Source: Anaerolineae bacterium (GTDB lineage Bacteria; Chloroflexota; Anaerolineae; J102). From it: a stretch of DNA of 48,598 nucleotides. The notes under the pieces were generated by a model, which did no database searches, had not been told where the DNA came from, and saw nothing but the letters and a program-made list of their open reading frames with translations. The stretch is taken from NCBI GenBank assembly GCA_026991225.1, contig JALXCB010000123.1, positions 1 to 48,598 of the forward strand. The letters are read 5' to 3'. Both the position numbers and the translations under genes were made by a program. Positions 1 through 48,598 of the stretch are shown in pieces. The stretch's first letter is position 1. Every line of letters begins with the position of its first letter.

Positions 1-45
1 ATTCCGCTCTTCTTTTGTTAAGTTGACGTGGTATTGTTTCTTCAT
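1..45 (-). mobile_element. N-terminus of an IS630-like transposase (cut by window edge)
   Basis: The first 45 bases read on the minus strand as MKKQYHVNLTKEERN, starting at an ATG at 45 with an AGGAG ribosome binding site a few bases upstream. Short Lys-rich starts followed by a VxLTxEER motif are typical of the helix-turn-helix N-terminus of IS630-family transposases. Only 15 residues are visible, so the family is inferred from memory of that motif and the DDE domain cannot be checked. It lies where rpsB-tsf would often precede pyrH. Confidence 0.5.
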
Positions 46-116
46 GATTGATGGCTCCTGAAAGTGGTTTTCTCTCAGTATGCCATCCTATCATTCATTC
101 ATCAAATTACAGTTGA

Positions 117-860
<744 letters not shown>

Positions 861-934
861 AGCGGTTTCCCAATCCCGCATTCTTTTTGTACAATGAGGC
901 AGTTGTCCTTCGCTGACCCCATGCCAATGAAAAC

Positions 935-1080
935 CCCGCGGCCAACGTGGCGCGGGAAGCTGATGCCGTAATGCGTAACGACCTCACGAATTACGCATTA
1001 CGCATCACGCCTGTGGCAGACTCGCCCAACGTGGGCTTCAAGCCATTTGTGCAAACCAACGCAACGCTGTTTTCAAAGTA
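935..1080 (+). repeat. Composite intergenic element, copy 1 (M2-heptamers-M4-M5)
   Basis: M2 (GCGCGGGAAGC) is followed by a palindrome of degenerate CGTAATG/CGTAACG-type heptamers (about 965-1010), M4 (CTCGCCCAACGTGGG, from 1021) and an M5-like end (CTGTTTTCAAAGTAGG). The M5 end merges directly into the AGGAG ribosome binding site of frr. The element occupies nearly all of the pyrH-frr gap after a possible TACAAT -10 box at 890-895, so it may be part of the frr leader RNA. Confidence 0.8.
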
Positions 1081-1092
1081 GGAGACCGCCTC

Positions 1093-1662
1093 ATGTCCAA
1101 CGAAATCCTCGACGAAGTCAAATCTGAAGCGAAAGAACGCATGGAGGGGGCGATTCGGGCCCTGAAGCATGATCTCGCGGCCATCCGCACGGGCCGGGCC
1201 ACGCCCGCACTGCTGGATCACGTCAAGGTGGATTACTACGGCACGACCACCTCCATCAACCAGATCGCGGTGGTCACCGTGCCCGAACCCCGGCTGCTGG
1301 CCATCCGCCCCTTCAGCCCGGGCGATATCAAAATGATCGAGAAAGCCATCCTCAACTCCGACCTGGGGCTGAACCCTTCCAACGACGGTAAGATCATCCG
1401 TCTGACCATTCCTCAGCTCACCGAGGAGCGGCGTCGCGATCTGGCCAGGCAGGTGAAGAAGCGGGTGGAAGAGGCCCGGGTGGCCGTGCGCAACGTCCGC
1501 CGCGACGCCATCTCCGACCTGCGCGATTTCGAGAAGGAGAGCATGATCACCGAGGATGATCTGCGTTGGGGCATGGACGAGATTCAGAAGCTGACCGACG
1601 ACTACATCGAGAAAATCGACGAGATCGGCGACCAGAAGATCGACGAGATCATGGAAGTGTAG
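1093..1662 (+). CDS. frr: Ribosome recycling factor
   Basis: With EF-G it splits post-termination ribosomes so they can be reused. The 189-aa product is colinear with the family: an N-terminal helix (AKERMEGAIRALKHDLAAIRTGRATPALLDHV), the KVDYYGTTTSINQIA beta domain, and the C-terminal helices with IRLTIPQLTEERRRDLARQVKK and VAVRNVRRDAI. The start is fixed by AGGAGA seven bases upstream. It is separated from pyrH by a composite repeat rather than a simple spacer and is followed after 3 bp by uppS. Confidence 0.97.
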   Translation: MSNEILDEVKSEAKERMEGAIRALKHDLAAIRTGRATPALLDHVKVDYYGTTTSINQIAVVTVPEPRLLAIRPFSPGDIKMIEKAILNSDLGLNPSNDGKIIRLTIPQLTEERRRDLARQVKKRVEEARVAVRNVRRDAISDLRDFEKESMITEDDLRWGMDEIQKLTDDYIEKIDEIGDQKIDEIMEV

Positions 1663-1665
1663 CCT

Positions 1666-2430
1666 ATGCCCGGTCTGTTCAGTCGCACGCCGAAAACCAC
1701 GGAAGCAGACGCCATTTTCGATCCGCAGGGCGTCATTCCCGTGCATGTGGGCATCATCATGGACGGAAATGGACGCTGGGCCCGGGCGCGGGGGCTGCCC
1801 CGGGCCGCGGGGCACCGCGCGGGCACGAAGAACATTCGTCGCGTCCTCAGGGAATCTTTCAACATCGGCATCAAAGCCCTCACGGTCTACGCGTTCAGCA
1901 CCGAAAACTGGGCCCGGCCCAAAGACGAGGTCGATCATCTCATGCGCCTCATCAGTCAGAGCATTCAGGAAGAGCTGGATGATCTGGACGCCAATGGCGT
2001 GCGCATCCTGCACAGCGGCCGGCTGGAGGGCGTGAATCCCCGGCTGCAAGAGGAGATTCGCTACGCCATTGAGCGCACGAAGGCCAATGACGCGATTGTG
2101 CTCAATGTGGCCTTCAATTATGGCGGCCGGGCGGAGATCGTGGACGCCATCAAGAAGATCATGCGGGAAGGTTACTCGCCCGATCAGGTGACCGAGGAGC
2201 TGGTCTCCCAACACCTCTACACGCCCGACCTGCCCGATCCCGACCTCATCATCCGCACCGGCGGCGAGTTCCGCCTCTCCAACTTCCTCATCTGGCAGGC
2301 CGCCTACGCCGAGTTCTATTCCACGCCCGTCTACTGGCCCGATTTCGACGAGACCGAATTGCGCAAGGCCGTGGCTGTATTCCAGCATCGAGACAGGCGT
2401 TTCGGCAAGATCAAAGACACAGAGCGATAA
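1666..2430 (+). CDS. uppS: Isoprenyl transferase (undecaprenyl diphosphate synthase)
   Basis: Cis-prenyltransferase that makes the C55 lipid carrier precursor for peptidoglycan and surface glycans from FPP and IPP. The catalytic Asp lies in [41 protein letters not shown] and the C-terminal [19 protein letters not shown] motif are intact. At 254 aa the length is normal. The start lies 3 bp after the frr stop, so translation is probably coupled. Several genes elsewhere in the window (O-antigen ligase-like, UbiA, flippase-like, GT39-like) would use polyprenyl carriers. Confidence 0.96.
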
Positions 2431-2432
2431 TC

Positions 2433-3230
2433 ATGCTCAAGCAGCGCGTCCTCTCTGCCATCATCCTCATTCCGCTGGTGGCCCTTGTGGCCTGGTTGGG
2501 GGGATGGTGGTTTACGGGGTTTGTGGCCCTGTATGCGGGCGTCACCGCGTGGGAGTTGTTGCGGCTGCTGAGCATGAATGAATTCGCGCAACCGGTCATG
2601 TGGCTGGGCGTGATCGTGGCCGCGTTGCTGGTGGCCGAAGGGGGGATGCCCCAAGATCCCTTGCGCCTTCAGGCGTTCCTGGCCGTGGTCATCCTCATCG
2701 GCCTGGTGACGGCCCTCTTCCTCAACCGCCCTACCGCCCCCACCGACCTGCTCCTCACCCTGGGCGCGGCCATCTACCTGGGCATGACCTTACGCTTCCT
2801 GGCTCTGATGCGCACCCGGCCCGACGGGCTCATGTGGCTGCTGGTGATGGCCGTCACCGTGTGGGTGATGGATTCGGGCGCGTATTTCACGGGCCGGGCC
2901 ATGGGCAAACACAAATTTTGGGAGCGCATCAGCCCCAAGAAGACGTGGGAGGGCTTTTTTGGCGGGCTGATCTTCGGGGCCATCGCCGCGGCGCTGATGG
3001 TGCAATTTCTCATCCCCGGCGGTTCCTGGCGCCAGGGCGTCATTCTAGGCGTGATCGTGGGCGTTGTGGGCCCTCTTGGCGACCTCAGCGAATCCCTGTT
3101 CAAGCGCCAGGCTGGGGCCAAAGACTCCTCCAATCTCATCCCCGGGCATGGCGGCTTCTTCGACCGCATCGATTCCTTTATTTTTGTGGCCCCAGTGTTT
3201 TATCTGATTCTTCAGTTTGCAGGGTGGTAA
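2433..3230 (+). CDS. cdsA: Phosphatidate cytidylyltransferase
   Basis: Integral membrane enzyme forming CDP-diacylglycerol from CTP and phosphatidic acid, the branch point of phospholipid synthesis. The 265-aa protein has about seven hydrophobic segments and the C-terminal CDS signature: ESLFKRQAGAKDSS followed by LIPGHGGFFDRIDS. The SPKKTWEGFFGG loop is also present. It starts 2 bp after uppS. Its last 53 bp overlap, on the opposite strand, the 3' end of the Uma2-like gene. In many bacteria dxr and rseP follow; here they do not. Confidence 0.95.
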   Translation: MLKQRVLSAIILIPLVALVAWLGGWWFTGFVALYAGVTAWELLRLLSMNEFAQPVMWLGVIVAALLVAEGGMPQDPLRLQAFLAVVILIGLVTALFLNRPTAPTDLLLTLGAAIYLGMTLRFLALMRTRPDGLMWLLVMAVTVWVMDSGAYFTGRAMGKHKFWERISPKKTWEGFFGGLIFGAIAAALMVQFLIPGGSWRQGVILGVIVGVVGPLGDLSESLFKRQAGAKDSSNLIPGHGGFFDRIDSFIFVAPVFYLILQFAGW

Positions 3231-3945
3231 GCCGCGATTCCAGTTGGGCGACGAACGCGGCGTGTTCTTCGGACGCCAACCCCTGTTGCAGCACCTCCAG
3301 CACTTTCTTCAAATCCCCGGTCAGCAAAGCTATTCCATCCAGCCACAAGCCGGGAAAGACCTCGCTGCGCAGCACGCCCTTTTCGTCGGGGGATAGGTTT
3401 TCGTAAACGCCCTCGCGCAGGATGAACCAATCCAACTGGCCTTCGTACATTTGCAGGGCGATGTATTCCTGCACGCCGGAGCGGGCGTAGAGTCGTTTCT
3501 TGACGTGCATATCGTAGGCGGCGCTGCTGGCAGCGATCTCGATGACGAGCTCGGGCGGCCCGGCCAGGAAATCATCCTCGGTCACTTGCGAGCTCCCACC
3601 CAACCTTTCATCCAGACGCAGGAGCGCGTCGGGCTGCACCTCATTTTCGTTGTCCAGCCGCACGGTGGGGTTGTCCGCGACGTACAGGCCGGGCGTATGG
3701 GCGCTATAAAGCGTAAGCCAGCCAATCACATGGGCGTGGGGACGACTGTGGCTGTGAAAGTGGGTGGGCGATGGCATATACACGACTCCTTCGATGAGTT
3801 CCGCTTTTTTGATCTCGGGGTGCGCGCGATAGCGGCGCTCGAATTCGGCCCGGCTGAGGCGGTCGCCCGGAGCCAGGGGCGGGGCGACGCCCGCGGTGAT
3901 TCGAGGGATGATCTTCGGGGCTCGGTTGGAGATGCGTACGTTCAT
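3178..3945 (-). CDS. Uma2 family endonuclease-like protein
   Basis: Uma2 (DUF820) proteins have a restriction-endonuclease-like fold and are abundant in Chloroflexota and cyanobacteria; their physiological role is unclear. The core is visible: a start like LSRAEFERRYRAHPEIKKAELIEG, then VQPDALLRL, then PELVIEIAASSAAYDMHVKK and YARSGVQEYIAL, giving the usual D...E(I)x...K pattern. The start at 3945 is set by GGAGGAG just upstream; longer in-frame reading upstream is a shadow of the ComEA-like gene. The 255-aa product is longer than the usual ~190 because of a C-terminal extension, part of which overlaps the end of cdsA. Confidence 0.85.
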   Translation of the reverse strand: MNVRISNRAPKIIPRITAGVAPPLAPGDRLSRAEFERRYRAHPEIKKAELIEGVVYMPSPTHFHSHSRPHAHVIGWLTLYSAHTPGLYVADNPTVRLDNENEVQPDALLRLDERLGGSSQVTEDDFLAGPPELVIEIAASSAAYDMHVKKRLYARSGVQEYIALQMYEGQLDWFILREGVYENLSPDEKGVLRSEVFPGLWLDGIALLTGDLKKVLEVLQQGLASEEHAAFVAQLESRLTTLQTEESDKTLGPQK

Positions 3946-3973
3946 GTCTCCTCCATGAAAAGGGGCTTCCTCA

Positions 3974-3982
3974 AGTATAGCA
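3974..3982 (-). promoter_or_regulatory. Extended -10 promoter for the Uma2-like gene
   Basis: On the minus strand the sequence reads TGCTATACT, an extended -10 element, 29 bp upstream of the start codon at 3945, which would give a leader of about 20 nt. No good -35 hexamer is seen at 17 bp, as expected for extended -10 promoters. The same nonamer or a close variant occurs upstream of dinG and the flippase-like gene. Confidence 0.5.
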
Positions 3983-4006
3983 TGAATCGGGCCGAATTTC
4001 ATCCCC

Positions 4007-4663
4007 TCATCGCACCTCGACATAAGGACGGATTTTGGCCAGTTTGGCTTCGCCAATGCCTTTGACCCGCAGCAGGTCATCGACGGAGCTGTAGGGCCGG
4101 CCTTCGATGATGCGTTGGGCCATGGCGGGCCCGATGCCCGGCAGGCTCTCCAGCTCCTCCTGGGTGGCGGTGTTGAGGTCGATGGGCCCCGCGAGCGCGT
4201 CGTCCCCATTGGCGGGGGAGCTGCTTCCGGCCAGGGATGCGCTGTCCGTGCGGGTGGTGGGAGGCGGCCCGCTGGTTTCTTCTTGGGTGGGCACGTAGAT
4301 CTGCTCGCCATCGGAGAGGGGATGGGCGAGGTTGATGGCGACCAGATCGGCGTCGTCCAGTTCGCCGCCCGCGGCGTCGATGGCGTCCACCACGAGGCTG
4401 TCGGGCGGGAGGCGGTAGACGCCCGGCTTTTGTACGGCGCCGCTGACGTAGACGCGCAGGGGCGCGGGCGTGGCTGTGGGGGTGGGATCGGAGAGAAGTG
4501 TTTCGGAGCAGGCGGGATCGGCGGTCTGGGCTTCGGGCGGAATAATCTCGATGGGCTGGGGCGCGGGCTGCCTGACGACGAAGAGCGCATACGCTACGAA
4601 CAGCGCCAGCCAGAAGAATGATGTGCCGATAATAGCCGGAAGGTGCGATCGCAGATCGGGCAT
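4007..4663 (-). CDS. comEA: ComEA-like helix-hairpin-helix DNA-binding protein
   Basis: A membrane-anchored DNA-binding protein of the kind that receives DNA at the cell surface during natural transformation. The order is: one N-terminal transmembrane segment (about residues 10-30), a Pro/Thr linker, an SLBB domain (RVYVSGAVQKPGVYRLP to EQIYVPTQEE), an acidic-Ser linker, and a C-terminal double helix-hairpin-helix (IDLNTATQEELESLPGIGPA and LLRVKGIGEAKLAKIRPYVEVR). The start at 4663 has AGGAAA upstream; the in-frame ATG at 4705 lies inside the repeat. No comEC or other competence gene is adjacent, so the DNA uptake role is inferred from domains only. Confidence 0.87.
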   Translation of the reverse strand: MPDLRSHLPAIIGTSFFWLALFVAYALFVVRQPAPQPIEIIPPEAQTADPACSETLLSDPTPTATPAPLRVYVSGAVQKPGVYRLPPDSLVVDAIDAAGGELDDADLVAINLAHPLSDGEQIYVPTQEETSGPPPTTRTDSASLAGSSSPANGDDALAGPIDLNTATQEELESLPGIGPAMAQRIIEGRPYSSVDDLLRVKGIGEAKLAKIRPYVEVR

Positions 4664-4672
4664 GGTCGTTTC

Positions 4673-4850
4673 CTGTTCTGAAAATAGCGTTGCATTGGTT
4701 TGCAAAAATGGCTTGAAGCCATGTTGGGCGAGTCTGCAACCGGCGTGATGCGTAATGCGTAATTCGTGAGGTCGTTACGCATTACGTTTCACGGGATCGG
4801 CTTCCCGCGCCGCTCTGGCCGCGGGGCGTTTTCGTCCGTGTCGGCGAGCC
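4673..4850 (-). repeat. Composite intergenic element, copy 2
   Basis: Read on the minus strand the order is M1 (GCCGACACGGACGAAAACG), M2 (GCGGCCAGAGCGGCGCGGGAAGCC), heptamers of the CGTGAAA/CGTAATG type forming a palindrome around GACCTCACG, M4 (GCAGACTCGCCCAACATGG) and M5 (CTATTTTCAGAACAGG). M5 runs straight into the ribosome binding site of the ComEA-like gene. M1 and M2 are translated as the last residues of the upstream 133-aa protein, whose TGA stop lies in the first CGTGAAA heptamer. Confidence 0.85.
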
Positions 4851-5190
4851 ATTTGCTCGTCACGATCTCCATCATCGTTTCGAAGACGCGGGGGAAATCT
4901 TCGGCGTTTTCGAGGGTGGCGGCTGTCTCCCAATGGTGAGTGGTGGATTCCTGAAAGGCGTATGCGTTCCCTTTGATGACGAGGGTCTGACTGCGGGGAG
5001 GCGCGGCCGTATTCGTTCGTTTCAGATAAACCCGTCCCCCGCGATCCGCTTTCAACCGAAAGACGCCCGCCGCCCCATGCAGGCTGGCCTCCAGGGTTCC
5101 TGCTTCGGTCATGAAGACGTCCCATCCCCTGGTTTCCAGAAATCGGCGCAGTTCGTGGAGGGGAAAGTCCCCGCGGCGTTGAACAGTCAT
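4789..5190 (-). CDS. Unknown 133-aa protein with repeat-derived C-terminus
   Basis: No family recognised. The product is mixed alpha/beta with no signal or membrane segment. The start has AGGAAA upstream and a good minus-strand promoter (TTGTCA, 17 bp, TATAAT at 5261-5233). The last ~17 residues (ADTDENAPRPERRGKPIP) are encoded by modules M1 and M2 of the composite repeat, and the stop is the TGA of the first heptamer. The natural C-terminus was therefore probably replaced or extended by repeat insertion. Two Trp-containing stretches (RGWDVFMTEAG, HHWETAATL) are the most distinctive parts. Confidence 0.7.
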   Translation of the reverse strand: MTVQRRGDFPLHELRRFLETRGWDVFMTEAGTLEASLHGAAGVFRLKADRGGRVYLKRTNTAAPPRSQTLVIKGNAYAFQESTTHHWETAATLENAEDFPRVFETMMEIVTSKWLADTDENAPRPERRGKPIP

Positions 5191-5232
5191 CGAGGTTTCC
5201 TGGGATGAAGAGAGTGGAAGTTCCGTATGGGA

Positions 5233-5261
5233 ATTATAATGAAGCGTTCGGGGTTTGACAA
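5233..5261 (-). promoter_or_regulatory. Sigma70-type promoter for the 133-aa gene
   Basis: Minus strand TTGTCA (5261-5256), 17 bp spacer, perfect TATAAT (5238-5233). The start codon at 5190 would be about 36 nt downstream of the transcription start. Confidence 0.65.
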
Positions 5262-5285
5262 CAGCGGGCGCGAGGAGGCCAGCGT

Positions 5286-5315
5286 TTGCTCTGGACAGCG
5301 GGTTCTCTGTATAAT
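5286..5315 (+). promoter_or_regulatory. Sigma70-type promoter for the amidotransferase-murI-kinase operon
   Basis: TTGCTC (5286-5291), 18 bp, TATAAT (5310-5315). Transcription would start near 5322, downstream of the in-frame ATG at 5227. This argues for translation from 5350 or 5356. The promoter diverges from the 133-aa gene promoter only 25 bp away. Confidence 0.65.
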
Positions 5316-5349
5316 CTCAACCATCTCCCAACTGGACGATGGATTTCTC

Positions 5350-6117
5350 ATGGCCATGACCGACTCCAAACCTCCCGTCATCGGCATTCCTGTGGCGCAA
5401 GGCGAGAACGCCCGCGGCGCCAAGCTGTATGTCGTGCATCAGCTTTATCTGGACGCGGTTTATCGGGCGGGCGGTATTCCCTGCCCTGTGCCGCTGCATC
5501 TGGATGAAAAAGTGTATCGTGAGATATTTCGGCGCATGAATGGGTTGTTACTGGCGGGGGGTGAGGATATCGATCCGCGTCTTTATCACGCACAGCCCAA
5601 TGGTCATCTTGAGAAGATCGATCCGGATCGGGATCGCGTGGAGATTATGCTGACGCGGTGGGCTGTGGAGGAAAAGATGCCCATTCTCGGCATCTGCCGC
5701 GGGCATCAGTTGCTGAATGTAGCCCTGGGAGGCGCGCTTTATCAGGATATTCGGGCGGAGATGGGGGTTGAAGAGGTGCACGACATGCGAGGCAAGGGGC
5801 CGAACTTTCGCCAACAACGCCCCCATCAGGTGAAGCTGGATCCCACCAGCCGCATCGCTCAGGCGCTGGGCGCGGTGTTGTGGGTGAATTCTCTGCATCA
5901 TCAGGCCGTGGCCACGCCGGGCCAGGGTCTGCGGGTCATCGGCATGTCTCCCGAGGGCGTGATCGAGGCGACGGAGCTGGAAGGGCACCCTTTCGCGGTC
6001 ACGGTGCAGTGGCATCCCGAGATGCTGCGCGATGATGAGCAGATGCTGAAGCTGTTTCAGTTGCTGGTGGAGGAGGCGGCGCGGTTCCGCGCTCACCGTC
6101 AGGATTGCGCATGTTGA
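5350..6117 (+). CDS. Gamma-glutamyl-gamma-aminobutyrate hydrolase family protein (peptidase C26)
   Basis: Class I glutamine amidotransferase-like hydrolase of the PuuD/C26 type, which cleaves gamma-glutamyl amide bonds. Seen: PVIGIPV start, GLLLAGGEDIDP, the nucleophile elbow GICRGHQLLNVALGG with Cys116, RPHQVKLD, VNSLHHQAV and the catalytic VQWHPEM. At 255 aa it is normal length. A longer reading from 5227 is rejected because the promoter lies inside it. The murI start overlaps its stop by 7 bp, so it belongs to a run of genes handling glutamate, glutamine and aspartate compounds. The exact substrate cannot be told. Confidence 0.9.
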   Translation: MAMTDSKPPVIGIPVAQGENARGAKLYVVHQLYLDAVYRAGGIPCPVPLHLDEKVYREIFRRMNGLLLAGGEDIDPRLYHAQPNGHLEKIDPDRDRVEIMLTRWAVEEKMPILGICRGHQLLNVALGGALYQDIRAEMGVEEVHDMRGKGPNFRQQRPHQVKLDPTSRIAQALGAVLWVNSLHHQAVATPGQGLRVIGMSPEGVIEATELEGHPFAVTVQWHPEMLRDDEQMLKLFQLLVEEAARFRAHRQDCAC

Positions 6118-6947
6118 CCCGGGACGATAGGCGGGATAAACCCATTGGCGTATTCGATTCAGGCGTGGGCGGACTGTCGGTGTGGCGGGAAATCGTGCGG
6201 CTGATGCCGAACGAAAGCGTCATCTATCTCGCGGATCAGGCTCGGGTTCCGTACGGTGATCGGACAAAGGGGGAGGTCGAACGGTTTACCCATGACTCGG
6301 TGGCCTGGCTGCTGTCGCAAGACGTCAAGCTGGTGGTCATCGCCTGCAATACGGCCTCGGCCGCGGCTTTGACCAGTCTGCGTCAGCGTTGGCCCGAGAC
6401 GCCCATCGTGGGCATGGAGCCCGCGGTGAAGCCCGCCAGCCAGCGTACGCGCACGGGGCATGTGGGGGTGTTGGCGACGCCCGGCACGCTGCGGGCGGAG
6501 CGTTTCTCCAGCCTGGTGGAGCGCTTTGCCAATGGCGTTCATGTGCACACGGTGATGGGAACGGGTTTAGTGAAGATGGTGGAGCAAAACAAGTTGGGCG
6601 GGCCGGAGGTGGAGGCCCGATTGCGGGCCATCCTGGCTCCAGTATTGGAAGCGAATATCGATCATCTCGTGTTGGGATGCACGCATTTCCCCTTCCTCGC
6701 CGCCTCGCTTCGCAGGGTGCTGGGAGATGGGGTACAATTGGTGGACCCTGCGCCCGCGGTGGCCCGCCAAACGCAACGCGTCCTGGCGCGCGAGGGCTTG
6801 CAGCGAGCGCTTTCTGAACCGGGCCTGTGGCGTTTCGTGACCACGGGCGAGCTGGCGCACTTCCAGCGTGCTGTCACCCGGCTTGTGGCTGCCGAACTGG
6901 CAACGCTGGGACGCCCCACCCTCTTTCAATCGATCGACATCGACTGA
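6111..6947 (+). CDS. murI: Glutamate racemase
   Basis: Cofactor-independent enzyme converting L- to D-glutamate for peptidoglycan. The two catalytic cysteines are in IACNTASA (Cys79) and LGCTHFPF (Cys190); GVFDSGVGGLSV, LADQARVPYGD and ATPGT are also intact. ATG at 6111 is chosen over TTG at 6105 because AGGA at 6101-6104 is correctly spaced for it. The start overlaps the upstream stop (ATGTTGA), implying translational coupling. 278 aa is typical. Confidence 0.95.
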   Translation: MLTRDDRRDKPIGVFDSGVGGLSVWREIVRLMPNESVIYLADQARVPYGDRTKGEVERFTHDSVAWLLSQDVKLVVIACNTASAAALTSLRQRWPETPIVGMEPAVKPASQRTRTGHVGVLATPGTLRAERFSSLVERFANGVHVHTVMGTGLVKMVEQNKLGGPEVEARLRAILAPVLEANIDHLVLGCTHFPFLAASLRRVLGDGVQLVDPAPAVARQTQRVLAREGLQRALSEPGLWRFVTTGELAHFQRAVTRLVAAELATLGRPTLFQSIDID

Positions 6948-6971
6948 CGCCCGGCAGGGAGCATTGTCCGG

Positions 6972-8945
6972 GTGGAAATCACGATTGGCGTTGACGCGTC
7001 AACAAGGCAGGCGTCTATGATTCAGACATCGGACTCATTCTCAGACGGAATGGCTCAATTGGACGCGGCGGAAGACGCCGAAAAAGAACGGCTTTTGCAG
7101 CACATGGCTTCTTTGCAAAGACGGGCTCAGCATTTCTCACTGCTGGATGAGAGGAGCCAGGCTGAGTTCTTCCAACAACTCATCGAATTACTTCCCATTG
7201 GGATAGTGGTACACATCAATGGCGTCATTGTTATGGCCAACCCGGCCGCCATGGCTATCATGGGCGTCGAGAACCCTGAAGAGTTTATGGGCAAACGGGT
7301 TATGGAATTCGTTCATGCGGATTCTCATCTTCAGGCGGCGGAGCGAGTGGAGCTCTTGCTGCAGCAACCCGAGACTGATGAGTTCACCATTGTTCCCTTC
7401 ATCGAAGAAACCCTTCTGACAGCGCAGGGCGAGCCTTTTGAAGCAGAAGTCGCGGGGATACGTATGGCCCCCACCGAGGACGGCATCCCCATCCTGGTGT
7501 TGTTTCGGGACATCACGGAGCAGAAGCGACAGCGGAAGGCGTTGGAGGCGAGCGAATCTCGGTTTCGGCATCTGGTCGGCTTGTTGCCCGACGGGGTCAT
7601 CATTCACAAAAACAAGGAGATCGTCTTCGTCAATGACGCCGTCCTGGAGATGATGAAGGTGGAGAATCCCGAAGAGCTCATCGGCAGGTCCATCGATGAG
7701 TTCTTGCTGCCCGAGGAGCGGGATTTCGTGGAGTCGCGGATTCAGCAACTTTTGAACAATTGGGAGGCGCTGCCCCTTTCCAAGAATCATCTCCGTCGGC
7801 CCAGCGGGGAGACGTTCCTTGTGGAGGTGCGGGCTTTTCCCTTTGAAGAGCATGGGGAGAAGGCGATCCTGCTCGTGATTCGCGATATCACCGAGATGGA
7901 AAGGATGCGGGTGGAGCTGGAGAAGAATGAGGCTAAGTTTCGTTTACTGGCCGATTTGCTTCCTGCATTGGTGTATCTGGTGGATGAGAATGGCAAAATC
8001 GTTTACATGAATCGATTTGCTTACAATGCGCTGGGATATACTTTTGAGGAGCTTCGGGAAGTTGATTTCTTCGAAATCATTGCTCCTCACCACCTGACTC
8101 ATTGTAAAAAAGTCTTTCACGCTCTGAAGATCGGCGAATCCACTTATGATGAGCTCACGGTGCGGGATAAGCAGGGGGCGCTGCATTGGGTGGCGGTGTG
8201 GATCACGAAAACCATCATGGATGAAAAGATGGTTGGACTCGGAGTGGCCATGGATATTACCTGGCGAAAGGAGATGGAAGCGGCATTGAAGAGTCACACC
8301 CATCGCCTGGTGACCGCATTGGAGGAGGAGCGGCGGCGGATGGCGAATGAGCTCCATGATGAGGTGGGACAACAACTCATTGGCATGAAGTTTGCCATGG
8401 AACGGGCGCTTCATCATGCACAAGCGCCCGAGGCCCGACGATCCATCGAAGATGCGTTACTGCAACTGAGCAGTTTGACCGATCAGGTGAGGGAATTGTC
8501 GCTTTCCTTCCGTCCGGCCATGCTCGATAATCTGGGACTGTTGCACACGCTGTTATGGCATTTCAAGCGATATTCCGCCCGCACGGGCATTCAGGTGCGA
8601 TTCAATCATTCAGGGTTGGATGAGGTGGACCTACCCCAGTCTTACGCCATCACCGTCTACCGGGTTATTCAGGAAGCGCTGACGAATATCGCCCGTTACG
8701 CCCAAACCGACAAGGTCGTCATTGAAATCCAGGTGACCGACCATCGTCTGGTCTTGAGCATTCAGGATGATGGTGTTGGCTTCGATCCCGAAGAAGCCTT
8801 GCGAGATTTTCAATCCAGCGGACTAAGAGGCATGAAGGAGCGCGTGCATCTGCTGTCCGGGAGTCTGGACATTCGAAGCGCTCCGCAAGAAGGGACAACC
8901 ATTTTCGCTACGATTCCACTCCCCCCTCTTTCAAGTCAGAGATGA
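6972..8945 (+). CDS. Soluble triple-PAS sensor histidine kinase (NarX/DegS-type, HisKA_3)
   Basis: Sensor half of a two-component system. Three PAS domains (about residues 65-190, 190-310 and 318-440, each starting with an LLP[IDA] motif) precede a HisKA_3 dimerisation domain with the phospho-acceptor His462 in ANELHDEVGQQL. A HATPase_c domain follows with QEALTNIARYA, IQDDGVGFDP and GLRGMKERV. No signal peptide or transmembrane segment is seen, so the ligand is probably cytoplasmic. A GTG start at 6972 (AGGGAG upstream) and an ATG at 7017 (AAGG upstream) are both possible. It lies 24 bp after murI and overlaps the regulator gene by 4 bp. Confidence 0.93.
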   Translation: MEITIGVDASTRQASMIQTSDSFSDGMAQLDAAEDAEKERLLQHMASLQRRAQHFSLLDERSQAEFFQQLIELLPIGIVVHINGVIVMANPAAMAIMGVENPEEFMGKRVMEFVHADSHLQAAERVELLLQQPETDEFTIVPFIEETLLTAQGEPFEAEVAGIRMAPTEDGIPILVLFRDITEQKRQRKALEASESRFRHLVGLLPDGVIIHKNKEIVFVNDAVLEMMKVENPEELIGRSIDEFLLPEERDFVESRIQQLLNNWEALPLSKNHLRRPSGETFLVEVRAFPFEEHGEKAILLVIRDITEMERMRVELEKNEAKFRLLADLLPALVYLVDENGKIVYMNRFAYNALGYTFEELREVDFFEIIAPHHLTHCKKVFHALKIGESTYDELTVRDKQGALHWVAVWITKTIMDEKMVGLGVAMDITWRKEMEAALKSHTHRLVTALEEERRRMANELHDEVGQQLIGMKFAMERALHHAQAPEARRSIEDALLQLSSLTDQVRELSLSFRPAMLDNLGLLHTLLWHFKRYSARTGIQVRFNHSGLDEVDLPQSYAITVYRVIQEALTNIARYAQTDKVVIEIQVTDHRLVLSIQDDGVGFDPEEALRDFQSSGLRGMKERVHLLSGSLDIRSAPQEGTTIFATIPLPPLSSQR

Positions 8946-9637
8946 CTCGCAAAAAGTGCATCACCGTTTATCTGGCTGACGATCATCAGATTGTCTTGAG
9001 AGGCATCATCAGCCTGCTCGATCTCGATCCCGACCTTCATCTGGTGGGATTCACCACGGAAAGCTCCAAGATCGTGTCTGAGGTCATGCGGCTAAAACCC
9101 CAGGTGCTGGTGCTGGATCTAGGCATGCCCGGCATCCCAGGCGGCGAAATCATCCGCACCTTGCGCTCGATGCGCACTGTGAACACGGAGGTCGTCGTTT
9201 TTACCATGCATAAGGATATCAGCTTTGTCGTGCAGGCGCTGGATGATGGCGCTTTGGGCTATGTCATCAAGGATGTCGATTCGACCCATCTCATCGAGGC
9301 AATTCGCGCGGCGGCCCGCGGTGAAGTCTACCTCAGCCCGCCTTTTTGCCGGGAAGCAATCTGGGAATATCAGGAGCAGTTACGGCTGAGCAAAGGGGGC
9401 GTCGATTCCTACGACAAGCTTACGCCCCGTGAGCGCGAGGTGCTCATCTATGTGGCGCAGGGATATACGAATCGCGAGATGGCGTCGAAAATGAATGTGT
9501 CCGTGCGCACGGTTGAGAGGCATCGCTATAACATGATGAAAAAAGCTGCATTCAAAAACCGCGCCGAAGTCATCCAATTCGCTCTGCGGAAGGGACTGAT
9601 TCCACCCTCCGATGCAGGAGAACTCCCGGTAGTATGA
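8942..9637 (+). CDS. NarL/FixJ-family response regulator
   Basis: Partner of the preceding kinase; the genes overlap by ATGA. The receiver domain (residues 1-125) shows the acidic pair Asp13-Asp14, phospho-acceptor Asp59 in VLDLGMPG, the FTMHKD threonine and the VIKD lysine. The C-terminal LuxR-type helix-turn-helix is LTPREREVLIYVAQGYTNRE then VSVRTVERHRYNMMKK. It should act as a DNA-binding regulator. Its stop overlaps the asparaginase start by 4 bp, so kinase, regulator and asparaginase are translated together. Confidence 0.94.
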   Translation: MTRKKCITVYLADDHQIVLRGIISLLDLDPDLHLVGFTTESSKIVSEVMRLKPQVLVLDLGMPGIPGGEIIRTLRSMRTVNTEVVVFTMHKDISFVVQALDDGALGYVIKDVDSTHLIEAIRAAARGEVYLSPPFCREAIWEYQEQLRLSKGGVDSYDKLTPREREVLIYVAQGYTNREMASKMNVSVRTVERHRYNMMKKAAFKNRAEVIQFALRKGLIPPSDAGELPVV

Positions 9638-10698
9638 TTCACATGATTTATACAGGCGGCACCATTGGCATGGTGCAACGCGGCGATGGCGCGCTGGAGC
9701 CGGCAGGCATCGACGATATGCTGAAATATGCGCCCGAGCTGAGTCTCATGGCGGAATGGGATTACTGCCAGTTGGACCCTCCGCGGGACTCCGTGGATCT
9801 GGGCCCCGAGGACTGGCTGTTGCTCGCCCGGCACATCGAGAAAATCTATGATCGGTATGATGGCTTTGTGATCCTGCATGGCACGGATACGATGGTCTAC
9901 ACCGCCGCAGCTCTTTCCTTCCTTCTGGAAGGATTGCGCAAGCCGGTCATTCTCACAGGCGCGCAATTGCCCATTGGCGCGATTCGCAATGACGCCCGCA
10001 ACAATCTGATCACGGCCATGGAACTGGCCGTCAGCGGGCATCCCCAGGTGGCTGAAGTGGGCGTCTACTTCAACGATCGGCTGTTGCGGGGAAATCGGGC
10101 GGTAAAGACCTCCATCTTCGCCTTCGACGCCTTCGATTCGCCCAACTTCCCCCCTTTGGCCCGGGTGGGTGTTTCCATCCACTATCCCGCCATTCCCCCG
10201 CTGCCGCCTCGGCCCGACCGGCTCATCGTTCACCAGGCTCTGACGCCCCAGGTGGCGCTGATCAAGCTCTTTCCTGGCCTCACTTACCGCCTTTTGGCCT
10301 CACATCTCGACGCCCCCATCCAGGGATTGGTGATCGAGACTTTCGGCAGCGGCAACATCCCGGCCACGCCGGGCCTCATCGACATCCTCGAACGCGCCAT
10401 CCATGAACGAGGCTTGCTGGCCGTGGCCATCACCCAACAGCTTCAGGGACGCGTGCATTTGGGCGCGTACGCTGCGGGCCGCCGCCTGCAGAAAGCGGGC
10501 GTCGTCTCCGGCGGGGACATGACTCCTTACACCGCCCTGGTTAAGCTCATGTTCCTGCTGGGACGCGACGACCTTTCGCTTGAGGAGCGCCGCCAGCTTT
10601 TGGCCCGAAATCTACGCGGGGAGCTTACGCCCCCCTCGGAGATTACTCCCGAATCACCCCTGACATTTTCTCCAGGGCCTCGCGATCCAGCAACGTAA
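9634..10698 (+). CDS. Asparaginase, type I (cytoplasmic)
   Basis: Hydrolyses L-asparagine to aspartate and ammonia. The first catalytic motif is IYTGGTIGM and the second LHGTDTMVYTAAALSF; GAQLPIGAIRNDARNN and FGSGNIP are also present. There is no signal peptide, so it is the cytoplasmic type. The start overlaps the upstream regulator stop (ATGA). The last 56 bp overlap the 3' end of the convergent Crp/Fnr gene. The C-terminal ~25 residues are Pro/Ser-rich and probably dispensable. Confidence 0.92.
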   Translation: MIHMIYTGGTIGMVQRGDGALEPAGIDDMLKYAPELSLMAEWDYCQLDPPRDSVDLGPEDWLLLARHIEKIYDRYDGFVILHGTDTMVYTAAALSFLLEGLRKPVILTGAQLPIGAIRNDARNNLITAMELAVSGHPQVAEVGVYFNDRLLRGNRAVKTSIFAFDAFDSPNFPPLARVGVSIHYPAIPPLPPRPDRLIVHQALTPQVALIKLFPGLTYRLLASHLDAPIQGLVIETFGSGNIPATPGLIDILERAIHERGLLAVAITQQLQGRVHLGAYAAGRRLQKAGVVSGGDMTPYTALVKLMFLLGRDDLSLEERRQLLARNLRGELTPPSEITPESPLTFSPGPRDPAT

Positions 10699-11344
10699 TC
10701 CGACGATATCCCAGCTTCACCCAACCCGCCTCGCGAAAATCCCGAAGGATGGCGCTGATAGTCTCCCGATAGGTGCCCAGGATGTCGGCCAATGCCTGAT
10801 GGCTGAGTCGGATTTGGTCCGAGTCGGCGTAGCGACTCTGGCGGATGAGTTCTGCGGCCAGACGTTCGGGCAGCCAGCGATAGGCCACCTCTTCCAACCG
10901 GTTTTCCACCTGCACCATGCGCAGCCCAAACGTGCGCAGCAGGGCCAGCCGCAACACCGGATGTTTGGTGAGCAGACGCCTGGCGTCCTCGGCAGGGAGC
11001 TTCCAGAGTATGCCCGGTTTCACAGCTTGAGCGCAGTACGTCAGCCGGGGATAGTCGAGGTTCAGAATCGCCTCCTCACCAAAGACGCTGCCCGGCCCGA
11101 TAACGGCCGTCGCCAGGCGTCGATCCTCTTTGCTGGTGATCAGTATTTGCACCAAACCATCGATGAGGATATAAAGATGCTCGCTGATATCCTCGGCGGG
11201 CGCGATGCAATCCCACGGCAGGGCATTGACTACCGTAATCGCGTTTGCCATCTCCTCATCCTCATTCACCAACCTGGCGAGCATCTCTAGTAATTCCTCA
11301 TCAGAGATGTGAACTTGATTCTCCGAAGTCGTCAGTAGAGTCAT
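10643..11344 (-). CDS. Crp/Fnr-family transcription regulator
   Basis: N-terminal cyclic-nucleotide-binding-like beta barrel (about residues 40-150: HLYILIDGLVQILITSKEDR, then VIGPGSVFGEEAIL), a long dimerisation helix, and a C-terminal winged helix with the recognition region LSHQALADILGTYRETISAIL. No Fnr-type N-terminal cysteine cluster is visible. The cAMP-contacting RxS signature of Crp is absent (GEEAILN...LTYCAQA), so the ligand is unknown. AGGGAG precedes the ATG. The 3' end overlaps the asparaginase gene by 56 bp. The divergent upstream region holds palindromes that may be its operators. Confidence 0.92.
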   Translation of the reverse strand: MTLLTTSENQVHISDEELLEMLARLVNEDEEMANAITVVNALPWDCIAPAEDISEHLYILIDGLVQILITSKEDRRLATAVIGPGSVFGEEAILNLDYPRLTYCAQAVKPGILWKLPAEDARRLLTKHPVLRLALLRTFGLRMVQVENRLEEVAYRWLPERLAAELIRQSRYADSDQIRLSHQALADILGTYRETISAILRDFREAGWVKLGYRRITLLDREALEKMSGVIRE

Positions 11345-11419
11345 TATTGAACTGCTCCCTGGATAAAGTACTGTATCGAAAAGCAGGCGTTCGCCCTGAA
11401 AGCGAAGGCCAGATTTTCC

Positions 11420-11434
11420 ATATTTTGCAAATAT
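11420..11434. promoter_or_regulatory. AT-rich inverted repeat in divergent control region
   Basis: ATATTT-TGC-AAATAT, a 6-bp arm inverted repeat with a 3-base centre, lies between the Crp/Fnr gene and the divergent 145-aa gene. A dyad like this suits a dimeric regulator, but binding is inferred. Confidence 0.35.
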
Positions 11435-11459
11435 CTGTCATTCCATTGTACCGAAGTGT

Positions 11460-11481
11460 AAGAGGAATTGCAATTCTTCTT
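11460..11481. promoter_or_regulatory. 22-bp near-perfect palindrome, candidate Crp/Fnr operator
   Basis: The sequence AAGAGGAATTG/CAATTCTTCTT is an even palindrome with one mismatched pair and a perfect 12-bp core (GAATTGCAATTC). It has no loop and no T tract, so it is an operator rather than a terminator. It is followed by two TTTGACG(C/A)AAA direct repeats starting at 11481 and 11499, 18 bp apart, either of which could be a -35 region for the 145-aa gene. Confidence 0.5.
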
Positions 11482-11571
11482 TTGACGCAAAAGGATGATT
11501 TGACGAAAATGTGAGTATTTATTAAAGCGAACTTTCCGAGTATCTCTCGAAATCAGAAGAGGCATTGAGAC

Positions 11572-12009
11572 ATGGCCCGAACCGCGATGTTCGAAGGTTT
11601 GGTATACGATGAAAAGGACCGGCTGGTTGAAGCCGGTTGGGTCGGCCCCGACGCCTGCTACATCCTCGATGATGATGGCTTTCTTCGTCACATCGACGCG
11701 GTCGAAATCGACAGGCAGGTTCTGCAATTTTTCAAGAATCAGGTCATGGCCCACAAGGAGATGGCCATTCGCGCTATGCTGCAGATGATGGGCAAGGATG
11801 ACATCTTCACGAAGACGGCGCTGGAGTATCAGATCGCGCACATGGATGAGAATGTGGATCAAATGATCCCGCCCCAGGCCCGGGAGCTCCTGCGGTCGAT
11901 GGGATTCCGGATCATCGTCGATGTCCAGGGAAATCTCATCGATATCGAGACGCCTGATATCACTGACATCGACGGCCTCCCCGGCCTCGATGGCTTCGGC
12001 GAGATGTAA
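11572..12009 (+). CDS. Unknown acidic 145-aa protein
   Basis: No family recognised with confidence. A good AGAGG ribosome binding site precedes the ATG. The N-terminal half (MFEGLVYDEKDRLVEAGWVG then CYILDDDGFLRHIDA) looks like a small beta domain. The middle is helical (AHKEMAIRAMLQMMGKDDIF), and the C-terminus is strongly acidic with repeated DITDIDGLPGLDG. There is no membrane segment. It is transcribed divergently from the Crp/Fnr regulator across a dyad-rich region, which suggests that regulator controls it. The next gap is filled by repeats. Confidence 0.75.
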   Translation: MARTAMFEGLVYDEKDRLVEAGWVGPDACYILDDDGFLRHIDAVEIDRQVLQFFKNQVMAHKEMAIRAMLQMMGKDDIFTKTALEYQIAHMDENVDQMIPPQARELLRSMGFRIIVDVQGNLIDIETPDITDIDGLPGLDGFGEM

Positions 12010-12105
12010 CGCATCGTTCGCCCGCCATGTTTTCAGCAATTCGCGCACAAAGGTGGTGATATCGGCCTGCCGCCAGTTGAGCGCGAGGGAAAACGGGCCC
12101 CGATC

Positions 12106-12245
12106 TTCGTTCCTTCGAGCCTTCGTGGCAAGACGTTTTGTTGGATACCTGTATAGTTACAAAAATCTGTAAAAATCATCAGCGAAAATCTGCATTGCGA
12201 AGCATCCGCGTCATCTGTGTTCTCATTTCTATCGGTATCGGCGCG
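12106..12245 (-). repeat. Intergenic repeat (CCTTCG octamers plus GCAGATTTTCGCTGATG module)
   Basis: The gap holds CCTTCG-based 7-8-mers (12108-12128). It also holds a minus-strand block reading GATACCGATAGAAATGAG, ACACAGATGACGCGGATGC, then TTCGCAATGCAGATTTTCGC. The same block occurs on the plus strand at about 32272-32340, after an M1 module. TGTATAGTT at 12148-12156 also recurs at 36361. Confidence 0.65.
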
Positions 12246-12275
12246 GGCTTGCACGCCTAATTCCCTCATCTGCCC

Positions 12276-13763
12276 ATGAGTTTATTCAACGCTTACGTCG
12301 ATCGCTTTCGCTCCCAACTGGTCTCGCCCGATCCGCGACGACAGCGCCAGGCCATCCTGCTGGTGCTGCTGGCCGCTGGCCTGGCCGCGGGGCTGGCCAT
12401 CGGCGTGCTGGGCCCGATCATCACCCTGGCCCTGACCCTCGCGGGCATCGGCGCGGTGGTTGTGCTGCGCAGCCCGTTGTGGGGGCTGGTAGGCGTCATC
12501 CTCATCGCCACGCTGCTGCCCTTCGCCACGCTGCCTTTCAAGATCATATTCACACCGAGTTTTCTCGATCTCGCCATCTTCGCCACGTTCGGCGTGTGGG
12601 CGTTGGCCTACGCCCTGGCCCAAGAAACCCGCTTCAAGTTCACCAACCTGGGCGGATTCGTGCTGCTGTTCCTGCTGCTAGCCGCGTTCAGCTTCATGCT
12701 GGGATTGGAACACGCCCGGCCCACGTCCAACAACCTGCGCCAGTTCATGGAGATGATCCTGAGCATCGCTCTGTTCTTCGTGGTGGTGAACGTGGTGCGG
12801 GATGAGGAGTCGCTGTTTTTGCTGGCGCGGGCGCTGATTCTGGGCGGCGCGGGCGCGGCTTTCTTCGGCATCCTGTTTTACGTCATCCCTCGCGACGCCA
12901 CGGTCTGGATTCTCGACCACATGGCCCGCATCGGTTATCCCGGCGGCTATGGCGCGCTGCGCTTTGTGGAGGACGATCCCAATGGCATCATGCGGGCCAT
13001 CGGCACCAGCATCGACCCTAACGTGTTCGGGGGGCTGTTGATCCTGGTGGGGGTCTTCACCCTGCCCCAGGTGGTGAGCAAACGCCCGCTTTTCCCTCGC
13101 GGCTGGGTAATCCTCTTCGCCATCATGGACGTCACCGCCCTGTTTCTGACCATCTCCCGCGGCTCCATGCTGGGGTTTCTCATCGGCCTCGCGGCCATCG
13201 GGCTCATGCGCTATCGCAAACTGCTGTTGTGGGGATTGCTGGGCGCGCTGCTATTCGGCGCGCTCATCATGGTCATGCCCTTCGCCCAGGCCTACGTCCA
13301 GCACTTCGTCGAGGGGTTGCAGCTTCAGGATCGGGCCACGCAGATGCGGTTGGGCGAGTACAAGGACGCGCTCACGCTCATCAGCCGCTATCCCCTTTTC
13401 GGCGTTGGATTCACCGGCACGCCCGAAATCGACCTCTATATCGGCGTCTCCTCCCTCTACCTGCTCATGGCCGAGGAGATGGGCTTGGTGGGTGTGGCCG
13501 CCTTCCTGCTCACCATGGCCATGTTCGTCAATATCCTCATCAACGGGCTGCGCCATGTGCATCAGGACGCCCGGCTGGAGGCCATCATGCTGGGGATTCT
13601 GGGCGCGATCACGGGTCTGCTGACCGCGGGCGTCCTCGATCATTATCTTTTCAATCTCAACTATCCCCACATGACCGCGCTGTTATGGATTATGGTGGGC
13701 GTGGGCGTCAGTGCGGCGCAATACGCCCAGCATTTCATGGAGAAACAGATGGCGAGCGTGTGA
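12276..13763 (+). CDS. O-antigen ligase/polymerase family membrane protein
   Basis: Polytopic inner membrane protein of 495 aa with about twelve hydrophobic segments and one large periplasmic loop between residues ~330 and 385. This is the Wzy_C/O-antigen ligase arrangement for moving a glycan from a lipid carrier. The family's key arginine pattern is plausible at TISRGSMLGFLIG and in the loop at RLGEYKDALTLISRYPLFGVGF. The ribosome binding site is weak. It is convergent with the UbiA gene, 8 bp away. The actual acceptor cannot be told; an organism with one membrane would use it for surface polysaccharide or glycoprotein. Confidence 0.83.
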   Translation: MSLFNAYVDRFRSQLVSPDPRRQRQAILLVLLAAGLAAGLAIGVLGPIITLALTLAGIGAVVVLRSPLWGLVGVILIATLLPFATLPFKIIFTPSFLDLAIFATFGVWALAYALAQETRFKFTNLGGFVLLFLLLAAFSFMLGLEHARPTSNNLRQFMEMILSIALFFVVVNVVRDEESLFLLARALILGGAGAAFFGILFYVIPRDATVWILDHMARIGYPGGYGALRFVEDDPNGIMRAIGTSIDPNVFGGLLILVGVFTLPQVVSKRPLFPRGWVILFAIMDVTALFLTISRGSMLGFLIGLAAIGLMRYRKLLLWGLLGALLFGALIMVMPFAQAYVQHFVEGLQLQDRATQMRLGEYKDALTLISRYPLFGVGFTGTPEIDLYIGVSSLYLLMAEEMGLVGVAAFLLTMAMFVNILINGLRHVHQDARLEAIMLGILGAITGLLTAGVLDHYLFNLNYPHMTALLWIMVGVGVSAAQYAQHFMEKQMASV

Positions 13764-13771
13764 TCCGCGTC

Positions 13772-14659
13772 CTACGGGTGATAATTGGAGAAGTATAAAA
13801 TCACGACCACGGCCAGGGCCCAGAAGGCGGCAGAGAAGAAGAGGGGTTTGTCCTTGAAGATGAGTTCATCGGGCGCGCCGCCGAGCTGCTTCACGTGGAT
13901 GAGGTAGAGGTAGCGGAAGAGGAAGTAGATGACGATGGGAATGGTGAGCATCATCAGATGGTTTGCGGGCAGATTTTGGGCCGAAAAGGTATAGAGGGAG
14001 TAGGTCACCACCGTGGCGCCCGTGGTCAGGCTGATGAGGTTGTCCAGGAAGTTCAGGTTATATTCGTCCAGAATGGCCCGATGGTTCACCGCATCCCCCT
14101 GCATGGCGACCAATTCCGCCCGGCGCTTGCCCAAGGCGATAATGAGCGCCACCAGGGTGATGCACACGTAAAGCCAGGGCGAGAAGCGCTCCACATGGAC
14201 CACGACCGCGCCCGCCGCCACTCGCAGCACAAAGCCCGCGGCGATGGTGAACACGTCCAGGATGACCATGTTCTTCAGCCAGAAGGAATAGGCCACGTTC
14301 ATCACGAAGTATCCGGCCAGGATCAGCCCGGCGACGGGGTCGAGCAGGAATGACGCGGGCAGGGCGAAAGCCAGGAGGATGACCAGGGCGAGGATGGCGT
14401 AGGCGGGCTTGAGCGCGCCCGAGGCCAGCGGGCGGTTGCGCTTCAGCGGATGCGCCCGATCCTTTTCGATATCGACCAGGTCGTTGAGCAGATAGACCGA
14501 ACTGGAGACCAGGCAGAAGAGCGTGAACATGGCCGTGGTCTTGAAGAAGAGATCGACTTCCAGGAATTTGCCGTCGAAGACCAGCGCGGCGTAGACGACC
14601 ACGTTCTTCGTCCACTGTTTGGGACGCATGGTTTTGATGATGGCTCGGAGGGCGGACAT
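13772..14659 (-). CDS. UbiA prenyltransferase, decaprenyl-phosphate phosphoribosyltransferase type
   Basis: Polytopic membrane protein of 295 aa. The Asp-rich motif NDLVDIEKDRAHP (Asn59, Asp60, Asp63, Asp67) and RPLASG are followed by a second motif, LDVFTIAAGFVLRVAAGA. The RPKQWTKN start and GKRRAELVAM match the branch that makes decaprenylphosphoryl-phosphoribose in actinobacteria rather than the quinone or haem branches. The start at 14659 is chosen because MSALRAIIKTMRPKQWTKN aligns with that branch. The next in-frame start, 12 codons upstream, adds unrelated residues. The product would be an activated pentose donor for a surface glycan. Confidence 0.85.
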   Translation of the reverse strand: MSALRAIIKTMRPKQWTKNVVVYAALVFDGKFLEVDLFFKTTAMFTLFCLVSSSVYLLNDLVDIEKDRAHPLKRNRPLASGALKPAYAILALVILLAFALPASFLLDPVAGLILAGYFVMNVAYSFWLKNMVILDVFTIAAGFVLRVAAGAVVVHVERFSPWLYVCITLVALIIALGKRRAELVAMQGDAVNHRAILDEYNLNFLDNLISLTTGATVVTYSLYTFSAQNLPANHLMMLTIPIVIYFLFRYLYLIHVKQLGGAPDELIFKDKPLFFSAAFWALAVVVILYFSNYHP

Positions 14660-14766
14660 GGGCCTAATCTTAGCCTGACGCGCGAAAGGGGTCAAGTTTT
14701 GAGACCTCGAAGGTCTGCCAGACCCTCGATGTCTTCAACGCAAGCGCGCCATTCTAGATCCCCAAC

Positions 14767-14793
14767 AAAAAACTCCCCCGCTGCGCGGGGGAG
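14767..14793 (-). terminator. Intrinsic terminator after metK
   Basis: On the minus strand a 9-bp GC stem (CTCCCCCGC/GCGGGGGAG with a GCA loop) is followed by TTTTTT, 25 bp after the metK stop. It marks the end of the SAM-cycle operon. Confidence 0.9.
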
Positions 14794-14818
14794 TCAGGAC
14801 ATGCGAGAGTATGCGAAT

Positions 14819-16054
<1,236 letters not shown>

Positions 16055-16115
16055 GGTGATCTCCTCTTGGAGAGAGTGTGTGAAAGCTGAAATGCCTGGA
16101 GCTGCAAAAATGGAG

Positions 16116-16195
16116 TAATCAGTGTTCAGTGATCAGTAATCAGTGGCAGTGACGCTGCCATGCCTTTCTTGACAACTGATAACTGATTACTGAAA
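16116..16195. repeat. Heptamer palindrome, family B (ATCAGTG/ACTGATA)
   Basis: Left arm: TAATCAG TGTTCAG TGATCAG TAATCAG. Right arm: ACTGATA ACTGATT ACTG. The arms can fold into a long imperfect hairpin over a GGCAGTGACGCTGCC mini-hairpin. It fills the ahcY-metK gap, and the ahcY TGA stop is the next codon at its edge. The same family recurs at about 32228-32260. Confidence 0.8.
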
Positions 16196-17600
<1,405 letters not shown>

Positions 17601-17620
<20 letters not shown>

Positions 17621-18575
17621 TCCGACAACACGTCTCCAGCGCGGGCAACTCCCCATAATTCTCCTTCACCCGAGCCAGGAACTCCTCCCGGGTGTAGGCG
17701 TGGTTCTGAGTGCCGACGCGTTCGATGACGTACACTGCGGCGCTGTTGCCAAGTTTGAGGATGGTTTCCCAATCGTAGCCTGCGTTCAGGCCCACCAGCA
17801 GGCCCGCGCGGAAAGCGTCGCCCACGCCCGTGGGCTCGACCACGGCTTCGGGCCGGGCCGCGGGCACGCGTAGTTCGCCCTCGCGGGTGATGACGCCCGC
17901 GCCCTCGGGCCCCAGGGTGACGACGATGGCCTCGACATAGTCGAGCAACGCCGCCTCGCTCAATCCCGACAGCTTCTTGGCCATTTCCAGCTCGTAATCG
18001 TTGACGGTGAGCACGGACGCGCCTTGCAGGCTGGTCATGAATTCGTCGCGGGAGATGCGGGCGAGCTGCTGGCTGGGATCGTAGATGAAGGGAACGCCCA
18101 TGTCGCGGCAGGCTTCCGTGTGATTCACCATGGCCGCGGGATCGTCGGGGGAGATGATCACCCAGTCGATCTCCTCCGCCCCCACATCCCGCAGGTCGAT
18201 CTCGCGGGCCCGGGCCATAGCCCCCGTATGGAAGCTGGCGATCTGGTTGTGGTCCAGATCGGTGATGACGCTGAAGGTGGCGGTAAATTCGTCGGGATGG
18301 ACGCGGATGAGGGAGGTGTCCACGCCCACGCTCTCCAGCCACTGGCGGTAATCCTCGAAGTCGAGGCCAGCGGAGGCGACGATCTTGGGGCGTTCGCCCA
18401 GCAGGGCCAGGTTGTAGGCGATGTTGGGGGCGGTGCCCCCGCGGTGTCGCTCCTTCTCATCCACCAGGAAGCTGACGGAGAGCTTGTCCTGGCCGGGAAG
18501 GATGTGGTCTTTGAAACGGCCCGGGAAGCGCATCAGGTAATCCCAGGCGATGGAGCCGGTGACGATGATGGACAT
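17601..18575 (-). CDS. Adenosine kinase (PfkB family, mycobacterial type)
   Basis: Phosphorylates adenosine to AMP, pulling the adenosylhomocysteinase reaction forward. The start MSIIVTGSIAWDYLMRFPGR, the substrate region GGTAPNIAYNLALLG, the DPSQQLARIS stretch, and the PfkB signature PTGVGDAFRAGLLVG with its catalytic Asp closely resemble actinobacterial adenosine kinase as I recall it. The start at 18575 matches this N-terminus; the upstream in-frame ATG adds nine unrelated residues. The final residues (SKIED) and stop come from a family C heptamer repeat. Its position next to ahcY and metK fits the role. Confidence 0.9.
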
Positions 18576-18622
18576 GGGGAATGGTCTTTGGCGAATGGCC
18601 AATGAGGAGGGTTGGAGGCAAT

Positions 18623-19255
18623 CTAGATGCTGTTGAGAAAGGGGATGAAGTCGGTGAGGTCGGGCAGGACGGCGTCCGCGGCCTGGCTGACGGCCTCCGA
18701 GCGGGGGCGGACGGCCAGGGCGTGGCCCGTCTGCTCGAACATGCGGATGTCGGTCTCGGAATCACCCACGGCCAGCACCCGGTCGGGGTCCACGCCCCAG
18801 CGCTGGATGATCTCCCGCACGAGGGGGCCTTTGCCGCCGTAGGGGACGCGTACGGTCATGCGGCCCACGATGCGCCCGCGGTCCTGGTGGAGGATGTTGG
18901 CCCGCCAGTCGGCCGCGCCCAGGTCGGAGGCCACCTGCGCCACATTCAGGTCGAAGCCCGAACTGAGCAGGACGAAAGGGATGCCGAGGTCTTGCAGGCC
19001 CGCGGCCGCGTCAAGCGCGCCGGGCATGTAAGGCGTACGGCGAAGAATCGCCTTCGCCTCATCCACGCGCTGGCCTCGCCACGACCAGGCGTCCAGTTGG
19101 GCGAATTCGTGGTAGGTGATGTGACCGTTGCGAAAGGCCCGAAAGTGCCGCCGCCCTTCCTCCTCCGTGCCAAAATGGCGATGGAGGAGCATGTAGGGAT
19201 CGACGACTTGTTTGAGGACGCCGTCCACGTCGAAGATGATGAGGTCGATGGGCAT
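18623..19255 (-). CDS. HAD-superfamily phosphatase, first gene of the SAM-riboswitch operon
   Basis: Haloacid-dehalogenase fold hydrolase of 210 aa. Motif I is FDVDGVLK at residues 8-15, with the nucleophile Asp and the +2 Asp. Motif II is in FVLLSSGFDLN, the motif III lysine is in YGGKGPLV, and motif IV is VGDSETDIRMFEQTG. The helical cap between I and II suggests a phosphoserine-phosphatase-like (IB/C1) enzyme. The substrate is unknown. It is the gene directly below the SAM riboswitch and terminator, 48 bp upstream of adenosine kinase, so a phosphorylated intermediate of SAM or adenosine salvage is a reasonable guess. There is no clear ribosome binding site. Confidence 0.88.
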   Translation of the reverse strand: MPIDLIIFDVDGVLKQVVDPYMLLHRHFGTEEEGRRHFRAFRNGHITYHEFAQLDAWSWRGQRVDEAKAILRRTPYMPGALDAAAGLQDLGIPFVLLSSGFDLNVAQVASDLGAADWRANILHQDRGRIVGRMTVRVPYGGKGPLVREIIQRWGVDPDRVLAVGDSETDIRMFEQTGHALAVRPRSEAVSQAADAVLPDLTDFIPFLNSI

Positions 19256-19263
19256 GGGGCAAT

Positions 19264-19286
19264 GAAAAACGCGCCCGGAGGCGCGT
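19264..19286 (-). terminator. Riboswitch expression-platform terminator
   Basis: Minus strand stem ACGCGCC/GGCGCGT with a TCCG loop followed directly by TTTT, ending 9 nt before the HAD start codon. It lies 24 nt after the aptamer P1 stem, so SAM binding would favour termination as in other S-box leaders. Confidence 0.85.
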
Positions 19287-19309
19287 CGTGGTCGAAGACT
19301 GAGCGATTG

Positions 19310-19425
19310 CTCTCATCTTTCAGGCGCTGCGCGGCCTGCCGGAATTGGCACCAGTGCCGCCCGTCTGCGGGCGGACGGTTGCCGGGGAGTCATCGGGCCG
19401 GTCCCTCGTCCCCTCTGGATGAGAA
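19310..19425 (-). ncRNA. SAM-I (S-box) riboswitch aptamer
   Basis: The minus strand contains the S-box core in order. P1 5' arm TTCTCATC is followed by CAGAGGGG, GAGGGACCGGCCC, GATGACTCCCCGGCAACC (kink-turn and P2), a perfect P3 hairpin CCGCCCG-CAGA-CGGGCGG, and GGTGCCAATTCCGGCAGG. A P4 hairpin and the P1 3' arm GATGAGA follow. All hallmark conserved blocks of the SAM-I class are intact. It lies between a consensus promoter (19491-19463) and a terminator before a HAD gene, and so should control the whole HAD-adoK-ahcY-metK operon. Confidence 0.96.
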
Positions 19426-19462
19426 TCCAGTCGGATATGGGGTTATGCAGGTTCAATTGCGC

Positions 19463-19491
19463 AGTTTAGCACATGGCGGGGGCTATGTCAA
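19463..19491 (-). promoter_or_regulatory. Consensus sigma70 promoter of the SAM-cycle operon
   Basis: Minus strand TTGACA (19491-19486), 17 bp spacer, TAAACT (19468-19463). Transcription would start about 30 nt before the P1 stem of the SAM riboswitch. The -35 box overlaps the end of the truncated DUF3368 reading frame. Confidence 0.85.
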
Positions 19492-19752
19492 AAATGAATA
19501 GCCCCTGTTGTGGAAAGACAAGTGAAAAGCAAATCCTGGCGAGATGTTTTTTCCATCTATTCCAGCGCCGCCAATGCCTCTTCGAACCATAGATGCTACT
19601 TTTTCAGCACCCGGCCTTCCTGCTCCCCCACGAACGACCTCATTGTAGACAGCCTCAGGAACGATAACTTCGTCGAATATGTCTGGCAAAAGATCAAGTC
19701 GATCTATCAGCGCTAATGCAATAAGCGGCGTAGCGTTGACAATCGCCTTCAT
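19483..19752 (-). pseudogene. Truncated DUF3368 (PIN-like) toxin remnant
   Basis: The first ~55 residues ([45 protein letters not shown]) match the DUF3368 family, PIN-like nucleases paired with UPF0175 antitoxins. The remaining 34 residues look unrelated and the acidic residues of the second half of the PIN active site are missing, so the domain is cut short. It overlaps the antitoxin stop by ATGA as in intact pairs. The frame runs into the -35 box of the SAM operon promoter, suggesting a deletion joined the two loci. Confidence 0.72.
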
Positions 19753-20039
19753 TTTGTCCCGATCCTCTCCGCCAACTCCCGGCTGGAACGGGCCTCATCG
19801 ACAAGCTCGCCCTCATCGTAATCGATAACTGGAAATCCGTTTTCGCTGAGCAGCCGATAAAATTCCCACTTATCACACCCCAGCGCTTGCGCTGCGACTC
19901 CCGCGGAGATCTTACCCTCCGCGTATAAAGAGCCAAGGGTTTGCAGAAGCACCCGACGCTTGAATTGCTCAGCGTCCTCTTTCGAGGCAATCAGTAGATC
20001 TTCTGGAAACGTCACGGTGACGCCTGTCATCTCGCGCAT
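19749..20039 (-). CDS. UPF0175 family antitoxin
   Basis: Small 96-aa protein. The core [59 protein letters not shown] matches UPF0175 proteins, DNA-binding partners of DUF3368 toxins. GGAGG lies 10 nt upstream of the ATG. The gene is intact although its toxin is truncated, as expected when an antitoxin outlives its partner. Confidence 0.85.
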
Positions 20040-20092
20040 GATCTCATAACCTCCGAATTCATTTTAATACCCCAAAGGGTTTTTGGCAACCC

Positions 20093-20320
20093 ACCCGTTG
20101 CTGTGGGCGTGTTTCAGAATGGGGGCGCACTGGCCGAATGGAATTCGGTGCTGAGGGCGTCCCGCCGCCCGTCCCCCTGCGGGGACGGAAACGTCGGCGT
20201 AGGCCGACGTGCGGCCAAAGGCCTTTAGCACCGACTTTAGTCGGCAGTATAGGAGGAGAGGCCTCTGGCGCCATGCCCCAAAATTGAAACGCACCCGTTG
20301 CTGTCGGGCGTGTTCCAGAA
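20093..20320. repeat. Hairpin-chain element 1 between 28-bp direct repeats
   Basis: This holds most of the 388-bp gap between UPF0175 and efp. Direct repeats ACCCGTTGCTGT(C)GGGCG plus TGTTYCAGAA (20093-20119 and 20293-20320) lie exactly 200 bp apart. Between them is a chain of short-loop hairpins: CGTCCCC-CTG-CGGGGACG, CGTCGGC-GTAG-GCCGACG, GGCC-AAA-GGCC and CCGAC-TTTA-GTCGG. The block is related to those at 24570-24769 and 41874-42130. No gene is seen in the gap. Confidence 0.7.
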
Positions 20321-20374
20321 CGCCTCTCTCGTGAAGAACGCGAAGATTCCTGGATCAGACTACAATAAAATAGC

Positions 20375-20412
20375 AGGCCGCAAGCTTATCAGTCGCTGCA
20401 AGCTCGCGGCCT
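20375..20412 (-). terminator. Probable terminator downstream of efp
   Basis: Minus strand AGGCCGC-G-AGCTT / AAGCT-T-GCGGCCT forms a ~13-bp stem with a 12-nt loop, followed by GCTATTTTATTG. It begins 16 bp after the efp stop. The T tract is interrupted, so efficiency is uncertain. Confidence 0.65.
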
Positions 20413-20427
20413 ATCGTATCGAGAGGC

Positions 20428-20991
20428 TCAGGAGGTGACGCGGGTGATGTACTCGCCCGTCTCCGTGTTCACCCGGATGACGTCGCCCGCCTGGACGAAG
20501 AGGGGCACCTGGACCTTCAGGCCCGTCTCGGTGGTGCAGCTTTTGGAGGGCGCGTTGGCGGTGTCCCCGGCGAAGCCGGGCTCGGCCTCCACCACCTTCA
20601 GGTCCACGGTCTTGGGCAGTTCGATGCTGATGGGCTCGCCTTCGTAGGTCTCCAGCTTGAGTTCCAGGCCGTCGATGAGATACTTGGTCATCTCGCCCAA
20701 TTGCTCTTCCGTGAGCATGACCTGCTCGAAGGTCTCGGTGTCCATGAAGTAGTAAAAATGCCCGTCGGTGTAGAGATATTGGACGTTGGCGTGGTCCAGG
20801 CGCACGTCCTGGACTTTGTTGCCGCTGGGGAAGGTCTTCTCGATGGTGGCTCCGGAGCGCAGATTGCGGGCCTTGACGCGAATGGTGGCCTGGCCGCGGC
20901 CCATCTTGCGATGCTCGTATTCCAGCACGCGATAGAGCTCGCCATCCAGGGTGAAAATCGTGCCTTTGCGAAGTTGTTCGACGCCGATCAT
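20428..20991 (-). CDS. efp: Elongation factor P
   Basis: Rescues ribosomes stalled at polyproline by entering next to the P-site tRNA. The 187-aa protein has the KOW-like domain I, the central OB domain (FYYFMDTETFEQVMLTEEQL) and the C-terminal OB domain ending GLKVQVPLFVQAGDVIRV. The tip of domain I reads KMGRGQAT with Arg32 at the position usually modified; most bacteria with lysine-modifying systems have PGKG here. AGGAGA precedes the start. A strong promoter lies at 21209-21182 and the leader contains composite repeat copy 3. Many Pro/Thr-rich proteins in this window would depend on it. Confidence 0.96.
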   Translation of the reverse strand: MIGVEQLRKGTIFTLDGELYRVLEYEHRKMGRGQATIRVKARNLRSGATIEKTFPSGNKVQDVRLDHANVQYLYTDGHFYYFMDTETFEQVMLTEEQLGEMTKYLIDGLELKLETYEGEPISIELPKTVDLKVVEAEPGFAGDTANAPSKSCTTETGLKVQVPLFVQAGDVIRVNTETGEYITRVTS

Positions 20992-21005
20992 GGGGATACT
21001 GTCTC

Positions 21006-21160
21006 CTGATTGAAAATTGCGTTGATTGTGAAGGATTCTCTAAGCTGACGTTATGCGAGCCTACAACGAACGTAAAACGTCAAAACGTGAAACGTCATGA
21101 CATTACGCATCACGCATTACGTTTCACGTTTTCGTCTTCCCGCGCCGATCTGGCAGGCGG
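21006..21160 (-). repeat. Composite intergenic element, copy 3 (in efp leader)
   Basis: Minus strand order: M2 (GATCGGCGCGGGAAG), heptamers CGTGAAA/CGTAATG/CGTGATG facing CGTTTTGACGTTTTACG, then a diverged M4 and an M5-like TTTTCAATCAGG merging into the efp ribosome binding site. With the promoter at 21182-21209 the whole element would be transcribed as the efp 5' leader. Confidence 0.75.
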
Positions 21161-21181
21161 AATGCTGTCAGAGACAGGTTC

Positions 21182-21209
21182 ATTGTAGGGATAGTGGGGA
21201 ATTTGTCAA
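21182..21209 (-). promoter_or_regulatory. Sigma70 promoter for efp
   Basis: Minus strand TTGACA (21209-21204), 16 bp spacer, TACAAT (21187-21182). The leader before the efp start would be about 185 nt and include composite element copy 3. Confidence 0.75.
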
Positions 21210-21230
21210 AACAAGCGGCGCGCGCGACGG

Positions 21231-21414
21231 CTTGCCGATACGAACGAAAATGCCTCGCGGCCAGAGCGGAGCGGGAAGCCAATGCCGTAATACGTAATGC
21301 GTGATGCGTAAGGACCTCACGGATTACGCATTACGCATCACGTCGGTTGCAGACTCGCCCAACTTTGGCTTTGCGAACCTTCAGCAACCAGCGATCATTC
21401 TATTTTCAAAACAG
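21231..21414 (+). repeat. Composite intergenic element, copy 4 (most complete)
   Basis: All modules in order on the plus strand: M1 TTGCCGATACGAACGAAAATG, M2 CGCGGCCAGAGCGG then AGCGGGAAGCC, heptamers CGTAATA CGTAATG CGTGATG, spacer AGGACCTCACG, the return arm ATTACGCATTACGCATCACG, M4 GCAGACTCGCCCAACTTTGG, and M5 CTATTTTCAAAACAG. The TGA stop of dinG (21406-21408, minus) is formed inside M5. Together with copy 3 it forms an inverted pair flanking the efp promoter. Confidence 0.85.
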
Positions 21415-24321
21415 CCCGCCATCCTGGGAAAGCCAGGGCGGGGGCTCCTCGATTTGACGCGGGGGCGAAGATGCGACGCGGCGTTTGGGGCAGGCGTCGT
21501 CGCCCTCGCCCGCCAGCCAGCGCTGCGCGGCCTCGGGCAGGTCGGCCAGGGGCGCTTTGCACAGGGTGACGTCGGGCAGGGATTCCAGAAAGAGCCGTCC
21601 GTAGCGCTTGCTGAGAAGGCGTTTGTCCAGCAGGACGGCGACGCCCCGGTCGCTGGTGGAGCGGATGAGTCGGCCGAAGCCCTGGCGCAGGTTGAGGATG
21701 GCCTCGGGCACGGAGTATTGGTAGAAGGGGGAGTCGAAGGTCTCGGAACGGGCGGAGATGATGGGGTCGTTGGGCACGGAGAAGGGCAATTTGGTGATGA
21801 CAAGCGCGCTCAGGGCTTCGCCCTGCACGTCCACGCCCTCCCAAAAGCTGCGAGTGCCCAGGATCACGGCTTTTTCCGTTTCGCGGAACGCGGCCAGAAT
21901 CTGCTGGCGGGAGCCGCCTTCGCCCTGGACGAAGAGGGTGAATCCCGCTTCTTCCAGCAGGGGGCGCAGGCGCTGGGCCACGTCTTTGAGCTGGGCGTAA
22001 GAGGTGAAGAGAGCCATGAGGCGGCCCTGGGTGGCCAGGCTGAGCTGGAGGATGGCCTCTTCGACTTTGGCCTGATAGTCGGGCTTGTTGGGTTCGGGCA
22101 TGTCGGTGGGGATGAAGACCAGCGCGTTCTTTTTGTAGTCGAAGGGGCTTTCCAGGGCCAGCTCCTCCACCTCGAAGGCGTTGAGACGCCCCCGAATGTA
22201 GTCGAAGCTGTTGGCCGTGCGCAGGGTGGCCGAGGTGAGCACCACCGTATCCTTGCTGCGGAAGATATGCTCCTCGATGATGCCGCCCACATGCAAGGGC
22301 GCGCGATAGAGGGTGAGGCTGCCGTTGAATTTCGACCGCCGCACCCAATAGATGGCGTTGGCGTCGGGCTCCAGGGTGAGCTCGTGCCCGATGGACAGGG
22401 CCTCAGTCACCGACTCCCACAACGCGGTCAGCTCCGCCTCCAAATCATCCCGTTCGGGCATAGGATAATTGCCCAGGTCGCCCAGGGTTTTGATGAGGTG
22501 ATCCAGGTCGCTGACGAAGCTGTTGAGCGCGAATTCCAGATTGTCCCAGATGATTTCCACGTCCACCCAGGCGGGCTGCACCCGCACGCTTTTGGTGATG
22601 CGCAGGCGCAGGTCGTACATGGTGTTGTCGTATTGCCGCCCGAAGTGCTGCATGAGGAAGCGATCCAGCGCGTCCATGTATTCGGCCATGTGCATGTCCA
22701 GGGCGGGGATGCCCGCGGCCAGGCGGCGGGTGTAATCGGTGATTTTGTCGGCCTTATCGGAGGGGACGTCGGCCCGACGCACCGCGGTGACCACATCGGC
22801 CAAAAGCCCTGCCGTGGGCATCTCCCCGCCGGTGGCAGGAGCCAGTTCCCGCAGCCTGGTCACGAAGGAAGCGTGGTCCACGCTGGCGGTGAGGGCGTGG
22901 GTGGCTGCGGATTCGAGATGATGGGCCTCGTCCACGATGAGATGATGGTATTCGGGTAGGACGCCGCCCTCGGTGGCGATATCGGAGAGGAGGAGGGCGT
23001 GGTTGACGATGATGAGATGCGCGGCCTCGGCCCGGTTGCGGGCTTTGTAAAAATAGCAGGGATGAGGCGAGTCCATGCCGCAGCGAGCGGAGGAGCAGGT
23101 GTGGGGGTCGGAGCAGACCCGCTGCCACACGGCCCGCTCCCCGGCGTTGACCAGGGTGAGCTCGCTGACGTCGCCAGTCTCGGTGTGGGGCAGCCACAGG
23201 AGGATGCGGGCGAGGACGCTGACCTCGACCGCAGTCAGGTCGGGCCGGGCCATGAGTTTATTCAGGCGTCGGGGACAAAGATAGTTGCTGCGGCCCTTCA
23301 TCACCGTGGCTTTGAAGTCGAAGGGGAGTATGTGATGGAGGTCGGGCAGGTCTTTGTGATAGAGCTGGTCTTGCAAATTGATGGTGTTGCTGGAGACAAC
23401 CACCCGCTGGCCCGTGTTCACGGCCCAGGCCAGGGCGGGGATGAGATAGGCCAGGGATTTGCCCGTGCCCGTGCCCGCTTCGATGAGAAGGTGGCGGCTG
23501 CGATTGAATGCGTCGGCCACGGCCCGCAGCATGGCCACCTGCGGCTCCCGGTATTCGTAGAGGTCGAAATAGGCGTCGAAAGGCCCGCCCGGCTCCAGCA
23601 ACGCGGCCAGGGCGTCCACGTCCAGGGGTTGGGAATGCTCCACCGGCTGCAGGGGCTGCTCCCAACGGAAGAGGGGGCCTTTGTCCAGCGCGGTTTTCTG
23701 CACCTGGCGCTGCCCCAGCCCCCGACGGGCCTGATCTCGCAACGCATCCTCGAACACGATGGTCAGCGACCAATCCGCAAGCTGCCCCATGCGCACGATC
23801 TGTTCCAGGGTTTTGGCGGGAACCTCATCGACCAGGAGGCGGCGCATGGCCTCGAATATCCACATGCTGGCTTCGGCGTCGTCATAGGCCCGATGCGCAT
23901 TCTCCAGGCTCACGCCCAGGCGCTCGGCCACGCGGCCCAGCTTGTAGCTGGAGAGGCCGGGCAGGGTAATGAGGGCCAGTTCGAAGGTGTCGATGAGGGG
24001 GTTGTAGTTGTAGAGGCCGTTGGCCCGCAGGAAGCTGATATCGAAGCCGATATTGTGGCCCACCACGGGCGCATCACCCACGAACGCGCGAAACGCGGAC
24101 GCGACCCGGCTAAGCGGCGGCGCGGCGTCGGCCTCGGCCTGAGTGATGCCCGTCATCTGTTGGATGGCGGGGGGAATGCGGCGGCCGGGGTTGACCACCT
24201 GGCTGAAGCGGTCGATGATTTCGCCATCGCGGAAGCGCACCGCGCCCAGCTCGATGATGGCGTCTTTGTCGGGATTGAGCCCTGTGGTTTCCAGGTCCAG
24301 GGCGACGTAAGTTCGAGACAT
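21406..24321 (-). CDS. dinG: DinG-type Fe-S helicase with N-terminal DnaQ-like exonuclease domain
   Basis: A 971-aa DNA repair enzyme. Residues ~1-165 are a DEDDh 3'-5' exonuclease (VALDLETTGLNP, VGHNIGFDISFL, HRAYDDAEAS). An XPD/DinG-like helicase follows: Walker A EAGTGTGKSLAYL; cluster cysteines in NYLCPRR, PHTCSSARCG and HPCYFYKAR; DEAH box VDEAHHLES; LTSATL; GTRSFWEGVDVQG; and QGFGRLIRS. Exonuclease plus DinG is the Bacillus-type arrangement. ATG at 24321 gives the expected MSRTYVALD start; a TTG at 24354 is less likely. The stop lies in module M5 of a composite repeat. Confidence 0.94.
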   Translation of the reverse strand: MSRTYVALDLETTGLNPDKDAIIELGAVRFRDGEIIDRFSQVVNPGRRIPPAIQQMTGITQAEADAAPPLSRVASAFRAFVGDAPVVGHNIGFDISFLRANGLYNYNPLIDTFELALITLPGLSSYKLGRVAERLGVSLENAHRAYDDAEASMWIFEAMRRLLVDEVPAKTLEQIVRMGQLADWSLTIVFEDALRDQARRGLGQRQVQKTALDKGPLFRWEQPLQPVEHSQPLDVDALAALLEPGGPFDAYFDLYEYREPQVAMLRAVADAFNRSRHLLIEAGTGTGKSLAYLIPALAWAVNTGQRVVVSSNTINLQDQLYHKDLPDLHHILPFDFKATVMKGRSNYLCPRRLNKLMARPDLTAVEVSVLARILLWLPHTETGDVSELTLVNAGERAVWQRVCSDPHTCSSARCGMDSPHPCYFYKARNRAEAAHLIIVNHALLLSDIATEGGVLPEYHHLIVDEAHHLESAATHALTASVDHASFVTRLRELAPATGGEMPTAGLLADVVTAVRRADVPSDKADKITDYTRRLAAGIPALDMHMAEYMDALDRFLMQHFGRQYDNTMYDLRLRITKSVRVQPAWVDVEIIWDNLEFALNSFVSDLDHLIKTLGDLGNYPMPERDDLEAELTALWESVTEALSIGHELTLEPDANAIYWVRRSKFNGSLTLYRAPLHVGGIIEEHIFRSKDTVVLTSATLRTANSFDYIRGRLNAFEVEELALESPFDYKKNALVFIPTDMPEPNKPDYQAKVEEAILQLSLATQGRLMALFTSYAQLKDVAQRLRPLLEEAGFTLFVQGEGGSRQQILAAFRETEKAVILGTRSFWEGVDVQGEALSALVITKLPFSVPNDPIISARSETFDSPFYQYSVPEAILNLRQGFGRLIRSTSDRGVAVLLDKRLLSKRYGRLFLESLPDVTLCKAPLADLPEAAQRWLAGEGDDACPKRRVASSPPRQIEEPPPWLSQDGGLF

Positions 24322-24376
24322 GAAGAGGTGGTGATAAAAGAGAGGGGATTGCAATGGAGGCGTTGCAAGAGATGGT

Positions 24377-24523
24377 GGCGCGGGAAGCCAATACGTGAAA
24401 CGTAATGCGTGATGCGTAAAGTCCTCACGTTTCGCGCATCACGTATCACGACGGTTATCGCCTCGCCCAACGTGGCCTGGCGATCCTTTCTCAATGCGCG
24501 CCAAGTCGCTATTTTCAAAACAC
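24377..24523 (+). repeat. Composite intergenic element, copy 5 (in dinG leader)
   Basis: Plus strand: M2 GGCGCGGGAAGCC, heptamers CGTGAAA CGTAATG CGTGATG CGTAAA, return arm CGTTTCGCGCATCACGTATC, M4 CGCCTCGCCCAACGTGG and M5 CTATTTTCAAAACAC. Opposite in orientation to dinG. The extended -10 promoter at 24533-24525 would transcribe it as part of the dinG leader. Confidence 0.8.
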
Positions 24524-24524
24524 C

Positions 24525-24533
24525 AGTATAGCA
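24525..24533 (-). promoter_or_regulatory. Extended -10 promoter for dinG
   Basis: Minus strand TGCTATACT, identical to the element upstream of the Uma2-like gene. The resulting leader to the ATG at 24321 is about 195 nt and consists almost entirely of composite repeat copy 5. Confidence 0.5.
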
Positions 24534-24569
24534 CAGCCATGAGGGAGTCGCAGATTTGTGAGGGGGCCG

Positions 24570-24769
24570 GGAAGCGTCCCAGATAATCAGAAAATTCGGT
24601 CATGCGGGCTCCACCCGGCGCTGAAGCGCCGGGCTACAAAACAACGCCGGGTGAACCCGGCTTTGGGCGCGGGCTGGCTCTGAAAGCCCCCTTGAGGGGG
24701 CGCCGTTTCCAGCCCGGATGTTCACCTCCGGGGCGCAGGCGCAACGCGCCCATAATTTGGGACGCACCC
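24570..24769. repeat. Hairpin-chain element 2 (MITE-like, inverted ends)
   Basis: Left end GGAAGCGTCCCAGATAATC and right end CATAATTTGGGACGCACCC are imperfect inverted repeats. Between them lies a chain of hairpins: CCCGGCGC-TGAA-GCGCCGGG, GCCGGG-TGAA-CCCGGC, GGCT-CTGA-AAGCC, GCCCCC-TTGA-GGGGGC and GGCGCAGGCGC-AA-CGCGCC. No target duplication was found. With composite copy 5 it fills the 510-bp gap between dinG and the beta-helix gene; no protein gene is seen there. Confidence 0.75.
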
Positions 24770-24832
24770 GCAGGTGCATCGCATCTTGAAACGAAGGGAA
24801 TTTGGGTATAAAATGACGCCAGGAGGTTGATC

Positions 24833-26782
24833 ATGTCCAAATCTATCGTCCTGCTCGTCCTTCTCAGCATGATGATGGGGGCATTCGCCCGGCTTGCGGC
24901 CCGCAACGACGCGGCCCTGGCGGCCGCCCAAAGCGCCACCTACTACGTCCGGCCCGATGGCGGCTCGCCCGAGCAATGCACGGGCCTGACCGACGCACCC
25001 TATCCGGGCAGCGGTCTGCATCAGGACTGCGCCTGGGATCACCCCTTCCGGGCGCTGCCTCCCAACGGTCCGGCCCGCATCCAGGGCGGCGACACGCTGA
25101 TCATCGCCGCGGGTAGCTATCGCATGGGCTACGGCGCGCCCGAAGCCGATAGCGACGGCGACCAGTGCGCGTCCGCCTACCCTTGGGGATGCGTCATGCC
25201 TCCCATCCCCTCAGGCCCGGACGCGGATCATCCCACCCGCATCCTGGGCGCGGGCTGGGATAGCGGCTGTGCGGATCCGCCCGAGTTGTGGGGCGCGGAG
25301 CGAGCCGCACACATCCTCGATCTCACCGACAGCCAGCATGTGCAGGTTGCCTGCCTGGAGATCACCGACCACGCGAGCTGCGTCGAATTCCATTCAGGCG
25401 ACATCGCCTGCCCTCGCGACAGCTACCCCTACGGCGACTGGGCTCCCACGGGCGTCTACGCCCAGGACGCCAGCGACATCCATCTGCAAGACCTGAACAT
25501 CCACGGTCTGGCGCGCACGGGCGTGTGGGCGGGGCGTTTACGCGACTGGCGGGTGACCAACGTGCGCATCGCCGGCAACGGCTGGGTCGGCTGGGATGGC
25601 GACATCGACGGGGATGACAGCAACAGCGGCAGCCTGCACTTTCGACTGTGGACGGTGGAATGGAACGGCTGCGGCGAGACCTGGCCCGACGGCGACCCCG
25701 TGGGCTGCTGGGCGCAGAGCGCAGGCGGCTACGGCGATGGCGTGGGCACGGGCGCCACTAGCGGAGATTGGATCATCGAGGATTCGGCCTTCCTGCACAA
25801 CACGTCGGATGGCCTCGACCTGCTCTATCACACCGGGGGCGGCGGCATCACCCTGACCAATGTGCGGGCCGAGGGCAACGCCGGGAACCAGATCAAAACC
25901 ACGGGCGCGGTCACCCTCACCAACAGCGTGCTGGTGGGCAACTGCGCCTATTTCGACGATCAACCTTTCACCTACAACGTGGATCCCTGCCGCGCCCTGG
26001 GCAACACCCTCTCCCTCTCCTTCATGGGCGGCGAGCAGGTCGCGCTCACCAACAACACCTTCTACGGCCAGGGCGATGGCCTCATCAATGCGGGCCCGCA
26101 TGGCGATGGCGACTGCACCGGGAGCGAACGCATTACGGGCCGCAACAACCTGTATCAGGGCGATGACGACTATTTCCAGCAGGGCGACGTCACCTTCCTC
26201 TTCTACTACGAAAACTGCCCCGGCCTCACTTTCGACGGCGATTACAGCCTCTACGATCACGTCAAGCTCAGCGCCTATACGCCCGGGCCCCACGACATCG
26301 AAGCCGACCCGCAATTGACCGGCCCTCTCTCCGGCGACTACTACGGCATGGCCATCACCGCGACCAGCCCCGCCCGCGACGCAGGCCTGGCCGACGTCGC
26401 TCCCGCCACCGACTTCCTGCATCTAAGCCGGGACGCATCCCCCGACATCGGCGCTTATGAATACCAGCCCAACCCCGTCTACCTGCCACAGGTGACCATC
26501 TCCCGTCTCAACGCCAGCGACGCCCGTCTGGCGTGGACGCGCCCCGACGACGCCTACCTGCGCTTTCACATCTTCCGCGACGTTCAGCCCTATTTCCAGC
26601 CCGACGAGCACGCGACCGCGGTCATCGATGCCCCCCCGTGGCAGTGGGATGACGCGGGCGCGCTGGGCGATCCCGCCCAAAATCGCTACTACCTCATCCA
26701 GGGCGAGCGTTTCGACCACGGGCGCACCGATTCCAACCGGGTGGGCGAGTTCGACTTCGCACTGACGCCGGGAGCGCCGTAG
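24833..26782 (+). CDS. Secreted right-handed beta-helix protein with FN3-like C-terminal domain
   Basis: The N-terminal signal peptide is short-charged then hydrophobic, ending near residue 30 (about ALAAAQSATYYVRPDGG). From ~120 to 530 the sequence is typical parallel beta-helix: repeated VxLxNxxxxGNxxxGxx stretches such as ITLTNVRAEGNAGNQIKTTG. Such folds bind or cleave polysaccharides, often as pectate-lyase-like enzymes; no catalytic set can be assigned. The last ~100 residues (from NPVYLPQVTISRL) form a domain shared with the neighbouring convergent gene product. AGGAGG at 24821-24826 fixes the start. Product 649 aa. It meets the next gene tail to tail, 6 bp apart. Confidence 0.85.
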   Translation: MSKSIVLLVLLSMMMGAFARLAARNDAALAAAQSATYYVRPDGGSPEQCTGLTDAPYPGSGLHQDCAWDHPFRALPPNGPARIQGGDTLIIAAGSYRMGYGAPEADSDGDQCASAYPWGCVMPPIPSGPDADHPTRILGAGWDSGCADPPELWGAERAAHILDLTDSQHVQVACLEITDHASCVEFHSGDIACPRDSYPYGDWAPTGVYAQDASDIHLQDLNIHGLARTGVWAGRLRDWRVTNVRIAGNGWVGWDGDIDGDDSNSGSLHFRLWTVEWNGCGETWPDGDPVGCWAQSAGGYGDGVGTGATSGDWIIEDSAFLHNTSDGLDLLYHTGGGGITLTNVRAEGNAGNQIKTTGAVTLTNSVLVGNCAYFDDQPFTYNVDPCRALGNTLSLSFMGGEQVALTNNTFYGQGDGLINAGPHGDGDCTGSERITGRNNLYQGDDDYFQQGDVTFLFYYENCPGLTFDGDYSLYDHVKLSAYTPGPHDIEADPQLTGPLSGDYYGMAITATSPARDAGLADVAPATDFLHLSRDASPDIGAYEYQPNPVYLPQVTISRLNASDARLAWTRPDDAYLRFHIFRDVQPYFQPDEHATAVIDAPPWQWDDAGALGDPAQNRYYLIQGERFDHGRTDSNRVGEFDFALTPGAP

Positions 26783-26788
26783 CCCCAT

Positions 26789-29700
26789 CTATTCACCGGG
26801 CGTGAGGGGAAAGTCGAACGCGCCCAGGCGCCGGGAGAAGAGACTCTCGCCGCTGGCCGGGATCCCTTCGACGCGATAGTAATAGTTGACTGCAGGATCG
26901 CCGTACGCGCCCGCATCGTCGTAGTAGTTGGGGGGAGGGACGACGGTGGCCAGCGCGGGCGCGGTGGGGGTGAAATAGGGCGTAGTGTCCCGCCAGATGG
27001 TGTAGCTGACGTAGGTAGGGTCGTCGGGCCAGCTCAGGCGCACCACGTCCGGCGCCAGCAGGGAGATGATGACGGGGAGGTAGAGCTGTTGGATGGTGAA
27101 GCTGAGCACGCCCTGGTCGCTGACCTGATAGCCGCCCGAGGCCGAGGGCGTGAGGATGACGGTGGTCTCGCCGTTGGCCTGATCGACCGTGAGGTCATAG
27201 CGCTGGCCCGGCGTCAGGTCCAGCAACAGGTTCAGGGTCTCGGCGGTGGATGGATAAGCGTAGGTCAGGACGCCCGCGGGCGGGGCGCCATCGACCGCTG
27301 CCGAGAAGAGCGCGACCCGGCCCAGGTCGGGATCGGCGATGTGCGCGCCCTCCAGTTGTGTGGTTTGGATGTGGGTCACCGCGGGCATGGACGCGACCGT
27401 GCTGCTGGTGGGGTGCATCACCGTGAGGAAATTGTGGTCCAGGCCCGTGTCCGCGGGCTCCAGTTCGATGCGCCATTCGCCATAGGGCGTGTCCTCGAAG
27501 TCGTTGGTGGGACGAGGTTGGGGTTCGGAGGCGTCCCAGTGCCAGTCGTAGTTGGCGTCGAAGACCCAGAAGGCTTTTTCGCCGCGGCCGCCCACTTTGC
27601 GCAGGTTGACGGTGGCGGGCGCGAGGAAGCGCATGAAGAGCTTGCCGTCGCCGTTGACGATGGCGGCTTCGCTGGCCCCGCTGTACAGGGTCTCCCCCGC
27701 GGAGACCGCGGTTCCCTGGCCGGGGATATCGGGTTCGGTGAAGGTGTGGAAGAGCAGTTTCGTGTTTTCGCCGCTGTAAGCGGGGTCGGTGACGCCCACC
27801 CGGTCGTAGAGGATGAGGTAATCCCCCCTGGCGCTGTCGCCGTTCACCGGCCGCAGATAGACCATCTCCCGCTGAAAGCGGGTGACTTTGGCCGTGTTGC
27901 CGCTGAGGCCGTCCATGGCCTGGTTGTAGGTCGGGTTGTTGTAGGCGTTGGTGGCGTCGCCCAGCGCGTAAGTGTAGGCGTCCGTGTTCTGGTAGTGGAC
28001 CATGTCGGCCACGTCGTATTGGGTGAGGTGCTGGTCGTAGTATTCGATGGTTTCGGGCGCGCGGGTGGCGGGGTACATGGAGCGCTGGCCGCCGTCGTTG
28101 GAGGAGGCGTCGGGTCGGGCGTGGGAGAAGTCCTCGTTGGGGTTGTAAACGATGAGGGTGTTGTGGGCGATGGTGCGCATGTAGTAGTTGCGGTCGTGGT
28201 AGCTGAGGCCGTCGCCGCTATAGACGCCGCTGTCCAGCAGCAGGTCGCTGTATTTGAACAGGGTGATGCTGTTTTGATCGAGATGCTGGTGATAGCTGAA
28301 GTAGTCGCCCGCCTGGAATCCGATGTAGGTGGCTTTCGTGTCCGTGTCCGCGGCGCCGTCGGGCCAGCCGGAGCGGAGGAAGAGGGTGCCTGTGCCCGCG
28401 GCCAGGTGGGCGGTCGAGCTGGGCGGGGTTTGGGGCAGGTCGGGATTGAACCAGAGGAATTCCTGATGGGCCAGGAAGTCGTCGGAGCTGCCGTCCGGTT
28501 CGGTGGCGAGATAGGCAGCGAGCTGGGCCGCGAGGGGATGATCCGGGAAGCGGTCGTTGAGGATGAGGGCCATGATGCGCCCGTAGTTGGCCATGGAACC
28601 GCGGTTGCGTTCGGTGTCGCCCGTGGAGAGGTAAGGGTGATACTGGCGACCCCATTCCTGGGCCACGCCCGGCCAGTGGTGCAACAGGAAATAGCCGATG
28701 CGCTCCCGGAACCAGTCGCTGCCCGCGAAGAGCCGTTCCCCCGCGGCCGTTTCCCATGCGGCCACGGCCTGTACCCGGGCGTAGTTCGCGATCCAGTCGT
28801 AGATCATGCCTTCGGGCCAGCCTCCGCCCGCGGCGATGCGGTCCAGCAGGTCCAGCCCCGTGTGCTCATAGCGATACACGTCCAGCCATTCTTTGGCCCG
28901 GGCGTTGTCGCCATAGGTGGCCAGGCCCATGACCGCATAGCTGTACCCATGCCGGGGCCAATAGTTGCCCCAGCCGGGGGTGTCCCCATAGCTGGGGTTG
29001 TCGCCCCGATGGTTGAAGTAGGCGATGAAGTCATCCTTCTGGGCCTGAGTCATCTGGGCGTAGCACCAGTCGAAGACCAGGGCCACGTCGCCCGGACAGG
29101 ACGCGCAATCCTCGTCCGCGTCCACTTTGTCCTGGGCCAGGGCCAGGGCGTCGGTGCAATAGCTGGCGTCGTTCAGGATCTGGGAGACCAGGGCTTTGTG
29201 CAGCATGGCGTCGGGGTCGTTATCGGCTTCATTTTTGAGTTGAACCCAGCGGGGATTGTCCGCGGTGGCCCGGGCTTGCAGGGTCGCCAGTTTGTTTGGG
29301 GTGAGGAAGACGCGAGGGTGACCGTTGGGGATGGTGAGCAGTCGCACGTGCACCGTGTCGGTGGCGCTTTCCCCCAGCTCATTGGTGACGGTGAGCTGGA
29401 AATCCCATTCGCCCGGCGTGTCGGGCGTGAAGCTAATGACGGCCTGGGAGCCGATGACGCCGCTTTGGGTCGAGTCGAACGCGGGGGTGAGGATGCGCCA
29501 CTCGTAGCTGAGGGTGGCATCGTTGCCGCCGGGCCGGTCGTGACTGCCCGAGCCATCCAGGGTGATGGCGCTCCCATCCCATTGCAGGTTCTCCTGATCG
29601 GGACCGGCGTCCGCGTAGGGTACGTCGGGGTTATAGACCACGGTGAGTTTGGGCCGCAGGGAGGGGTCGCCCGCGTATTGGCTGGACCAGAAGTGCCGCC

Positions 29701-30400
29701 AGTCGGTGTTTGCTTCCTCCCAACCGGTGGCGTCGCGCAACACCACGCCGAAGTTGGGTTGTTCGCCCCGCACCCAGGCCCGCACCAGCTCGGTCACGTC
29801 CCATTCATACCAGCCGGGATCGGTGACGTCGGCATAGCTGGTTTCGGTGGATGCGTAATCCGAGCCCGCTTCCATGCCGCGGGCGTTCCAGGGCACGTCG
29901 GTTCCCTCGCCCGGATAGTAATCGAAGGCGTAGTCGCCCGTCACGCCATGCTTGCCCGCGGCGTCGATGGGCGAATCCACCTGATTGCCCTCGTCCCAAT
30001 CCCGCAGCACCTGATAGAGCTTGATGCGCCGCACGGGAGGCGCGTTGCAGTTCCCGGTGTAGCAGGCGTCGGTGGTGTTGTAAAGCGCCAAGGTGGCGGA
30101 GATGATCTCGCTGTTGGCGGGGATGCTGCTGAGATCGAAGCGCAGCAGCGGGTTGTCGCCGCCGTCCCGCTCCAGGGAGAGGAGCTCGTTTTGGCCGTAG
30201 TTTTCGCTGTATTGGGGCGGGTTGTCCCAATCGTTGCTGCTGACCCAGGCGTCCTCCACGCCCGCGTAGCCGTCCAGGCCTTGCTGGAAGATGGCGGTCT
30301 GCTGGGCAGTGGGGCGGGCGCTGCCTTGGGCGCTTCCGAAGACGAGGAAGGTGGCGAGCGCGATAAGTGCGCTCGCGAGGGCGAGCATCGGGCGGGACAT
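26789..30400 (-). CDS. Secreted DNRLRE-PKD-heparinase II/III-like polysaccharide lyase
   Basis: A 1203-aa exported protein. Order: signal peptide (1-~28); DNRLRE-type beta-sandwich (~35-255: LLRFDLSSIPANSEIISATL, YEWDVTELVRAWVRGEQPNF); PKD domain (~262-352: DAGPDQENLQWDGSAITLDG); an alpha-toroid plus beta-sandwich of heparinase II/III or alginate lyase type (~358-1085), with the characteristic YFSYHQHLDQNSITLFKYSD block; and an FN3-like C-terminal domain (~1090-1203) shared with the neighbour. It probably degrades an acidic polysaccharide outside the cell. AGGAGG precedes the ATG. Substrate is not predictable. Confidence 0.87.
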   Translation of the reverse strand: MSRPMLALASALIALATFLVFGSAQGSARPTAQQTAIFQQGLDGYAGVEDAWVSSNDWDNPPQYSENYGQNELLSLERDGGDNPLLRFDLSSIPANSEIISATLALYNTTDACYTGNCNAPPVRRIKLYQVLRDWDEGNQVDSPIDAAGKHGVTGDYAFDYYPGEGTDVPWNARGMEAGSDYASTETSYADVTDPGWYEWDVTELVRAWVRGEQPNFGVVLRDATGWEEANTDWRHFWSSQYAGDPSLRPKLTVVYNPDVPYADAGPDQENLQWDGSAITLDGSGSHDRPGGNDATLSYEWRILTPAFDSTQSGVIGSQAVISFTPDTPGEWDFQLTVTNELGESATDTVHVRLLTIPNGHPRVFLTPNKLATLQARATADNPRWVQLKNEADNDPDAMLHKALVSQILNDASYCTDALALAQDKVDADEDCASCPGDVALVFDWCYAQMTQAQKDDFIAYFNHRGDNPSYGDTPGWGNYWPRHGYSYAVMGLATYGDNARAKEWLDVYRYEHTGLDLLDRIAAGGGWPEGMIYDWIANYARVQAVAAWETAAGERLFAGSDWFRERIGYFLLHHWPGVAQEWGRQYHPYLSTGDTERNRGSMANYGRIMALILNDRFPDHPLAAQLAAYLATEPDGSSDDFLAHQEFLWFNPDLPQTPPSSTAHLAAGTGTLFLRSGWPDGAADTDTKATYIGFQAGDYFSYHQHLDQNSITLFKYSDLLLDSGVYSGDGLSYHDRNYYMRTIAHNTLIVYNPNEDFSHARPDASSNDGGQRSMYPATRAPETIEYYDQHLTQYDVADMVHYQNTDAYTYALGDATNAYNNPTYNQAMDGLSGNTAKVTRFQREMVYLRPVNGDSARGDYLILYDRVGVTDPAYSGENTKLLFHTFTEPDIPGQGTAVSAGETLYSGASEAAIVNGDGKLFMRFLAPATVNLRKVGGRGEKAFWVFDANYDWHWDASEPQPRPTNDFEDTPYGEWRIELEPADTGLDHNFLTVMHPTSSTVASMPAVTHIQTTQLEGAHIADPDLGRVALFSAAVDGAPPAGVLTYAYPSTAETLNLLLDLTPGQRYDLTVDQANGETTVILTPSASGGYQVSDQGVLSFTIQQLYLPVIISLLAPDVVRLSWPDDPTYVSYTIWRDTTPYFTPTAPALATVVPPPNYYDDAGAYGDPAVNYYYRVEGIPASGESLFSRRLGAFDFPLTPGE

Positions 30401-30589
30401 GGCGGCCTCCTTGGGGAATGAGCGGCGTCAATGTCCTCAGTTTACCCGAACCCAAGGCATTTTGCCTGACGGCAGGCTGACGATTCTCAGGTTCTTGCCG
30501 GACGGCAGCGTGGGAAAAACCAATCGTTGTCGTAATTATTTCGACAATGTCACATTTCCCAGCCGCGCCCCGCCCAAAGCCCCCTTTCT

Positions 30590-30952
30590 TCAAGTCATAG
30601 CCGTGACGAAAGCGATAGCCAGATCGTCGGTATGGGAGAGGCTGATGGCCCATTGGGTAAGGCCGAGGGATTGGGCCAGCGCCTCCGCCCGGCCATAGAG
30701 GCGCAGCGCGGGCGCGTGACGTTCGTCGGCCAGGATTTCGATCTCCTTCCAGCCGATTTCACCGATGCCCGTGCCCAGGGCTTTGGCCACGGCCTCCTTC
30801 GCGGCCCAGCGCGCGGCCAGGGAGGCGGGGCGATGGCCGTAGGCCGCGATCTCGGCCGGGGTAAAAATGCGTTCCAAAAACGCATTCCCATGCCGCTGCA
30901 AAGCCCGTTGAAAACGGGCTATCTCGATGATATCCACGCCCGCCCGCAGCAT
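30590..30952 (-). CDS. acpS: Holo-[acyl-carrier-protein] synthase
   Basis: Transfers 4'-phosphopantetheine from CoA to acyl carrier protein. The short 120-aa product has the full set of motifs: GVDIIEIARFQRAL (metal-binding Asp), FLERIFTPAEIAAY, AARWAAKEAVAKALGTGIG and ISLSHTDDLAIAFV. The ATG overlaps the stop of the upstream M16 gene (TAATG), so the two are translated together. Confidence 0.95.
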   Translation of the reverse strand: MLRAGVDIIEIARFQRALQRHGNAFLERIFTPAEIAAYGHRPASLAARWAAKEAVAKALGTGIGEIGWKEIEILADERHAPALRLYGRAEALAQSLGLTQWAISLSHTDDLAIAFVTAMT

Positions 30953-32223
30953 TATTCTTCCTCGTCAGGCGGCCCGGCCACGGCCAGGGCGTAGCGGTCG
31001 GGGTGAAGATAAGTGCGGGCCACGCGCAGCACGTCCTCTTTCGTCACGCCTCGAATGCGGGATTCATACCCCAGCAGATAATCCATGCCCAGACCATGCC
31101 AGGCCATGCTCAGCAGATATCCGGCGATGCCGCTGTTGGTTTCCAGCCGCAGGGGCAACGAGCCGGTGAGATAGCTCTGCACGTCAGCCAGTTCCTCGTC
31201 GTCCACCGGCTCGCGGACGATACGCGCCACTTCGGCCAGCATGGCGTCCACGGCTTTCTCCACGTTGGCGGGATTCACGCCCGCGGCGATGCGCCAAGTT
31301 CCGGGCCCGCGGTTGGCGTTGAACGCGCTGTACGCGTAGTAGGCCAGGCCCATCTCCTCGCGGATGCGATTACCCAGGCGTCCGCCCAGCCCGAACCGAC
31401 CCAGGATCGCGTTGCACACCAGCACGGCGTCGTAATCGGGGTCGTTGCGGGCGATGCCGGGCCAGCCCAACACGATATCGCTCTGGCTTTTTCCCTGCAC
31501 CCGCACGCGCTTCGTCACCGTTTGGCGCAAGATGGGGCGGGGCGGAATGCTCGTATCGGGATGGGCGTGGGGATGACGCCAGCCGCCCAGGGCCCGCTCC
31601 AGCCGGGCGATGGTTTCCTCCGCCCGGACCGCGCCCACGACGACGACCACGCCGCCCGCAGGCGAGACCTTCTCCCGATAGAAACGAACCAGGTCCGTTC
31701 GCTGCACGCGGCGCACGCCCGCCATCTCCGCCTCGATATCCATGCGGTAGGGATGGTCAGGCGGGTAGATTTGCTGGTTGAAAGCGATGGACGCCATGGC
31801 CCGGGTGCTGTGTCGGCGTTCTTCCAGGCGGGTGAGCAGGCGGGATCGGGTCTTTTCCAGCTCATCCTCGGGAAACGCGGGCGCTATCAGGCTCTCGGCC
31901 ATCAGTTCCAGGGCCAGGTCGAAGTCCTCGGCCAGGGAATGGGCGTTGAAACCGAGGGAATGTCGTCCCGCGTCGAATCCGAAGAACGCACCCACGGACT
32001 CGGCGGCCTCGTTCAATGCGTCATAATCCCGCGTCTCCGTGCCCCGCCGCAGCATGATGGCGAGGAAATTCGCCAGCCCTTTCTCCTCCGGGCCTTCATT
32101 GATGGAACCGCCGAACGCGTAGCCATCGACCAGCACAGTCTGGCTTTCGAAATTCTCGTAGACCCAGACGCGCAGGCCGTTGCTCAATTCGCCGGTGACG
32201 ATGGTTTGGGAGGAGGGGAGCAT
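30952..32223 (-). CDS. M16 peptidase family, catalytically dead subunit
   Basis: Two-repeat pitrilysin/processing-peptidase fold of 423 aa. Where active members have HxxEH, this one reads GLANFLAIMLRRGT (Asn52, Ala55, Ile56), so zinc cannot be bound. The C-terminal substrate-positioning motif is present (RLGNRIREEMGLAYYAYSAF). This matches the non-catalytic half of bacterial M16 heterodimers. The active half is the next gene upstream. 1 bp overlap with acpS. Confidence 0.9.
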   Translation of the reverse strand: MLPSSQTIVTGELSNGLRVWVYENFESQTVLVDGYAFGGSINEGPEEKGLANFLAIMLRRGTETRDYDALNEAAESVGAFFGFDAGRHSLGFNAHSLAEDFDLALELMAESLIAPAFPEDELEKTRSRLLTRLEERRHSTRAMASIAFNQQIYPPDHPYRMDIEAEMAGVRRVQRTDLVRFYREKVSPAGGVVVVVGAVRAEETIARLERALGGWRHPHAHPDTSIPPRPILRQTVTKRVRVQGKSQSDIVLGWPGIARNDPDYDAVLVCNAILGRFGLGGRLGNRIREEMGLAYYAYSAFNANRGPGTWRIAAGVNPANVEKAVDAMLAEVARIVREPVDDEELADVQSYLTGSLPLRLETNSGIAGYLLSMAWHGLGMDYLLGYESRIRGVTKEDVLRVARTYLHPDRYALAVAGPPDEEE

Positions 32224-32431
32224 AGGAAAGTAATCAGTGTTCAGTGTGCAGTAATCAGTGCGGCGGCGCGCCGATACGGACGGAAATGGGAACGCTGATA
32301 ACGCGGATGCTTCGCAACGCAGATTTCCGCAGATAATTTTCAGTCTTTAATCTTTAGTCTTCAGCCTTTAGCCTTCGTGCCTTCGCCTCTCTTCGCGCCT
32401 TCGTGGCTCTATTTTCAAAGCGGCTTGGACT
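32224..32431 (+). repeat. Composite repeat cluster between the two M16 genes (copy 8)
   Basis: The whole 208-bp gap is repeat: family B heptamers (TAATCAG TGTTCAG TGTGCAG TAATCAG), an M1 module (GCCGATACGGACGGAAATGG), the GATAACGCGGATGCTTCGCA block also present at 12165-12240, family C heptamers (TTTAATC TTTAGTC TTCAGCC TTTAGCC), CCTTCG octamers, and an M5 end (CTATTTTCAAAGCGG at 32407-32421). Several families are strung together here. Confidence 0.8.
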
Positions 32432-33700
32432 TCAGCTCGCGACATACCAGCCAATGACGCGGTTTTCGGGTTGGAAGAGGCGGCGGGCGACGCGCTGGAT
32501 GGCTTCGGGCGTGACCGCGGCCAGGCGATCCTGGTAGCTCGCCAACCAGTCGAGATCCGCCACCATCTCGGCGAAGCCCAGCCACATGGCCTGATTGGAG
32601 ATGCTCTCGCTGCCATAGGCGAACATGGCCCTGGTTCCCTTGATGGCCCGCGCCAGCTCATCCTCCCGCACGGGCTCCTCCTGCAGACGGACCAGCTCCT
32701 CCAAAATGCGCTGTTCCACTTCCGCCCGATCCTGCTCGGGCCGGACGGTGGCGGAGAGCGCAAACAGATAGGGATCGAGGGTGGCGGCCACGGAGGCGTT
32801 GACCGATAGGGCCAGGCCCGTGTTCACCAGGGCGCGGTGCAGTCGAGCGGCGCGGCCCAATCCGCTTCCACCGAAGGGAGGGAGGCCGCGGGCGCCATCC
32901 AGCACGGCCGTAAGCACAGCCAGGGGGAAGAAGTCAGGATCGTGGGCGGACAGGGACTGGAAAGCGATGAGGAGATAGTTGGCGCCGCCAGGCCCGTGCA
33001 GCGTCACCCGGCGCTCCGCCCGCGGTTGGGGTTCGACCGCCCGCACCGGGGGCGGCTCCGGGCCCGGGGGGATGGAGCCAAACGCCTCCTCGATCCGGGC
33101 CGCCATCGCCTCCGCCCGAAAATCGCCCACGGCCACGGCCACGGCGTTGTTGGGCGTGTAGTACGCGCGGTAGTGGGCGTAGAGGTCGTCGCGGGTGATG
33201 CGGCGCAGGTCATCTTTCCACCCGATGACCATGTGCCCGTAGGGATGGCAGAGGAAGGACGCGGCCTGGACCTGTTCTCGCAGCATGTATCCGGGCCGGT
33301 TTTCGTTGCCCTCCCGCTCGGAGATGATGACCGTGCGCTCGCTCTCGACTTCATCCGGGTCGAAGAGCGCATTCTGCATCCGGTCCGCTTCGATGGCCAG
33401 AGCCAGACCAATGCGATCCGCGGGCAGGGTGGCGTAAAAAGTCGTCCAATCCACCCAGGTCATGCCGTTGAACTGCCCGCCCTCCCGCTGGATCATGCGG
33501 TCGAAGTCGCCTTGGGGATGGGTTTTCGTGCCCTTGAAGAGCATGTGCTCCACCCAATGGGAGAGGCCGGTGAGGCCGGGCGTTTCGTTGCGGCTGCCCA
33601 CCCGATACCACAGCCAGAAGCTGGCCACGGGCGCGGCGCGCCGCTCCGCCAGGATGACGGTCAGGCCGTTGGGCAGGGTTTTTGTCACGACCTGGTTCAT
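32432..33700 (-). CDS. M16 family zinc peptidase, active subunit
   Basis: Pitrilysin-type protease of 422 aa. The inverted zinc motif HWVEH (His48, Glu51, His52) in GLSHWVEHMLFKGTKTHPQG is followed by the third ligand Glu at about residue 128 in ERTVIISERE. The N-terminal NGLTVILAERRAAPVASFWL and the flanking REGGQFNGMTWVDWTTF are typical. No signal peptide, so it is presumably cytoplasmic. It probably pairs with the inactive homologue downstream, as in other bacterial M16B two-gene systems. The ribosome binding site is weak. Confidence 0.92.
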   Translation of the reverse strand: MNQVVTKTLPNGLTVILAERRAAPVASFWLWYRVGSRNETPGLTGLSHWVEHMLFKGTKTHPQGDFDRMIQREGGQFNGMTWVDWTTFYATLPADRIGLALAIEADRMQNALFDPDEVESERTVIISEREGNENRPGYMLREQVQAASFLCHPYGHMVIGWKDDLRRITRDDLYAHYRAYYTPNNAVAVAVGDFRAEAMAARIEEAFGSIPPGPEPPPVRAVEPQPRAERRVTLHGPGGANYLLIAFQSLSAHDPDFFPLAVLTAVLDGARGLPPFGGSGLGRAARLHRALVNTGLALSVNASVAATLDPYLFALSATVRPEQDRAEVEQRILEELVRLQEEPVREDELARAIKGTRAMFAYGSESISNQAMWLGFAEMVADLDWLASYQDRLAAVTPEAIQRVARRLFQPENRVIGWYVAS

Positions 33701-33709
33701 CGTCAGCCG

Positions 33710-35023
33710 CTACCAGCCGTTTCGCTTCGTGCCGCGGCCCACGCCGAAATAGCGGAAGCCGTACTCGCGCATCTTCTCCGGGCTCCAGATATTGCGCCCG
33801 TCCAGCAAAACGTCTCCCCGCATCAGGTCGCGGATGCGGTGCATATCCAACTGGCGAAACTCATTCCATTCGGTGACCAGAATCAACGCGTCCGCATCCC
33901 GAGCCACATCATAAACGTCATCCACCAGTTTCAACTCGGGCACTTTCTCGCAATCCTCCGGCCGGGCCACCGGGTCATACGCCTGCACTTCCCCGCCCTC
34001 GCGAATAATCTGGCGGGCGATATCCAGGGAAGGGGCCTCGCGCAGGTCATCGGTGTTGGGCTTGAAGGCCAATCCCAACATGCCGACGCGACGGTCGCCC
34101 AATCCATTCAGCGCGTTGCGCAGCTTGACCACGGCCTGTCGCCGCATGTGCTGGTTGATATCCAGCACCGCCCGCAGAAGCTGGGGATGCGCGCCGTGGA
34201 TCAGGGCCATGTGCTCCAGCGCCCGCACGTCCTTGGGGAAACAAGAGCCGCCAAAGCCCAAACCCGCGTTGAGGAAATGCGGCCCGATGCGCTTGTCGTA
34301 GCCCATGCCCTTGGCGACCATGTTCACGTCCGCGCCCAGCTCCTCGCAGATGGTGGCGATCTCGTTGATGAAGCTGATGCGGGTGGCCAGGAAGGCGTTG
34401 GACGCGTACTTGATCATCTCAGCGGTGCGCAGATCGGTGATGAGCACGGGCGCGTTCAGCGGACGATGCAGCTCCGCCACTTTCTGGGCCGCTTCCGGAT
34501 GCTGGGAGCCCAGCACCACCCGGTCGGGATTCATGAAATCGGAGATGGCCGATCCTTCGCGCAGGAATTCGGGGTTGGAGACCACCCAGAAATCCACCGA
34601 TTTCTTTTGCTTTTTGCGGATAATATCGGCCACCCAATCGCCCGTGCCCACGGGCACGGTGGATTTGTTGATGATGATCAGGGGGTGATCCATGTGTTCG
34701 GCAATGCTTTCCGCGGCCATGCGCACATAGCGCAAGTCCGCCTCGCCATCCACGCCCGACGGCGTGCCCACGGCCACAAACACGAACTCCGCATCTTTCA
34801 GGGCCTCGGCGTAACTGGTGGTGAAGTCCAGGCGGCCCTTCTCCACATTGCGGAGGATCATCTCGGACAGGCCGGGCTCGTAAATGGGCACCTGGCCCCG
34901 CCTCAGTTTTTCGATTTTCTCCTCGATGATATCCAAAAGCGTGACTTTGTTGCCCAGATCGGCGAAGCTGGCGCCAGTGACCAGGCCTACATAACCTGCC
35001 CCCAGAACAGTGATATGTTTCAT
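33710..35023 (-). CDS. UDP-glucose 6-dehydrogenase
   Basis: Oxidises UDP-glucose (or a related UDP-hexose) to the uronic acid with two NAD. Rossmann motif [20 protein letters not shown], then [44 protein letters not shown], and the catalytic Cys261 in [10 protein letters not shown]. The C-terminal UDP-binding domain includes [17 protein letters not shown]. 437 aa is normal. It supplies uronic acid for surface glycans and sits beside a flippase-like gene. GAGGT precedes the start. Confidence 0.93.
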
Positions 35024-35095
35024 GGCGTTTTACCTCATGGATGATTGTTTGATAGGGTTAGCAATTTCATTGACATTGACAGACAGCCGCCCGCT

Positions 35096-36151
35096 TCATC
35101 CAGCAACCTCTGCGGTCTCGGCCTCCTGCGCGGCTTTCTCGAAATCCGACCAGTGCAGCCGGGCCCGGAAGAAGTAGTAGACACCCAGGCCCGTGATGGG
35201 AAGCCACAGCGCCGCGTGCAGCACCAGGGTATAGGCCGTAGCGATGGCCGGGTCCACGCCGCCCACATCGACCAGGACCTTGATGCCGGGCGCATCGAAC
35301 GTGCCGATATAGCCGGGCGCAGAAGGCAGCGTCGTAAACAGATTGACGATGCCATTCATCAGCATCAGGGTGATGAACGAGACGCTGAAGGGAAACGCGT
35401 GCATCACGAACCAGTATTTCAGAGTCTCCGCCAGCCAGACCAGCACCGAGGTGACGAAGATCATCAGCACGTCGAAAGGGCTCTGCAAGGAGGCCAGGCC
35501 AAAAAGAAACCGGTCGACCATGTGATCGACCTTGAGACGAATCGACGCTGGCAAAAAACGCTCAGCCACGGGCGAGTACAATTTCATCACCCAGTGGGAT
35601 CGGGCGGCCAGGGCGATGAAGAAAATCAGGGCCACGCCGAAAATGACGCTGAGCGCGATGACGAAGGTGCGGTATTGGGCGGGAATGTTCGGGACAAAGG
35701 GAAGGGCCAGGAAAACGAAAAGCAGCATCACCAGCCCGTCGAAGATGCGCTCCACCAGCACCGTGGCCAGACTGCCGCTGATAGGAATGTCTTCATTCTT
35801 CTTGAGCACGTAAGAGCGGATGACCTCGCCCGCTCGGGCGGGGTAAATGTTGTTGCCGGCATAGCCGATGCAAACCACTGGGAACAGTCGTTTGACCGGG
35901 ACGGGTTTGAACTGGCGCAGCATGTAATGCCAGCGCCAGGTGCGCAGCCACACGCCCACGAAATAAACCAGCACGCCCGGGATGATCCACCCGTAATTGG
36001 CCTGCTTCATCAGGTTCCACACCAACGCCAGGTTGAGCCCGCGCAGGGCGGCATACAGGAACAAGGCGCTGATGCCGATCCCGATCCAGATCAATAGCCG
36101 CTTGACGAAATTACGGCGTAAAAAGTCGCTAATGGATGAACGTTTTGACAA
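35096..36151 (-). CDS. Lysylphosphatidylglycerol synthase-type transmembrane (UPF0104) protein
   Basis: Polytopic membrane protein of about eight helices, 351 aa. It has the family motif CIGYAGNNIYPARAGEVIRSYVL (RAGE) and the second-half motif LFTTLPSAPGYIGTFDAPG. Members without the soluble synthase domain are thought to translocate or help transfer lipid-linked sugars. The neighbouring ugd gene supports a glycan role. The start codon is TTG at 36151, since no ATG lies near, with an extended -10 promoter 35 bp upstream. Confidence 0.85.
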   Translation of the reverse strand: MSKRSSISDFLRRNFVKRLLIWIGIGISALFLYAALRGLNLALVWNLMKQANYGWIIPGVLVYFVGVWLRTWRWHYMLRQFKPVPVKRLFPVVCIGYAGNNIYPARAGEVIRSYVLKKNEDIPISGSLATVLVERIFDGLVMLLFVFLALPFVPNIPAQYRTFVIALSVIFGVALIFFIALAARSHWVMKLYSPVAERFLPASIRLKVDHMVDRFLFGLASLQSPFDVLMIFVTSVLVWLAETLKYWFVMHAFPFSVSFITLMLMNGIVNLFTTLPSAPGYIGTFDAPGIKVLVDVGGVDPAIATAYTLVLHAALWLPITGLGVYYFFRARLHWSDFEKAAQEAETAEVAG

Positions 36152-36185
36152 AGGCGCGCACCAGAGTGGAAATCAACGGCTGGTA

Positions 36186-36194
36186 ATTGTAGCA
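36186..36194 (-). promoter_or_regulatory. Extended -10 promoter for the UPF0104 gene
   Basis: Minus strand TGCTACAAT, one base different from the elements upstream of the Uma2-like and dinG genes. It would give a leader of about 28 nt before the TTG start. Confidence 0.45.
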
Positions 36195-36239
36195 CAAGAA
36201 TCGAAACAGGAGCTATTTCTAAACCCGAGTAACTACCAA

Positions 36240-36335
36240 GGTGTCGCCGCCACTTTTTGCCACGAAGACGCGATGAAAAGCGAAGGCGCGAAGCATTTTT
36301 CTTTATATCTCCTTCGTGTCGCCGTATCTTCGTGG
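36240..36335. repeat. Inverted repeat, CTTCGTG family D
   Basis: CCACGAAGACGCGA at 36260-36273 faces TCGCCGTATCTTCGTGG at 36319-36335, with CGAAGGCGCGAAGC inside. It occupies the first part of the 402-bp gap between the UPF0104 gene and the GT39-PA14-NHL gene. Related CCTTCG octamers occur at 12108 and 32375. Confidence 0.65.
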
Positions 36336-36396
36336 TTTTTGCTCGCTAAGAAGGGGGGCGTGTATAGTTGCAAGCTTCGTTGCTCCAGCCTCTCAA

Positions 36397-36414
36397 TAGG
36401 GGGAAATTCCCCTA
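36397..36414. promoter_or_regulatory. 18-bp dyad, candidate activator/operator site
   Basis: TAGGGG-GAAATT-CCCCTA, 6-bp perfect arms, extended by CAAT...ATTG outside. It lies 21 bp upstream of the -35 box at 36436, the usual place for an activator of that promoter. The binding protein is unknown. Confidence 0.45.
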
Positions 36415-36435
36415 CTCATTGATGTCATTTTCCTA

Positions 36436-36464
36436 TTGAAACATGCCTTCCTTCTGGCAATAAT
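36436..36464 (+). promoter_or_regulatory. Sigma70 promoter for a candidate small RNA
   Basis: TTGAAA (36436-36441), 17 bp spacer, AATAAT (36459-36464). No protein gene follows on this strand; the next signal is an intrinsic terminator 50 bp on. Confidence 0.5.
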
Positions 36465-36470
36465 AGAGTT

Positions 36471-36555
36471 ACCATTTTAGCGCCATTTGCAATGGCGAGA
36501 GGGTTTTCAGGGGCGAAGGCGTCGGTTAGCGAGAGGCCGACGCCTTCGGTTTTTT
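36471..36555 (+). ncRNA. Candidate ~85-nt small RNA
   Basis: Between a promoter and a strong plus-strand terminator lies a short non-coding segment. It begins with a perfect hairpin CGCCATT-TGC-AATGGCG (36481-36497). Then comes a single-stranded purine-rich linker (AGAGGGTTTTCAGGGG), then the terminator stem. The layout (hairpin, exposed GA-rich linker, terminator) is that of trans-acting small RNAs. The 3' end overlaps the stop codon of the convergent GT39-PA14-NHL gene. No known family is recognised. Confidence 0.45.
36514..36555 (+). terminator. Strong intrinsic terminator (plus strand)
   Basis: Stem CGAAGGCGTCGG/CCGACGCCTTCG (12 bp, perfect), 11-nt loop, GG then TTTTTT. The T tract is only on the plus strand, where no protein gene ends, so it must serve an RNA gene or act mainly as a hairpin at the 3' end of the minus-strand gene. 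Confidence 0.8.
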
Positions 36556-39500
36556 ATTGTCCGAATGCGGTGACTCGACAGAGATCAGGATCGGTAACCA
36601 CAATCATGCCCGCGCCCGCAGCCACGCCCAGCGTGCGATTGAACCGCCCCTCGCCCGCGCCCTTCCCGCCCAACTGGCCCCGAGGCCGCAATCCCGGCTC
36701 ATACGCCAACACCCGCCCTTCTTCCGGATCGGTGAGAAAGATGCGCCCGTCGGGAAGCGTGGCGATGTGGGGCGATTCCACCGTATTGGAGCGTGGCCCG
36801 GCCGCCGTGCGACTCGCGCCCGTCTCCCGATTCAACACCCACACCACGCCTGCGGCCGGATCGGCAGCGTAGATGAAGCCGTCGGGACCCAGTACGACGT
36901 CGGTGGGCTGGCCGCCATCCCGCGGCCCGGCGAAGGCGGCCAGGAACGCGCCCTCCTCATCCGCCTGCACCACCCGACCGCCGCCTGTATCCGCAATGTA
37001 GAAATCGCCGTCGGGTGCGATATCCAGCCCGCGGGGATGGTAGAGCGCCAGGTCGCGGCCGATCTCGCCCAGGAATTCGCCATCGCTCCACAGAGAAATA
37101 ACGCCCGTGGCCGCGTCCAGCACGGCGATGGTTTCATCCGGGGTGATGGCGATGTCGAAAGGCTCGGTAAACTGGCCCGGCCCATCGCCCGCTTCGCCCC
37201 AGGCGTCCGCGAAAGCCCCCTCCTCATCCAGGACGACGACGCGATGGTTGCCTGTATCGGCCACGTAGACCATGCCATCCCCATCCACAGCCACGCCCGC
37301 GGGGTGGGATAGCTGGTTCTCGCCCGATCCGCACGCTCCGTACGTCCACAGCACGGGCAGATCGAGGGGCGCGAAGTCGCCCAGTTCGCCCGAAGGCGGC
37401 GCGGGGGGATGTGCGCTTTCGGGCGGGACTTGAGGTCCGGTGGGATCCAGTCCCGGCTGGAATGGCGTCGGGGTTTGGGGCAAGGACGGCAGGATGGCGT
37501 CGGAGAGTGCGCCCTCGACCGGGCGCAGATAGCGGCTTGGCAGCAGGGTCTTCTTGCCGCCGGGGGGTTGCCACCACAGCTCCATGGCTCGGGAGCCGCC
37601 CAGATCGCTGTACAGCACCTCGATATCATGCCATCCTGACGAAAGCTCGATCGCGCCCTCCTTGTATTCCGCGCCATGCTGGCCGCTGTTATCCACCACG
37701 AACTTGCCATCCACATACACCAGCGAGCCGTCATCGGAGCGGGAGCCAAAAATATAGACGCCATCGACGGGCGCGGCCACCTTCCCCACCCAGCGCACGG
37801 AATAAGGCGAGGGCACGGCGTCATTGGGCGCGATAAAGAGATCGCGCTGGACCTGCACCGGCTCGCCCGTCCAGTCCGGGCTGCGATAGTAATATCCTAC
37901 CAGCCCGTTGGATGCGCCGGGCAGGGTGTAGAAGGCGCTGGCCGGAATGGGTTGAAGCCCGGCGTCGCGCGGCGTCATCCACGCCAGTTGCAATCGGCCC
38001 GGATGCTCTCCCGCGACATACTCCAGTCGCAGGGCCTGGAACCCGGCGGCCAGCGACATCATCTGCTTGGCGCTCCCATTCTCCACCGACAGGACTTCCC
38101 GGTCATCGAGATACAGGGTCGCTCGCCCGCCTTCCGCAGTCAACGCCAGACGATAGTCGCCAAACGTCGGGGCCAGCAACGCGCCTTCATAAATTGCGGT
38201 GAAGGGAGGCAGCAAGGGCTGATCATCGGGCGCGGTAAAGTCAAAATCAATGGCCGCGACTTTGTCCTGACGCACGGACGGTTGGGTTCGGTCCGTCCCA
38301 GCCCAATAGGTCACGGTCAGCCCTTGGGCCTCGACAAAAGCGGAGGCGGGGATGAGGTAGCTGAGGAACAGAGTGCGGCCATAGCGATCCTGGTGGGCCT
38401 GGAAGATGCCAGTGGGATAAAGCTGCTGCAACAGGGCCAGCATTTCCTCATCCTTGGGCTCGAAAATGAAAAGAGCGTCGCCCGCGGGCGGCTGGCGCAG
38501 AGGGATATGCTGGCTGGGGTTCAGTGGAATGACATCGCGTTCGCCGCCGATGAAGCGAATGGCCGCGTGGCCGACATATTGCGGGTCGAGATAGATGGTC
38601 AGGTCATCGGGTTGCCGGGCCAGAAATTCGCCGATGGCCGACTCTTCGGGGCTGTACGCGTACCAGACCGCGGGATTCACGGCCTGCACGCGGAAATACG
38701 CGTTCAGATTCGCGCCCATGACGATGACGACCAGCGCCGTGAGCAGGGCGAACAGGGGACGGGTGCGTTTCTCGCCAAAGGCCCGTCGCCACGCCAGCCA
38801 TAAGAGTGTAAACGTCACCGCGACCAGCAGGTAGATGAGGGGGATGAGGCCGATGGGACGGCGGGCGTTGGGCGCTTCGTGGGCCACGGTCAGCACAGCC
38901 AGGCTGGCCACGCTGCCGAACCAGAGGAGATAGAGCGCGGGCAGTTCCTTCCAGAACCAACGCGCGGCCCAGATCAATCCCAGCACGAACAGAATTCCCA
39001 CCACCGCGTGGAGCATGGGCGCGCCGGGCAGATTGTTCAGCGCCGCCATGTCGCCCTGTGCGTTGAACATGAGCAGAACTTTGCGCAGGTTCGACCAGAC
39101 AGGTGCGTAGCTCCCCGCGGCTTCCACATCCCGGAAGACAGAGATGCGATTCATGCGGATGAGGAAAATCGACCAATGGCGGACCACATACGCGGCCAGG
39201 GGCGCCGCGGCCACGACTGCGCCCGCCAGGAAAATCCCCATCCCCTCCAGGCCCCGCCGCCATCGCGCCCGATGAGCCAGCAGCCAATAGGCGAAATAGG
39301 CGGCCATGAAGAAGGGGATGACGCGGTAAGCGGTGTACGTGTTCAGCCCCAGGGCCAGCAGCCCGCCCGAAAGCGCCCACCAGCGCCTGCGTCCCGTCTT
39401 CAACGCCTTGATCAGCAGCCACACCTGCAAGCTCAGCACCAGCGGCACGAGAATAAGCTCGTAGACAATGCGGCTGAAGGTGATATGCCAGCGGTCCGCG

Positions 39501-40246
39501 GCCAGCAGCGCGGCCGAGAGCAGGGCGATGCGCTGGTCGTAGAGCTCGCGGGCCAGGGCGTAGAAAGCCAGAATGGTGAGGACGCCCGCGGTGGCGGAGA
39601 CCATACGCATGGCGACCACGCTCTGGCCGAAGAGATGGATATAGAGGGCGATGAGATAGGTGAAGAGGGTGGCCTGGCCCTCGTTGGTCTCGGCGTAAGG
39701 GGTGTAAGACGCGCCCGCCAGCCATTTCAACGCGTCCAGGCCGTTGTTGGCCTCGTCCGATTGCAGGCCATGGGGGTAGAGATTCAGCGCATAGAAGCGG
39801 GCGAAGATGGCCACGGCCAGAATGAGCGCCAGGGCGAGCATGACCGTGCGACGGCGCAGCACGCCCGCGTAAAAGGGCCGCGCCGCTCGAACGTCGGCCT
39901 CGGGATCGGGCGAAGGCTCATCCCACCAGACCCCAGCGAAAAACAGCAGCATCCCCCCCACCCACAGCCAGAAAGCCCAACCGCCGTACTGTTCTCGGGC
40001 GAAGCCAGCCAGCGCGGCCATGAGGACCAGCGCGCCGCCCGCCACCGCCGTTCCCCAGCCGATGCGATCCCAACGACGCCGCGGGGGCAACGCGGGCCAG
40101 CCCCGCGGGCCCGCAGCAAACCAGGCGAACACGCCCCCCACAATCAGGTAAAGGAAGACGCCCGCGCGCACATTCCCTTCCCCCAGCCATTTTTGGGCGA
40201 AGGTTGCCAGGATGAGCGCAAGCAGCAGGCCCAGAAGAGAGCGCAT
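36554..40246 (-). CDS. GT39-like membrane glycosyltransferase fused to two PA14 domains and an NHL propeller
   Basis: A 1230-aa protein. The N-terminal ~560 residues have about a dozen hydrophobic helices and the GT39/PMT-like first loop with acidic pair (LYPHGLQSDEANNGLDALKW), suggesting a polyprenyl-phosphate-sugar-dependent transferase. It continues with two PA14-like beta domains (EGALLAPTFGDYRLALTAEG...; WVGKVAAPVDGVYIFGSRSD then DGSLVYVDGKFVVDNSGQHG). A Pro-rich linker and an NHL beta-propeller follow (SHPAGVAVDGDGMVYVADTG, FTEPFDIAITPD, YHPRGLDIAPDGDFYIADTG). The start at 40246 (MRSLLGLLLALILATF) is chosen; residues upstream are repeat DNA. It may act on surface glycans or glycoproteins. 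Confidence 0.82.
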   Translation of the reverse strand: MRSLLGLLLALILATFAQKWLGEGNVRAGVFLYLIVGGVFAWFAAGPRGWPALPPRRRWDRIGWGTAVAGGALVLMAALAGFAREQYGGWAFWLWVGGMLLFFAGVWWDEPSPDPEADVRAARPFYAGVLRRRTVMLALALILAVAIFARFYALNLYPHGLQSDEANNGLDALKWLAGASYTPYAETNEGQATLFTYLIALYIHLFGQSVVAMRMVSATAGVLTILAFYALARELYDQRIALLSAALLAADRWHITFSRIVYELILVPLVLSLQVWLLIKALKTGRRRWWALSGGLLALGLNTYTAYRVIPFFMAAYFAYWLLAHRARWRRGLEGMGIFLAGAVVAAAPLAAYVVRHWSIFLIRMNRISVFRDVEAAGSYAPVWSNLRKVLLMFNAQGDMAALNNLPGAPMLHAVVGILFVLGLIWAARWFWKELPALYLLWFGSVASLAVLTVAHEAPNARRPIGLIPLIYLLVAVTFTLLWLAWRRAFGEKRTRPLFALLTALVVIVMGANLNAYFRVQAVNPAVWYAYSPEESAIGEFLARQPDDLTIYLDPQYVGHAAIRFIGGERDVIPLNPSQHIPLRQPPAGDALFIFEPKDEEMLALLQQLYPTGIFQAHQDRYGRTLFLSYLIPASAFVEAQGLTVTYWAGTDRTQPSVRQDKVAAIDFDFTAPDDQPLLPPFTAIYEGALLAPTFGDYRLALTAEGGRATLYLDDREVLSVENGSAKQMMSLAAGFQALRLEYVAGEHPGRLQLAWMTPRDAGLQPIPASAFYTLPGASNGLVGYYYRSPDWTGEPVQVQRDLFIAPNDAVPSPYSVRWVGKVAAPVDGVYIFGSRSDDGSLVYVDGKFVVDNSGQHGAEYKEGAIELSSGWHDIEVLYSDLGGSRAMELWWQPPGGKKTLLPSRYLRPVEGALSDAILPSLPQTPTPFQPGLDPTGPQVPPESAHPPAPPSGELGDFAPLDLPVLWTYGACGSGENQLSHPAGVAVDGDGMVYVADTGNHRVVVLDEEGAFADAWGEAGDGPGQFTEPFDIAITPDETIAVLDAATGVISLWSDGEFLGEIGRDLALYHPRGLDIAPDGDFYIADTGGGRVVQADEEGAFLAAFAGPRDGGQPTDVVLGPDGFIYAADPAAGVVWVLNRETGASRTAAGPRSNTVESPHIATLPDGRIFLTDPEEGRVLAYEPGLRPRGQLGGKGAGEGRFNRTLGVAAGAGMIVVTDPDLCRVTAFGQ

Positions 40247-40271
40247 GGGTGGGTTCAGGCGACACGAGCGA

Positions 40272-40456
40272 TGGCTCGCCGATACGGATGAAAGCGCCTC
40301 GCGGCCAGGGCGGCGCGGGAAGCCAACACGTGAAACGTGATGCGTAATGCGTAATGAGCTCACGTTTCACGTTTTCACGCATCACGTCCGCTGCTGGCTC
40401 GCTCAACGTCGGCATGGCGATCCTTCCGCAACCGCAGCCAACATTCTATTTTCCTA
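40272..40456 (+). repeat. Composite intergenic element, copy 6
   Basis: Plus strand: M1 GCTCGCCGATACGGATGAAA, M2 CTCGCGGCCAGGGCGG then GCGCGGGAAGCC, heptamers CGTGAAA CGTGATG CGTAATG CGTAATG, spacer AGCTCACG, return arm TTTCACGTTTTCACGCATCA, M4 GGCTCGCTCAACGTCGGC and GCGATCCTT, M5 CTATTTTC. It fills the gap between the methyltransferase and GT39-PA14-NHL genes. The methyltransferase stop (TAG, minus, 40448-40446) is formed by M5. Confidence 0.85.
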
Positions 40457-41246
40457 GCAGCGGCTTTTGGGCGATGACGGCGAAGACGCGATGATGGACG
40501 CGCAGAGGCTCTTCGGGGAAGTGTTCGCGCAGGAGTTGAGCCAAATCGGCGTCGAACGCGGCGATGGTTTCAGGCGGCAGGCCCGCGGCGGCCACGCCCG
40601 CGCTGGCGCGAATGCGACCCCGCCACGCCTCGTGAGTGTAGATGGCGTCCACGTCGAAGGAGAAGGTCTCGATGTCGGTGAATCGGGCCAGGGCCAGGTC
40701 GGTGAGCCAGTCGCGGTAAACGCCCGTGCTGCCCGACAGCTTCAGAACTTCGAGATCGGCCCAGGGAGGATTATAACGGATGATGAGCTGTTCGGTGGCC
40801 TCGACCACGTTGCCCGGGAGGGGGATCCAGTCGAAATGGGCGAGAACGACTTTGCCGCCCGGCTTCAGCACCCGACGCACCTCGTCCGCGGCCCGAGCCC
40901 GATCGAACCAATGCCAGCACTGGCCCGCGCTGACCACGTCGAAGCGTCCGGCAGGGAAAGGCAGACGCTCGGCCACGGCCCGCACCGCGTCCAGTTCCAG
41001 GCCCTCCTCCTGGGCCAGACGCCGGGCGACCTCAAGCAGAGGCGCGGCCCGATCCAGCGCGGTAACGTCAGCCCCGCGGGCCGCGAAGCCCCGGGCGAGC
41101 GCGCCTGTGCCCGTTCCCAGATCGAGCAGGCGTTGGCCGGGCTGGCCTACGTCGAAGGTTTGCAGGCGGCGGAAGAGTTCGGGCGGGAACCCGGCCCGAT
41201 GCCGGGCGTAATCCGCGGCCGTGCGTCCGAAGTCGATGGCGTCCAT
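40446..41246 (-). CDS. Class I SAM-dependent methyltransferase
   Basis: Rossmann-fold methyltransferase of 266 aa. Motif I LLDLGTGTGALARGFAARGA binds SAM; VTALDRAAPLLEVARR, AVAERLPFPAGRFDVVSAG (motif with acidic loop), CWHWFD and RRVLKPGGKVVLAHF follow in the usual order. The sequence resembles Methyltransf_11 proteins (TAM/UbiE-like). The substrate is unknown. The ATG follows the stop of the DUF4160 gene without spacing. The stop is provided by module M5 of a composite repeat. Confidence 0.9.
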   Translation of the reverse strand: MDAIDFGRTAADYARHRAGFPPELFRRLQTFDVGQPGQRLLDLGTGTGALARGFAARGADVTALDRAAPLLEVARRLAQEEGLELDAVRAVAERLPFPAGRFDVVSAGQCWHWFDRARAADEVRRVLKPGGKVVLAHFDWIPLPGNVVEATEQLIIRYNPPWADLEVLKLSGSTGVYRDWLTDLALARFTDIETFSFDVDAIYTHEAWRGRIRASAGVAAAGLPPETIAAFDADLAQLLREHFPEEPLRVHHRVFAVIAQKPLLGK

Positions 41247-41507
41247 TTATTCGAGCGGTGGCAATTTGTAAAGTGGTTGATAATGGGTAGCTCGATTCCA
41301 AAGGTCGAACAGCCCCTCTTGATGCTGCGAGGCCCATTCAACGACAAGCCCCAAGGCGCGCGGGGGCAGCTTACCGCCTATCACAGTGAGGGTGCGAATG
41401 TCAATGACCACCTGATATTCCCCATAGAAAGCATGAAAGTGAGGAGGGGGGTGGTCATCGAAATACATGCGGACGATAATGCCAAAAAAGCGGCAGATTT
41501 CAGGCAT
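41247..41507 (-). CDS. DUF4160 protein (possible toxin-antitoxin partner)
   Basis: 86 aa with the full DUF4160 pattern: MPEICRFFGIIVRMYFDDHP, PPHFHAFYGEY, VIDIRTLTVIGGKLPPRALG, VVEWASQHQEGLFDLWNRAT. It is encoded immediately after, and overlapping by 8 bp, a DUF2442 gene. The two families very often occur together and are listed as putative toxin-antitoxin modules; which is the toxin is not established here. Confidence 0.9.
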   Translation of the reverse strand: MPEICRFFGIIVRMYFDDHPPPHFHAFYGEYQVVIDIRTLTVIGGKLPPRALGLVVEWASQHQEGLFDLWNRATHYQPLYKLPPLE

Positions 41508-41799
41508 GCATCCTCTGTAAATCGCGTAATTTGGGGAAAAGGTCCTCAGGGCTTTTGCTCGTCACCTGAAGATAGAGCGCGTCAGGACACAAGTCGATTT
41601 CATCTCCCCAGACAACGCTGCCTTCCGGCCCCACAGCGACCTGAGAGAAAACCTGCTCATCCAGCAAAGGGGCGAATACACCTGTCCCAACTTTGTCACT
41701 CAAATCGACAACGCCCTCCACACCGTCGTCGTACCGTAAAAACAGACGGTATCCTGGCAGGGCTTTCACTTGAACGAGTTGAGGGCGATCTTCATGCAT
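41500..41799 (-). CDS. DUF2442 protein
   Basis: 99-aa protein: VKALPGYRLFLRYDDGVEGV followed by VDLSDKVGTGVFAPLLDEQV, then VVWGDEIDLCPDALYLQVT, the conserved DUF2442 sequence. AGGA precedes the ATG at 41799. First gene of the DUF2442-DUF4160 pair; the methyltransferase gene follows without a gap, so all three may be cotranscribed. Confidence 0.9.
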   Translation of the reverse strand: MHEDRPQLVQVKALPGYRLFLRYDDGVEGVVDLSDKVGTGVFAPLLDEQVFSQVAVGPEGSVVWGDEIDLCPDALYLQVTSKSPEDLFPKLRDLQRMHA

Positions 41800-41873
41800 A
41801 TGTCATCCTAAGGGATTGGGTTACAAGCATTTTACATGATCCTCAACACGCTGACAAGGGAGTCCAAAAGGCA

Positions 41874-42130
41874 GGGTGCGTCCCAAATTATTGGCAGACA
41901 TTTGCCGAGTAAACTCGGGCTCTTTAGGCGCAAGCCCCCTCCTTTGCTTCCTCCCCCGCTTCGAGACGGGCGGGGGAGGAGATAAGGAAGGAGGATTCGA
42001 TGGCGCCGGTGGTCGCCCTTCGGCGACCATTTGTTGGCATGATTTTGGACGGCGTAGGCCGTCCACTGGCCGCAGGCCTGAAGAGTTCGACTTCAGTCGG
42101 CTGGATGACGCCAAATTTCTGGGACGCACC
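41874..42130. mobile_element. Non-autonomous MITE-like hairpin-chain element with target duplication
   Basis: A 257-bp block with inverted ends GGGTGCGTCCCAAATT and AATTTCTGGGACGCACC is flanked by a perfect 10-bp direct repeat CCAAAAGGCA (41864-41873 and 42131-42140), the mark of transposition. It encodes no protein. Inside is a chain of hairpins: CCGAGT-AA-ACTCGG, GGC-GCAA-GCC, TCCTCCCCCGC...GGGCGGGGGAGGA, TCGCC-CTTC-GGCGA, GGACGGC-GTAG-GCCGTCC, GGCC-GCA-GGCC, CGACT-TC-AGTCG. The inverted ends match the element at 24570-24769. The transposase family that moves it was not identified. Confidence 0.82.
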
Positions 42131-42158
42131 CCAAAAGGCAACCAGCATGAGCGCCAAA

Positions 42159-42312
42159 CTACGCGCTTTTCCCCACCACCTCATAATGCACCACGGTGGA
42201 TCCGAATTCCAGCAGGAAGTCTCTTCAGGATAGTATTTGGCGGCCTCCACGTCCTCGCCCGCGAAGGCCCGGATCGCGTCCAGGCTCTCCCAGAAGGTCA
42301 TAGTGATGAAAC
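42159..42312 (-). pseudogene. Antibiotic biosynthesis monooxygenase (ABM) domain remnant, frameshifted
   Basis: Minus strand frame 1 encodes ITMTFWESLDAIRAFAGEDV then EAAKYYPEE, the conserved core of small ABM-domain proteins. After GAAGAG the sequence continues in another frame as DFLLEFGSTVVHYEVVGKSA followed by TAG, the matching C-terminus of the family. A loss of about four bases explains the shift. The N-terminal half is missing; family F repeats replace it upstream. The MITE-like element lies just downstream, so the locus has been eroded by repeats. Confidence 0.75.
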
Positions 42313-42396
42313 AGGAAAACCGGTAAACCAGAAAAACCGGGCCGCGTCGCTCTCCCGCCCGGTCTACTGGCCTACCGGTTTCCTGGTCTACCAACA
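42313..42396. repeat. Heptamer palindrome, family F (CCGGTAA/CCTGGTC)
   Basis: CAGGAAA ACCGGTA AACCAGA AAAACCGG faces GGTCTAC TGGCCTA CCGGTTT CCTGGTC TACC, a 7-bp-period inverted repeat, where the N-terminal half of the ABM gene should be. Confidence 0.65.
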
Positions 42397-42402
42397 CTTT
42401 TT

Positions 42403-42582
42403 CAAAATAGGCGCCACGAGCAAAGACTCGCCGATACAGACGAAAATGAGGACACGGATTGACACGGCCTTCGGTCACAGATTTTCAAATTATCCGTGTT
42501 TTTCTGTGTTCATCCGTGTTCTATTCTCGGAACAGCGAGTGGCAGGTGACGATTCACAAAGAACCTGCCACTTGCCACCTGC
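42403..42582 (+). repeat. Composite repeat cluster upstream of hutU 3' end (copy 9)
   Basis: It holds TTTTCAAAATAGG (M5, reversed), M1 (CTCGCCGATACAGACGAAAATG), a palindrome built on ACACGGATTGACACGG/CCGTGTTTTTCTGTG (42450-42525), CTATTCTCGGAACAG (M5-like), then family E heptamers (ACCTGCC ACTTGCC ACCTGCT). The hutU TGA stop is at the edge of family E. With the two preceding features it accounts for the 780-bp gap after the DUF2442 gene. Confidence 0.7.
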
Positions 42583-44229
42583 TCACTTCAGCATCGGCAT
42601 CCAGATGCCTTTCTCTTTGGCCGTGCGGATGGCGATGTCGTAACCAGCGTCCGCGTGACGCACCACGCCCGTGCCCGGATCGGTGGTCAGCACCCGTTGC
42701 AGCCGCTTCGCGGCTTCGGGCGTGCCGTCGGCCACGATGACCATGCCCGCGTGCTGGCTGTACCCCATGCCCACGCCGCCGCCGTGATGGAAGCTGACCC
42801 AGGTGGCGCCGCCCACCGCGTTGATCAACGCGTTGAGGATGGGCCAATCGCTGATGGGGTCGGAGCCGTCCTTCATGCCCTCGGTCTCCCGGTTGGGGCT
42901 GGCCACCGAGCCCGCATCCAGATGGTCGCGGCCGATGACGATGGGCGCGGAGACCTCACCGCTGGCCACCAGCTCGTTGAACTTGAGCCCGGCCCTGGCC
43001 CGGTCGCCATAGCCCAACCAGCAGATGCGGGAGGGCAGGCCCTGGAATTTGACCTTCTTCTGAGCCATTTTGATCCACCGCACCAGATGATGGTCGTCGG
43101 GGAAGAGTTCGATGATGGCTTCGTCGGTGCGGTAGATGTCCTTGGGATCGCCGGAGAGGGCTACCCAGCGGAAGGGGCCTTTGCCTTCGCTGAAGAGAGG
43201 GCGGATGTAGGCGGGCACGAAGCCGGGGTAGTCGAAGGCGTTGGTCACGCCTGCGTCGTAGGCCATCTGCCGCAGGTTGTTGCCGTAGTCGAAAACCACC
43301 GCGCCCCGTTCCTGGAACGCGAGCATGGCTTCCACGTGCCGGGCCATGGACTGCATGGCCAGCTCCTTGAACTTCTGGGGATCGCTCTGGCGCAGGGCCA
43401 GGGCCTCGTCGAAGCACATGCCCGCGGGATAGTAGTAGAGCGGGTCGTGGGCGCTGGTCTGGTCGGTGACCACGTCCGGGGTGATGCCGCGGCGCACCAG
43501 TTCGGGAAGGACCTCGGCCGTGTTGCCCAGCAGCCCGATGGAAAGAGGCTCCTCCTTCTCCAAAGCCTGATCCACCAGACGCAGGGCGTCGTCCAGGTCC
43601 TCGGCCACCGTGTCCAGATACGCGGTCTCCAGCCGCCGCTGGATGCGATGGGGATCGATTTCGACGATGAGGCCCACGCCCTCGTTCATGGTGATGGCCA
43701 GGGGCTGGGCTCCGCCCATCTCGCCCAGACCGCCCGTGAGCACGAATTTGCCCTTGAGGGAATGCCAGCCGTTCTGGGTGGCCAGGGAGGCCAGGGTCTC
43801 GTAGGTGCCCTGGAGGATGCCCTGGGTGCCGATGTAGATCCACGAGCCCGCGGTCATCTGGCCGTACATGATCAGGCCTTTGGCCTCCAGTTCATCGAAC
43901 ACCTCCCAGGTGGCCCATTTGGGCACCAGGTTCGAGTTGGCGATGAGCACACGGGGTGCGTCTTCGTGGGTCCTGAACACGGCCACGGGCTTGCCCGACT
44001 GGATGAGCAGGGTGTCATCCACGTCCATCTTGCGCAGGGTGTCGAGGATGGCGTCGAAGCTTTCCCAGTCGCGGGCGGCTTTGCCCCGGCCGCCATAGAC
44101 GATGAGATTTTCGGGATCGCCTGCGACTTCGGGGTCGAGGTTGTGCTGAATCATGCGGTAGGGCGCTTCCAGCAGCCAGTTTTTGCAATGGAGTTGGGTT
44201 CCCCTGGGGGGATGCACAACGCGTGCCAT
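42583..44229 (-). CDS. hutU: Urocanate hydratase
   Basis: Second enzyme of histidine degradation, adding water to urocanate with tightly bound NAD as an electrophile. The 548-aa protein is full length: [34 protein letters not shown], the NAD motif [45 protein letters not shown] with the active-site Cys, and [15 protein letters not shown]. The ATG at 44229 has AGGAGA upstream, formed at the M5 end of a composite repeat. No other hut gene is adjacent; glutamate made from histidine would link with the racemase operon only metabolically. Confidence 0.96.
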
Positions 44230-44237
44230 GAGATTGT

Positions 44238-44396
44238 CTCCTGTTTTGAAAATAGGATTCGGATCAGGATTAGGATTGAGACAACGTTGGGCGAGTCTGC
44301 AACAGGCGTGATGCGTGAAAGCGTGAAACGTGAGCTCATTACGCATCACGCATCACGTTTCACGGCCCGCCAGCCTGGCCGCGAGACGTTTTCTTC
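44238..44396 (-). repeat. Composite intergenic element, copy 7
   Basis: Minus strand: M2 CGCGGCCAGGCTGGCGGGCC, heptamers CGTGAAA CGTGATG CGTGATG CGTAATG, spacer AGCTCACG, return arm TTTCACGCTTTCACGCATCA, M4 GCAGACTCGCCCAACGTTGT, a run of degenerate GGATTN hexamer complements, and M5 CTATTTTCAAAACAGG, which continues directly into the hutU ribosome binding site. Confidence 0.85.
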
Positions 44397-44415
44397 TGAC
44401 CCATACCGTTGTTTG

Positions 44416-47235
44416 TTATTCTAACGGAAAAACGACGTGATCGGCCAGGATGTTGCCCGCGTCGTCGATGAAAGGCAGGCGGCGGCCGGTGAGGGGGTCG
44501 TAGAGGCCCACTTCCAGGCCAAAGGGGCCTTCCACCGCCGTATTGGGGAAGGGAAAGGCGTGGGCGTCGGCGATGGTTTCGCCCGCGACCCACGAGGTGG
44601 TGGGATGGTCGCCGTCCGCCGGTTCGCGGTCGTCCTGGGCCAGGATATCCCCGTCCTGGTCGATGAGATGGACGAAGACCGAGTAATGGATGTCGGTAGG
44701 GCCCGCGGGCCGCCAGTAGAGGATGAGATTGATGGGCGCGCCCGGCTCGGCCCGGGCGATGAGATCATATCCAGCCAGCTTATGCCCGCCCTGCAGCGTC
44801 AGGTCGAGGGGATGCTGGGGATTGGGCGGCTGGAAGTCGTGAGGACGGGCTTCGATGGTCACTCGTCCCAGGCCCAGAGCGTCTTTCCCAGCCCAGGCGA
44901 TGCGCTGGCCGCTGGCAGGGTCGAAGAGCCCGGCGATGAGGTCGTACTCGCCCGCGGGCAGCTCGGCGGGGACGCGCAGTTTCTGCTGACTGCGCAACAC
45001 AGCTTCGGGCCACTGGTTGGTGGGCAGCCAGGGGATGGGCGGGCCCTCCATCCCCGCGATCATCTGGCCCCCATCGTCCAGCAATTGCAGAAAGACGTAG
45101 CGCTCGGGCGCGAGCGGGCCGTAGGACCGCCAGTAGAGGTCGACAGGGATGTCGTCGCCCGGCAAGAAAGGCCCTTCGCCCCGCTCGTAGCCCAGAAATG
45201 CGACGCCGTCGCCCTGGATGTCCGCGGGATGATCGGGCCGGGGGAGGATGTCGATGGCGTGGGGCAGCGCCAGGGTCTGCACCCAGGCTTCGGGCGTGGG
45301 GTTGGGGCCATCGGTGGCGATGGGGCTGAGATCAGGCCGCAGCAGGGCCATGACGAGATCATACTCGCCCGGCGGCGTGCCCGCGGGCAGGGTGAGGCCG
45401 ATGCGATCGCGGTTGCGCCAGGGTGCGGGCGGTCCTTCATCCAGCGCAGGTTCCGGATGGGCGAAGGGCGTCACGTCGCGCTGCGCCCAGCGATTGCCAT
45501 CGAGCCCGCGCAACCAGAGCGAGTAGGTCAGATCAGAGGGATTGATGGGGCGATCGCCCTGCCAATCCAGCTCGAAGAAGACGCGGTAAGGCGTTTCCAC
45601 ATACCATCCATCGGCCAGACTGACGCCATTCTCCCAGGTCTGGGGTGTGACGAGCTCGGTCTGACGCCCGGCTCCCCGGGGTTCATCCCAGCCGGTGAGG
45701 CGGGTTTCTTCCCCAAACCAGCGGTTGAGAAGCTGATAGCTGTGCTGACCCAGATAGGTTTCCACTTTGGTCTCGAAGATGCCGCCCAGGGAGAGATGCT
45801 CGGGCAACCAGACGCCTCCGCGCTGGCGCAGGGCGTCCAGGGTGCGTTGCACCGCGGGCGTCCAGTCGGGGTCGGGGCTGAGGACGATGGGCGTGGTTTC
45901 GTTGCGCGGGGGGATGGGCGCGGCGTCGGCGTTGACCAGGGTGGGATAGAATTCCCAGGGCAGGTAGGCCAGGAAGTAGCCCGCCTGCCAGGGATAGATG
46001 ACGAAGACGCTGTCGCCCGGGCGCAGGTTTTCCGTCACGGTGTGGATGAGCGGGCGGTAGTCGCGGTCGGCGTAGCGGGGCGTGGTGTAGAATGCGGCCA
46101 GGCTGACGGCCTGCGTAGCGAAGAGTGCGGTCAGGAAGATTGCCCCCGCGGCCCGTGACTCCAGCCACAGGCTGCGGACGCCCAGGGCCAGGAGCAGCCA
46201 CAGCGCGGGCGCGGCGAAGTACAGCACCCGCTCGAAGTGTTCGGGGATGAAGGGCGCGCGTATCTGCTGCAAAAATCCGCCCAGCAGAGCGATGATCAGG
46301 ATGGTCGTCAGATAGGCCGCCGGGGAAGTCAACGCGCTTAAGCGCGTTTTGAAACCCGCTTCAGCGGGTTTGGCCCACGCCAGCGCGGCCAGGGGCGGGA
46401 TCAACAAAAGCAGCGCCCAGGCCCACCACACACTCGCCCATCCCTCCAGATGCCCGACAGTGAAGGCGCTGAGATGCCGCGCCACATAAGCCAGCAGGGG
46501 CAGGGGCGCGTCGTTGTCCTTGACCACTTTGTTGGGCACATAACTCAACAACTGCGGGCCTGCGTACAGGGCCCAGGGCAGATAGAGCAGTCCCGCCGCG
46601 ACCAAGCTGCCCAGGAACGCCTTCCACCGCTCCCGGCGGGCGATGAGCATCCACAGAAATTGCGCCGCGGGCAGCAGAACGAACACATACAGGGTATAAA
46701 GCCCGGCCAACACGCTCAGCCCATACGCGATCCCCCACTTCCAATCCTCCCTTTGCGTCTTTGCGTCTTTGCGTGAGATCATCCCCCAGCGCCAGCCCGT
46801 CCACAGCGCGGCCAGGGCCAGCATGCCAGCCAGGCCATACATGCGCACCTCCTGGCCGTAGTAAATGGCCATGGGATTCACCGCAACCAACAGCGCGGCC
46901 AGGTAGCCCGTGGACCTGTCCCGCATATCCCGACCCAGAGCGTAGGCCAGGGGAATGGCGGGCAGGCTGAGCAGGACGCTGAACAGGCGCAGGGAGATGG
47001 GATTGAGCCCGAAGATAAGGCTCCAACCGCGCAACAGAGCGTAGTAGAGGGGTGGGTGGATGTCGGCCGCGGTGCGGACCAGCATCTCCGTCAGGGGCTG
47101 GGCCGCGAACCAGACCGTGTACCCCTCATCCCACCACAACGGCTGAAAATCCAGACGAATGAGACGCAGCCCCAGGCCCAACAGGGTGATGAGGGCGAGG
47201 ATGAGGATGGGGGAACGAAAACGAGGGGCGCGCAT
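44416..47235 (-). CDS. GT39-like membrane glycosyltransferase with C-terminal beta modules and repeat-derived insertions
   Basis: A 939-aa protein. The N-terminal ~440 residues have about eleven membrane helices and the GT39/ArnT-like first loop LDFQPLWWDEGYTVWFAAQP (Asp36-Glu37), suggesting sugar transfer from a lipid carrier. The rest is extracytoplasmic, with three related beta modules marked by YDLVMALLRPDLSPI, YDLIAGLFDPASGQRI and LEVGLYDPLTGRRLPF. Two loops are encoded by repeat DNA: residues ~154-162 (RKDAKTQRE) and ~289-302 (AKPAEAGFKTRLSA). The start at 47235 gives a proper cytoplasmic charge before helix 1. Acceptor and sugar are unknown. Confidence 0.85.
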   Translation of the reverse strand: MRAPRFRSPILILALITLLGLGLRLIRLDFQPLWWDEGYTVWFAAQPLTEMLVRTAADIHPPLYYALLRGWSLIFGLNPISLRLFSVLLSLPAIPLAYALGRDMRDRSTGYLAALLVAVNPMAIYYGQEVRMYGLAGMLALAALWTGWRWGMISRKDAKTQREDWKWGIAYGLSVLAGLYTLYVFVLLPAAQFLWMLIARRERWKAFLGSLVAAGLLYLPWALYAGPQLLSYVPNKVVKDNDAPLPLLAYVARHLSAFTVGHLEGWASVWWAWALLLLIPPLAALAWAKPAEAGFKTRLSALTSPAAYLTTILIIALLGGFLQQIRAPFIPEHFERVLYFAAPALWLLLALGVRSLWLESRAAGAIFLTALFATQAVSLAAFYTTPRYADRDYRPLIHTVTENLRPGDSVFVIYPWQAGYFLAYLPWEFYPTLVNADAAPIPPRNETTPIVLSPDPDWTPAVQRTLDALRQRGGVWLPEHLSLGGIFETKVETYLGQHSYQLLNRWFGEETRLTGWDEPRGAGRQTELVTPQTWENGVSLADGWYVETPYRVFFELDWQGDRPINPSDLTYSLWLRGLDGNRWAQRDVTPFAHPEPALDEGPPAPWRNRDRIGLTLPAGTPPGEYDLVMALLRPDLSPIATDGPNPTPEAWVQTLALPHAIDILPRPDHPADIQGDGVAFLGYERGEGPFLPGDDIPVDLYWRSYGPLAPERYVFLQLLDDGGQMIAGMEGPPIPWLPTNQWPEAVLRSQQKLRVPAELPAGEYDLIAGLFDPASGQRIAWAGKDALGLGRVTIEARPHDFQPPNPQHPLDLTLQGGHKLAGYDLIARAEPGAPINLILYWRPAGPTDIHYSVFVHLIDQDGDILAQDDREPADGDHPTTSWVAGETIADAHAFPFPNTAVEGPFGLEVGLYDPLTGRRLPFIDDAGNILADHVVFPLE
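46331..46371. repeat. Two hairpin units inserted in frame within the GT39-like gene
   Basis: AACGCGCTTAAGCGCGTT (46331-46348) is a perfect palindrome, and AAACCCGCT-TC-AGCGGGTTT (46352-46371) a near-perfect one. Both have the CTTMAG centre typical of the intergenic hairpin-chain elements. The reading frame continues through them without a stop. Confidence 0.75.
46751..46774. repeat. Three perfect CTTTGCGT octamers within the GT39-like gene
   Basis: CTTTGCGT occurs three times in tandem (24 bp, so the frame is kept), encoding KDAKTQRE on the minus strand in a loop between membrane helices. This octamer belongs to the same style of degenerate 7-8-bp repeats that fill the gaps between genes. 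Confidence 0.8.
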
Positions 47236-47251
47236 GAAGAAACTCAGCGAA

Positions 47252-48181
47252 TCATTGCGCCGAGAGGAAGCCAATGTAGATCTCCCGGTTGGGGTTGGCC
47301 GGGCTGGTGGTGAAGGTGACGATGGGGGAACGACGCACGCCGCCCGCATCGATGAGGTAAGCCTCCCAGTCCCCATCGCCAGGATTGAAGATCTCCAGCT
47401 TCAAGTTGTACTGCACCCGGTTGCCAAACTCCTCATCCGGCGGCGCGGACCATTGGAAATAAGGCAGGGAGGGTTCGCTGGTGGCGACGACAACGCCATT
47501 GCGCTTCACTTGCAGCCGCCAACCGGGGATGGGATAGCCTTCGCCCGTGCCGCCGTACACCTTTACCCACAGCGTCAGCCAATCGTTGTTGGTGGGCATG
47601 AAGATGGGCCCGATGCCCCGGTAAAAGGCCAGAGGAGGCGTGGGCGTGGGAGGGATGGGCGTGGGCGTGGCTGTGGGCAGCGGGGTGGGCGTGGGCACGC
47701 TGATGACCGGAATATCGTTCAGATTGCCGCTGATCTCGACCAGATCGCTGCGCACCCAGCCCTCCTTCTCATTCGCCAGACAGCAGATGCGCCACCAGGT
47801 GCCTGTGCCGTTGGCTCCAGTCACATTGAATGTCTCCCCCTGCTTCGCCGTGCCGATCACGGGGAAGACGAGCCCCGGCCCACTGCGTACATTGACGCTG
47901 TCGGCGGTGATGCGCACCTGAGCCGCGGGCGTGGGCGTAATCGTGGGCGTGGGCGAAGGGGGAACGGGCGTAGGCGATGGAATTGGGGTGGCGGTGGGCG
48001 TCGGCGTGGGCGTAATCGTAGGCGTGGGCGTCACTGTGTTCGTAGGCAGCAGGGTGGGGGTGATGGTGGGCGTAGGCGTGGCCGTGGGCGCGACGACCAG
48101 CGCCCCTACGCTGCCGCCACAACCAGCCAACAGCATGACCAGAAGCCCGAACAACAAAACCTGCCACCTGCTACCTGCCAC
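47252..48181 (-). CDS. Lipoprotein with Thr/Pro linker, SH3b domain and C-terminal beta domain
   Basis: Product 309 aa. The signal sequence VLLFGLLVMLLAGCGG carries a lipobox (LAGC), so it is predicted to be lipid-anchored outside the membrane. A ~55-residue TPTPT-type linker follows, then a bacterial SH3 domain (ITADSVNVRSGPGLVFPVIG then GWVRSDLVEI), a second Pro-rich linker, and a C-terminal beta domain (~180-309) resembling that of the upstream gene product. No ATG is near; GTG at 48181 with AGGTGG upstream is the likely start, and both lie inside a family E heptamer repeat. SH3b domains often bind peptidoglycan. Confidence 0.8.
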   Translation of the reverse strand: MAGSRWQVLLFGLLVMLLAGCGGSVGALVVAPTATPTPTITPTLLPTNTVTPTPTITPTPTPTATPIPSPTPVPPSPTPTITPTPAAQVRITADSVNVRSGPGLVFPVIGTAKQGETFNVTGANGTGTWWRICCLANEKEGWVRSDLVEISGNLNDIPVISVPTPTPLPTATPTPIPPTPTPPLAFYRGIGPIFMPTNNDWLTLWVKVYGGTGEGYPIPGWRLQVKRNGVVVATSEPSLPYFQWSAPPDEEFGNRVQYNLKLEIFNPGDGDWEAYLIDAGGVRRSPIVTFTTSPANPNREIYIGFLSAQ

Positions 48182-48195
48182 GAGCCACCTGCTAC
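48159..48195. repeat. Heptamer repeat, family E (ACCTGCC), spanning a gene boundary
   Basis: ACCTGCC ACCTGCT ACCTGCC ACGAGCC ACCTGCT ACTTCTG. It contains the stop codon (TAG, 48194-48192) of the upstream gene, and the ribosome binding site, GTG start and first codons of the lipoprotein. The same family flanks the hutU stop at 42555-42583. Confidence 0.8.
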
Positions 48196-48598
48196 TTCTG
48201 CTGCCAGCGCGGCAGGAATGTGCGCGTGTCTCCGCTGATGGTGGCTTCCCAGGCCTCGGAGACCTGATTGCCAGCACCATCGGCCACGTACACCTTGTAT
48301 GTTCCCGCCAGCAGAGGGAATTCGATCTTAGCGTTGTAGATGAACTCGCCCGGCAGCCCTGGATCGCCGCGCAGGAAGACGTCGCCAAAAGGCGCTTCCT
48401 TGCGCTCGCCGTTGGGGGCGATGGCCACCATCTTGTAGCCGCCCACCGCGCCATTCCCTTCCTTATTGAAAAGTCCGCCAAAGAAGGTGACGATGGGATT
48501 CGTGTTGATGCGCGGCTCCATGGACGTTTTTACGAAGAGATAGGAGGGCGCGGGGGTGGGCGTCGGCCTGGGTGTGGCCGTGGGACGCGGTTTGGGCG
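48192..48598 (-). CDS. C-terminal part of a secreted protein with Thr/Pro linker (partial)
   Basis: The frame is open to the window edge. It begins with a PTATPRPTPTPAP linker and continues into a ~115-residue beta-rich domain (INTNPIVTFFGGLFNKEGN, GYKMVAIAPNGERKEAP, YNAKIEFPLLAGTYKVYVAD, SGDTRTFLPRW). The domain resembles the C-terminal domain of the following lipoprotein (shared YNxKxE, GxY/WxxY and xDAGG-like positions), so the two genes are probably tandem duplicates. The N-terminus, signal peptide and any SH3 domain are outside the window. An ATG at 48521 is internal, not the start. Confidence 0.75.
   Translation of the reverse strand, partial: PKPRPTATPRPTPTPAPSYLFVKTSMEPRINTNPIVTFFGGLFNKEGNGAVGGYKMVAIAPNGERKEAPFGDVFLRGDPGLPGEFIYNAKIEFPLLAGTYKVYVADGAGNQVSEAWEATISGDTRTFLPRWQQK

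Follow-up and report, generated by a model that had tools for sequence, protein, structure and literature searches.

Cyanobacteria have short repeats in tandem (heptamers, STRR) as well as small dispersed ones, mostly intergenic. The best-known cases in which a mobile repeat enters a gene in frame and the protein is kept come from Rickettsia and Wolbachia, which are intracellular and live under weak selection. Rickettsia palindromic elements (RPEs; Ogata et al. 2000) are short palindromes that lie in frame within unrelated conserved genes and are considered neutral or slightly harmful (PMC2229807, PMC10969869). Here, we describe such insertions in a free-living phylum: nine genes of one genome are affected, several families of repeats take part, and empty sites can be seen when nine genomes of the genus are compared. 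With this material one can test the route by which repeats get into proteins, the kinds of loop that accept them, their rate of decay and whether they are ever useful. With a probability of roughly 0.86, the main repeat, a palindrome that we call el77, is a non-autonomous MITE-like element that multiplied in the genus and whose insertions into the loops of gene products are tolerated, trimmed and left to drift; the gene studied here hosts its left arm.

The window is the whole stretch of 48,598 nucleotides that was analysed, and it belongs to genome G000. The gene of interest, hereafter the window gene, and the repeats within it are as follows.

44416 to 47376, minus strand: gene for a GT-C-fold membrane glycosyltransferase (PMT_2, GT39-like) that hosts both repeat segments, from the open reading frame, the domain and the structural model
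46748 to 46778, minus strand: left half of el77, in frame, encoding SRKDAKTQRE, from nhmmer, cmsearch and the gap in orthologues of other genera
46751 to 46774, plus strand: three perfect CTTTGCGT octamers, part of the el77 arm, from the sequence and TRF (period 8, three copies, 100%)
46331 to 46348, no strand assigned: palindrome 1, AACGCGCTTAAGCGCGTT, in frame (part of KTRLSA), from the sequence, as an 18-mer dispersed in the family
46352 to 46371, no strand assigned: palindrome 2, AAACCCGCTTCAGCGGGTTT, in frame (KPAEAGF), from the sequence, with related palindromes in the family

The minus-strand reading frame (44416-47376) stays open over 986 codons, and the true start is likely the Met at 47235. 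The encoded protein carries a PMT_2 domain (PF13231, E 3.5e-11). An AlphaFold model for which 13 orthologues were supplied as input reached a mean pLDDT of 86, and its Foldseek matches were ArnT and oligosaccharyltransferases, which are GT-C enzymes. The sequence-only reading had placed three perfect octamers and two hairpin units in this GT39-like gene, and both are present there and exact. It had also placed them in frame between membrane helices, and the model agrees: the octamer-encoded segment, read as I-SRKDAKTQR-ED, is predicted at residues 154-164 between helices 133-152 and 165-179, and the hairpin-encoded segment, read as A-KPAEAGFKTRLSA, at residues 288-301 between helices 279-286 and 305-326, both with low confidence.

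The octamers had been taken for an intergenic-type repeat inserted in frame into a loop, and this part of the claim stands; they are not a tandem array, however, but the left half of a 77-bp palindrome. The 15-mer CTTTGCGTCTTTGCG matched the window twice where 0.01 matches were expected, and CTTTGCGTCTTTGCGT had 19 sites in the genome against none for the reversed control. The octamer block reaches the terminus GTGAGA (46778), which is the diagnostic end of the larger element and is common to the flanks of the genomic CTTTGCGTCTTTGCGT sites. A free-standing octamer array was ruled out, as the ends and the spacer match el77. A profile built from 14 el77 copies at other loci, with copies in the window gene excluded, matched the window-gene site at 4.9e-8, and cmsearch matched it at E 4.9e-4 (window 46778-46701). 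A further expectation was that the peptide KDAKTQR would always come from octamer DNA. A degenerate codon pattern that allowed many synonymous codons was run over 400 Chloroflexota genomes, and all 62 of the listed places, not all of them inside genes, proved to be octamer or near-octamer DNA, two with slightly diverged units. Separately, genomes of family f25 (G031, G240, G278 and G313), which are distant Chloroflexota, contain many octamer arrays, with up to 33 pattern matches.

In its short form, el77 is the 77-bp palindrome TCTCACGCAAAGACGCAAAGGCGCAAAGGGAAAAAGAAGCAAAGAATTCTTGGCGGTCTTTGCGTCTTTGCGTGAGA, with ends TCTCACGCAAAG...CTTTGCGTGAGA, a near-perfect stem of octamer units and inverted ends TCTCACGC/GCGTGAGA. 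With one mismatch allowed, CTTTGCGTGAGA occurred at 104 genomic sites, compared with 17 in the control, and many of these sites form facing pairs ~76-78 or 141-159 bp apart; the paired inverted ends delimit elements of two sizes, 76-77 bp and roughly 141-159 bp, and among the listed sites the paired ends were element-sized only. The long form (~150 bp) has another palindromic repeat, with TGCCACC-like units, nested at its centre. Heptamer repeats of TGCCACC/ACCTGCC type, related to this nested repeat, were also seen at window positions 48159-48192 and at L004, L005, L009 and L157. The el77 consensus folds at -41.9 kcal/mol (z -9.5). A covariance model, with at most 150 candidates scored per genome, found 52 copies in this genome and 6-123 in eight congeners; the element also occurs in several, though not in all, of the family's other genera. 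One further palindrome of this kind lies in the window.

36258 to 36337, no strand assigned: second el77-like palindrome, with variant CCACGAAG arms, between the open reading frames at 35096-36151 and 36554-40363 (cmsearch E 0.0026)

This intergenic palindrome is possibly a sister family of el77. The 16-mer and the peptides KDAKTQR and AKTQRRK were absent from the papers covered by a literature search that was not exhaustive. Two accounts of the element itself were rejected. An RNA structure under selection was dismissed because no pair in the el77 alignment had changed on both sides and Rfam gave no match at the locus. A repeat adapted to coding, i.e., selected to be free of stops in six frames, was set aside as well: the consensus holds 2 stops (at its ends only), where palindrome-preserving shuffles hold 5.0 (fraction 0.098); 43% of octamers at the same GC are stop-free as tandems, and individual el77 copies hold 2-6 stops.

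We compared the window gene with its orthologues. The el77 profile matched five of the six congeneric orthologues, G000 counted, and always with the left half (G011, 9.6e-9; G000, 4.9e-8; G013, 7e-8; G014, 2e-4; G008, 0.003). It matched neither G010, of the same genus, nor any of the nine orthologues from other genera. In the protein alignment, the octamer insert faces a gap in the orthologues of other genera; that is, the clean gap that had been predicted for this segment is found in all nine. The el77 spacer is retained more in G011 and G013 than in G000 and G014, and in G014 and G008 the insert shows decay. The G010 orthologue has no recognisable insert, so that the moment of entry within the genus is not pinned down.

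The hairpin segment gives a less simple picture. The two palindromes in the window gene are exact and fold at -21.3 kcal/mol (z -4.3); the window holds 3 close palindrome pairs, compared with 0-1 in 20 simulations. With up to one mismatch, the 18-mer of palindrome 1 is present in 6 of 20 family genomes, the reversed-pattern control being almost empty, and repeats of the palindrome 2 type occur in 5 of the 20, with an empty control. The palindromes are real and dispersed, but no clean gap can be demonstrated for this segment because loop length varies in all orthologues. In G014, the hairpin pair is degenerate, and in G008 an unrelated heptamer-like stretch occupies the position of the G000 hairpins. 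Elsewhere in the window (24614-24661) we observed a paired-hairpin repeat, CCCGGCGCTGAAGCGCCGGG-ctacaaaacaac-GCCGGGTGAACCCGGC, with near copies at L136:2798, L142:34 and L196:1734; CTAC (GTAG on the other strand) adjoins its first hairpin, as in GTAG-tagged REPs, and the repeat looks REP-like.

Both segments could in principle have arisen in place. For the octamers, slippage would have expanded native codons locally, with no insertion of a dispersed repeat. Three exact head-to-tail copies are what such a process would leave, and el77 arms seldom have three units of ACGCAAAG, which may point to a local change in unit number. However, the block bears the el77-specific terminus TCTCACGC and the inner GGGA, the G011 copy has the el77 spacer AAAAAGATGC, and the profile match runs past the octamers. 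This element-specific boundary largely refutes an origin by slippage, which we regard as very improbable. For the hairpins, the segment may instead be a native variable loop that was converted to palindromes or carries them by chance. Orthologues vary in length here (that of G007 is about as long, with unrelated residues), and the 18-mer sits in the seemingly ordinary coding sequence of other open reading frames, which we take to be GlpB-like and aminotransferase-like. Against this, chance would hardly yield two adjacent perfect palindromes in G000 and a near-perfect pair in G013 (palindrome 1 perfect, the other with a changed loop), and copies of the 18-mer are scattered through the family. 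We give a native loop clearly less than an even chance; the hairpin segment is likely an insertion.

Insertion of el77 is not confined to the window gene. Pieces were found inside eight further credible G000 genes, nine in total with the window gene. The eight encode HypF, a PTPS-related membrane protein, a TMEM260-like transferase, a GT2 glycosyltransferase, Maf, a second PMT_2 protein, an O-antigen ligase and a DUF2298 protein. The insert peptides start at the el77 boundary, and the left end is used in all three frames, as SHAK.. (frame 0), LTQRRK.. (frame 1) and SRKDAK.. (frame 2); two genes carry the element in the opposite orientation, read as FASLR... Annotators should note that SRKDAKTQR, LTQRRKGA, SHAKTQRR and FASLRLCV are repeat-derived and are not to be taken for conserved motifs. 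Among orthologues of the eight genes, el77 was present in 9 of 43 congeneric and 0 of 17 other-genus sequences, a count in which the Maf (G013) and DUF2298 (G011) orthologues were used as DNA. In the protein alignments these two stand in a wrong frame and are to be disregarded; most el77-free orthologues of the eight genes have gaps there. The Maf insert corresponds to a gap of ~20 residues in aligned crystal-structure homologues, and ~40 residues of HypF are unmatched at its insert. Just before the el77 piece in HypF (L001) stands the peptide NADERGKHKNKTIRVSPRPSA, which looks like another repeat, distinct from el77, within this insert; it may be related to the ATCCGTGTTC decamers (window 42492-42521). 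The O-antigen ligase (L179) and DUF2298 (L198) proteins also carry heptamer-type inserts (VQCSVFSIQ and VFSVQYSVFSEQ) elsewhere in the same protein.

Some of these loops differ in content between species. The O-antigen ligase loop holds el77 in G000 and G015, TTCAGTGTTCAGTATTCAGTGTTCAGT in G009, CAGTTAGCAGTTAGCAGT in G011 and CACCACGGGGACACCGAGG in G008, and little or nothing in G010 and G014. Where the second PMT_2 gene of G000 has el77, G008 and G012 have heptamers of the TATTCAGT type, a pattern dispersed in the family (54 listed places against 1 for the reversed control). In the TMEM260-like gene, el77 lies at the same loop but in different reading frames in G000 (L129, G000:C8) and G015 (L243, G015:C66), which suggests independent insertions. 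We offer, as a tentative idea that we hold to be somewhat less probable than its opposite, that several unrelated repeat families, among them octamer palindromes, TTCAGTG-type heptamers and paired hairpins, go on entering one and the same set of permissive loops and that inserts already there are refreshed from genomic copies, which would make the loops long-term repeat reservoirs in a free-living lineage.

The sequence-only reading spoke of repeats domesticated within the protein. This word does not survive the comparison, given the near-neutral protein change, the trimming, the decay in sister species and the strong depletion from genes. Genic copies number 9 of ~69, whereas ~60 (60.4) were expected from a coding density of 88% measured on the window only; these counts rest on the loci around CTTTGCGTGAGA sites, and a copy that breaks a gene would count as intergenic. 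Genic copies are also shorter than the others (median 42 against 80 nt, p 5e-4). True domestication would mean that the inserted peptides were recruited and selected for a function, e.g., as a charged cytoplasmic loop of the glycosyltransferase. The presence of the insert in five of the six congeneric window-gene orthologues would fit this, as would the R-x-x-A-x-x-Q core kept in all five and the G000-G011 insert, whose 31 identical nucleotides form the longest such run in that gene pair. However, pN/pS was 0.75 in the inserts compared with 0.28 in the flanks, the window-gene insert has decayed in two species and is absent from a third, and the equivalent loops of other genes hold unrelated repeats across species, which implies that no particular peptide is needed; we consider domestication improbable. 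On the evidence of open frames and near-neutral substitution, both of which were seen in the sequences, the inserts appear to be tolerated rather than domesticated. Synonymous divergence within shared inserts was about a third of that in the flanks (0.15 against 0.45), a comparison of few pairs that share genomes and are biased toward recognisable copies, and so low a value is not expected of a single old insertion that has simply aged neutrally. Inserts may have been renewed through gene conversion or re-insertion, with the dozens of copies in the genome as the source, or may have spread between species by recombination. This would be a later process on top of insertion and not an alternative to it. 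The low synonymous divergence and the different frames of el77 in the TMEM260-like loop speak for it, but the pairs are few and recognisable copies are over-represented among them, and we think refreshment rather unlikely.

Our main reading is the following. The short, non-autonomous el77 (77 bp) has multiplied in this Caldilineales-like genus and in some sister genera, with most copies lying between genes. Copies that survive within genes are those in solvent-exposed loops, where a net insert length divisible by three keeps the frame open; deletion then trims them, in many cases down to one arm, and they drift. Loops may be hot spots because selection removes insertions elsewhere. In the window gene, the left arm probably entered the loop between membrane helices once the genus had split from related genera, and in several species it is now in decay; the second palindromic repeat, in another loop, was probably acquired similarly. 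Mobility, in trans and through a transposase, now or formerly, is inferred; no target-site duplication, autonomous partner or strain-level polymorphic insertion was found. At the genic empty sites, nucleotide divergence is too high for a target-site duplication to be read. The gene had been presented as a direct view of how such repeats spread; spread was not seen directly, with neither a target-site duplication nor a mover identified. Five Y1_Tnp proteins are encoded in the genome (PF01797 matches above the cut-off). Next to the five genes, no convincing el77 was found, the matches there reaching E 0.016-0.79 only, and a RAYT was rejected as the mover on this ground. Beside one Y1_Tnp gene (L292, G000:C128), CCCGGAGCTGAAGCTCCGGG hairpins recur about every 180 bp, possibly a RAYT with its REP array. 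We also noted a SAM riboswitch on the minus strand at window 19310-19425 (85 bits).

We finally compared el77 with described repeats. The cyanobacterial STRR and small dispersed repeats may resemble it in general form. REP/REPIN sequences with RAYT transposases (PMC3733652, PMC3116915) are likewise palindromic and dispersed, and Y1_Tnp is encoded in the genome, but el77 is longer and has no terminal GTAG/CGTC tag: this tag is absent from the 14-copy alignment, whose ends are TCTC/GAGA. Bacterial MITEs (ERIC, Correia/NEMIS and RUP) share more with el77, being short, non-coding and mostly intergenic, with terminal inverted repeats, dozens of copies and some in-frame fusions. In the same way, el77 is short, has terminal inverted repeats and encodes no transposase of its own; unlike for MITEs, neither a target-site duplication nor an autonomous transposon was identified. 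The likeness to RPEs and the Wolbachia palindromic repeats goes further. Like these, el77 is a short, dispersed palindrome with inverted terminal repeats and a stable stem-loop, found both between and within genes. As with RPEs, it lies in frame in conserved, unrelated proteins (nine genes in G000, with 0 of 17 and 0 of 9 other-genus orthologues carrying it) and is, as far as known, tolerated rather than beneficial. The two differ in host, a free-living Chloroflexota rather than intracellular Alphaproteobacteria, and the likeness is one of kind, with an el77 profile and octamer drawn from Chloroflexota only. In addition, el77 is shorter (77 bp against about 105-150 bp) and consists of 8-bp units, its genic pieces are mostly one arm with all three frames of the left end in use, and some of its loops are occupied by repeats of different families, depending on the species. 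The phenomenon is RPE-like, with elements and a phylum that are both new, and it is broader than first noted.
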